In this document: positions 1 to 35,479 of the stretch, piece by piece | Position numbering within the stretch: the first letter of the stretch is position 1 | Layout: every line of letters begins with the position of its first letter | Virus record (IMG/VR): IMGVR_UViG_3300035661_000189 | Location: 1 to 35,479 of that record | Length of the DNA stretch: 35,479 nt | Direction: 5' to 3' (one strand) | Source: a virus | Notes under the pieces: generated by a model | What the model saw: the letters and a program-made list of their open reading frames with translations, nothing else | The model's database searches: none | What the model was told of the DNA's origin: nothing | Made by a program: the position numbers and the translations under genes

Positions 1-257
1 CAAATCTTAAGCATATTAATGTTTGGGGAGATGGTGGTGATGCTTATGGTATAGCTCAATTCCATAAAGATACTTTTTATGAATTCTCTAAATTAGCAAA
101 AAAAGAAATGATTAAAAATAAAATGTGGCCTGCTGATTGGTTTAATAGAAACCACCAAATATTTCTATTAGCTTGGGGTCTTGATAATGGATATGAAAAT
201 AGATGGGCATGTTACAGAAAAATAATGATAGAAAAGAAACACCTAAAGTACGAATAG
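1..257 (+). CDS. Lysozyme/lytic transglycosylase-like protein, 3' fragment
   Basis: This open frame enters from the left edge (first full codon at base 3) and stops at 255-257, so only the C-terminal 84 residues are visible. They include a GDGGDAYGIAQFH stretch followed by an aromatic-rich region (WGLDNGYENRW). This pattern is typical of small SLT or lysozyme-fold peptidoglycan hydrolases, in which a glycine-rich GxAxGIxQ turn follows the catalytic glutamate. The catalytic Glu itself would lie upstream of the window. It probably cleaves the cell wall, either at lysis or at DNA entry. The fold is inferred from the motif and the fragment is short. Confidence 0.6.
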   Translation, partial: NLKHINVWGDGGDAYGIAQFHKDTFYEFSKLAKKEMIKNKMWPADWFNRNHQIFLLAWGLDNGYENRWACYRKIMIEKKHLKYE

Positions 258-379
258 TAATAACATATCCAGATATTAATCTTCCAGCAATTAATTTATG
301 GGTATTACCTCCAGCATGGTATTTCTATGCTACACAAGAAGAAAGAAAAAAGTATTATGAAGATATTCTTAATAAGTGA
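209..379 (+). CDS. Small overlapping ORF, 56 aa, unknown function
   Basis: This 56-codon ORF starts with ATG inside the end of the lysozyme-like gene and stops 23 bases inside the next gene. It fills the otherwise empty interval 258-356. The protein starts MLQKNNDRKETPKVRIV, has a hydrophobic aromatic-rich middle (INLWVLPPAWYFYA) and ends in a charged segment (QEERKKYYEDILNK). I do not recognise the family, and no clear Shine-Dalgarno sequence precedes the ATG. Gene packing and a protein-like composition support it. Confidence 0.4.
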   Translation: MLQKNNDRKETPKVRIVITYPDINLPAINLWVLPPAWYFYATQEERKKYYEDILNK

Positions 380-854
380 CACCCATTTTGGACATAGTAA
401 TATTCTTACATTTTTAAATAAGGATGGTAGTAATGTTAGATCATTCCCCTCTGTAGAAATGATGGATGAATATATGATTCAGAATTGGAATAATGTTGTT
501 GGTAAAAATGATAAAGTCTATCATCTTGGTGATCTTACTTTCTCTAATAAAAAACTAAATGAAATTATGCCTAGACTTAATGGAACTAAAGTTCTTATTA
601 AGGGAAACCATGATAATTTAAAACCTAATCAATATCTACAATATTTTAAAGATATAAGGGCTTATCATATTTTAGATAAATTTCTTTTAAGCCACATTCC
701 AGTACATATTGATAGTAGAGAAAGATGGAAAGCTAATATTCATGGGCATTTGCATAATAATATTATTGATGATCCAAATTATATTAATGTAAGTGTAGAA
801 AGAATTAATTATACTCCAATTGATTTTGAGGAGATTAGATCGAGGTTTAAATGA
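357..854 (+). CDS. Calcineurin-like metallophosphatase
   Basis: The 165-residue product carries the full metal-binding signature of the calcineurin-like phosphoesterase superfamily in order: DTHFGH near the N-terminus, GDLTF, KGNHDN, a single His in LSHIPV, and GHLHN. Such enzymes hydrolyse phosphomono- or diesters with two metal ions; in phages they sit among DNA-metabolism genes and may act on nucleotides or nucleic acid ends. I chose the ATG at 357 because the motif-bearing strand begins directly there (MKIFLISDTHF); an in-frame ATG at 327 would add ten Lys-rich residues. Its stop overlaps the polymerase start (ATGA at 851-854). Confidence 0.85.
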   Translation: MKIFLISDTHFGHSNILTFLNKDGSNVRSFPSVEMMDEYMIQNWNNVVGKNDKVYHLGDLTFSNKKLNEIMPRLNGTKVLIKGNHDNLKPNQYLQYFKDIRAYHILDKFLLSHIPVHIDSRERWKANIHGHLHNNIIDDPNYINVSVERINYTPIDFEEIRSRFK

Positions 855-2002
855 ATGTTTTGATATTGGACGTTGAGACTACTATTTCCAATAAGGGTAA
901 TGCATTTGATAAAACTAATAAATTAGTATGTGTTGGTGTAAGAGATAAGTATGGTAATACTGGGATATGGTATGAAGATGGTTTTCATTACACTCAAGAA
1001 GAAATAGATAAATCTGATCTTATTGTAGGATTTAATATTAAATTTGATCTACATTGGCTTCGTAATATTGGTATTGATATTAGTAAAATTAAGGTTTGGG
1101 ATTGCCAACTTGCTGAATTCTTATTGAGTCACCAGCAAAATAAATATCCATCCCTTGATGAAGCAGCAGAGAAGTATGGGTTTAATAAGAAATTAGATAT
1201 AGTTAAAAATGAGTATTGGGACAAAGGTATTGACACAGATATGATTCCAAGAGATATTCTATCTGACTACCTAATCCAAGATTTAATATTAACCCAACAA
1301 GTATATGAAAGACAATTAGCACAATTTCAATCAAATGGTCTTATGCCATTATTTAGATTGCAATGTGCAGACTTACTTGTGTTAGCCGACATCGAGTATA
1401 ATGGAATATACTTTGCATCAGAAAAAGCAATAAAATATGCAGAAGGAATACAGATTGAACTTGATTTAATTTACAAAGAACTTACTAAGTATACTAATGA
1501 TATTCCCATTAATCTTAATAGCAATGATCATGTATCTGTTCTTCTTTACGGTGGGAATATTCTTTTGGATGATAAACTTCCTATTGGAGTATTTAAATCC
1601 GGGGAAAAGAAAGGACAAATAAAATATAAAAATATTATTAAAGAGTACCCTTTACCTCGTCTTATTGAACCACTTAAAGGAACTGAAGTAAAGAAACCAG
1701 AAGGTAGTCAAGAATATTGGAAGGTAAATGATACAGTATTACGTAGTTTAAAATTAAATAAAACTGCTAAAATAATTATTGATCTACTTACTAGATACTC
1801 AGAACTTGAAAAATTACGTAGCACATATTTAATTGGATACTCAAATCTTATTAAAGAAATGAATTGGGATCATAATATGTTACATGGAGTTCTTAATCAA
1901 TGTGTTGCAATAACCGGAAGGTTGAGTAGTAGTAAACCAAATCTTCAAAATGCTGATCCTATAACTAAAGTATTTATGGAAAGTATAAATGACAATAATT
2001 AA
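851..2002 (+). CDS. Family A DNA polymerase, N-terminal part (3'-5' exonuclease and thumb)
   Basis: This 383-residue ORF encodes the proofreading exonuclease and first part of the polymerase domain of a phage family A (Pol I/T7 gp5-like) DNA polymerase. Exo I is LDVETT (Asp7, Glu9), exo II GFNIKFDLHWL, and exo III DYLIQD, so proofreading residues are present. Near the C-terminus is TGRLSSSKPNLQN (355-367), the conserved segment that directly precedes palm motif A. The frame then stops after KVFMESINDNN. Motifs A, B and C lie in the next ORF, which overlaps by 14 bases in the +1 frame. A good ribosome site (GAGG, 5-base spacer) precedes the ATG. The protein alone cannot polymerise. Confidence 0.9.
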   Translation: MNVLILDVETTISNKGNAFDKTNKLVCVGVRDKYGNTGIWYEDGFHYTQEEIDKSDLIVGFNIKFDLHWLRNIGIDISKIKVWDCQLAEFLLSHQQNKYPSLDEAAEKYGFNKKLDIVKNEYWDKGIDTDMIPRDILSDYLIQDLILTQQVYERQLAQFQSNGLMPLFRLQCADLLVLADIEYNGIYFASEKAIKYAEGIQIELDLIYKELTKYTNDIPINLNSNDHVSVLLYGGNILLDDKLPIGVFKSGEKKGQIKYKNIIKEYPLPRLIEPLKGTEVKKPEGSQEYWKVNDTVLRSLKLNKTAKIIIDLLTRYSELEKLRSTYLIGYSNLIKEMNWDHNMLHGVLNQCVAITGRLSSSKPNLQNADPITKVFMESINDNN

Positions 2003-2705
2003 TGCTGATGCAAAAGCTTTAGAAGTTGTCTGTGCTGCCTATTTGTCTCAAGATAAAATAATGATGCAAGAGATAATAGATAAAGTAGATATACATAGTG
2101 CTAATCAAGAGTTATTTAATATTCCAAGACTTATAGCTAAAATTCTGAAATTTAGAATAATTTATGGTGGTACTGAGTACTCCTTTGCAGAAGACCCTGA
2201 TTTTGCAGAAATTTCTACTTCTCCTAAGTACTGGAAAAAGGTAATTGATAAGTATTTTGAAAAGTATCCCGGACTTGCTAGTTGGCATGGGGAATTACTT
2301 AGGCAAGTAGTATCTTCTGGAAAAATTATTACCCCTACAGGACGTACATTTATGTTTGAACCTATTCGTAAGTATAATGGAGAATGGAATTGGCCTATAA
2401 CACAAATTAAAAATTTCCCTGTACAGTCGATTGGAGCTGACTTGATGTCAATTGCTCGTGTATCATTTATGAAAAGGTTTCGAGATGCTAATATTAATGG
2501 CATTATTGTCAATACAGTGCATGATTCTATTGTTTGTGACGTGGATAGTAGCGAAATTATTAAGGTGGGATTATTATTTCACGATGTATTTCGTGACATT
2601 CCCACTAACTTTAATAGGCTTTTTGGAGTTTTATTTAATTTACCATTAACATGTGAGGTTTCAGTAGGAAATAATATGAAAGAGTTGACAGAGTATAAAA
2701 TTTAG
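1989..2705 (+). CDS. Family A DNA polymerase, C-terminal part (palm and fingers)
   Basis: This 238-residue ORF supplies the catalytic polymerase core. Motif A is INADAKALE (Asp7), followed by DIHSANQELF. Motif B is RLIAKILKFRIIYG (residues 47-60, with the Arg, Lys and Tyr of the O-helix). Motif C is TVHDSIVCDV (His178, Asp179), with Ser180 where most Pol I enzymes have Glu. It begins with ATG 14 bases before the end of the N-terminal ORF. GGAAAG stands five bases upstream, so translational restart by coupled ribosomes is plausible. Together the two parts would be about 610-620 residues, a normal phage Pol I length. A sequencing frameshift is the alternative explanation. Confidence 0.9.
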   Translation: MTIINADAKALEVVCAAYLSQDKIMMQEIIDKVDIHSANQELFNIPRLIAKILKFRIIYGGTEYSFAEDPDFAEISTSPKYWKKVIDKYFEKYPGLASWHGELLRQVVSSGKIITPTGRTFMFEPIRKYNGEWNWPITQIKNFPVQSIGADLMSIARVSFMKRFRDANINGIIVNTVHDSIVCDVDSSEIIKVGLLFHDVFRDIPTNFNRLFGVLFNLPLTCEVSVGNNMKELTEYKI

Positions 2706-2713
2706 GTTATAAT
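2685..2713 (+). promoter_or_regulatory. Consensus sigma-70 promoter before the tRNA genes
   Basis: TTGACA at 2685-2690 and TATAAT at 2708-2713 are separated by exactly 17 bases, a perfect match to the bacterial sigma-70 consensus. The site overlaps the last 21 bases of the polymerase gene and lies 24 bases before tRNA-Leu. It would drive the two tRNAs and the SSB-like gene cluster using host RNA polymerase. Confidence 0.85.
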
Positions 2714-2737
2714 ATTAGTATAATGTAAATTTAATAA

Positions 2738-2822
2738 GTGATTGTGGTGGAATGGTATACACAAGGGACTTAAAATCCCTCTCCCAAGTGGTATGAGAGT
2801 TCGAATCTCTCCAGTCACACCA
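2738..2822 (+). tRNA. tRNA-Leu (anticodon TAA), CCA encoded
   Basis: The acceptor stem GTGATTG pairs with CAGTCAC (2812-2818, one G-T pair). The anticodon loop CTTAAAA sits between AGGGA and TCCCT and gives anticodon TAA (reads UUA). A variable arm of about 14 bases marks a class II tRNA. The T stem-loop is GAGAG-TTCGAAT-CTCTC. After discriminator A2819 the CCA end (2820-2822) is encoded. TTA is a very common Leu codon in this AT-rich genome, so the gene probably boosts late translation. Confidence 0.95.
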
Positions 2823-2827
2823 GTATT

Positions 2828-2901
2828 GAGGGATTAGTATAATGGTAATGCAGTGGACTCCAAATCCATTGATAGAGGTTCGATTCCTTTATTCTTCGCC
2901 A
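2828..2901 (+). tRNA. tRNA-Trp (anticodon CCA), CCA encoded
   Basis: Acceptor strand GAGGGAT (2828-2834) pairs with ATTCTTC (2891-2897), with two G-T pairs. The anticodon loop CTCCAAA within GTGGA/TCCAT gives anticodon CCA, tryptophan. The T loop is TTCGATT. Discriminator G2898 is typical for bacterial tRNA-Trp, and CCA is encoded at 2899-2901. It follows tRNA-Leu after 5 bases and is likely co-transcribed with it. TGA serves as a stop in this genome, so this is an ordinary tRNA-Trp and not a sign of code change. Confidence 0.93.
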
Positions 2902-2924
2902 ATTTAACTAAAAGGAAATAATTA

Positions 2925-3488
2925 ATGCAAATTCGTGGTACATTAGTAGCATTTGAAGCAGATGTTCAGGTAGCAAAGAACGGAGGAGGAACATATCCCG
3001 GATCACGTCTTTCATTTCGTGATGAAGCAGGTGCACTTAAAGAAAAACCATTTCATCAAAATGTATTTAAATTTAATGCTATATTGAAAACTCAATTGTC
3101 TAATTTGAAACCTAATGAAGGTTTTGTAGCAGAGGTAGAGAAAGAAGGTGAATTCTGGAATTGGAAGAGTGTACAGCCTGCTGGGGTAGCTTCAGTAGTA
3201 GCAGATAAGGATGTACCTGCAACAGGTAAAGCTACTCCCTATCAAGCTCCTAAGAGCACCTATGCTACTCCAGAAGAAAGGGCACAAACACAGATTTATA
3301 TTGTTCGTCAATCAACATTAACTCAAGCAATTTCATTCTGTGCTGCTAATGCTCCTTACTTCAAAAAGGAACGTACAACAGCAGATATTATTTCTATTGC
3401 AAAAGAATTTGAATCTCATGTAATGGGAATTGAATTTGATGATGGTAGTCCACAAACAATGAAATCAGATGAATATGAGGTTTATTAA
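2925..3488 (+). CDS. Putative single-stranded DNA-binding protein (OB-fold-like)
   Basis: The 187-residue protein begins MQIRGTLVAFEADVQVAKNG, continues with alternating strand-like segments to about residue 85 (WNWKSVQPAG), and has a Pro/Ala/Thr-rich linker and a helical C-terminal third ending in DEYEVY. The opening matches the beta layout of small OB-fold DNA-binding proteins, and its place just ahead of the exonuclease and endonuclease genes fits a phage SSB. It has a strong ribosome site (AAGGA, eight bases before ATG). It ends acidic but lacks the classic DDDIPF tip, which is instead on the 71-residue protein two genes on. The function is inferred from context and general fold. Confidence 0.5.
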   Translation: MQIRGTLVAFEADVQVAKNGGGTYPGSRLSFRDEAGALKEKPFHQNVFKFNAILKTQLSNLKPNEGFVAEVEKEGEFWNWKSVQPAGVASVVADKDVPATGKATPYQAPKSTYATPEERAQTQIYIVRQSTLTQAISFCAANAPYFKKERTTADIISIAKEFESHVMGIEFDDGSPQTMKSDEYEVY

Positions 3489-3670
3489 TGGCTACTAATG
3501 ATATTACTGGTGCAAGATTGATAACTAAACCAAATACCAAAGAATATGAAGAAGGATATGATCGTATTTTTAAACCGAGGGTATATGGTAAAGAAGAAGA
3601 TTCAGATAGATGTTTAAAGAATGAACTCTGTGTTATACATGATAATGAAAAGGATATAATTAATGATTGA
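3488..3670 (+). CDS. Small hypothetical protein, 60 aa
   Basis: A 60-residue, highly charged protein with no membrane segment. It contains repeated charged clusters (KEYEEGYDRIFKPRVYGKEEDSDR) and two cysteines. Start and stop overlap the SSB-like gene by one base and the next gene by eight, as expected for a translationally coupled phage operon. I do not recognise the family; the surroundings suggest a DNA-replication accessory role at most. Confidence 0.6.
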   Translation: MATNDITGARLITKPNTKEYEEGYDRIFKPRVYGKEEDSDRCLKNELCVIHDNEKDIIND

Positions 3671-3878
3671 AGCTAGCGGGTTGTGGTTAAATGAAAGTAA
3701 AGATGGTACTAAGTATTTTAGTGGTAGTATGGGACACTTACGTGTAGTTATTTTTAAGAATACTTTTAAGAAAGAAGGTTCTAATGAACCAGACTACAAA
3801 ATGTACTTTGATGAGCAGGCGAAGAAAACTCCTAAAGAAGTTACACAGACACCATTAGATGATGATATTCCTTTCTAA
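3663..3878 (+). CDS. Small protein with SSB-type acidic tail (DDDIPF)
   Basis: This 71-residue protein has a short beta-rich body (MIEASGLWLNESKDGTKYFSG, then HLRVVIFKNTF and PDYKMYF). Its layout resembles DUF736-type small domains: a DG turn, a hydrophobic strand, a Lys-rich loop, then PDY. Its C-terminus is PLDDDIPF, the same acidic hexapeptide that ends bacterial SSB proteins and docks their partners. It lies between the SSB-like gene and the 5'-3' exonuclease. It may bind SSB partners or be a minimal SSB itself; the tail is visible, the role is inferred. Confidence 0.6.
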   Translation: MIEASGLWLNESKDGTKYFSGSMGHLRVVIFKNTFKKEGSNEPDYKMYFDEQAKKTPKEVTQTPLDDDIPF

Positions 3879-3880
3879 TT

Positions 3881-4567
3881 ATGCTATTAATTGATGCAGA
3901 TATAATTGCTTACAGAGCTGCTGCATCGGCAGAAAATGAAAATATTGATATAGCAATATCTCGTACTGATTCTATGATGATGGAATTATTGTCTTTTGAC
4001 AATAAATATCTTTCATTTTTATCTGGAGAAAATAATTTCCGTAAAGTAATCAATCCAGAATATAAAGCTAATCGTAAAGATATTATTAAACCAATTTATC
4101 TTAATGATTGCAAACAATATCTTATTGATGAATTTAAATCTATAGTTACGGATGGGTATGAAGCAGACGACGCGTTAGGGTTTAATCAAACAGAAGAGAC
4201 GGTCATATGTTCCATTGATAAAGATTTAATGATGATCCCCGGAATGCACTATAATTTTGTCAAGAAAGAATATCATGAAGTGTCTGAATTAGATGGTATT
4301 AAACAATTCTACAGACAAATGCTTATTGGGGATTCAGTTGATAATATCATGGGTATTAAAGGAATTGGTAAAGTTAAAGCTGCGAAATTAATTGATCCTC
4401 TTGAAAATGAAGAGGAAATGTATAATTTAGTAGCTAATCTTTATTTTATGCCTAATGAACCAATAATAAGTAGATTTAATATAAATGCAGACTGCCTATG
4501 GATATGGCGTAAGGAAGGGGAAAGGTTCTCCCACCGATATGAGAATAACCAAAAGAACTGCTCGTAA
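3881..4567 (+). CDS. 5'-3' exonuclease (FEN/PIN-like, T7 gp6-type)
   Basis: The 228-residue protein carries the acidic residues of the 5'-nuclease (FEN) superfamily: Asp5 and Asp7 in LLIDADIIAYR, GYEADDALG (Glu94, Asp96, Asp97), CSIDKDL (Asp113, Asp115) and IGDSVDNIMGIKGIG. This last segment runs into a helix-hairpin-helix (157-168, GIKGIGKVKAAKL). Such enzymes remove RNA primers and degrade host DNA in T7-like phages. Its last 83 bases overlap endonuclease I in another frame. The start is two bases after the preceding stop. Confidence 0.88.
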   Translation: MLLIDADIIAYRAAASAENENIDIAISRTDSMMMELLSFDNKYLSFLSGENNFRKVINPEYKANRKDIIKPIYLNDCKQYLIDEFKSIVTDGYEADDALGFNQTEETVICSIDKDLMMIPGMHYNFVKKEYHEVSELDGIKQFYRQMLIGDSVDNIMGIKGIGKVKAAKLIDPLENEEEMYNLVANLYFMPNEPIISRFNINADCLWIWRKEGERFSHRYENNQKNCS

Positions 4568-4949
4568 AGAGGCAATTCAAAATGGATTCCGATCTAATTT
4601 TGAATTTAATTTCTTTAAAAAGATTGAGTCTCTTAAACTAAATGTTCAATATGAAACTGATAAATTAGTTTACATTCAACCTGAAAAGAAAAGAAATTAT
4701 CTTCCAGATTGGAAAATAAAACCAAAGACTTATATCGAAACTAAAGGTATATTTTCCAGTACTGATAGACAAAAGATTCTCTTTGTTATTAAATGTAATC
4801 CAGAAATAAAATTATATATATTATTTCAGAATAGTAAATTAACATTAAATAAGAAATCAAAAACTACTTATTCAGATTGGTGTGATAAAATGAATATAGA
4901 GTGGGCAGATATTAAAAATGAACGTAAATGGAGACAATGGTTTGAATAA
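4485..4949 (+). CDS. Endonuclease I (Holliday-junction resolvase, T7 gp3-like)
   Basis: Residues 36-120 align by eye with T7 endonuclease I: RSNFEFNFFKKIE (Glu40), YLPDWKI (Asp75), YIETKGIFSSTDRQK (Glu85, Lys87), then the TYSDWCDKMNIEWAD segment near the C-terminus. The Glu/Asp/Glu-x-Lys set is the PD-(D/E)XK active centre. The enzyme resolves four-way junctions and branches before packaging. The start is uncertain: ATG at 4485 lies deep in the exonuclease gene, while an in-frame ATG at 4539 would remove 18 residues without touching conserved parts. Confidence 0.9.
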   Translation: MQTAYGYGVRKGKGSPTDMRITKRTARKEAIQNGFRSNFEFNFFKKIESLKLNVQYETDKLVYIQPEKKRNYLPDWKIKPKTYIETKGIFSSTDRQKILFVIKCNPEIKLYILFQNSKLTLNKKSKTTYSDWCDKMNIEWADIKNERKWRQWFE

Positions 4950-4956
4950 AAATGGA

Positions 4957-5184
4957 ATGTATGTAATTGAATGGAGAGATCATTTTTCTACTGAAGGATT
5001 TTATAGTAGAGATATGGAAGAATTTACAGATGCAAGTTTAATCTTTAGGTCTCTTGGATTCTTTATTAAAGAAGATACTAATTATTTTCACTTTGCTCGC
5101 ACTATTGGTACAGAAGATTGTGCAGATATTATGTCAATTATGAAGAATCAAATTATATCTATTGAGGAAATTGAAGAAGAATGA
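4957..5184 (+). CDS. Conserved phage protein of unknown function, 75 aa
   Basis: The protein begins MYVIEWRDHFSTEGF, continues with a short strand and the segment RSLGFFIKEDTNYFHFAR, and ends very acidic (ISIEEIEEE). A W-x-DH-S...GF/WxIKED pattern is familiar to me from many small phage proteins of unknown function near replication genes. I place the start at 4957, seven bases after the endonuclease stop, because the conserved pattern begins there; an upstream ATG at 4918 would add 13 Asn/Gly-rich residues. Its end overlaps the next gene by four bases (ATGA). Confidence 0.65.
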   Translation: MYVIEWRDHFSTEGFYSRDMEEFTDASLIFRSLGFFIKEDTNYFHFARTIGTEDCADIMSIMKNQIISIEEIEEE

Positions 5185-5927
5185 AAATACTATTACTTGA
5201 CATTGAAACTGCACCAAATGTTGCTCATATATGGGGCTTATTTAAACAAAATGTAGGTATTAATCAGATTATGGAAAGTAGTTACGTTCTTTGTTGGGCT
5301 GCTAAATGGCTTGATGAAAAGGAAATTAAATTCTCTTCTGTTCAAAAAACTAATCCAAAACGTATGCTATTGAAGATATGGGATTTATTAGATGAAGCAG
5401 ATGCAGTTATTCATTATAATGGAACTAAGTTTGATATTCCAACATTAAATAAAGAATTTCTTCTTTATGGATTGACTCCTCCTTCACCATATAAACAAAT
5501 TGATTTACTTCGTGTAGCACGTAATCAATTTAAGTTTCCTTCTAATAAACTTGACTATGTTGCACAGGCATTAGGTCTTGGTAAAAAGACTAAGCATATT
5601 GGGCATGAATTGTGGATTCAGTGTATGGCGAATAATCCCGAAGCTTGGGGTATGATGGAAGAATATAACAAAAATGATGTTACTCTTCTTGAACAAGTTT
5701 ATGGTAAATTAATTCCTTGGATTAAAACCCACGCTAATTACTCTCTTCATTCAACTAATCCAGAAGTATGTCCTAATTGTGGTGGAACTCATTATCAAAA
5801 AAGGGGATTCTATTATACAAGTAATTGTCAATATCAACGATATAAATGTCAGGAATGTGGTACATGGTTTAGAACAACTAAATCAATACCAAAAGAAAAA
5901 GGAGAAAAGTTTGTCTTTGCTTCCTAA
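5181..5927 (+). CDS. DnaQ/RNase H-like 3'-5' exonuclease with C-terminal zinc ribbon
   Basis: The first 180 residues form a DEDD-type exonuclease: LLLDIETAP (Asp7, Glu9), VIHYNGTKFDIPTLN (Asn80, Asp85) and EEYNKNDVTLL (Tyr162, Asp166). This places it in the RNase_H_2/YprB-like branch and not in the polymerase-fused type. After a linker, residues 197-226 hold CPNC and CQEC pairs, a four-cysteine zinc ribbon that could grip nucleic acid. The protein is separate from the exonuclease domain of the polymerase, so the phage has two potential 3'-5' exonucleases. It may help host DNA breakdown, end processing or repair; the substrate is unknown. Confidence 0.85.
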   Translation: MKILLLDIETAPNVAHIWGLFKQNVGINQIMESSYVLCWAAKWLDEKEIKFSSVQKTNPKRMLLKIWDLLDEADAVIHYNGTKFDIPTLNKEFLLYGLTPPSPYKQIDLLRVARNQFKFPSNKLDYVAQALGLGKKTKHIGHELWIQCMANNPEAWGMMEEYNKNDVTLLEQVYGKLIPWIKTHANYSLHSTNPEVCPNCGGTHYQKRGFYYTSNCQYQRYKCQECGTWFRTTKSIPKEKGEKFVFAS

Positions 5928-6150
5928 ACAAGACTTTACATATCAAGATAAAGTAACTGAATTTATTGATAAATCTTCTACTGATTTAGTTATTAAAGAT
6001 ATGAAACAACGTGAGATATTTGGATTTAAGAAATATAATAAATATCTTACAGAAAAGACAGATGAGGATATGCTGCAACATCTATATGAAGAATTACTTG
6101 ATGGTGCAGTTTATATTCGTACTCTTATTGAACAAAGGAAAAAGAAATGA
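5911..6150 (+). CDS. Small conserved phage protein, 79 aa, TTG start
   Basis: I start this gene at TTG 5911 because GGAG lies six bases upstream. Everything further 5' in this frame (back to a GTG at 5779) only shadows the zinc-ribbon exonuclease. The 79-residue product ends in a helix DMLQHLYEELLDGAVYIRTLIEQ, similar to a helical segment common in small phage proteins with a YEELLDxAVYxR pattern. It is probably all-helical and soluble. Its function is unknown. It overlaps the next gene by four bases (ATGA). Confidence 0.65.
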   Translation: MSLLPKQDFTYQDKVTEFIDKSSTDLVIKDMKQREIFGFKKYNKYLTEKTDEDMLQHLYEELLDGAVYIRTLIEQRKKK

Positions 6151-6521
6151 ATTATATGAATAGATTGGGTAATTGTACTAATCCCTTTCAAGGGGACACT
6201 AAGAAAGTATTATGTGTATGTAGTGCAGGATTACTTCGTAGCCCTACTGCCGCAGTAGTTCTTTCCCAAGAACCATTTAATTATAATACTAGGGCGGCTG
6301 GTATTGCCGAAGAATATGCTCTTATTCCAGTAGATGATGTATTACTACAGTGGGCAGATGAGATTGTTTGTATGGATAGCTACCAACAAGGAATCTTGGA
6401 GGATAAACTAGAGGCATTTGATAACTTTAAAACTAAGGTAATATGTTTAAATATCCCAGATTCTTTTGCTTATCGTGATCCAAAACTAATTAATCTAATT
6501 AAAGAAAGGTATAAAGTATGA
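6147..6521 (+). CDS. Low-molecular-weight protein tyrosine phosphatase-like protein
   Basis: The 124-residue protein contains VLCVCSAGLLRSPTAA with Cys25 and Arg31 in the C-x5-R(S/T) phosphate-binding loop near the N-terminus, the arrangement of the LMW-PTP/arsenate-reductase fold. A later NIPDSFAYRDP may contain the general acid Asp. The central beta strand ADEIVCMD is also as expected. It would hydrolyse phosphotyrosine or a related phosphoester in the host cytoplasm. It sits between replication and lysis genes, overlapping both neighbours by four bases. The target is unknown; the fold call is good, the activity is inferred. Confidence 0.75.
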   Translation: MNYMNRLGNCTNPFQGDTKKVLCVCSAGLLRSPTAAVVLSQEPFNYNTRAAGIAEEYALIPVDDVLLQWADEIVCMDSYQQGILEDKLEAFDNFKTKVICLNIPDSFAYRDPKLINLIKERYKV

Positions 6522-7033
6522 GTTTTAATTGGGAAGAAGTATTAGGTAGGATTGCTCCTACTGCTGCTACATTAATTGGAGGACCTTTTGCAGGACTTGC
6601 AGTTGGTATGATTGGTAAAGCAATGGGAATGGAAGGCTCTACAGTAACCCAAATTCAATCTGCTCTTACAAATAGTCAATTAACTGGAGATCAAATTCTT
6701 GCTATTAAACAAATGGAAATTGATCTTCAAAAGCATCTTGAAGATAATGGTATTTCACTTGAACAGATTTCTGCTAATGATCGTGATAGTGCTCGTAAAC
6801 GAGAGATTGCAGTTAAAGATAAAGTCCCAGCAATCTTAGCTGGGGTAGTTACTCTTGGTTTTTTTGGTACACTAAGTCTTCTTGTATTCCATGATCTCCC
6901 AAAAGAAGGGCATGATGTACTATTAGTTCTTATTGGTTCTCTTGGAACTGCTTGGACAACTATTATTGCTTATTACTATGGTTCTAGTGCTGGAAGTAAA
7001 CAAAAAGATAATATAATTGGAAATAAATTGTGA
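6518..7033 (+). CDS. Holin-like membrane protein (3TM holin family)
   Basis: The 171-residue protein has a hydrophobic N-terminal segment (APTAATLIGGPFAGLAVGMIG) and a charged middle helix (IKQMEIDLQKHLEDN). RDSARKREIAVKDKVPAILA follows, leading into two membrane spans (about 112-130 and 138-158) and a basic tail. The RxxARxREIAxKDxxP run before two hydrophobic helices is the hallmark of the phage 3TM holin family. It would form lesions in the inner membrane to release the endolysin. It overlaps the preceding gene by four bases and the next by four. Confidence 0.75.
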   Translation: MSFNWEEVLGRIAPTAATLIGGPFAGLAVGMIGKAMGMEGSTVTQIQSALTNSQLTGDQILAIKQMEIDLQKHLEDNGISLEQISANDRDSARKREIAVKDKVPAILAGVVTLGFFGTLSLLVFHDLPKEGHDVLLVLIGSLGTAWTTIIAYYYGSSAGSKQKDNIIGNKL

Positions 7034-7206
7034 GTCTTATTCTATCAGAGTTAATAGAAAAATTGAAAGAGATTGATGAGATTACTCTGATGGAAAGATT
7101 AGAGATTTCATCAGAAGATCTTGTAGAACATTTTACTGATAAAATAGAAGAGAAATTTGATTCTCTAAGTGAGGAATTTAATACAAATAATGGAGAATAT
7201 GAATAA
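7030..7206 (+). CDS. Small acidic conserved phage protein, 58 aa, GTG start
   Basis: A 58-codon ORF starting at GTG 7030, overlapping the holin stop (GTGA), and ending TAA at 7204-7206 inside the reductase start. The product is helical and very acidic. Its core (TLMERLEISSEDLVEHF followed by DKIEEKFDSLSEEF) matches a pattern I know from small phage proteins of type LLExLxISSEDLVxRFxDKIE, usually beside replication or nucleotide genes. It has no known function. Perfect nesting between its neighbours supports translation. Confidence 0.65.
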   Translation: MSLILSELIEKLKEIDEITLMERLEISSEDLVEHFTDKIEEKFDSLSEEFNTNNGEYE

Positions 7207-9073
7207 AGAATTACCAACAATTTATCAAACAATAATTGCTAAAAGCCGTTATGCGAGATACCTTCCAGAACAGAAACGTCGTGAGACATGGGAAGAAACA
7301 GTTTCTAGATTAATGAATTATATTAATCAAAAAATAATTCTTGATGATAAGACTTTTGATTCTCTTTATTGGGCAATTATTAATCTTGAAGTAATGCCAT
7401 CAATGCGTTTACTGATGGCTGCTGGAGAAGCCTGTGAACGTGATAATATTGCTGCTTATAATTGTTCTTATCTAGCAATTAATCATAAACGAGCTTTTAG
7501 TGAGGCTCTTTATATTCTAATGAATGGTACTGGAGTTGGTTTTAGTTGTGAACGGCAAGAGATTGCTAAACTTCCAAATGTACCAGATAATATTGAATAT
7601 ATTGATGATGTTATTGTTGTAGGAGATAGTAAACTTGGATGGGCTAAAGCGTATAAGAAACTTATTGGAGCATTATACGGGGGTGAAATACCTTCATTTG
7701 ACTTTAGTAGAGTACGTCCTGCTGGTGCTAGGTTGCGTACTTTTGGTGGACGTGCTAGTGGGCCTGAACCATTAAAGAAACTATTTGATTTTACTGTTGA
7801 AATCTTTAAAGATGCAATGGGACGTAAATTAAATAGTCTTGAAGTACATGAATTAATGTGTATGATTGGTGAAATTGTAGTAGTTGGTGGTGTTCGTCGT
7901 AGTGCATTGATTTCATTATCTAATCTTACTGATCGCCGTATGAGGGAAGCTAAGATGGGTGCTTGGTATAATGATAAACCACATTTAGGTCTATCTAATA
8001 ATAGTGTAGCATATACTGAGAAACCAGACAGTGAAACCTTTTTAGAAGAGTGGCTTAGTCTTGTCAAATCAAAATCAGGTGAACGTGGTATCTTTAATCG
8101 AGTTGCTGCACAAAAGCAGGCAGAAAAGTCTGGTAGAGATGCGACACTTAATTATGGATGTAACCCATGCTCAGAAATTATCTTACGAGATAAGCAATTC
8201 TGTAACCTTACAGAAGTTGTAGTACGAGTTACAGATACTCAACCAAGTCTTACTAGAAAAATTAAACTTGCAACCATACTTGGGACTATCCAGTCTACTC
8301 TAACTAATTTCCAGTTCCTCTCTGATGAGTGGAAAAAGAATACAGAAGAAGAAAGATTGCTTGGTGTAAGTCTTACTGGTATTATGGATTGTAAATTAAC
8401 ATCTGAACCCAATTCTAATATACTAGTAGAATTAAAACAGATAGCAAAGGATACAAATGAAGAATGGGCTAAAAAGTTGGGCATTAACCCTTCTACTTCT
8501 ATCACTTGTGTTAAACCATCCGGTACTGTCAGTCAGTTGGTTGATTCTGCTAGTGGCATTCATGCTAGACATAATCCCTTCTATATACGAACTATTCGTA
8601 TGGATAAGAAAGACCCTATATATCAATTCTTAAAAGATAAGGGTATTTCTGTAGAAGATGAAGCATATAGGCCAGATAGTACAGCAGTGTTTAGTTTTCC
8701 AATGAAGAGTCCAGAAGGTGCAGTATGTCGTACTGATAAGACTGCAATTGAACAATTAGAATTGTGGCTATTATATCAACGGCATTTCTGCGACCATAAA
8801 CCGTCAGTAACAATTAGTGTTAAAGAAGAAGAGTGGCCTGAAGTTGGTGCATGGGTATGGAAGTATTTTGATGAAGTAAGTGGAATTTCATTCCTTCCAT
8901 TTAGTAATCATACATATGTACAAGCACCTTATCAAGATATTAATGAAGAACAATATAATACTATGGTAGCAACAATGCCAAAAGATATTGATTGGAATTC
9001 ATTTATTGAACTTGATGATTTTACAGAAGGAACACAAACTCTAGCCTGTAGTGCTGGAAACTGTGAAATTTAA
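7199..9073 (+). CDS. nrdJ: Adenosylcobalamin-dependent (class II) ribonucleotide reductase
   Basis: The 624-residue protein reduces ribonucleotides to deoxyribonucleotides for phage DNA synthesis, using vitamin B12. It contains the radical-site cysteine in YGCNPCSEI (Cys324, Glu326), AAYNCSYL (Cys89) and QFCNLTE (Cys335) as the redox pair, and ends in LACSAGNCEI (Cys617, Cys622), the swinging C-terminal dithiol. Conserved VVGGVRRSALISLS and TSITCVKPSGTVSQLVDSAS segments are present. No small radical subunit gene follows, as expected for class II. It is shorter than the roughly 740-residue Lactobacillus enzyme, normal for phage members. ATG 7199 overlaps the upstream stop; ATG 7190 is an alternative. 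Confidence 0.92.
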   Translation: MNKELPTIYQTIIAKSRYARYLPEQKRRETWEETVSRLMNYINQKIILDDKTFDSLYWAIINLEVMPSMRLLMAAGEACERDNIAAYNCSYLAINHKRAFSEALYILMNGTGVGFSCERQEIAKLPNVPDNIEYIDDVIVVGDSKLGWAKAYKKLIGALYGGEIPSFDFSRVRPAGARLRTFGGRASGPEPLKKLFDFTVEIFKDAMGRKLNSLEVHELMCMIGEIVVVGGVRRSALISLSNLTDRRMREAKMGAWYNDKPHLGLSNNSVAYTEKPDSETFLEEWLSLVKSKSGERGIFNRVAAQKQAEKSGRDATLNYGCNPCSEIILRDKQFCNLTEVVVRVTDTQPSLTRKIKLATILGTIQSTLTNFQFLSDEWKKNTEEERLLGVSLTGIMDCKLTSEPNSNILVELKQIAKDTNEEWAKKLGINPSTSITCVKPSGTVSQLVDSASGIHARHNPFYIRTIRMDKKDPIYQFLKDKGISVEDEAYRPDSTAVFSFPMKSPEGAVCRTDKTAIEQLELWLLYQRHFCDHKPSVTISVKEEEWPEVGAWVWKYFDEVSGISFLPFSNHTYVQAPYQDINEEQYNTMVATMPKDIDWNSFIELDDFTEGTQTLACSAGNCEI

Positions 9074-9086
9074 TAGGTAATTATAA

Positions 9087-9284
9087 ATGCAAAAAATAAA
9101 AGAAGAGAAACCAATGAAAGGCCAATTACTAGAATTGGTTAATGGAATTATGAAAGATCATAAAGATATTGATCTTGAAGAAACCCCAGTAGTATTTGTC
9201 TGGCGATATAAAGAAAATCCAGACATTGAATTTAAATTAATGATTCATAAACCAAAAGAATCATCTAGTATTGTAGTACACTAA
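9087..9284 (+). CDS. Small hypothetical protein, 65 aa
   Basis: A short protein (MKGQLLELVNGIMKDH, then acidic DIDLEETPVVFVWRYK, ending IHKPKESSSIVVH) with one helix and probable beta strands. It has no membrane span and I do not recognise the family. ATG 9087 has AGGT nine bases upstream; an internal ATG at 9114 is an alternative start and would remove nine Lys/Glu-rich residues. It is the last plus-strand gene before the convergent terminator. Confidence 0.55.
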   Translation: MQKIKEEKPMKGQLLELVNGIMKDHKDIDLEETPVVFVWRYKENPDIEFKLMIHKPKESSSIVVH

Positions 9285-9288
9285 ATAG

Positions 9289-9349
9289 AAAAGCCCCTAT
9301 CTTAAGAATGATTATTAACATAATCCTTTTTGATTAGGGGCTTTTTTTT
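9289..9349 (+). terminator. Intrinsic terminator between converging transcription units
   Basis: AAAAGCCCCTA (9289-9299) pairs perfectly with TAGGGGCTTTT (9335-9345), and a run of T continues to 9349. The loop holds a second short stem, GATTAT/ATAATC. On the plus strand it ends the reductase unit four bases after the last stop codon. Because the left arm starts with AAAA, it may also work, more weakly, for the late operon arriving from the other side. Confidence 0.85.
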
Positions 9350-9698
9350 ATTCGTAAATTACTTTTTGATTCTTTATTGTTTCAAGAGGATTAGAAAATA
9401 CCTCATCTGGTTGTACTTCAATAGGAGGAGAAATAGTATTAGGTTTTACTACTGGAGCAGTTATTTCCATTTTACGTCTTTCTAAGTATCTCTTTTCTTT
9501 CTCTTTATCTATGATACCTTGTTCATCAGTAATTCCATTTAATTTCTTAAATTCAGGGGAAGTATTAAATGGAGCAGAGTTATTTGGACTTGCTATTGTA
9601 TCTACTTCAGCATTCTTCATAACTTTTTGTCCTTGTCCAGTAATAATATCACTTGGTTTCATATATGATTTTAATTCCTGAGATAACTCAATAGGCAT
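9348..9698 (-). CDS. Hypothetical protein at the end of the late operon, 116 aa
   Basis: A hydrophilic 116-residue protein rich in Pro, Asn and charged residues, with a helical Lys/Glu segment (IIDKEKEKRYLERRKMEI) and a Pro-rich C-terminal third. No signal peptide or membrane segment is present. Its start overlaps the stop of the preceding ejection-protein gene by one base, so it is translated last in the virion operon and may be a minor virion or assembly component. The family is not recognised. Confidence 0.6.
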   Translation of the reverse strand: MPIELSQELKSYMKPSDIITGQGQKVMKNAEVDTIASPNNSAPFNTSPEFKKLNGITDEQGIIDKEKEKRYLERRKMEITAPVVKPNTISPPIEVQPDEVFSNPLETIKNQKVIYE

Positions 9699-11443
9699 TA
9701 TTTTCCACCAATAAAGAATTGTTTATGAGTATTATAGAATTCCTTAGCAGCTTCTTTGGTAGCAGTATGCCCACTAAGATTAGAGATTGCTAATATACTA
9801 TCATTAATACGAGGAATAAATTTAGTATTTAATTCATTAATAATACTAGGATTACTAGAAGTAACTGTTAATCTACCATCAGGAAGAACATTAAAGACAA
9901 CTTTATCATTTGCAGTTACAGATTTGTCAAGAACTTCTTTCATATTAGTTAATGTAATATTTGCATAATCATTAACATGATTTGTAGCTTTAGCACGAGC
10001 ATCATCATCTAACTTAGCAAGACCTTCTTTATTAGAAGGATTACCTAAAGTCTTAGTATAATTAGAATAGAAATTAAACTTATCTCCAATAGGTAATTTG
10101 GTAATATCAGAATCTACTGTTCTAAATGTATTAGATAATGCTATATTTGCATTAGGATTATCTGGTTTACCAGCATCTTTAGACAGAGCACTAATAATAG
10201 TATTGATTGGAGATTTAGAATTACCTCCATACATTACTGCTGAGTTAGTTGGTAGACCATCTAATATTCTAGTGATACCATTATATACTTCTACTTTAAG
10301 CTCTGGCTGTTTAGATATGAAATCAGCTACTCCTACATTTGCTGTAAGTTTACTTAACATATCGAGCATCTGTGGATTAACTACTTTTGACATATCTTGG
10401 TATTGTTGGTCTCTAATAATATTAGTAGAGTTTTTAAAATAAGCAGCAGCATCTTCTTTAGTGGCAAAGGATTTCAAATTAGTTTTAATAGCACTAATTT
10501 GATTTCTAAGATAAGTAGAAGCAGCAGCAACTGATGGCTTATCAATAATTTTACCAACACGAGGATCAGAAGTAAACCCCTTCTCAGCAGAATCAAGGGC
10601 AAGATTGACCTGTACCATTGCTTTATCTAAAGGCATAGTAGTATCTTTAAGAATATTAATTGCTAAATCAGATACCTCATTAATCTTAGCCGTAGCATAC
10701 TGAGTACCAAAAGTTCTAAAATGCTCTTCAGTAAATTGATTTTGTCTATCAGCAGAATCTAATAAAGCTTTTTCTCCTTGCCAAGCAGTATTTACTTTAT
10801 TCATTCCAGCATAATCAATAGTACCATCAGGATTATACATTAATGGAGTATTTGCTTTCTTTGCAATATCAAGAATAAATTCTTCATCCTTATGTTTTGC
10901 ATTAGCAATTTTGTTTCTATCTGCAATATCTTGGTTTACAATTCCAGTAATCCCAGTTAATTCAAGAATAGAATTAGCATGGTCTGCTAACTCTTTAATC
11001 ATTCCGGGATTTCTATTTACTGCATTACGGAGAGTAGAAAGAGTACGATTAGTAAACTCTTCTGGTGACATTACTCCTTGTTCTACAGCAGTTTTAAGAC
11101 GAGATACTCTACTCTGGAATTCTTTTTCCACTGGATTTACATCTTCAATAGTAGCGTCTAAATTGCCCCAAATGTTATCAATACCTTTGGATAATCCTGC
11201 TGCTTCAATCTGTAATTCTTGGGGGTGTGATCTATCCATATACTCTTGTACATTAGCTTGATCTTCAAGAGATATTTTATTAAGAATACTTCCTTTATAG
11301 AGTTCACCACCAGCTTTAGCTGCTTCTCCTACAGTTTGAGCAACAATGGCTGAACTATTGTCCTGTACTCCACTAAGATCATATTTACCAATATGACGAT
11401 CAACTGGAGACATACTTGTAACATCACTTCCAAATTTTGCCAT
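9698..11443 (-). CDS. Putative internal virion / DNA ejection protein, 581 aa
   Basis: The 581-residue protein is largely alpha-helical, Ala/Asn/Asp-rich and soluble. It starts MAKFGSDVTSMSPVDRH, and the DV-x-x-MSP element recurs at the start of the 1544-residue protein encoded just before it. Its position, next to the giant late protein at the distal end of the structural operon, corresponds to the internal core proteins of T7-like phages (gp15 and gp16), which leave the capsid and form a channel across the envelope. I see no enzymatic motif. The assignment rests on position, length and composition. Confidence 0.55.
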   Translation of the reverse strand: MAKFGSDVTSMSPVDRHIGKYDLSGVQDNSSAIVAQTVGEAAKAGGELYKGSILNKISLEDQANVQEYMDRSHPQELQIEAAGLSKGIDNIWGNLDATIEDVNPVEKEFQSRVSRLKTAVEQGVMSPEEFTNRTLSTLRNAVNRNPGMIKELADHANSILELTGITGIVNQDIADRNKIANAKHKDEEFILDIAKKANTPLMYNPDGTIDYAGMNKVNTAWQGEKALLDSADRQNQFTEEHFRTFGTQYATAKINEVSDLAINILKDTTMPLDKAMVQVNLALDSAEKGFTSDPRVGKIIDKPSVAAASTYLRNQISAIKTNLKSFATKEDAAAYFKNSTNIIRDQQYQDMSKVVNPQMLDMLSKLTANVGVADFISKQPELKVEVYNGITRILDGLPTNSAVMYGGNSKSPINTIISALSKDAGKPDNPNANIALSNTFRTVDSDITKLPIGDKFNFYSNYTKTLGNPSNKEGLAKLDDDARAKATNHVNDYANITLTNMKEVLDKSVTANDKVVFNVLPDGRLTVTSSNPSIINELNTKFIPRINDSILAISNLSGHTATKEAAKEFYNTHKQFFIGGK

Positions 11444-11445
11444 AA

Positions 11446-14400
11446 TTACATATTACCTTTTCTAAGTGCTTCCATATATTTCTGTAAATCGGGATCAGGG
11501 ATACGCCTAAGAATATCGTCTATCTGTTTCCATTCTTGAGTTCTTTGTTCCTGATGATATTTCCAATGCTCTACCATAATTGATTGTAGAATAGAAGTAT
11601 GGTTTTTCTTATCTATATTTTCTATCTCAATAATAACATCTAATTTGTCTGCTTCATTAAAATGATTAGGGTCAAGAACATTAATAAAAGAATTAATTCT
11701 CTTTACATGCTCTTCATAATCTTTTATATCACTATCTTGTTTTAATTTATTAATTTGATTAGAAATCTGTTGATAAATTACTTTTCCCATTTCTTTGTTC
11801 TGAGTTTTTCTATCATTAGTCTTTTGAACTAAATCCCAGAGATCCTCTTCCTTACCAGTACCTATACCAAATACCATTTTAGCATAGGCTTCTTGCTTGG
11901 TAAATTCCATCCCCTCTTTATTACCCATCCTAGTAATTTTATCTCTCATACCAAGCATAGCTAATCCTTGAGCATAGTTATTAAATCCAGAGGCGATTTC
12001 TGCTGCCTCCATAAACATTTGCTTGTAATTAGTTTCATTTACATTACGAGTTTTCCACCATCCTTGAATATCTTCAATTGCTTGTCCAAAAGAACTAATC
12101 ATACCAAAGGAAGGATAACGAGGACCTGCTGGTTTACTATCTACTAATTTAGCAGTTTCCCATGCAAAATCCAAGTAAGGAATGAATCCTTGTGAATATG
12201 GGGATAAGGCTTTGGAGACTGCTAAATCTGGTTTCTCATTAGGCTCTACAAAAGCAGCCATTAAATGATTAGTAGAATAATCAATAGCTCCTCTTTTTAT
12301 TTGTTCTGCATACTTTTTAACATCTTCATTATCTGATTTCTCAATAAAGTAGTAGGCAATACCACCTCCTGGAATACCATACTTACCACCAAATAAAGCA
12401 AATCTAACAGCAGCTAATTTAGCTCTTTGGACACTATTAAGAATAGTAGCATTATCTTGAATAAGATTCATTAGCATCTTATGATTAATAGCAGCAAACT
12501 GGAAGAAAATAGAGGCCATACCTTCTTGATAAGGTAACTGCCCCGCACGGTTCATACCACCAGATAATTTTAGTGCCTCTACTGAGATCTCCTCTTGGGC
12601 CTCTTTTGTTTTCCAATTACGTTCTGGATATTTCTGTTTCCACATATCCTTTACTTGTAACCAGTTTCCAATTCTGTTTGTTAATTCAGCAGAATCAAAT
12701 CCAATAGTACGAGAAGCTTTAATAGGAACTTTAGCTAAAGTAACAATATCTTTCCATGCTTTCTCAGGGACATTTTCTACAAGATGTCTATCTGCTTCAC
12801 GAAATACTCCATGAACAATAGAGTTCATATCAACAGCTTGAAGCATTCCTGATTTTCTAATTGCCTCTATATCATCAAGAAACTCTTTATTTCCAGCCTT
12901 TTCTCCTAATAGTTTCATATTAGATTGAATTGTATCTTTAAATTGAGCCATCATTTTAGACTCTGATCCTAAATACATTTTTATAGCTGCTGTATTAGCA
13001 AAGTTCTTTTGTGCTGTAGCCGGATTAATAGCATACATTTCCCATTGTTGAGCTGTTTGTACAATCCATTGACGGGGAATATTTAGATGAATATAGAATA
13101 TAGTAGCTAATTTCTTAGCTGCCATTAATGGGTTTTCATGCTTACCCCTTAGTTTTTCTACAAGGCCAGTAGGAAGCTTCCATTTCTCTAGTGTATCTGC
13201 AATAGTATGTAAACCTTGGGTATAATAAAAATCACCTAGAGTCTCACTATTTTTAATACGTTCATACTGTTTAAACATTGCATGAGCAGTATTATATTCC
13301 TGTTTCATTGCCCTGTCCATATTTGGTTTGGGGTGAATATCAGTAGCGTATTGTGGGAATTCTCCCTTTGTAAACTCAGAGAATCCAGCAAGGAACTTAC
13401 GTTTAAAAGACTCTTCCCATGTAGCCATTGACACTGTACGAGCAATGGAGTTAGTAGTATTATGAAGAGTTGTCATACGATCTTCAAGACGAGCAGGGCC
13501 ATTCAAAGAAGGAAGTCTTTCTCCTCTTTGCATTGAATGTTTTAAGAACTCTTGATGAATACCATAGTCGGTCATTACTCTACCAAAATTATCTTGTCTT
13601 TCTGGACGAACAGTTATGGTATGATCTGGATATTTTTCTTGTAATTGTTCTGCTACTTTTAATCCTTCATGTTCTGTTTTAGTTGCAGCTTTAGTTAATA
13701 CATAAGCGTCTAATCCCTTTGGATCAGATATAGTTCTACCATTAACTTTAAGAGTTTTTGGTTTAACGTCTACATACCAACTCTCTTTAACCCTACGTCC
13801 AGAATAGCCGGGGATCTTTGGTAGAACCTCTTGGGGCAAAAGATTTAGATGAGCATCAGCCCCAGTTAGACCATACTCATGGCGAGTTCCTTCTCCTATT
13901 ACTGGGTCATGCAATCGTACTATCTTTCTTCCAGATACTTTCAAACTGTCTTGTTCTAATACTACTGGAGTTCCTTTATCAAAATCCCATACTTCTTTAA
14001 TATTATTTAATTCGGAAGGCCCAACCTTTTCTGAAACATGTCCAATATAAGTCCTATCTTTCTTATAAAGACCTTGCATATCACCAGCAACTAATCTATT
14101 TCTTTCAATACGATTTAAGAAATTATGATTATATTGTTGTTGTCTATTCCAATAAGTATGGGTTACAAATAGATCTTCTGCTTCTGATTTGGATAGTTTA
14201 GGAAATATTGAACTAATTTTTTCAGGACTGTAATATTCAATTCCTTTTTGTTCTGCATCATTAATAAGATAGTCAAGTTCTGCTTTATGTTTAGACGAAG
14301 CAATATTCTTACTAATAGAATCAGTAAGATCTTTTCTAAGTACTGCTCCACGTTCTACTGACCTTAAGGAAGCATTTTCAATATCTTTTGGGAATCTTCC

Positions 14401-16080
14401 AGTGGGGAATATCCAACGACCTAATCCAGAACGAGCAAGATCAGATACATCCTTTCCCAGTACTGATGTTTGAATAGAATCTTTACTAAAGACTTCATTA
14501 TTTAATTCATCATATTCTTTTTTCCATTGCCAATTAAGATAGTGTTGGTCATCCATTTTAACAATAGAAAGATTACCTCTTTGATCTTCTGGTAATAAAT
14601 CAATAGATTCTTTAAGATTATTATATGCTCGTTGAGCATCTACAGCACGTACATATCCACCTGAGCCATTACGTCCAAATACTGCATTGCCTTCAAATAA
14701 TTTATCTGTCTCATTAATCAATGACATAGATTGATTATAATAAGGCATACGAGATTCTTTCATTATTTGAAAGGTCTGATTTACTTCTTCTTCTCGTTTT
14801 GTAGCATTAAGAATATTAGGATCATAACGAGATTGTACAAAACTTGTTCGTACAGCATCGTCCTGAGCTTGTATATCTGCAATAAGTTTAGCAGAAAGAT
14901 CAGGGTGCATTCTCCCTACTTCAGGAGCAATCGCTTTAGGTAATACCCAATCATGGACAATTTCACCTTTATCTACTCCAAGAGCAGCAGCTAATTTACC
15001 TGTAGGTTCTTTAATAGCAGCAAGAGCAGATTTCTCTGCTGCTACTGGATTAGCTACATTAGTAATTGCTAATGGAGAATCAATTGGTATCTTAGGAGTA
15101 TAAATACTAGCAGGAAGCTCTTTAGTAGCTTTTAATACTTTTGCACTTTCCATCCCAATAAAGTTAAGTGGATTTAATGCTATTTCCCCTGCTGTTGCAA
15201 GAGCAGCCTGTTCTTTTGGATTAGTACCTGTGTCTGTTATACCAAGTGCTTTTAATTTAGCTTCTGTTTCAGGAGTTTGTGTAAATTTGGCACTATTTAT
15301 AAAATCACCAACTACTTTAGCTGGTATATTTAAAGCATCCACAGCTTTTAAAATAGATTCTTGAATAAGTTCGGACTTCTTATCTGAAGGCATTTTAGAA
15401 TGTACATATGCCTGTATGTCAGAAATTACTTCTGCACCCTTAGATGGGTCTTGTTCTTTAATTGTTTGGAATAATCCAGCAATACCAGCAGGAATACTAG
15501 ATAAAATAGAAGCACTAATAGAGGCTACAGCTTTACCTGTATCCTCAAGTTGATTTAATCCAAGAGTTTGCCTCATTGTTACTTGACTAAGTATATTAGT
15601 TAAAGCTAATGTACCAGAAGCAATATTATTATCTACACTATCTTTTGTATTTGATGCAACTCTTTCTCCTAATACTTCTATATTAGAATCTTGACTTTCT
15701 TTATCATCAATAGTTTCATGAGTAGAGGCAATAGCTGTCTTCTGAATATATTTATCTTTTAGTGTAGAAGGTAATGATCCAGTAAGAGCATATCCTTGTA
15801 GAATAGATTTTTTAATACTTTTAGATACTGTAGGATCCCCTATAATACCCGATATGGTATCTTTATTATTTTGTTCTTGTTCTTGATTCCATTTAGCTTT
15901 TTCAGTATCTATAAATTCTGACTGTCCTTTTTGCTGTAGATCAGCAGTAGCAGTATCATAATTAGTAATTAAATTGGGGCCACCTACTGTAGCAGAAGCG
16001 TAAAAAGCCTCCTCAGAGGCTTTCTTAGGAGACATTGTACTAACATCATTTTGAATTGTTGGAACTTGAAAATTATCCAT
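11446..16080 (-). CDS. Giant internal virion / DNA ejection protein (T7 gp16-like role), 1544 aa
   Basis: The longest gene of the window, 1544 residues, far larger than anything but a core/ejection protein in a podovirus (T7 gp16 is about 1318). It is mostly helical with hydrophobic patches, for example IPAGIAGLFQTI around residue 215 and a glycine-rich FGGKYGIPGGGIAYYF in the C-terminal third. The IPRQWIVQTAQQ and GMASIFFQFAAINHKMLMNLIQ segments resemble those seen in large phage ejection proteins. I see no lytic transglycosylase signature, unlike T7 gp16; a lysozyme-like gene is instead at the left window edge. It probably travels with the DNA into the periplasm and inner membrane. Confidence 0.7.
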   Translation of the reverse strand: MDNFQVPTIQNDVSTMSPKKASEEAFYASATVGGPNLITNYDTATADLQQKGQSEFIDTEKAKWNQEQEQNNKDTISGIIGDPTVSKSIKKSILQGYALTGSLPSTLKDKYIQKTAIASTHETIDDKESQDSNIEVLGERVASNTKDSVDNNIASGTLALTNILSQVTMRQTLGLNQLEDTGKAVASISASILSSIPAGIAGLFQTIKEQDPSKGAEVISDIQAYVHSKMPSDKKSELIQESILKAVDALNIPAKVVGDFINSAKFTQTPETEAKLKALGITDTGTNPKEQAALATAGEIALNPLNFIGMESAKVLKATKELPASIYTPKIPIDSPLAITNVANPVAAEKSALAAIKEPTGKLAAALGVDKGEIVHDWVLPKAIAPEVGRMHPDLSAKLIADIQAQDDAVRTSFVQSRYDPNILNATKREEEVNQTFQIMKESRMPYYNQSMSLINETDKLFEGNAVFGRNGSGGYVRAVDAQRAYNNLKESIDLLPEDQRGNLSIVKMDDQHYLNWQWKKEYDELNNEVFSKDSIQTSVLGKDVSDLARSGLGRWIFPTGRFPKDIENASLRSVERGAVLRKDLTDSISKNIASSKHKAELDYLINDAEQKGIEYYSPEKISSIFPKLSKSEAEDLFVTHTYWNRQQQYNHNFLNRIERNRLVAGDMQGLYKKDRTYIGHVSEKVGPSELNNIKEVWDFDKGTPVVLEQDSLKVSGRKIVRLHDPVIGEGTRHEYGLTGADAHLNLLPQEVLPKIPGYSGRRVKESWYVDVKPKTLKVNGRTISDPKGLDAYVLTKAATKTEHEGLKVAEQLQEKYPDHTITVRPERQDNFGRVMTDYGIHQEFLKHSMQRGERLPSLNGPARLEDRMTTLHNTTNSIARTVSMATWEESFKRKFLAGFSEFTKGEFPQYATDIHPKPNMDRAMKQEYNTAHAMFKQYERIKNSETLGDFYYTQGLHTIADTLEKWKLPTGLVEKLRGKHENPLMAAKKLATIFYIHLNIPRQWIVQTAQQWEMYAINPATAQKNFANTAAIKMYLGSESKMMAQFKDTIQSNMKLLGEKAGNKEFLDDIEAIRKSGMLQAVDMNSIVHGVFREADRHLVENVPEKAWKDIVTLAKVPIKASRTIGFDSAELTNRIGNWLQVKDMWKQKYPERNWKTKEAQEEISVEALKLSGGMNRAGQLPYQEGMASIFFQFAAINHKMLMNLIQDNATILNSVQRAKLAAVRFALFGGKYGIPGGGIAYYFIEKSDNEDVKKYAEQIKRGAIDYSTNHLMAAFVEPNEKPDLAVSKALSPYSQGFIPYLDFAWETAKLVDSKPAGPRYPSFGMISSFGQAIEDIQGWWKTRNVNETNYKQMFMEAAEIASGFNNYAQGLAMLGMRDKITRMGNKEGMEFTKQEAYAKMVFGIGTGKEEDLWDLVQKTNDRKTQNKEMGKVIYQQISNQINKLKQDSDIKDYEEHVKRINSFINVLDPNHFNEADKLDVIIEIENIDKKNHTSILQSIMVEHWKYHQEQRTQEWKQIDDILRRIPDPDLQKYMEALRKGNM

Positions 16081-16085
16081 ATATC

Positions 16086-16625
16086 CTAGGGTTTTGTTTG
16101 TGAATCTTTTGCTGGTTTAATTTCTTCACTAAATATAGTCTTTAATCCTCCAGGGAATCCAGCACTAAAGATAGATACACCCGCACCAAATTGAGCAGAG
16201 GCAAGAGCAGAAGCACCTGAAGCATCAGCAGCATTTTGATTAGCAGCACTAATCTCAGCAGAGAAACTTAAATTCTGATTAATAGTAGAAATATTATTTG
16301 CCTCTTGAGAACCAATACTAGCAATAGCCCCAGCAGTTCCAGAAGAGCCACTGATGCCTGTAGAAGCTAGTACTTGTGCTCTGCGTATACGAGCCTCTCT
16401 TTGTTGAGATATACGTGCTCTCTGGGCCTCTGATTCAGCTTGCCTTTGTTGGGCAGCATTAGCCTCATGTTGAGCTTTAGCCCTATCTCTCTCATATTCA
16501 CCAGAGAAATTTTTAACAATACCTTCCCCTACACTACCAATCTTAGAATAGGTAGTGGTTTTAGATCCACTAATAGCTGTGTATTCACCTAGTGTAGGTA
16601 TATCTGCTAGATCTTCTAAACTCAT
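16086..16625 (-). CDS. Internal virion protein B-like (T7 gp14-type), 179 aa
   Basis: This 179-residue protein has a long amphipathic helix rich in Ala, Gln and Arg (AQHEANAAQQRQAESEAQ to about residue 85). An Ala/Ser/Gly-rich, low-complexity hydrophobic half follows (SGSSGTAGAIASIGSQ, ending near FSAGFPGGL). This composition is typical of T7 gp14-like internal proteins, which insert into the outer membrane during DNA ejection. It lies between the tail tube genes and the giant ejection protein, the expected place. Its start overlaps the stop of the gene before it by four bases. Confidence 0.7.
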   Translation of the reverse strand: MSLEDLADIPTLGEYTAISGSKTTTYSKIGSVGEGIVKNFSGEYERDRAKAQHEANAAQQRQAESEAQRARISQQREARIRRAQVLASTGISGSSGTAGAIASIGSQEANNISTINQNLSFSAEISAANQNAADASGASALASAQFGAGVSIFSAGFPGGLKTIFSEEIKPAKDSQTKP

Positions 16626-16933
16626 GTTTTAATTACCATTAATTTATATCCTTTTGGTCTATATCCACTATCAATAAAACCAAATAATCTTTGCCACTTT
16701 TCTATCTTATCAGTAGGAGGAATAGTAAATACTTCTTCTATTCCTCTTAATTTTAAAGTATTTAATATATTAGCAAACTCTAATACATATTTCTTATACT
16801 TTGATAAAGACCATTTAGATACTTTAGTATGTACAATATATATATTAGTATTAACTAAATATTCTAATGAGATAATAATATCATCATCAGAATACATTAC
16901 TTCAGTATTAGACTTTTGGTTTAACTGTGACAT
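16622..16933 (-). CDS. Small GNAT-fold-like virion-associated protein (T7 gp13-like position)
   Basis: The 103-residue protein has strand-helix-strand segments (HTKVSKWSLSKYKKYVLEFA, GIEEVFTIPP, then KIEKWQRLFGFIDSGY). The end, W-x-x-LFGF followed by a strand, is how GNAT acetyltransferase folds finish. The acetyl-CoA loop (Q/R-x-x-G-x-G/A) is not evident, so it is probably catalytically dead. T7 gp13, at the same place between tail tube B and gp14, shows a similar layout. It overlaps tail tubular protein B by 26 bases. The call is positional and structural by eye. Confidence 0.45.
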   Translation of the reverse strand: MSQLNQKSNTEVMYSDDDIIISLEYLVNTNIYIVHTKVSKWSLSKYKKYVLEFANILNTLKLRGIEEVFTIPPTDKIEKWQRLFGFIDSGYRPKGYKLMVIKT

Positions 16934-19142
16934 CTGAAGACCATCCTAATAGTTTCATATCCTTACCTGCTTCTGATAATATTTTAAGACTTAATGCTCT
17001 ACCAGAGCCACGTAATTTATTCTTAGTAACAATTACTCTTTCACCATAATTAAATGTAACTGGGAAGGGTAAAGAACCATCTGGAATATAATTACGAAGT
17101 AAACGATAAGCTTGGAATTGTGCTCCCCATTTACCACTATTAGCACTATTACACCAATCCCATTGTGCTTGTACAAGACAACTTGAAGGAAAATCCAATA
17201 TCCACCCAGTTAAGAAGTAAGTCTCTGTTCTATCAAAATAGAAATTAATATATGGTATTTGTTTAGAATGGGAAATATCACCAAATATTTCATGGCCAGT
17301 AACCAGATAACTAGAATAATCTACACCAATTGAATCATTAGTATACCAATCTTTAAATTTAGTAGAACTATATTTACTAATTGTAAATGTACCATTCTTA
17401 ATAGTTAATAGAGAATAAGGTTCTACTCTTGATACTGTTGAACTAGAACTATAGTTAGGTATTTTAATAAAATCAGCTACATAAGGAGAAGTAGTTGTAC
17501 TTGTATCTCCCATATTATAAACATAAAATGCTTTTAGATTAAGATCTAAATTCATCTGTTTATTATATTTATTTATGTAATTAGTAGTTGAATATGTAGC
17601 AGTATCATTAAATAACCAGCGGAAAGTATTTTTTCTCTCATCAAACATTCCTTTTACGTACTGTTTACAAGTAGCAGAAAGATTATTATAATAAGATTGT
17701 ATTGTATTTAAGATTATATTTTGTACTGCTAATCTACCTGTAGTAGGTTCAGCAATAATGGCATAAATACCAGAATTAGACCAATATACTAATTGCCCCC
17801 CACCTTCTACAATAGAATCAGGACTATCTGTACCAATATTACTTATTTTGTTTACTTGATATGAAGTAGCCTTGAAAATTCCATTATCCCCAGTAACCTC
17901 CCATACCCCATTTTCTGCAAAAACTAATAATGAGGGGCCATGAGAAACTAACTTAATAATTCTAGTTGCTTCTGGTATATGTATTGTTCCACCATCTGTA
18001 TCTAGAATATCACTTATATGGGGAGAAGTTGGGTCATTTTCTTGATAACATTTTCCTAGTGAAGATGGGTTATCTACAATTTGAGAAAAGAAGACATACC
18101 CGCCATAGTTAGGGGAATTAGTATCAGATTGATATAAACTAGATACTACTCCAGAATAGAAGGCTCTTCCTGAATAAGAGGCAACACACTGTACTATTCC
18201 ATAGTCTCCTTCAGTAGGGAGAGTCTGATTTGAAGCATTAGCTCTTGCTGATCCTCTTGTTCTGTAGTCAATAATAAAATGCCCTTTAGGGGCTTGGATA
18301 TTGTCATAAGAATTCTTATACATAACAAGGGCACTAAATTTTTCATAATTAGCAGCGATTGCTTGACTATTAACTTTTCCTAGATACATTATATCTGCAT
18401 TACTAGGCCATCCAGCGGCATATGGCAACCCTGTTGCCGGGTCTGTTGTTGGATTAGGAATATTAAAAACTTCTTGTGCAGGAGAAACTCCAACCCCAGA
18501 AATAGCTTCCAGTTTGGTATTCCATCCTTGGTTTTGTAGATTATAACTATGTATACCTACTCCACCATTAATATACTCAAGATTAGTAAGTCTATGATCT
18601 AGAGCATAATTTTCATATATTCCATAAAAATCTCTTATTTTTAAATAAAGAGGAGTACTTGTTACTGTATTTGCTGTTACATCCCAGACACAGTAAAAAG
18701 GAGTAAATATAGCAGATTGTGATGTACAAACTAATATATTATTAATTATTGCCATTTGAATTCTATCTGGATTTAACGTACTACCAAAAGTAATAGATGT
18801 AAGAATAGCATTACTAGGACTAGTAGCCAATAAGTTTACAAAATATAATTTATCTTTAATTCTAACAACAGCTAAAGATACAGTAGTACTTCCTCCGGGA
18901 CTAGGCCAATAAAAAACTTGTATTTTATTTACTGCCATAGTAGCATCATTATAAGTAGTATTAGTAAAAGCATATCCAGACTCATAATCAAGCCCAAGTC
19001 TACGCCATCTAGATCCATCTAAATTAAGGACAAAGTTCTCCTCATCCAGAGAAGCATTTGCTGGAAATGTAAGTGGACTTGCTTCTGTAATTAAACCTTT
19101 TACAAAAGAATTTATCTGAAGTTCTTTTACTATATTAGCCAT
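16908..19142 (-). CDS. Tail tubular protein B (T7 gp12-like nozzle)
   Basis: The 744-residue protein is beta-rich, with aromatic, Ser, Thr and Asn content typical of tail nozzles. It starts with the conserved opening of gp12-like proteins: a short segment, then INSFVKGLITEASPLTFPANAS and DEENFVLNLDGSRWRR. The FVKGLxTEASxLxFP...D.xN...L.DGS.RRR pattern is the family hallmark. Later segments (VWEVTGDNGIFKATSYQV, GGGQLVYWSNSGIYAI) resemble its beta-propeller. Six copies would form the distal tail tube beneath the adaptor. Its length is close to T7 gp12 (794). Confidence 0.88.
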   Translation of the reverse strand: MANIVKELQINSFVKGLITEASPLTFPANASLDEENFVLNLDGSRWRRLGLDYESGYAFTNTTYNDATMAVNKIQVFYWPSPGGSTTVSLAVVRIKDKLYFVNLLATSPSNAILTSITFGSTLNPDRIQMAIINNILVCTSQSAIFTPFYCVWDVTANTVTSTPLYLKIRDFYGIYENYALDHRLTNLEYINGGVGIHSYNLQNQGWNTKLEAISGVGVSPAQEVFNIPNPTTDPATGLPYAAGWPSNADIMYLGKVNSQAIAANYEKFSALVMYKNSYDNIQAPKGHFIIDYRTRGSARANASNQTLPTEGDYGIVQCVASYSGRAFYSGVVSSLYQSDTNSPNYGGYVFFSQIVDNPSSLGKCYQENDPTSPHISDILDTDGGTIHIPEATRIIKLVSHGPSLLVFAENGVWEVTGDNGIFKATSYQVNKISNIGTDSPDSIVEGGGQLVYWSNSGIYAIIAEPTTGRLAVQNIILNTIQSYYNNLSATCKQYVKGMFDERKNTFRWLFNDTATYSTTNYINKYNKQMNLDLNLKAFYVYNMGDTSTTTSPYVADFIKIPNYSSSSTVSRVEPYSLLTIKNGTFTISKYSSTKFKDWYTNDSIGVDYSSYLVTGHEIFGDISHSKQIPYINFYFDRTETYFLTGWILDFPSSCLVQAQWDWCNSANSGKWGAQFQAYRLLRNYIPDGSLPFPVTFNYGERVIVTKNKLRGSGRALSLKILSEAGKDMKLLGWSSDVTVKPKV

Positions 19143-19344
19143 TGTCTTTTAATCTTGGTTTTTTATCTTTAACTCGTTCTAAATAAAACAAAATGTCTTT
19201 TTCTGCATCACGTTCTGACTTATAAAGGCCAGATAATTCTTCTGGTAATTCCCCTCCGGGAACAAACTTTAAACGGATTAATGTAGTTTTAATATCACGA
19301 AATAATTCTATTTTTTTACCTAGTAATGTCTCGAAACTTTTCAT
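19135..19344 (-). CDS. Small hypothetical protein, 69 aa, between tail tube genes
   Basis: A charged, mostly helical 69-residue protein (MKSFETLLGKKIELFRD; later YKSERDAEKDILFYLERVKDK). It has no membrane segment and I do not recognise the family. It overlaps tail tubular B by eight bases, and its own ATG overlaps the stop of a possible 15-codon ORF, so it appears to be translated by coupling. A tail assembly role is only suggested by position. Confidence 0.55.
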   Translation of the reverse strand: MKSFETLLGKKIELFRDIKTTLIRLKFVPGGELPEELSGLYKSERDAEKDILFYLERVKDKKPRLKDNG

Positions 19345-19388
19345 CGTTGTGGCTTTGGATTAGGTTTCTTTTTGGTTTTACAACTCAT
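19341..19388 (-). CDS. Possible 15-residue basic peptide
   Basis: Starting one base after the tail tubular A stop, a 15-codon frame encodes MSCKTKKKPNPKPQR, and its TGA overlaps the next ATG (ATGA). Eight of fifteen residues are Lys, Arg or Pro. The exact end-to-end fit suggests real translation, or at least a coupling device between tail tubular A and the 69-residue gene. No clear ribosome site precedes it, so confidence is low. Confidence 0.35.
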   Translation of the reverse strand: MSCKTKKKPNPKPQR

Positions 19389-19389
19389 A

Positions 19390-20139
19390 TTATTTACGTC
19401 CATAATTAGGGTATGTGATGCCATTTTTAATACGCCAAGCATCTTGACTCATGCGTCGTTTTTGACTTACTGAGTTCTGTTCTGCTTTTCCATTTTGCAT
19501 TTGTTTAAAGTTTACAAATGAAGTTGCTTTTGATTCATTAAGTAAATAAGAAAACATCTGTACTGGAAGATCAGGAGTGAATGTATCACTAAGAGTAAAA
19601 GCTACTCCCCTCTTACCATGGCCAGAAGATTTACTAGCCATTACTGTAGTGTCTACTGTATTATCAAATGAATCAAATATAATATATTGATCGTCAAATG
19701 ATGTATAATATTGTGGAGCCTTATTATTTAATATATTAAGACTTACCCCACTAAAATCAGAAACTACTTGAATAGTAGTTAAACTTGAATCTCTTCGTGT
19801 TACTAAGTCAAAAAAGTCTTGAGGAGACTTATATAAAATATCTACAAATTTATCTTTAGTATCTGTAGATTTACGAATATTGTACTTAACAAATTCCAGA
19901 CTAATAATAGTGTCTGGAATCTTTAAGTAATTTGGTTTGGCTGTGCTAGAAAGAGCATCAAACTGAAATAACTCATACTGCCAAGGCCAATCACGACCAT
20001 CAACAATATTATTATAAGTAGTTTTTACAGTTTGAGCAATTTGCAATGCTTCAACAGTATCATTAATGCTATTAACAGGATCAGAATCCATATCATTCAA
20101 AATATCCTGTACGATTTCTAATAGTGTTAATTTAGCCAT
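19390..20139 (-). CDS. Tail tubular protein A (T7 gp11-like adaptor)
   Basis: The 249-residue protein opens LTLLEIVQDILNDMDSDPVN, then a helix with TVEALQIAQTVKTTYNNIV, then DGRDWPWQYELFQFDAL. The helix-rich opening with VNSI-x-D-x-x-EALQIA and the RDWPW motif are characteristic of gp11-like gatekeeper/adaptor proteins. Strands with PNYLKIPDTIISLEFVKY follow. Twelve copies would connect the portal to the tail nozzle. Its place just before the nozzle gene agrees with T7 order. Confidence 0.88.
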   Translation of the reverse strand: MAKLTLLEIVQDILNDMDSDPVNSINDTVEALQIAQTVKTTYNNIVDGRDWPWQYELFQFDALSSTAKPNYLKIPDTIISLEFVKYNIRKSTDTKDKFVDILYKSPQDFFDLVTRRDSSLTTIQVVSDFSGVSLNILNNKAPQYYTSFDDQYIIFDSFDNTVDTTVMASKSSGHGKRGVAFTLSDTFTPDLPVQMFSYLLNESKATSFVNFKQMQNGKAEQNSVSQKRRMSQDAWRIKNGITYPNYGRK

Positions 20140-20140
20140 T

Positions 20141-20344
20141 TTACATCAATCCATGAGCTACAAGTACTGCATTAATAGCATTAATTGCTGCTACAATAGC
20201 ATCTGCCTGACCAGTAGTTGTATAACCTGCTGGGGTAGTTGTTGTTGATGCTGTGGTTACTACGTTTGCTACTAGTGTTTGTTTAGTTGTAATCATAGGA
20301 TTATCAAACTTATCTGCTAATAGACTATTTTGTTTTGCGGGCAT
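20141..20344 (-). CDS. Head fibre-like small virion protein, 67 aa
   Basis: The 67-residue protein ends in a Thr-rich stretch (TTASTTTTPAGYTTTGQAD) followed by an Ala/Ile helix (AIVAAINAINAVLVAHGLM). GYTTTxQADAIV...NAI..VL..HGL is a pattern I know from head-fibre-like and small capsid-associated proteins of several phage groups, where the helix forms a trimeric coiled coil. It lies just downstream of the capsid terminator and one base before tail tubular A, so it is probably made in lesser amount than capsid. Confidence 0.55.
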   Translation of the reverse strand: MPAKQNSLLADKFDNPMITTKQTLVANVVTTASTTTTPAGYTTTGQADAIVAAINAINAVLVAHGLM

Positions 20345-20360
20345 TGTATTTCTCCAATAA

Positions 20361-20400
20361 AATTAAAAAGAGGGAGTAGAGGCGAAACCCCTACCCCCTC
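20361..20400 (-). terminator. Intrinsic terminator after the capsid block
   Basis: Read on the minus strand, GAGGGGGTAGGGG (20400-20388) pairs along 13 positions with CCTCTACTCCCTC (20382-20370), with two G-T pairs and a five-base loop. TTTTTAATT follows (20369-20361). It begins 27 bases after the stop of the gene downstream of the capsid. The opposite strand lacks a T-run, so it acts on late transcripts only, partly insulating head genes from tail genes. Confidence 0.88.
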
Positions 20401-20426
20401 AAGGACTAACTAGTTATAGTTATTAT

Positions 20427-20945
20427 TTAAGCTGCTTTAAGCATGTAACGAACCAACAGACGTGCTTTACCTACTGTTGGTACTGTTCCAGTATACAAAG
20501 CTCGAATTACTGTTGGAGCAGTTTGTTGTACTACACCTGTAGTCAATAGTGCACCAGTACCAGAAATACGCCCATTAATAACCAAATTTGCAAGAGGGGC
20601 ATTAGCAGCAGTAATTAAACCTGTAGCATTTACAGCAGTTGTGCCATCAGAAGCAAGATATGTACCAATTGTAATTGCAGTAAGTGCATCAAAAGCAGTT
20701 TCTACAACTAGATCAGCACTAAGCATTATAGCACCAAGGGGCAAAATACCATCCAAACCCCCTTTAGCCCAAGCAGCAGAAGATAGACCATTTATAGCAT
20801 TACCAGCACCAGATGAAGGAGCTTGGAATTCTACAGAAAAGAATTTAATTACATCATCTTCTTGAATACCACCATATGCAGAATTTGTTACACGAACCCC
20901 ATATGAATTTAGTACATTACGTTTAGAATCAAGTTCAAAAGCCAT
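20427..20945 (-). CDS. Putative capsid decoration / head-associated protein, 172 aa
   Basis: The 172-residue protein is Gly/Ala/Thr-rich and beta-dominated, without Cys or membrane spans. It reads like a small structural protein (YGVRVTNSAYGGIQEDDVIKF, then LGAIMLSADLVVETAFDALT, ending GKARLLVRYMLKAA). It follows the major capsid gene after 17 bases and is the last gene before a strong terminator, so it should be made at capsid-like levels, fitting a decoration or head-stabilising role. The LPLGAIM and TAIT-x-GTY-x-ASDG elements recall a family found beside major capsid genes. The exact function is inferred. Confidence 0.6.
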   Translation of the reverse strand: MAFELDSKRNVLNSYGVRVTNSAYGGIQEDDVIKFFSVEFQAPSSGAGNAINGLSSAAWAKGGLDGILPLGAIMLSADLVVETAFDALTAITIGTYLASDGTTAVNATGLITAANAPLANLVINGRISGTGALLTTGVVQQTAPTVIRALYTGTVPTVGKARLLVRYMLKAA

Positions 20946-20962
20946 TTTATATCTCCTTTATA

Positions 20963-21946
20963 TTAGTATGTAGATGCGCTGGTCAAAACAACACCAAGAG
21001 TATCAACACGTTGAGCACCTAAGCCAAAACGAGATGTAACTTGGAACTTATCACCACGACCTTCTGGATCACGCCAACCCTCAGTTTGAGGTTGACGACG
21101 CCATGCATGCATAATAGGTTTGCATGAATCATCAGAAACACACATAAAGATATTAGCAACGTCACCAACAGCAGCAGTAGTATTTGCCAAACCATAAGTA
21201 GAAGCATTGATTGCCTCAGTTGCAGTTTTCAGGGGTAGATAATTAGATGTATAAATATCAAAACCAAAGATATTACGTACAAATTTATGGTCACGAGCAA
21301 AACCATCAGTAATTATACCTTCAAATTGTGGATTATTTGATACGTTTACCAGATTAGTTAAGCTATTAATTGTAGCTTCAACAATAGGGTCAACGATAGC
21401 AATACGACCACCAGCAGGGACATTAGCCTTATCAAAAGCTAGTTTCATTGCAATAAAGTCAGACATTGACATTACGCGAGTAGTAACACCAGAACCACCA
21501 CCAATCCAACGATGAGGACGAGAGTTGACCAAGTTTACGTTGGCATTAGTTTGGGCCAAGTTAGCTACAGAGAGGAAACGAGACTCATGGTTTTCACCCA
21601 GAGCACGGGTAGATTCCATTGCTCTCATTGCCATCAAGGTATCTACTTGAGAACCATCTTCACGAAGATCATCAGATACACGCCAAGCATCACCAATATA
21701 ATCAGTAATGGACAGTGTGATAGTACCAGTATCAATAGGATTGAATACCAGAGGGGTATCTTCAGCAGCATCTTGCAATGTTACTGTACCTACAGTTTTG
21801 ATATTAAGAGTTGTACCAGAACCAAAATCTGAGACATCACGAGACATACCTTCAGGAAGCAGATAGTCATGTAAGTTATCCAAGATAAACTGACTATACT
21901 GTTGTGCTTCGATAAAAGCAGTTGTATTAGTTGTTAATTGAGACAT
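20963..21946 (-). CDS. Major capsid protein (HK97 fold)
   Basis: The 327-residue protein has the typical length and layout of podovirus capsid proteins. An N-terminal arm (MSQLTTNTTAFIEAQQYSQF) is followed by a strand region (DFGSGTTLNIKTVGTVTLQD), a TLSITDYIGDAWRVSDDLRED segment, a long spine helix around 100-125, and a C-terminal region with DKFQVTSRFGLGAQRVDTLGV. The latter is the frequent R-x-G-x-G-x-x-R ending of these proteins. Its neighbours are scaffold before and a decoration candidate after. It is transcribed from its own promoter region at 22.9 kb. Confidence 0.88.
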   Translation of the reverse strand: MSQLTTNTTAFIEAQQYSQFILDNLHDYLLPEGMSRDVSDFGSGTTLNIKTVGTVTLQDAAEDTPLVFNPIDTGTITLSITDYIGDAWRVSDDLREDGSQVDTLMAMRAMESTRALGENHESRFLSVANLAQTNANVNLVNSRPHRWIGGGSGVTTRVMSMSDFIAMKLAFDKANVPAGGRIAIVDPIVEATINSLTNLVNVSNNPQFEGIITDGFARDHKFVRNIFGFDIYTSNYLPLKTATEAINASTYGLANTTAAVGDVANIFMCVSDDSCKPIMHAWRRQPQTEGWRDPEGRGDKFQVTSRFGLGAQRVDTLGVVLTSASTY

Positions 21947-21967
21947 TATTTATTCCTTTTATTTATA

Positions 21968-22675
21968 TTAAGTTGTTTTACCAACTTTTTGACCGGCAAT
22001 CTTCCAAGCAGAAACTAAATCTTTAGTAGAAGCACCTTGTTTTACTCTAGCAGTTAATGAAGTTTGATTTTCATTATCATTTAAAGTTTGGGTATTAATT
22101 GTACCACTAGGTTTTGTTATGATAGAATCTACCTTTTTATTTTCAAGACCAGCTAATTTCATTACAACTGCTGGGGATGATGCAGCTAACCTATTAAGAT
22201 TAGAGATAGAAATCCCAGATTCTTGAGCAATACGAATAAAAGTTGCTTCTGCTTTATCTCCAAATTTCTCTGTAAAAGCAGAGGTTACTAAATTAATATT
22301 ACTTTTAGCAACTACTTGTTGTTCATTTTGTTCAATAGTCTGTTTTACTATTTTCTGTAGGTCTTCTGGAGTAAAATTATTCTGAGGTGGTGTTCCATCA
22401 TTTGAATTACTAGTAGACTTTAGTTCAGTAAGAAGGTCTTCAGTAGTACGACGCTTTGCCAATTCTGCTTTTACAATAGCTAACTCTTCTTCAAGAGTAT
22501 TAATATGCTTTTGTGCATGAGGAACTGATTTAAGAGCATCATCTACTGATGCGTACTTCTTTCCTACTCCTACAAACTCAGAGACTTCTTGTGGAAGAAC
22601 TGGTATAGAAGGAACTACTACAGGTGTTACAGGATCAGGGGTCGCCTGATTAAATACAGTTGTTTCGTTAGGCAA
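21968..22675 (-). CDS. Capsid assembly scaffolding protein, TTG start
   Basis: The 235-residue protein has a Pro/Val-rich N-terminus (PVTPVVVPSIPVLPQEVSEF). A coiled coil around residues 50-85 (HINTLEEELAIVKAELAKRR) follows, then a Gln/Glu helix region and a small basic C-terminal end (QKVGKTT) that could bind capsid. This layout, directly before the capsid gene, is diagnostic of T7 gp9-like scaffolds. It begins with TTG two bases after the preceding stop, with GGA about eight bases upstream, so it relies on coupling. Confidence 0.82.
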   Translation of the reverse strand: MPNETTVFNQATPDPVTPVVVPSIPVLPQEVSEFVGVGKKYASVDDALKSVPHAQKHINTLEEELAIVKAELAKRRTTEDLLTELKSTSNSNDGTPPQNNFTPEDLQKIVKQTIEQNEQQVVAKSNINLVTSAFTEKFGDKAEATFIRIAQESGISISNLNRLAASSPAVVMKLAGLENKKVDSIITKPSGTINTQTLNDNENQTSLTARVKQGASTKDLVSAWKIAGQKVGKTT

Positions 22676-22677
22676 TT

Positions 22678-22905
22678 TTAATTTCCATCCGGGTCAGGAA
22701 TAAATGATGCTACTTTACTTAGGGCTCTTTGAAAACCAAGTTGGTAAGCTTGATACTCACTCCAACTAGGTTTATTAAAAGAATCTTCATCAAGAGTTTT
22801 ACGTCTAGAAAGATCAGTTTGTTCAATAATATACTCTTGAATAATTAAATAAATTTCTTCTTTTGTATATTCTTTTGCTTCTTTTGATTTTAAGTTTAAA
22901 TTCAT
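22678..22905 (-). CDS. Small hypothetical protein, 75 aa
   Basis: A 75-residue helical, charged protein (MNLNLKSKEAKEYTKEEIYL, then DLSRRKTLDEDSF and SEYQAYQLGFQRALSKVASF, ending PDPDGN). It lies between portal and scaffold. The start codon sits just 12 bases downstream of the -10 box of the strong promoter at 22918-22946, so mRNA from that promoter would have a leader of only about five bases and no ribosome site. Efficient translation probably needs read-through transcripts. The function is not recognised. Confidence 0.6.
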   Translation of the reverse strand: MNLNLKSKEAKEYTKEEIYLIIQEYIIEQTDLSRRKTLDEDSFNKPSWSEYQAYQLGFQRALSKVASFIPDPDGN

Positions 22906-22917
22906 ATGTATAGTACT

Positions 22918-22946
22918 ATTATACCAGAAAAACTAACTTTTGTCAA
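22918..22946 (-). promoter_or_regulatory. Consensus sigma-70 promoter for the scaffold-capsid unit
   Basis: Read on the minus strand, TTGACA (22946-22941) and TATAAT (22923-22918) are separated by exactly 17 bases, a perfect consensus. It sits in the 49-base gap between the portal stop and the next gene. With the terminator at 20.4 kb it defines a transcription unit of the 75-residue gene, scaffold, capsid and the 172-residue protein. Confidence 0.88.
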
Positions 22947-22954
22947 GAACTATT

Positions 22955-24754
22955 TTACTTATTTTGCATTGGAGGAGGTTGTTGCTTCCCATTAGGCTGC
23001 AACATCTGCTCCTCTGTTGGAACTGCTTGTTCACTTTGTAAAGTGGCACTTGCTTGGTTCATAAGTCTTTGAGTTTCTTGTTGTTCAGTAACAGCAATAT
23101 TATCTTTAATAAATTGGTACTGTTCAAATCCCATTTGTTCTTCAACAAGTTTAGCAAGATTCTTAGCAGACACATGAGGAGCAATCATTTGTCCCACTGG
23201 ACTATTAAAGATTCCCATCATATTTTGCATTAATTGTGCTCTTGCGGAGAAGTGCCTAGACCCAATAGGACGTAATTTACCTTTAGCAGTAATATCTTCT
23301 TTAGTAATAGAAATAAATTCCATTACACCAAGATCAGTATCCATTACACGAGCAATATCTACTGTATCCATTTTACGTTTAGCCATCTCAAGCATTTTAT
23401 TAAGTAATGGCTCCATAAATTCTATTTCAAATTTATTAGTCTTATTACGGAAAATACGTTGAGCAGCATTATCTAACTTATCAACTTCAAAGGCAGTCTT
23501 TTCACCTTGAGTACGGAACCCCATTGCTTCTTTAGGAGCACCAGCCATTTCTTCCATTAATGCTAATAAAGAAGAAATTTCATTATTAACCATGAAAGCC
23601 TGTTGATTTGGGGCTATAGGAGCAATATCACCATCTTCAGGGATATGGATTTGTACTCCTGGTCCCCAAATAAATGGTTCTACATCACCCTTAATAATTA
23701 ATGGGGGATGGATTGTAAGATCAAGAGCATCGGATTTCAAGTTCTCTAAATGGTCTACACGATATTGCATACCCACTAGATTATCTAATGGCCCCATTGC
23801 ATATAGATTATCTTGACGTTCTCTCCAACCAACATGGCATTTAGTATCTTGACCAAGCCAAGAAGGATTAGCAATATCTCTTAAAATATGAGTACGATCA
23901 ATAATAGTAATGATTCGTTTTTCTTTTAATTCATCATTTACTACATCATAAATATCACCTTCAAATTCAAGGATTTCAACCATACCCGATTGGTAGTATT
24001 CATTAAGAGAACCAAACCCCTCAATTAAATATCCACCAGCTTTATTAATATCTTCCATACGGAAAGCATTAAGAGCTTTTCTAGTATCAATTATTTTAGA
24101 GTATACTTCTTTATTATATCCTAATGTAGAATCCATTAGAACATCCTTTTTAAGTTCCCCTATTGATTTAAGATAACGAGTAAATTTAGGGGAATCTTTA
24201 AAAGTAAGAGCAGTAGGATTAAATACTATATCATAAGGAGAAATTCGGACGGCTTTTGGCCCTACATAATTAACTACTTCTTCTCCTGTTACTGGGTCTT
24301 TATGTTTGTCTTCCACCCAGAGAACTTCTGCAAAGACATTACCATAATCAATATAATCATTAAGTAATTTTGAGATTGTTTCTCTAAAACCACCTTCACG
24401 AAGTTTATTCTTCATGTAAGCTTCAATAGCTTTACGTTTAGTCTGAACTACAGCATCTACACTATATCCTTCCCAACGAAGCCATTCATCATTAGGAAAA
24501 ATAGCATCATTATAGTTAGCATGAAGATTATCCCTAATTTGAGTTAATTTAGGAATAGTTGTTTTATTCTTCCATGGAAGTTTAGAATTAGTTGTTTTGG
24601 TAGTATCAGTAGCAAAGAGATACCCACGAAGTTCCCTCCATTCTGCTTCTTTAGCAGTACGCTGTATCCACCATTTATTATATAATCCTGCTAATTGTCT
24701 AGCAAGACTAGTTGGACTGATAATTTCCTGTATCTGAGCTACTTTCCCAGCCAT
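22955..24754 (-). CDS. Portal (head-tail connector) protein
   Basis: The 599-residue protein begins with an ISPTSLARQLAGLYNKWWIQR helix, then WRELRGYLFATDT and KLPWKNKTTIPKLTQIRDNL. The conserved middle includes NYVGPKAVRISPYDIVFNP and a WLGQDTKCHVGWRERQDNLY segment with GPLDNLVGMQYRVDHL following. A Gln/Pro-rich tail (EEQMLQPNGKQQPPPMQNK) closes it. These features and the size match podovirus portals. Twelve copies would form the DNA entry ring. It is placed between large terminase and scaffold as in T7. Confidence 0.85.
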   Translation of the reverse strand: MAGKVAQIQEIISPTSLARQLAGLYNKWWIQRTAKEAEWRELRGYLFATDTTKTTNSKLPWKNKTTIPKLTQIRDNLHANYNDAIFPNDEWLRWEGYSVDAVVQTKRKAIEAYMKNKLREGGFRETISKLLNDYIDYGNVFAEVLWVEDKHKDPVTGEEVVNYVGPKAVRISPYDIVFNPTALTFKDSPKFTRYLKSIGELKKDVLMDSTLGYNKEVYSKIIDTRKALNAFRMEDINKAGGYLIEGFGSLNEYYQSGMVEILEFEGDIYDVVNDELKEKRIITIIDRTHILRDIANPSWLGQDTKCHVGWRERQDNLYAMGPLDNLVGMQYRVDHLENLKSDALDLTIHPPLIIKGDVEPFIWGPGVQIHIPEDGDIAPIAPNQQAFMVNNEISSLLALMEEMAGAPKEAMGFRTQGEKTAFEVDKLDNAAQRIFRNKTNKFEIEFMEPLLNKMLEMAKRKMDTVDIARVMDTDLGVMEFISITKEDITAKGKLRPIGSRHFSARAQLMQNMMGIFNSPVGQMIAPHVSAKNLAKLVEEQMGFEQYQFIKDNIAVTEQQETQRLMNQASATLQSEQAVPTEEQMLQPNGKQQPPPMQNK

Positions 24755-24966
24755 TAGTTATCCTTTTTTTCTTGATAATTATCTGGAATACCATTACCGC
24801 GTCCAGAATTAATATCATTCATATGGTCTTCTATTGACTTTCTAAAAGTAGACATAGAACTACCTTCTAAAGGAGAGGGTGTACTTATATCATTTTTTGT
24901 TTCTTTAGGAGTAGGCATCTCTGCCAGAGAACCTCTTTTTTTATAACCTTCAATTTTATCAGCCAT
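24754..24966 (-). CDS. Small hydrophilic protein, 70 aa, between terminase and portal
   Basis: I start this gene at ATG 24966, where AAGGA stands six bases upstream, instead of an earlier in-frame ATG (25005) that lies within the terminase gene. The product, MADKIEGYKKRGSLAEMPTP and onward, is polar, rich in Ser, Pro, Lys and Asp, and probably unstructured. Its stop overlaps the portal ATG by one base. The family is not recognised; it may be an assembly cofactor. Confidence 0.55.
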   Translation of the reverse strand: MADKIEGYKKRGSLAEMPTPKETKNDISTPSPLEGSSMSTFRKSIEDHMNDINSGRGNGIPDNYQEKKDN

Positions 24967-24976
24967 TTTATTTCCT

Positions 24977-26515
24977 TTAGTAAGCAACGCCGCCAAAGCG
25001 GGCATGAGTTATAATGTTACTTCCAAGACTAGAATTAAGTCTTTGTCTTGGTATTACTGAGATATGAATCGCATTTGAAAGGGCATCTTTAATATCATCA
25101 TGGGGAGGATGTCTCATTATAAGTTCCTCCTCAAGAGATTGACAATTACCTCCACGATAATGCCAAATTTGCATATTATCATATTTAGGTTCAAGAATTG
25201 CACTCATACGTTCTTCTTTATCTCCTTGATGTCTATTTGGATTATGTTCATCAATAGAAAGGGCAATACCATTAGGTTTTATATAACTTTCTTTTAGTTC
25301 TGACACAATAGTCTTTTGGGCTACTGTAACTTCAGCACTAAGTTTTCTAAATCCCCACTTTTGTTGGGCTTTAACAATATGATTAAAATATTCTACAATA
25401 CGTTCTGTTTTAAATCTATCTATGTCAAGAACATAGTAATTACCAAGATGATCTACCCCAATAACTACTAAAGCAGTGTAATCAGCCTTTTTACGAAGAG
25501 AGAAAGCAAAGTCAATTGCGGCATAGACATTAAGTTTTCTATCCTTGATATACCAATCACCTTCTCTATTATTTAAGAGGGTTCTTTCATAGTATTGAAA
25601 TTTATCACTATTAATACAAGCAGTATCAACGTTATTTGGATTATTATAATATTGACTATAAAATTGAGTAATATCTCCTTGATATTTACCTTTAATTCCA
25701 GCTAATATTTTATAATTAAATCCAAATGATTTACCATCAGGTCTAGTTTGACTAGGCCAGAGAAATTCACCATTAGTTTCTACAACTCTTTGGAATAACT
25801 CATAAATTTCCTCATCACTCTCAAGATCACCTGTTTCAGGGTCATATATCTCTGATTTCATTTCGATCATGTTTTGATATATATCTTTTGGATGGTAACG
25901 AGTACCAACTACCCATTCCTGAGATCCAGGATTTTCAATAGAGGCTAATTGAGAGTATAGAGAGGCTACTTTATCTCGCCCTTCTTCTGTATAGGCATTC
26001 CCCGGAACTACAATATCATCAAGAACCACAATATCTGCATGGAATCCAGTTGTATTAGAAGTTAATCCTACTGCTTTACAAGTAGCATCACGAATACCCT
26101 CTAATTTACGTTTAGGATGGTCAATAGCAATCTCTGCCACAGCCCATTTTTCACGCTTTCCTTCATCTACACCTATCATTTCAGGCCAATAACGCCTATA
26201 AATTGGGTTATCAATAATTTGTTTAATTTGGTATAACTGTTTTTCAGCCAAATCTGCTGTTGCAGAGACATACAATATAGTTGTTTCTGGGTTTTTAGTA
26301 ATCCACCATGCAACTCTATAAGCCGCTAACTTACTTTTTAAATGTCCACGGGGTAGTAAGACTAATTGATTCTTTTTAGCATCTTGACGACACCACCACT
26401 TAATAAGTTCATAATGAATACCACCAAGTAATAAATGAGGGGCAACTAATTTAATAAATATAGCAAGATCTTCTTCAGCAGATTCTCTTACTAATTGTAT
26501 TCTATCTTTACTCAA
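24977..26515 (-). CDS. Large terminase subunit (DNA packaging ATPase/nuclease)
   Basis: The 512-residue protein has a Walker A variant LLPRGHLKSK (residues 53-62), an adenine-binding-type aromatic/Trp-rich helix nearby, Walker B VVLDDIV (163-169) and a coupling STAD-like VSATADL at 83-89. The C-terminal nuclease domain carries AAIDFAFS (Asp335), ADYTALVVIG (Asp345) and a final GG-rich tail. The PRxHxKS Walker A is usual in T7-like packaging motors. The enzyme pumps DNA into the prohead and cuts concatemers. ATGA overlap couples it to the upstream DUF5675-like gene. Confidence 0.92.
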   Translation of the reverse strand: MSKDRIQLVRESAEEDLAIFIKLVAPHLLLGGIHYELIKWWCRQDAKKNQLVLLPRGHLKSKLAAYRVAWWITKNPETTILYVSATADLAEKQLYQIKQIIDNPIYRRYWPEMIGVDEGKREKWAVAEIAIDHPKRKLEGIRDATCKAVGLTSNTTGFHADIVVLDDIVVPGNAYTEEGRDKVASLYSQLASIENPGSQEWVVGTRYHPKDIYQNMIEMKSEIYDPETGDLESDEEIYELFQRVVETNGEFLWPSQTRPDGKSFGFNYKILAGIKGKYQGDITQFYSQYYNNPNNVDTACINSDKFQYYERTLLNNREGDWYIKDRKLNVYAAIDFAFSLRKKADYTALVVIGVDHLGNYYVLDIDRFKTERIVEYFNHIVKAQQKWGFRKLSAEVTVAQKTIVSELKESYIKPNGIALSIDEHNPNRHQGDKEERMSAILEPKYDNMQIWHYRGGNCQSLEEELIMRHPPHDDIKDALSNAIHISVIPRQRLNSSLGSNIITHARFGGVAY

Positions 26516-26913
26516 GTTATTTTAAGGATTATTTCTTCTTCTGCTTCATAAGCACTATTAATTTTTGGGAAGAATTTAAGGTATGCTTTTACAGATTCGG
26601 TAATCCAGTCCTTTCCTTTTCTTGTACCTAATAAAATACAACCTTCAGTGTCTTCTGCTTTATTTCCTGTATGTATACGAATACCCTCAAATCCGGGTAC
26701 ATTTAATACATGAATCATTTCCCTTTTAAAATGGGGACTATAATCAATAGTTAAATGATATGTTCCTTTTGGAATTGCAGTCTCTCCAAAAACCTTAATT
26801 CCATTAGGTCTAATCACATCTTCTAAAGTATCACATTCAAATCTACCATCAATATATAATTTACCAATGGTAGTTTTATCTGTAAAAGTATCTCTATTTA
26901 ATTCAAGTAACAT
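26512..26913 (-). CDS. DUF5675-like protein, possible lysis-associated enzyme
   Basis: The 133-residue protein contains IPKGTYHLTIDYSPHFKREM and GIRIHTGNKAEDTEGCILLG. The GIRIHxGN...(D/S)xxGCILLG motif with conserved His and Cys characterises the DUF5675 family of phage proteins. It resembles the His/Cys active site of L,D-transpeptidase-like enzymes, but no activity is established for the family to my knowledge. It lies between a membrane-anchored coiled-coil protein and terminase, where T7-like phages keep lysis genes. It overlaps the terminase start by four bases. Confidence 0.75.
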   Translation of the reverse strand: MLLELNRDTFTDKTTIGKLYIDGRFECDTLEDVIRPNGIKVFGETAIPKGTYHLTIDYSPHFKREMIHVLNVPGFEGIRIHTGNKAEDTEGCILLGTRKGKDWITESVKAYLKFFPKINSAYEAEEEIILKIT

Positions 26914-26931
26914 TATTTTATCCTAAATAAA

Positions 26932-27240
26932 TTATTTTCTGGAGTTTATTCCAAAAATATCTCTTTCTATTTTATTTATTCTATCAGAAAGATCTTTTAA
27001 AGAGTAAATTGACTTATCTAGAGTATTTATTTTTTCTTTAATCACTTCTACATCTGTTCTATGCTCTTGTAAAGTACTTGTTAAAGTATCTAATTTATCT
27101 AATAATTCTTTAAACTGTGTTTGATTTGAGATATGAGCTTCTTTTTGTTGGTCATAAAATTTACCCAAAAACCAACCAATAATTCCAAGAAGGAGTACTA
27201 TAAAAGATCCAATTACTGTAATTTGTATATCTATACTCAT
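26932..27240 (-). CDS. Membrane-anchored coiled-coil protein, possible inner-membrane spanin
   Basis: The 102-residue protein has one N-terminal membrane segment (ITVIGSFIVLLLGIIGWFLG, residues 7-26) followed by a long coiled coil (FKELLDKLDTLTSTLQEH, then VIKEKINTLDKSIYSLKDL) and a short basic end. A type II single-span anchor with periplasmic coiled coil is how Rz-like i-spanins look, and T7 has its Rz gene just before the large terminase. I see no matching outer-membrane lipoprotein inside or beside it, so the spanin call is tentative. Confidence 0.55.
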   Translation of the reverse strand: MSIDIQITVIGSFIVLLLGIIGWFLGKFYDQQKEAHISNQTQFKELLDKLDTLTSTLQEHRTDVEVIKEKINTLDKSIYSLKDLSDRINKIERDIFGINSRK

Positions 27241-27317
27241 TCAATTGTTTCAACCTGTGAGATAGTAATTAAAGCAAGTGTAAGTATTAGTATAAATAAT
27301 CTAAAATTAATTTTCAT
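27237..27317 (-). CDS. Tiny hydrophobic peptide, 26 aa
   Basis: A 26-codon ORF filling the gap between two genes, with AAAGG five bases before the ATG and its TGA overlapping the next ATG (ATGA). The peptide MKINFRLFILILTLALITIS (then QVETIE) is a basic start plus one membrane span, like a signal anchor. It sits beside the spanin-like gene and could be a small membrane lysis helper. The function is unknown. Confidence 0.55.
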   Translation of the reverse strand: MKINFRLFILILTLALITISQVETIE

Positions 27318-27318
27318 A

Positions 27319-27864
27319 TTAACCTTTATTAAATGGACGAATATAAACACATAAATGTTTTCTGCCTGCTTCTAAGTTTGAAAGACTCCAACCTAATTGA
27401 ATAAATCGCACATTAGTTGGACTAGACCGCCAAACTTTACGGTATTCAAAATACTTTTTACCATCACCATTTATTAGTGTTGTAAGTGATGATCCTATTA
27501 TGGCACCAGCCCAGCCTATATCTACACTTGACTCGCCTTTGAAACTTACTTGTGTTGGGCTATAAAGATTAAATCCAGCCATATCAGCAAAACCATAAGC
27601 AGGATTACGCAGACAGGACCATAGGTAACAGAGCATGTAATTACGTAACCATAAAGGATATTTCATTGCCCAAGCGCCTTCTTTACTAAGATACTCTTCA
27701 TCTCCTATTGCAGGCGAATCAGTTGGTTCAAACCAATATCGTAAGGGGTAGGGTAAATGTCCATCTGATTTAACAAATGGGGCAATTGTAATCCAGCCAG
27801 TTAATGCAGAGAATAACATTAAAACTATTTGAATTATTGATATAGTTAGGTAGCGTAGTATCAT
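27319..27864 (-). CDS. DUF7338-like phage membrane-associated protein, 181 aa
   Basis: The 181-residue protein starts with a membrane segment (LTISIIQIVLMLFSALTGWI). It then has YPLRYWFEPTDSPAIGDE and LRNYMLCYLWSCLRNPAYGF, and ends with VRFIQLGWSLSNLEAGR. The WF-x-TPDx...GD...R-x-x-WL-x-RNPAYGF pattern is common in phage proteins of unknown function found near tail or lysis genes. It overlaps the tail fibre gene by four bases. I cannot assign a mechanism. Confidence 0.65.
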   Translation of the reverse strand: MILRYLTISIIQIVLMLFSALTGWITIAPFVKSDGHLPYPLRYWFEPTDSPAIGDEEYLSKEGAWAMKYPLWLRNYMLCYLWSCLRNPAYGFADMAGFNLYSPTQVSFKGESSVDIGWAGAIIGSSLTTLINGDGKKYFEYRKVWRSSPTNVRFIQLGWSLSNLEAGRKHLCVYIRPFNKG

Positions 27865-28658
27865 ATTGCTTCCACCAAAATAAATGCTTTAATAATGCCA
27901 CTTGAGAAAACATCAAATGTACCAGCGCCGATTATTTTTGCTGCTTTAAGTTTATAAGTATGACTTCCGGCTGATGGGGATAAAGTAAGTGATACATACA
28001 TACCCCCTAAATTTGCAGTAGCAGTAGTCTGTGAATAACATGCCTGTATCTGCGAAGCCCCTTCAAATATTGATAATAGTATTAAATCCCCAGCAGTAAG
28101 AGACTGAAATAAAGGTATAAAAGCAGTTATTTTAACAACCTGCCCAGACAAAACTGATACTGTCGTCGCTAAACCAGTTATATCTGCACCCGCAGCAGCT
28201 AATCCAGCAACGGATGCTGTTATTTCAGCATATCCAAGTTGCCTAGTTTGACCATAAGGCATTGCATGAGCTACTGCCGTAGCTGTAGCAACTGAGAACG
28301 TCTGAGAAGCAGAGCCAGCTAATAGAGCTTTTTCAGTATCTAATTCATTCAGTGCTGCCTGTACGTTAGTTGCAGCAATATTGCCAGCAGGAGTATTTGG
28401 AATTGTAGAAGCTGTTGGTAAACCAGCAATAGCTGCTTGCACATCAACAAGACGTGCAGCATCACTAGCTACTGTTGGAGCAGATAGATTAGTAACCTTA
28501 TAGTTATTCATATCAAGATTAGCACCCATTGTATTAGGAGTAGTGCCATCTCTTGATAATGTATTTTCTAATGCTACTTCAATTAAATCATTATTAGCAT
28601 TTTGAGTAACTGTAGTTGAATAACCAGAAGTTATATTTGCAAGGGTTAATTTAGCCAT
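27861..28658 (-). CDS. Tail fibre / appendage protein, 265 aa
   Basis: The N-terminus (residues 1-60) carries LANITSGYSTTVTQNANNDL, then ENTLSRDGTTPNTMGANLDM and NNYKVTNLSAP. This is the typical start of short phage tail fibres and spikes (N-LIE-ALENTLSRDGTxPNxMxAxLDMNxxxITNL) that links to the tail. The rest is Ala/Thr/Ser-rich and beta-dominated and likely trimeric, with a C-terminal jelly-roll-like part (SVLSGQVVKITAFIPLFQSL). I see no enzymatic motif. It probably contributes to host recognition. Confidence 0.75.
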   Translation of the reverse strand: MAKLTLANITSGYSTTVTQNANNDLIEVALENTLSRDGTTPNTMGANLDMNNYKVTNLSAPTVASDAARLVDVQAAIAGLPTASTIPNTPAGNIAATNVQAALNELDTEKALLAGSASQTFSVATATAVAHAMPYGQTRQLGYAEITASVAGLAAAGADITGLATTVSVLSGQVVKITAFIPLFQSLTAGDLILLSIFEGASQIQACYSQTTATANLGGMYVSLTLSPSAGSHTYKLKAAKIIGAGTFDVFSSGIIKAFILVEAI

Positions 28659-28661
28659 CTT

Positions 28662-28934
28662 TTAATTATTTCCGGGTTTACTACGTTTACGTTTAACTTC
28701 TTTAGCATAATTAGTTTTTGCACTAACAATACGGATATTTGATTTAGCATTAGAACCACCTTTAGTTAGTTCTTTAATATGGTCTGCTTGTCGTGGGTCT
28801 CCTACTTTAAGACCTGCTTCACGACGGGCTTTATTCCGTTCTGCCCGATCTTTAAGTCGTTTTCCTCCATCATGAGTATGATCCCATTTCTTCTCTCTGG
28901 CATAATCACGTTTTCCATCTTTCATAAATGGCAT
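28662..28934 (-). CDS. HNH endonuclease-like protein, 90 aa
   Basis: The protein carries RQADHIKELTKGGSNAKSNI followed by RIVSAKTNYAKEVKRKRSK: the His of the DHI motif, GG, the Asn of SNIRI and a C-terminal TN-x-x-K. This is the HNH beta-beta-alpha-metal layout, with Asn in place of the last His, a known variant. It is very basic (KDGKRDYAREKKW). I start it at ATG 28934, one base after the preceding stop; earlier in-frame ATG codons lie inside the neighbour. It may be a free-standing nuclease that aids packaging or a homing-type gene. Confidence 0.75.
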   Translation of the reverse strand: MPFMKDGKRDYAREKKWDHTHDGGKRLKDRAERNKARREAGLKVGDPRQADHIKELTKGGSNAKSNIRIVSAKTNYAKEVKRKRSKPGNN

Positions 28935-28935
28935 A

Positions 28936-29130
28936 TTATGCAGACACCCATGCAGTACCATTATAAAATACAGGAACCTTAACAGCACCGCCACCTACCA
29001 AGGTAGCTCCATATGTAGGAGTAGTAGCATCAGTAACATAAGCCCTACGGCCTAATGTACCTGCTGGAAGAGTCGCTACAGTATAACCACCATAGTTTGC
29101 ATTAATGTCATTGATTGATATTGTTGTCAT
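28936..29130 (-). CDS. Small beta-rich virion protein, 64 aa
   Basis: A 64-residue protein made of a short N-terminus (MTTISINDINANYGGYTV) and a compact beta module with LGRRAYVTDATTPTYGATLV and VPVFYNGTAWVSA at the end. The RAYVTDAT-x-PT-x-GA-x-x-x-GGGA-x-x-x-PVFYNGT-W pattern is a recurring terminal module of phage fibre and capsid-associated proteins, here as a free-standing gene. It lies in the tail/appendage cluster. The role is probably structural. Confidence 0.6.
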   Translation of the reverse strand: MTTISINDINANYGGYTVATLPAGTLGRRAYVTDATTPTYGATLVGGGAVKVPVFYNGTAWVSA

Positions 29131-29132
29131 GT

Positions 29133-29705
29133 TTATTTATTTCCTTGAATTACTGAAATTCCTAATCTTTCCATATCTTCTGATAATGTATCTCGTACAC
29201 CAGCAGCAATCTTAGCTTGTTTAATCTTTTCTTCTTTTGTAATACGACCAACCTTTTTAGGAATATACCCTTCATCAGCAAGATAACGAGAGGCATTAAC
29301 TCCAACTGTAGAACTTTCCTTGGAAGCCATCATCATATTACGAATAGCTTCTGCTTTAATCTTAATTGCTAATTCATCTCTCCATTCTTGTAACATATCT
29401 TGAAGAGAGGATTGTGTTGCTAGATGATCCCAATGTTTCCAAGAACCAAATACATCCATAGCAAATTCATACTCATGTCCGGGGATATGGTCATAAGACA
29501 TATAAATTTGTTTAAGAGAAGGATAAGTAACTAATCCTTTCTTATCAAATGTAGGAACAGTATGAGGTTTATCTTTAATAGTGAAAAGAGGTTCCCAAAC
29601 ATCAGAACGATCAATATTCCGTAATTCCCAGAAAAGGGATTTACTACGGAATCTACTAAGAGAGTCTAACATCACTGCTCTCCATGCTGCATATTCAGGT
29701 TTCAT
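29133..29705 (-). CDS. Putative small terminase subunit / DNA maturase A-like, 190 aa
   Basis: The 190-residue protein is helical and contains TYPSLKQIYMSYDHIPGHEY, then EFAMDVFGSWKHWDHLATQ and LQEWRDELAIKIKAEAIRNM. A C-terminal KKVGRITKEEKIKQAKIA segment follows. The W/Y-rich helices and position a few genes before the large terminase suggest a DNA-recognition packaging subunit; I recall similar proteins labelled small terminase in podoviruses. No other gene in the window is a better candidate. I chose ATG 29705 because GGAG is eight bases upstream. The assignment is tentative. Confidence 0.45.
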   Translation of the reverse strand: MKPEYAAWRAVMLDSLSRFRSKSLFWELRNIDRSDVWEPLFTIKDKPHTVPTFDKKGLVTYPSLKQIYMSYDHIPGHEYEFAMDVFGSWKHWDHLATQSSLQDMLQEWRDELAIKIKAEAIRNMMMASKESSTVGVNASRYLADEGYIPKKVGRITKEEKIKQAKIAAGVRDTLSEDMERLGISVIQGNK

Positions 29706-29706
29706 A

Positions 29707-30207
29707 TTATAATCTCCGGCGTCTACGATACATTTCACTTAAAGTATTTAATATAGGCCCACCACCACTATAAGTTAAAGTTGCAACAATTCCATTTAAA
29801 TTAAATACTGCAACATTATTTACTAATTTATAACCTCGTATCAGATTACTATTAATACCAGTTAAATTGATTATACCTACTGTTGTAGGCATTCTATAGC
29901 TTCTAGATAGGTTAGCACTAATTCCATTTAAAGTAATTGCTCCTACGCTTGTTTGGAGCCTCCTACCATACAGTAGATTATTATTATTACCAGTAAGATT
30001 AAATTGACCTACTGAATTAATTATTCTATAACCTTTTATTAAATTGTTAGATATTCCAGATAATGAGAATGATCCTACTGTATTTACTGATTTATAACCT
30101 TTTAATAAGTTTATTATATTGCCAGTTGCAGTAAAGGTCCCAACTGTGCAGGTTAGGGTATATGTAGAACTACCACCAGCAGTTTGAAGGGCTAGTAGTA
30201 ATGACAT
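29707..30207 (-). CDS. Repeat-containing structural protein (22-residue beta repeats), 166 aa
   Basis: The protein consists of about six tandem copies of a roughly 22-residue unit of form VGxFxLxGxxxNLxxGYxxxx (for example TVGSFSLSGISNNLIKGYRI and SVGQFNLTGNNNNLLYGRRL). It then has a Gly-rich linker and a basic tail MYRRRRRL. Repeats of this type, alternating a beta strand with a GY/GR turn, are frequent in phage virion proteins and probably form an elongated beta rod. Its stop is two bases from the next start and it overlaps the upstream gene by one base. Confidence 0.65.
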   Translation of the reverse strand: MSLLLALQTAGGSSTYTLTCTVGTFTATGNIINLLKGYKSVNTVGSFSLSGISNNLIKGYRIINSVGQFNLTGNNNNLLYGRRLQTSVGAITLNGISANLSRSYRMPTTVGIINLTGINSNLIRGYKLVNNVAVFNLNGIVATLTYSGGGPILNTLSEMYRRRRRL

Positions 30208-31046
30208 TATGTACCTACATAATAATCCACATTACAACGCCAAAGAACAGCGGCCCCGGGTACTGGCATGACAATGGTCGTTGCTGTGTTTGCAACTGAT
30301 GATTTGATAGGAATGGTTCGCATGATACTAACATCAATCTGTGTACCACCAGCAGCCATTGCATTGCCCACTGACCATGCTCTTGAGCCTGATAAATTTG
30401 TTGTTGTAATCACCAATGTGGCAGTACCAGCTAATGCAGCGGTTGCATTACGAGTAATTTCAATGCCTGTAATATAGTGGAATAGACCAGCACCTGCAGC
30501 AGGCAGAGTTACAGTTAATCCCGTATTTGCAGCGGCAGTTGCAGATTGGCATAAAGTACTAGATTGAGGAATAGCCCTAACGACAAGTGCTTGTTCACTA
30601 CCAGCAGTTGCGGCAGATAAAGTCCCTTGTTCCATTGAAAATATACTGCCATTTGCTGTTGCTACTATGTATCCTGTAATTGATCCAGATGTTAGAGCAG
30701 TAGCACGAATACGGAAATATGTAACCCCTACAGAATCGAATTGCCATGCCCCTGCTGCTGAGGCTCCAGTTACAACACCCCCAGTTGGGTTAACAACACC
30801 ATTCATTGTTGACCAATTTGTGTTATCGCTAGACCCTTCAAATACAACCACACCCCCAGTTCCAATAGAAAGAATCTGTACTCCTAGTCCGGCACATCCA
30901 TTGAGTGCCATTACTTGCGTACCTGTAGAGGTAGTTATATTTATTGCCGTGCTAATAGGTGGGATAACTACTTGTAGATTAAATGATGAATCTACATTTG
31001 GTGAGCCGGGTGTATTTGCGCCAGATTCAATTTTTATTCCTGCCAT
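30207..31046 (-). CDS. Putative tail/head structural protein, 279 aa
   Basis: The 279-residue protein is Thr/Gly/Ala-rich and beta-dominated. Residues 30-130 look like a beta-sandwich (VQILSIGTGGVVVFEGSSDN, then VTYFRIRATALTSGSITGYI), and a second domain ends VLWRCNVDYYVGT. The motif GG-V-V-x-EGS-x-D-x-T-x-x-x-T-x-N is shared with the 118-residue protein that heads this operon, so the two may be related. GGAG stands five bases before ATG. There is no enzymatic motif; a role in the tail or baseplate is inferred from neighbours. Confidence 0.55.
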   Translation of the reverse strand: MAGIKIESGANTPGSPNVDSSFNLQVVIPPISTAINITTSTGTQVMALNGCAGLGVQILSIGTGGVVVFEGSSDNTNWSTMNGVVNPTGGVVTGASAAGAWQFDSVGVTYFRIRATALTSGSITGYIVATANGSIFSMEQGTLSAATAGSEQALVVRAIPQSSTLCQSATAAANTGLTVTLPAAGAGLFHYITGIEITRNATAALAGTATLVITTTNLSGSRAWSVGNAMAAGGTQIDVSIMRTIPIKSSVANTATTIVMPVPGAAVLWRCNVDYYVGT

Positions 31047-31054
31047 AATATCTC

Positions 31055-31348
31055 CTAATCAGCCCACACAAATTGGCAAGCTATAGTTCCTGTTAAACTT
31101 AATGTACTAATAGCCTCAGCATCAAATAATCCTGCACTTTTCATAGTTGGATAGGCCCCAAAACCCAAAGCACCAATCAATCTATGTTCATCTGCGTTAT
31201 GTGTTGCTGTTGTATCAGTACCACCAATATATATTTCTAGGTTACTTGTAGCACTTATCCCTGTTGCTGTAACACCAGTTACAGTTGCACGAGTTGATCC
31301 GGGCTGTGCACCAAAATCAAAAGTAATAGTTCCTTGTCCAGTAGCCAT
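31055..31348 (-). CDS. Small structural protein, 97 aa
   Basis: A 97-residue Ala/Gly/Thr-rich beta protein (MATGQGTITFDFGAQPGSTR, TGISATSNLEIYIGGTDTTA, ending SLTGTIACQFVWAD). I recall similar short proteins with an F-D-FG-x-x-P-G pattern near phage tail genes. One base separates it from the preceding gene's stop, suggesting coupled translation. It is probably a minor virion protein; the precise place is unknown. Confidence 0.55.
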   Translation of the reverse strand: MATGQGTITFDFGAQPGSTRATVTGVTATGISATSNLEIYIGGTDTTATHNADEHRLIGALGFGAYPTMKSAGLFDAEAISTLSLTGTIACQFVWAD

Positions 31349-31349
31349 A

Positions 31350-31766
31350 CTACGCTATCGTAAGGACACCAGCAGCACCATCAAAGTCTACTATGAATGT
31401 CTCAAGTGCTAATAATGTAACTGCTGAACCATAATCATACCAACCAATTAATTCTTTATTAAGTGCTGTATCATTATAAAGAACTGCATAGCGGAAGGGT
31501 CCAAACCCTGTAGTTGCAGTAAATACTGAATCAACTAGAATTAATTTATATGTACCTGCTGTTTGAACTGAAGAAGTAATAGCACAGACATTACCTCCGG
31601 CAGTATATCCACCAGCAGTAGCAAGATCAACCAAGTTAGCAAAAACAGTATTAGTAGCCAAGGGTGCTGTATTAGTAAGCATGACCTTAATAGAGTCAGC
31701 TCCAAGGTTATGCACCTTCTCTGCTACTGCTTCTACAAAACTATTAATTTTATTAAATGCTGCCAT
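31350..31766 (-). CDS. Conserved phage structural protein, 138 aa
   Basis: The 138-residue protein begins with FNKINSFVEAVAEKVHNLGA, then DSIKVMLTNTAPLATNTVFA and a TAGGYTAGGN turn, followed by beta strands with FGPFRYAVLYND and ELIGWYDYGSAVTL. FNKFNxFVExxxxxVHNLxxDxxKVMLTNTAP is a well-conserved opening of a family of phage virion proteins of unknown place in the particle. It overlaps the coiled-coil gene before it by 14 bases. Confidence 0.7.
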   Translation of the reverse strand: MAAFNKINSFVEAVAEKVHNLGADSIKVMLTNTAPLATNTVFANLVDLATAGGYTAGGNVCAITSSVQTAGTYKLILVDSVFTATTGFGPFRYAVLYNDTALNKELIGWYDYGSAVTLLALETFIVDFDGAAGVLTIA

Positions 31767-32232
31767 TTAACATCCTTTGCATTTGTAATTTAGCAGCAGT
31801 AATTTTAGACTCTAGAAGTTCTAATTCTTGTTGTTTTGAACGAACATAGGTATCATGCCCAGTTACTTTAACTTCAAGACCAATTATCTTATTAGATAGT
31901 TCTTCTAGTTCTTTTTCTTTAATAACTTTAAGATTATCAAATTTATAGTTAAGTTCAAATAGTTTCTGCTTTTCTATTTCAACTAGAGACTCTTCTACTA
32001 ACTGTTCTAGTTTAGTATGACGATCTTCTAATTCAGATAATTTATTTTGTTTAGATTTAATATTAGAAGTAAGATTCTTGATAGAACCCTCTAGGATTGA
32101 TTTGGAGTGTGCTAGCTCCTTCGTATGCTGTTCCAAGGAAGCAAGAGCAACCAAAGCATGTTCTGCTTCTTGGAAGGCCTTATAGACCTTTACATGACGC
32201 TCTATTTCTTGACGAGCTAATTCAAAAGACAT
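31753..32232 (-). CDS. Coiled-coil protein, 159 aa
   Basis: The whole 159-residue protein is predicted by composition to be a long coiled coil. Heptad-like runs include LEQHTKELAHSKSILEGSIK, LTSNIKSKQNKLSELEDRH and KEKELEELSNKIIGLEV. There are no Cys residues and no membrane span or signal peptide. It sits as the second gene of the late operon between beta-rich virion proteins, so it may be a tail rod, chaperone or assembly ruler. The family is not recognised. Confidence 0.6.
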   Translation of the reverse strand: MSFELARQEIERHVKVYKAFQEAEHALVALASLEQHTKELAHSKSILEGSIKNLTSNIKSKQNKLSELEDRHTKLEQLVEESLVEIEKQKLFELNYKFDNLKVIKEKELEELSNKIIGLEVKVTGHDTYVRSKQQELELLESKITAAKLQMQRMLNGSI

Positions 32233-32238
32233 AGATTA

Positions 32239-32595
32239 TTAGTTCTTTCTTACAAGCATTGATATATTGACTGATGTAGTTACGTCACCTGCTGTTACTT
32301 TGGGACGGATAGCTACTACAATTTCAGAGATTGTTTCTATTTTAGGAGTAGAGATAGAAATAGGATTACCTTGAGGATCGTTAAGAGTAGCATAGGCAGT
32401 ACTATCATTAGAACCTTCTACTACTACAAGACCACCTGCTCCAAATGTTCCACCTACTTGTACACTACGATCGGCATATTGGCTAAGAACAAAGGGAAGA
32501 CCAGTATCGTTAAGAGCAAGACCATTCCAAGTAACCAGCATAAAGTCTGAATTACCATTAATAGGGAAAGACTGAGTATATGTAATTTCAGACAA
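32239..32595 (-). CDS. Putative structural protein heading the late operon, 118 aa, TTG start
   Basis: The 118-residue protein is a single beta-sandwich-like domain (FMLVTWNGLALNDTGLPFVL, then GGTFGAGGLVVVEGSNDSTA, ending TSVNISMLVRKN). GGLVVVEGSNDST matches GGVVVFEGSSDNT in the 279-residue protein, suggesting a duplicated module. It starts with TTG that overlaps the stop of a 30-codon ORF, with AGGA about ten bases upstream. It is probably a virion component of the tail cluster. Confidence 0.55.
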   Translation of the reverse strand: MSEITYTQSFPINGNSDFMLVTWNGLALNDTGLPFVLSQYADRSVQVGGTFGAGGLVVVEGSNDSTAYATLNDPQGNPISISTPKIETISEIVVAIRPKVTAGDVTTSVNISMLVRKN

Positions 32596-32680
32596 AGTTA
32601 TAAGATCCTATAATTATAAAAAATTTAAAGTATTTTAATTCTGGTAATAGACTAAGAATTGGTTCTTCAACGAAGAACAT
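32588..32680 (-). CDS. Possible 30-residue peptide in the late leader
   Basis: A 30-codon ORF with GAGG six to seven bases before ATG encodes MFFVEEPILSLLPELKYFKF and ends FIIIGSYNFV. Its TGA overlaps the TTG start of the 118-residue gene. The start region forms a perfect seven-base hairpin (32662-32678) that would hide the initiation codon. It could be a small membrane-associated peptide or a leader controlling downstream translation. Confidence 0.45.
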   Translation of the reverse strand: MFFVEEPILSLLPELKYFKFFIIIGSYNFV

Positions 32681-32823
32681 AGTATCCCTCTTTAGTATTA
32701 TGTAATAGATCTATTTATTATTTAGTACAACAAATCCTGCTTGGTGCAGTCTTTGTACTCTTTACTTATCAAGTAGTATGTTCTAAGTAGTCTTTTTAAT
32801 AAGATTCAGATTCTTTGAATCTT
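32662..32823 (-). promoter_or_regulatory. Structured 5' leader of the late operon (three hairpins)
   Basis: Between the promoter and first genes three inverted repeats occur. They are 32662-32668/32672-32678 (seven pairs), 32724-32730/32753-32759 (seven pairs) with an inner 32737-32740/32746-32749 stem, and 32801-32808/32816-32823 (eight pairs). None has a T-run after it on the minus strand, so they are not intrinsic terminators. They may stabilise the mRNA, pause polymerase or control translation. Confidence 0.5.
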
Positions 32824-32847
32824 CATTTAATTACTTAATATACATAT

Positions 32848-32876
32848 ATTATAGCATATTTTTAATAAAAAGTCAA
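32848..32876 (-). promoter_or_regulatory. Sigma-70-type promoter of the late operon
   Basis: Read on the minus strand, TTGACT (32876-32871) and TATAAT (32853-32848) are 17 bases apart, one mismatch from the full consensus. It faces the late genes, with a leader of about 160 bases to the first candidate ATG. No other strong minus-strand promoter is seen upstream of 32.6 kb. Confidence 0.8.
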
Positions 32877-33116
32877 TAGATTTTCAATATATATTTACTA
32901 TTGTCTCATTTAAGAGAATTATTATGCGACCGATCTATTAAAGTTTTATATTAATCGGGAGCAAAATTTAAAATATAATCCCATTATTCAATAATTTCTA
33001 TTAGATTTTATTTTGGTGTAATGCAATATAATAGAAATTAATCAAACCCCCTTATACCCCCTATTAAATATTAGTATATGGGAATATTATTAAATGATTA
33101 ATTAATTATATGCAAA

Positions 33117-33131
33117 TGATAATCATTCTCA
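33117..33131 (+). promoter_or_regulatory. Fur-box-like operator
   Basis: TGATAATCATTCTCA matches the 7-1-7 Fur recognition sequence (TGATAAT-N-ATTATCA) at all but one position, and the surrounding 19 bases (33112-33130) match the classic Fur box at 16 of 19. The similarity is visible directly; binding is inferred. Chance matches are more likely in AT-rich DNA. Confidence 0.45.
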
Positions 33132-33147
33132 TTTAGAAATATTATTG

Positions 33148-33326
33148 TAATAACGACACACTAATATAATGACACAATATAATCCTTTACTAATACATTA
33201 TCATTCCCCTATTATTCAATGACTTAAATACTATGTCAGATATTCAACATAATACAATCCAATACAATCAATCACTTAATCTAATACTGTCATAATCTCA
33301 ACAGCAATTGTCATTATATCGACACA
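33148..33326 (+). repeat. Three degenerate GACACA repeats
   Basis: GACACA occurs at 33155-33160, 33171-33176 and 33321-33326, each flanked by TA-rich runs (for example TAATAACGACACACTAATAT). The first unit bears a loose resemblance to a T7-class promoter. They could be iterons, weak protein-binding sites or chance. Confidence 0.3.
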
Positions 33327-33365
33327 TTTAACACCTATATAATCAATAACTAATACATCATATTA

Positions 33366-33393
33366 TTGTTTACTAATGTTCTTTATGTATTAT
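33366..33393 (+). promoter_or_regulatory. Weak candidate promoter for the small early genes
   Basis: TTGTTT (33366-33371) and TATTAT (33388-33393) are spaced by 16 bases, with the -10 one mismatch from consensus. It would transcribe the 57-residue gene at 33501. Such matches are easy to find in AT-rich DNA. Confidence 0.3.
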
Positions 33394-33430
33394 TCTTTTA
33401 TTAATCAATCACTTAGTATTATTTATTGGT

Positions 33431-33443
33431 CGGTCATGGTTTA
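33431..33443 (+). repeat. CGGTCAYG motif, copy A
   Basis: CGGTCATGGTTTA, preceded by TTTATTGGT. It lies about 60 bases before the 33501 start codon. Three further copies (33797, 34600, 35410) share CGGTCAYG plus T-rich downstream bases. Confidence 0.5.
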
Positions 33444-33500
33444 CTGGCATGGTTGTTGCATTCTATTTGTCCATCACTAACCCACAAAGGATTAATTATT

Positions 33501-33674
33501 ATGACACTCTTACAAGCCCGTATTAAAGCCCGCAAGTATTCAGATCAATATAATACAAGTTGGTTCGTTCGTAGAATGACAGATGGCACATTTGAACCAT
33601 ATGCACATTGTTCTGATAATGATGATGTTGCATCATTCTACTGTGGCAAAGATTGTGGTAAGGATGATTTTTAA
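33501..33674 (+). CDS. Small hypothetical early protein, 57 aa
   Basis: A 57-residue soluble protein starting MTLLQARIKARKYSDQYNTS, then WFVRRMTDGTFEPYAHCSD, and ending with an acidic Cys-containing stretch CGKDCGKDDF. AGGA precedes ATG 33501 by about nine bases; an earlier in-frame ATG at 33426 lacks a ribosome site and crosses motif copy A. Y-x-x-x-W-x-V-x-R-x-x-DG-x-x-E resembles small proteins common in phage early regions. Function is unknown. Confidence 0.6.
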   Translation: MTLLQARIKARKYSDQYNTSWFVRRMTDGTFEPYAHCSDNDDVASFYCGKDCGKDDF

Positions 33675-33687
33675 TCAAGGGGGATGT

Positions 33688-33795
33688 ATGATTTATTACT
33701 TAACAATTGATAATCTGTACTATACTATTAACGCAAGTTTGGAATTAAAAAAGTCTGTCGTTGGTGAATATGTATATTGCAGTTTAATTTATTAG
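33688..33795 (+). CDS. Small hypothetical protein, 35 aa
   Basis: A 35-codon ORF behind AAGGGGG (four-base spacer to ATG). The product is MIYYLTIDNLYYTINASLEL, then KKSVVGEYVYCSLIY, rich in Tyr and beta-forming residues, with no membrane span. It follows the 57-residue gene after 13 bases and ends just before motif copy B. The family is not recognised. Confidence 0.45.
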   Translation: MIYYLTIDNLYYTINASLELKKSVVGEYVYCSLIY

Positions 33796-33796
33796 A

Positions 33797-33809
33797 CGGT
33801 CACGCTTTA
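33797..33809 (+). repeat. CGGTCAYG motif, copy B
   Basis: CGGTCACGCTTTA, preceded by ATTTATTAGA, just 6 bases upstream of the -35 box of the candidate RNA promoter. It shares an ATTTATT-N-G-N lead with copy A. Confidence 0.5.
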
Positions 33810-33815
33810 AATGAT

Positions 33816-33845
33816 TTGACAAACTATAACGATTTATGATCTAAT
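33816..33845 (+). promoter_or_regulatory. Candidate sigma-70 promoter of the structured RNA
   Basis: TTGACA at 33816-33821 and TCTAAT at 33840-33845 are spaced 18 bases apart. The -35 is perfect and the -10 has two mismatches. Transcription would start near 33852, exactly where the gene-free structured stretch begins. Confidence 0.55.
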
Positions 33846-33851
33846 TCGTTA

Positions 33852-34290
33852 TGGCCTGTTTAATCAGGACTAAGATGTAAAATGATCTATCCGTAAGAGG
33901 CAAATTAGATTGCAAGGGTACGGAGTAGCAAAGGACTGGCGAACGATCATCAACCCGATAATGTATTAATGTACTTGTATTAGAATCTGATTTATGTGAT
34001 AATGCAGGCGTAATATAAATATGTTTTATCCCGTGATGGAAAGGTTACATTTAATGCACGAATAACGGAGTGAGTAATCACTAACCTATTCACCGTACCG
34101 GAAGGTTATAAGCCTAAGGAATGACGCAAGTAACCGAAGCTAATCAATTGAAAATTGCAGTAGATTGATATGGCCACAACCTAGGGTATAAAAGGAAGAC
34201 AATACCGGCGTGCTGATAATACAGTACACAAGGTGCGACTAAGGTCAATCCCCAACAACCGCGCGATGAACAGTATATTCTAATATCTAA
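33852..34290 (+). ncRNA. Candidate large structured noncoding RNA, about 440 nt
   Basis: No credible ORF exists in this stretch, yet its GC content is about 40% (143 of 360 at 33901-34260) in a far more AT-rich setting. Self-complementary arms form a nested 5' domain: ATGATC 33882-33887 with GATCAT 33945-33950, TCCGTA 33890-33895 with TACGGA 33919-33924, and GCAA 33900-33903 with TTGC 33910-33913. Further helices are CCTG/CAGG (33855/33865) and ATGTAA 33875-33880 with TTACAT 34045-34050. There is also AGTGA-GTAA-TCACT at 34069-34082 (a GNRA tetraloop), TAACCT/AGGTTA (34082-34108), and GGTAT/ATACC (34185-34206). A promoter-like element ends just upstream. The class is unknown; large phage RNAs such as GOLLD or ROOL are comparisons only. 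The 3' end is not defined. Confidence 0.55.
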
Positions 34291-34421
34291 GGAGAATAAA
34301 AACTCTATGATATATGACAATAGAATGTACTGGAAGAATGAGAAGCATATTATTAATTAGTATGTTTCTTATTGGGCAAGTTAATGCCTGTAATATTAAC
34401 AACCTTAAGAAGGAAAATAGT

Positions 34422-34592
34422 ATGAAAAAAGAATCACTGAAAGATATGTGTCTAAGAGTAGCAAAGAGGGTCAACTTTCATCAGTACCGCAGTCAGCCAC
34501 TGCCAATTGAGTACAGCAAAACAGTACGATATTCAATTGGTACGCCACAACCATCACAAATGCAACAAGCTTTTATTAACGCGATAGTGTAA
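34422..34592 (+). CDS. Small hypothetical protein, 56 aa
   Basis: I start this gene at ATG 34422 because AAGGA lies about eight bases upstream. The product, MKKESLKDMCLRVAKRVNFH then RSQPLPIEYSKTVRYSIG, is basic with one helix and an apparently flexible C-terminus. The frame is open upstream to ATG 34314, and the extra 36 residues include a hydrophobic run (ILLISMFLIGQVNAC) like a signal peptide, so a longer secreted form is possible. The family is not recognised. Confidence 0.5.
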   Translation: MKKESLKDMCLRVAKRVNFHQYRSQPLPIEYSKTVRYSIGTPQPSQMQQAFINAIV

Positions 34593-34599
34593 CAAAAGA

Positions 34600-34612
34600 C
34601 GGTCACGATTTA
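34600..34612 (+). repeat. CGGTCAYG motif, copy C
   Basis: CGGTCACGATTTA, preceded by AAAAGA, nine bases after a stop codon and about 40 bases before ATG 34652. It differs from copy B at one position within the 13 bases. Confidence 0.5.
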
Positions 34613-34651
34613 ACAACCAATCAATTAACTAAACAGAAAAGAGGCAATAAA

Positions 34652-35179
34652 ATGATTAATGATAAACAATTCAATAGTACGATCAAAGCAATTAAAGGCA
34701 ATTCCGAGGCTTTGGCACAAGCCGTACATGAAGCGGGCGTATTTGCTATTGCACAAGCTAACCTTCATGGTAATGATGGCTTTGCACAACGCCTCATTGA
34801 GGCAATGGGTAAGAAGCATGATGTAAAGAGGGTAGAAAAATGGTTGATGTTCTTTGGGAAATTGGGTATACGTAAGGGTCTTATGGTATTCCGCAAGCGA
34901 ATTGACATTACACCTGAAAATGCTCAATCTTTCGTGGATAAGGCAGAAGCCCTGCCTTATTGGGAATTGACAAAACAAGAGCATGCGTCAACAACCGTGG
35001 ACTGGCTTAACTTGTTGCATAGTTTGGTTAAGCGCGAAGTATCTGTAAACGAAAAAATTAAAGAAGGTAAAGAGGTCACTGTCTTACATCCTGAAGTATT
35101 GGCACAAGTTAAAGAGTTGCTGAAGAAAATTGGCAGCACTGAAAAGATTGTATCCGATACAGGCATGGTAACACTGTAG
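34652..35179 (+). CDS. Conserved phage early protein of unknown function, 175 aa
   Basis: The 175-residue helical protein begins MINDKQFNSTIKAIKGN, followed by AVHEAGVFAIAQANLHGNDG, FAQRLIEAMGKKHDVKRVEK and WLMFFGKLGIRKG, then YWELTKQEHA. The pattern of H..G.FAIAQ...HGN...A.RL...MGKKHD.KR.EKWL..FGKL is a conserved phage family I know only as hypothetical, frequent in early regions of podoviruses and siphoviruses. AGAGG stands seven bases before ATG. It probably binds nucleic acid or a host protein; this is speculation. Confidence 0.75.
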   Translation: MINDKQFNSTIKAIKGNSEALAQAVHEAGVFAIAQANLHGNDGFAQRLIEAMGKKHDVKRVEKWLMFFGKLGIRKGLMVFRKRIDITPENAQSFVDKAEALPYWELTKQEHASTTVDWLNLLHSLVKREVSVNEKIKEGKEVTVLHPEVLAQVKELLKKIGSTEKIVSDTGMVTL

Positions 35180-35187
35180 TATTAATA

Positions 35188-35221
35188 CAAAGGATTAGGT
35201 AATTACTTACTTAGTCCTTTG
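35188..35221 (+). other. Strong 15-pair hairpin downstream of an early gene
   Basis: CAAAGGATTAGGTAA (35188-35202) pairs along 15 positions with TTACTTAGTCCTTTG (35207-35221), with two G-T pairs and a four-base loop. It starts nine bases after the stop of the 175-residue gene. No T-run follows on either strand, so it may be an RNase III processing site, an mRNA stabiliser or a weak terminator. Confidence 0.5.
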
Positions 35222-35245
35222 CCTTAATGTTAATAAGGATAATGT

Positions 35246-35359
35246 ATGATTAAAATATTAAGACTATCTGGATGGTCATATAAACAAATACAATTTATTA
35301 TTATTCAATCAAGAAAGGAATACCATGGAAATCTTAACACTGCAAACACTAAGGGATAA
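35246..35359 (+). CDS. Possible 37-residue ORF
   Basis: AAGGA precedes ATG 35246 by about eight bases. The frame encodes MIKILRLSGWSYKQIQFIII and a polar end, then stops inside the next gene, overlapping it by 35 bases out of frame. The composition is partly like a small membrane-associated peptide. Overlap with a well-supported gene makes it doubtful. Confidence 0.25.
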   Translation: MIKILRLSGWSYKQIQFIIIQSRKEYHGNLNTANTKG

Positions 35360-35479
35360 GGAGGCTTGTCCTTCACAAGTAATATTGTTCAAGACTACAT
35401 TCGGAGAGTCGGTCATGGTTACAGAGAAGCTCTGTATTCAGTATGCTTCTAAGTTTGATTTTAACTGGGCAGCTAATAA
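35325..35479 (+). CDS. Conserved small phage protein, 5' part only
   Basis: Starting at ATG 35325 with AAAGGA about five bases upstream, the frame runs off the window after 51 codons. Visible sequence includes EACPSQVILFKTTFGESVMV then TEKLCIQYASKFDFNWAAN. The pattern ACxxQVxxFxxxFGxSVxVTxxLCxxxAxxFDWxWAAxN is familiar from many phage and bacterial proteins, often beside pentapeptide-like repeats, with unknown function. Motif copy D (CGGTCATGGTTA, 35410-35421) falls inside this coding region. Confidence 0.65.
   Translation, partial: MEILTLQTLRDKEACPSQVILFKTTFGESVMVTEKLCIQYASKFDFNWAAN

Follow-up and report, generated by a model that had tools for sequence, protein, structure and literature searches.

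We characterized a structured RNA, about 555 bases long, that lies at the head of the early genes of a podovirus and has kept its folded shape while its sequence changed. This conclusion rests on comparison with relatives, without transcript data. The window analyzed here is the complete viral record, 35,479 bases in length. Among relatives the RNA measures roughly 480 to 670 bases, and searches of Rfam and of the open-access literature indicate that it probably belongs to a class not yet described. With no transcript data at hand, its ends are inferred from the promoter and the last conserved helix: very likely it begins a few bases past the TTGACA-18-TCTAAT element and ends with a pseudoknot at about position 34405. 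The features of the locus are collected in Table 1.

Table 1. Features of the structured RNA and its surroundings; positions refer to the window unless another record is named.
Feature	Position	Strand	Remarks
Sigma-54-type promoter, TGGCATG-GTTG-TTGCA	33445..33460	+	some 390 bases 5' of the RNA; activity inferred from sequence
Small early ORF, 57 aa	33501..33674	+	3' of the sigma-54-type site, 5' of the RNA
Small early ORF, 35 aa, MIYYLTIDNLYYTIN...FVYCSLIY	33688..33795	+	read from sequence
Sigma-70-type promoter, TTGACA (33816-33821), 18-base spacer, TCTAAT (33840-33845)	33816..33845	+	at the 5' edge of the RNA
Structured RNA	33850..34405	+	about 555 bases; bounds approximate (promoter as start, last conserved helix as end)
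5' nested domain, ATGATC/GATCAT, TCCGTA/TACGGA, GCAA/TTGC	33882..33950	+	
29-base gap of the window relative to L002	34018..34019	+	missing part holds hairpin stem-ACnnnnUAACAA-stem
Two-tier hairpin	34060..34091	+	conserved 3x3 internal loop CGG/AAC
Hairpin GCTA-AUCAAU.../...AUUGAUAUGGC, then conserved CUAGGG	34139..34186	+	folding and inspection, several homologues; no formal count
Hairpin GTGCTG/CAGTAC, preceded by conserved ACYGGY	34210..34227	+	loop UAAYA in homologues
3' domain, stems X, Y, Z and linker	34254..34332	+	
Stem X	34271-34282 / 34321-34332	+	double changes in 10 of 13 pairs
Stem Y	34283-34287 / 34309-34313	+	double changes in 5 of 5 pairs
Stem Z	34291-34294 / 34303-34306	+	double changes in 4 of 4 pairs
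Conserved linker NNGRCAA	34314-34320	+	
Helix T	34341..34369	+	12 bp (up to 16 bp in the window); conserved inner AUUA...UAGU
H-type pseudoknot	34374..34400	+	directly before the ribosome-binding site of the next gene
Pseudoknot stem 1, GGGC/GCCT	34374-34377 / 34386-34389	+	kept; changes one-sided only
Pseudoknot stem 2, GTTAAT/ATTAAC	34380-34385 / 34395-34400	+	covaries in all 7 pairs, 100% paired
Early ORF 3' of the RNA, 56 aa	34422..34592	+	Shine-Dalgarno (SD) AAGAAGGA
Early gene, family phrog_1448	34652..35179	+	unknown function; PHROG E 3.6e-17
GCUGA-pseudoknot RNA (second, unrelated RNA)	L104 2519-2600; L108 1170-1260; L109, L110, L111, L112, L113-L125		

The phage is likely a zobellvirus-like podovirus: its tail appendage protein is 45 to 48% identical to those of the Methylophilales phages MEP401/MEP402 and ctOsX528 (MW202697), the layout is similar, and MEP402 is classified under Zobellviridae; no phylogeny stands behind this comparison. 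The portal and terminase large subunit match PHROG families of ordinary podovirus kinds. Structural genes are oriented leftward; the early genes read rightward, beginning after an AT-rich, non-coding block (about 32,700 to 33,400) that lies between the divergent transcription units just upstream of the RNA. GC content is 37% across 33852-34405, peaking at 41% over 34100-34299, versus 20 to 25% in this block. Only two tRNAs (tRNA-Leu and tRNA-Trp, 2738-2901) are present, about 31 kb from the RNA in the record.

The translated frame of the 57-aa ORF upstream of the RNA has no PHROG match, and comparison with the ORF list of L003 identified a homologue of the 35-aa ORF there (4221-4324). On the 3' side, a listed ORF at 34314-34592 is likely mis-started, the probable ORF being the shorter 56-aa frame in Table 1; its homologues lie at L002 4772-4942 and L004 6048-6221, in the latter further down the operon. 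A strong hairpin (CAAAGGATTAGG...CCTTTG, 35188-35221) follows the phrog_1448 gene and has a similar sequence in L002; it likely marks either where the early unit ends or where its transcript is processed. We also observed a short element, GTCGGTCA/GACGGTCA, that repeats in the early region (33429, 33795, 34598, and 35408) and recurs in L002 to L006, L094, L096, and L098, almost always on the early sense strand and in both intergenic and coding DNA.

Relatives were located via the phrog_1448 gene, which serves as the marker of this locus, and five of them carry the RNA upstream of it: four viral contigs (L002, L003, L004, and L005) and the GenBank record MW202697 (L006). In all five, a gene-free stretch with identically ordered motifs lies directly upstream of the early ORFs, always on the sense strand, and the gene immediately 3' of the RNA varies. 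The family is narrow, with six full members in the collections searched. Two more distant phages, G001 and G020, have gene-free tracts at the corresponding place with a hairpin carrying an AACAA loop, and no 3' domain could be recognized in these tracts. A model of the 3' domain searched against 46 related phage records recovered no convincing member; a weak match in G036 (E 0.006) was not counted, since it rested on one isolated hairpin next to a coding gene. G036 does carry the marker gene, but its record breaks at the place of the RNA. BLASTN searches of GenBank phages with the RNA of the window, L004, and L005 returned nothing, the same search with the L006 RNA returned only its own record and short chance matches, and a scan of viral contigs with two RNA sequence patterns revealed no additional member. 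L127 was rejected as a member, having only one 20-base motif in common and no model match, and in genome contigs the marker gene had no relative. As a separate observation, G001 (L096 1400-1500, minus strand) contains AATCGAGCGCAAGCCATTC twice, each copy forming a hairpin with an identical loop, just before a small basic ORF.

Evidence for structure must be comparative, because the single-sequence minimum free energy of the stretch is no better than that of dinucleotide shuffles (z +0.42). The best-supported domain of the RNA is 34254-34405. Because plain MAFFT put the inner stems of the more distant members out of register, the 3' domain (34254-34410 and equivalents) was aligned by hand in six sequences on the anchors AACCRCG, NNGRCAA, AUUA...UAGU, GGGC, and AACCU, with N padding and with the insertions of L003 trimmed, and pairs were counted without R-scape. 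In this alignment 96.5% of 260 cells are paired, versus 73% when shuffled, and pairing falls to 37 to 45% when the partner strand is slid by 1 to 3 columns. Thirty of the 45 pairs changed on both sides, versus 13.6 in shuffles, a count reached by 0 of 500 shuffles. Stems X, Y, and Z and pseudoknot stem 2 differ almost wholly in sequence between members and are paired in nearly all of them.

Since the hand alignment was structure-guided, we also ran an out-of-sample test that is independent of it. A covariance model was built from the window, L002, and L003 only, aligned with plain MAFFT, and searched against 222 kb containing the other three members. The structure model placed all three of these distant members correctly (L005, E 9e-17; L006, 1e-14; L004, 4e-9), whereas the same alignment without base pairs gave L005 at E 0.0036 and L006 at 1e-7 and missed L004. 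The better performance of the structure model indicates that the base pairs carry much of the recognizable signal, as is characteristic of structured RNAs.

Covariation is also found in other parts of the RNA. Helix T is paired in 98.6% of cells, with double changes in four pairs, and the two-tier hairpin is 93.9% paired, with 8 of 11 pairs changed on both sides, its conserved internal loop sitting between two covarying stems. A hairpin with a fixed 12-base loop (ACnnnnUAACAA, ending in AACAA) occurs in L002 to L006 and in the more distant G001 and G020; it is 100% paired, with double changes, and is kept in these seven relatives while lost from the window, so that this part is either dispensable or the window copy is decaying. 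Pairing in the hairpin at 34210..34227 is retained despite differing stem sequences, although no formal count was made. For the 5' nested domain, identical nesting with differing stem sequences can be drawn by inspection in L002, L003, L005, and L006; we left it out of the formal pair count, in which its arms would have been picked by complementarity, and its support, resting on inspection only, is weaker than that for the 3' domain.

The first-pass annotation of the window, made without database searches, had raised the possibility that the early region holds a new, large structured RNA driven by a promoter of its own, and this proposal is supported by the existence of homologues and by the covariation of their helices. 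Its description of the stretch as gene-free (there is no convincing ORF, and no frame is conserved in relatives), its figure of about 40% GC in an AT-rich genome, and its placement of the TTGACA-18-TCTAAT promoter at the start all held, and the nested domain at 33882-33950 and the hairpin at 34069-34082 are both present as claimed. Three points did not hold. The argument from at least eight complementary arm pairs had no statistical weight, the folding energy being no better than that of shuffles; the RNA runs about 115 bases beyond the proposed end at 34290; and the GNRA cap assigned to the 34069-34082 hairpin is not conserved, the loops being GUAA, AGUA, GUAC, AUAC, or longer, with the CGG/AAC internal loop as the conserved feature nearby. 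The annotation had named covariation as a check, which the pair counts and the out-of-sample model passed without R-scape, and a consistent protein frame in homologues as a refutation; no such frame is kept in the relatives. Of the roles it offered, a regulatory RNA remains possible, a new class fits the data, and a packaging RNA is unsupported.

Several observations bear on whether the stretch could encode a protein. The longest stop-free runs are 46 aa in the sense and 70 aa in the antisense direction, no reading frame is conserved across the relatives, and stops are present in every sense frame. Between the window and L002 the RNA is 83.7% identical versus 76.9% for the neighboring protein gene, in which changes fall mainly at third codon positions, and indels in the RNA, of 1, 2, 5, and 29 bases among others, are not codon-like. 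In MW202697, five small hypothetical proteins (UOF80656-UOF80660) are annotated at L006 2876-3562, several of them across the RNA; these are likely spurious.

Two putative promoters precede the RNA. The site at 33445 fits the sigma-54 consensus TGGCAYR-N4-TTGCW, with GG and GC elements at -24/-12, and TGGCAYRNNNNTTGCW has a single exact match in the whole window versus 0.03 expected. An exact site of this type lies upstream of the RNA in five of the six members (the window, L002, L004, L005, and L006), with a varying spacer, and was not found upstream of the RNA in L003; in the window, two short ORFs intervene. Its activity as a promoter is inferred from sequence. To our knowledge, a conserved site of this type ahead of the RNA is unexpected in such a phage. 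Counterparts of the sigma-70-type promoter are present in L002 (TTGACA-17-TTTAAT) and L006 (TTGACA-17-TAGTAT), with a weaker one in L003 and none that is clear in L004 and L005. No terminator was called after the RNA or at helix T, and the 3' side of helix T is a U-rich strand that is itself paired, partly through compensated G-C pairs; for both reasons the RNA is read as continuous with the early mRNA.

Comparison of the window, L004, L005, and L006 with Rfam (4,227 families), at the gathering thresholds and at E values up to 10, yielded only chance matches, and the identities GOLLD, ROOL, HEARO, and group I/II intron were rejected in the absence of a covariance-model match. Cryo-EM has shown that GOLLD and ROOL, phage RNAs comparable in size, assemble into cages (PMC12286853), and the present RNA resembles them in being phage encoded, several hundred bases long, rich in helices and pseudoknots, and without a known function. 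It differs from them in lacking a covariance-model match, in lying far from tRNAs, whereas those two are typically close to tRNA genes, and in heading an early operon with a sigma-54-type site upstream. Like the phi29 pRNA, it is a structured non-coding RNA in a short-tailed phage, but it is much larger, occupies another position, accompanies another terminase, and shows no evidence of a packaging role. With the put antitermination RNAs of phage HK022 and with structured 5' leaders and riboswitches it shares its early-operon position, inferred cotranscription with genes, and a pseudoknot ahead of a ribosome-binding site; in contrast to these, it is much larger, its downstream gene is not constant, and no terminator or antiterminator switch was found in it. 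The early leader of T7 (A1-A3 to gene 0.3) is likewise an untranslated start of podovirus early transcription, whereas the present stretch is strongly selected for RNA structure; we know of no report of such selection in the T7 leader.

As to function, the reading we favor, which we think could as easily fail as hold, is that the early transcript begins with this RNA as a multidomain non-coding leader, which acts in cis on the early operon; this is inferred, and no transcript data bear on it. In this view, transcription of the rightward early unit by host RNA polymerase would begin with the RNA, making it the structured 5' leader of the message, an interpretation based on the absence of a terminator separating RNA from mRNA. 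The folded body, together with the helix and pseudoknot just before the ribosome-binding site, would then act in cis on the whole early operon, possibly through message protection, polymerase read-through, or translation gating. The RNA is unlikely to be dedicated to one particular gene, because the downstream gene differs among relatives. In favor of a leader, the RNA immediately precedes the first conserved early genes and no terminator intervenes; against it, an RNA of 480 to 670 bases with conserved loops is unusually large for a leader and would be almost equally plausible as a free RNA.

The closest rival is a free, trans-acting RNA, processed from the early transcript, that aids host takeover by binding a host protein, the ribosome, or polymerase, or by self-assembling like GOLLD and ROOL. 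We consider this less probable than not, and by inference only narrowly behind cis action. The size, the number of helices, and the conserved purine-rich loops (ACnnnnUAACAA, CGG/AAC, NNGRCAA, and UAAYA) suggest a three-dimensional body; in three members (the window, L002, and L006) a promoter stands at the 5' edge; the following gene is not constant; and the cages of similar-sized phage RNAs (PMC12286853) offer a precedent. Against it, the analysis revealed neither a terminator nor a distinct 3' end, no partner is known, and the position is always at the front of the early operon. A role in a replication origin, in which a transcript from the AT-rich divergent region primes DNA synthesis and the folded RNA positions the primer, draws on the adjoining non-coding block of 20 to 25% GC between divergent transcription units; yet the RNA itself shows no priming feature, no primer-like or hybrid-forming signal was identified, and the AT-rich block could serve as the origin without the RNA. 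We regard this role as very improbable.

We give still less credence to a packaging RNA like that of phi29. Packaging in phi29 is driven by a phage RNA of early origin, but here the terminase large subunit and portal are of ordinary podovirus families, no link to packaging genes was seen, and the RNA is far larger than pRNA. Finally, a protein gene that has decayed or escaped recognition, or AT-rich DNA that forms hairpins by chance, would agree with the ordinary single-sequence folding energy and with the small hypothetical ORFs that the annotators of MW202697 put across the region. This possibility is all but excluded by compensatory changes far above those in shuffles, by the structure-dependent detection of relatives, and by the non-codon-like indels between close relatives together with stops in all sense frames.

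Large structured RNAs are seldom found, and no function has yet been assigned to several of those already known. A compact podovirus RNA family that can be aligned over six divergent members provides a defined target for genetic and structural studies, and its placement is one from which expression at the start of infection may be inferred. The phrog_1448 gene also follows long gene-free leaders in Vibrio phage VPp1, Kantovirus C171, Variovorax phage VAC_51, and Acinetobacter phage Acibel007. The VPp1 leader contains a different, unrelated structured RNA, an H-type pseudoknot with an invariant GCUGA followed by a CGUCCACGGUnnUGCAGUGG element, which recurs in Erwinia phage Loshitsa2, Vibrio phage G1, and 13 viral-contig stretches. 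All 11 pairs of this pseudoknot covary, with 98.7% paired across 14 sequences, and the two members searched had no Rfam match.

A bolder reading, on which we remain evenly divided, is that large structured RNAs commonly reside in the untranslated stretch with which early transcripts of many short-tailed phages begin. If true, there would be at least two unrelated families of this kind absent from Rfam, the present one and the GCUGA-pseudoknot RNA, hinting at an RNA-based event early in infection that has gone unnoticed. Early leaders without genes, left empty in annotations or populated with small hypothetical ORFs, merit a systematic search for RNA. Three further leaders, in Autographiviridae and others, extend without genes for 1.3 to 1.6 kb before phrog_1448 (L105 1369-2690, L106 988-2534, and L107 1-1584); they have no match to the present RNA and contain TTGACA-type promoters, several of them in tandem, and many hairpins.
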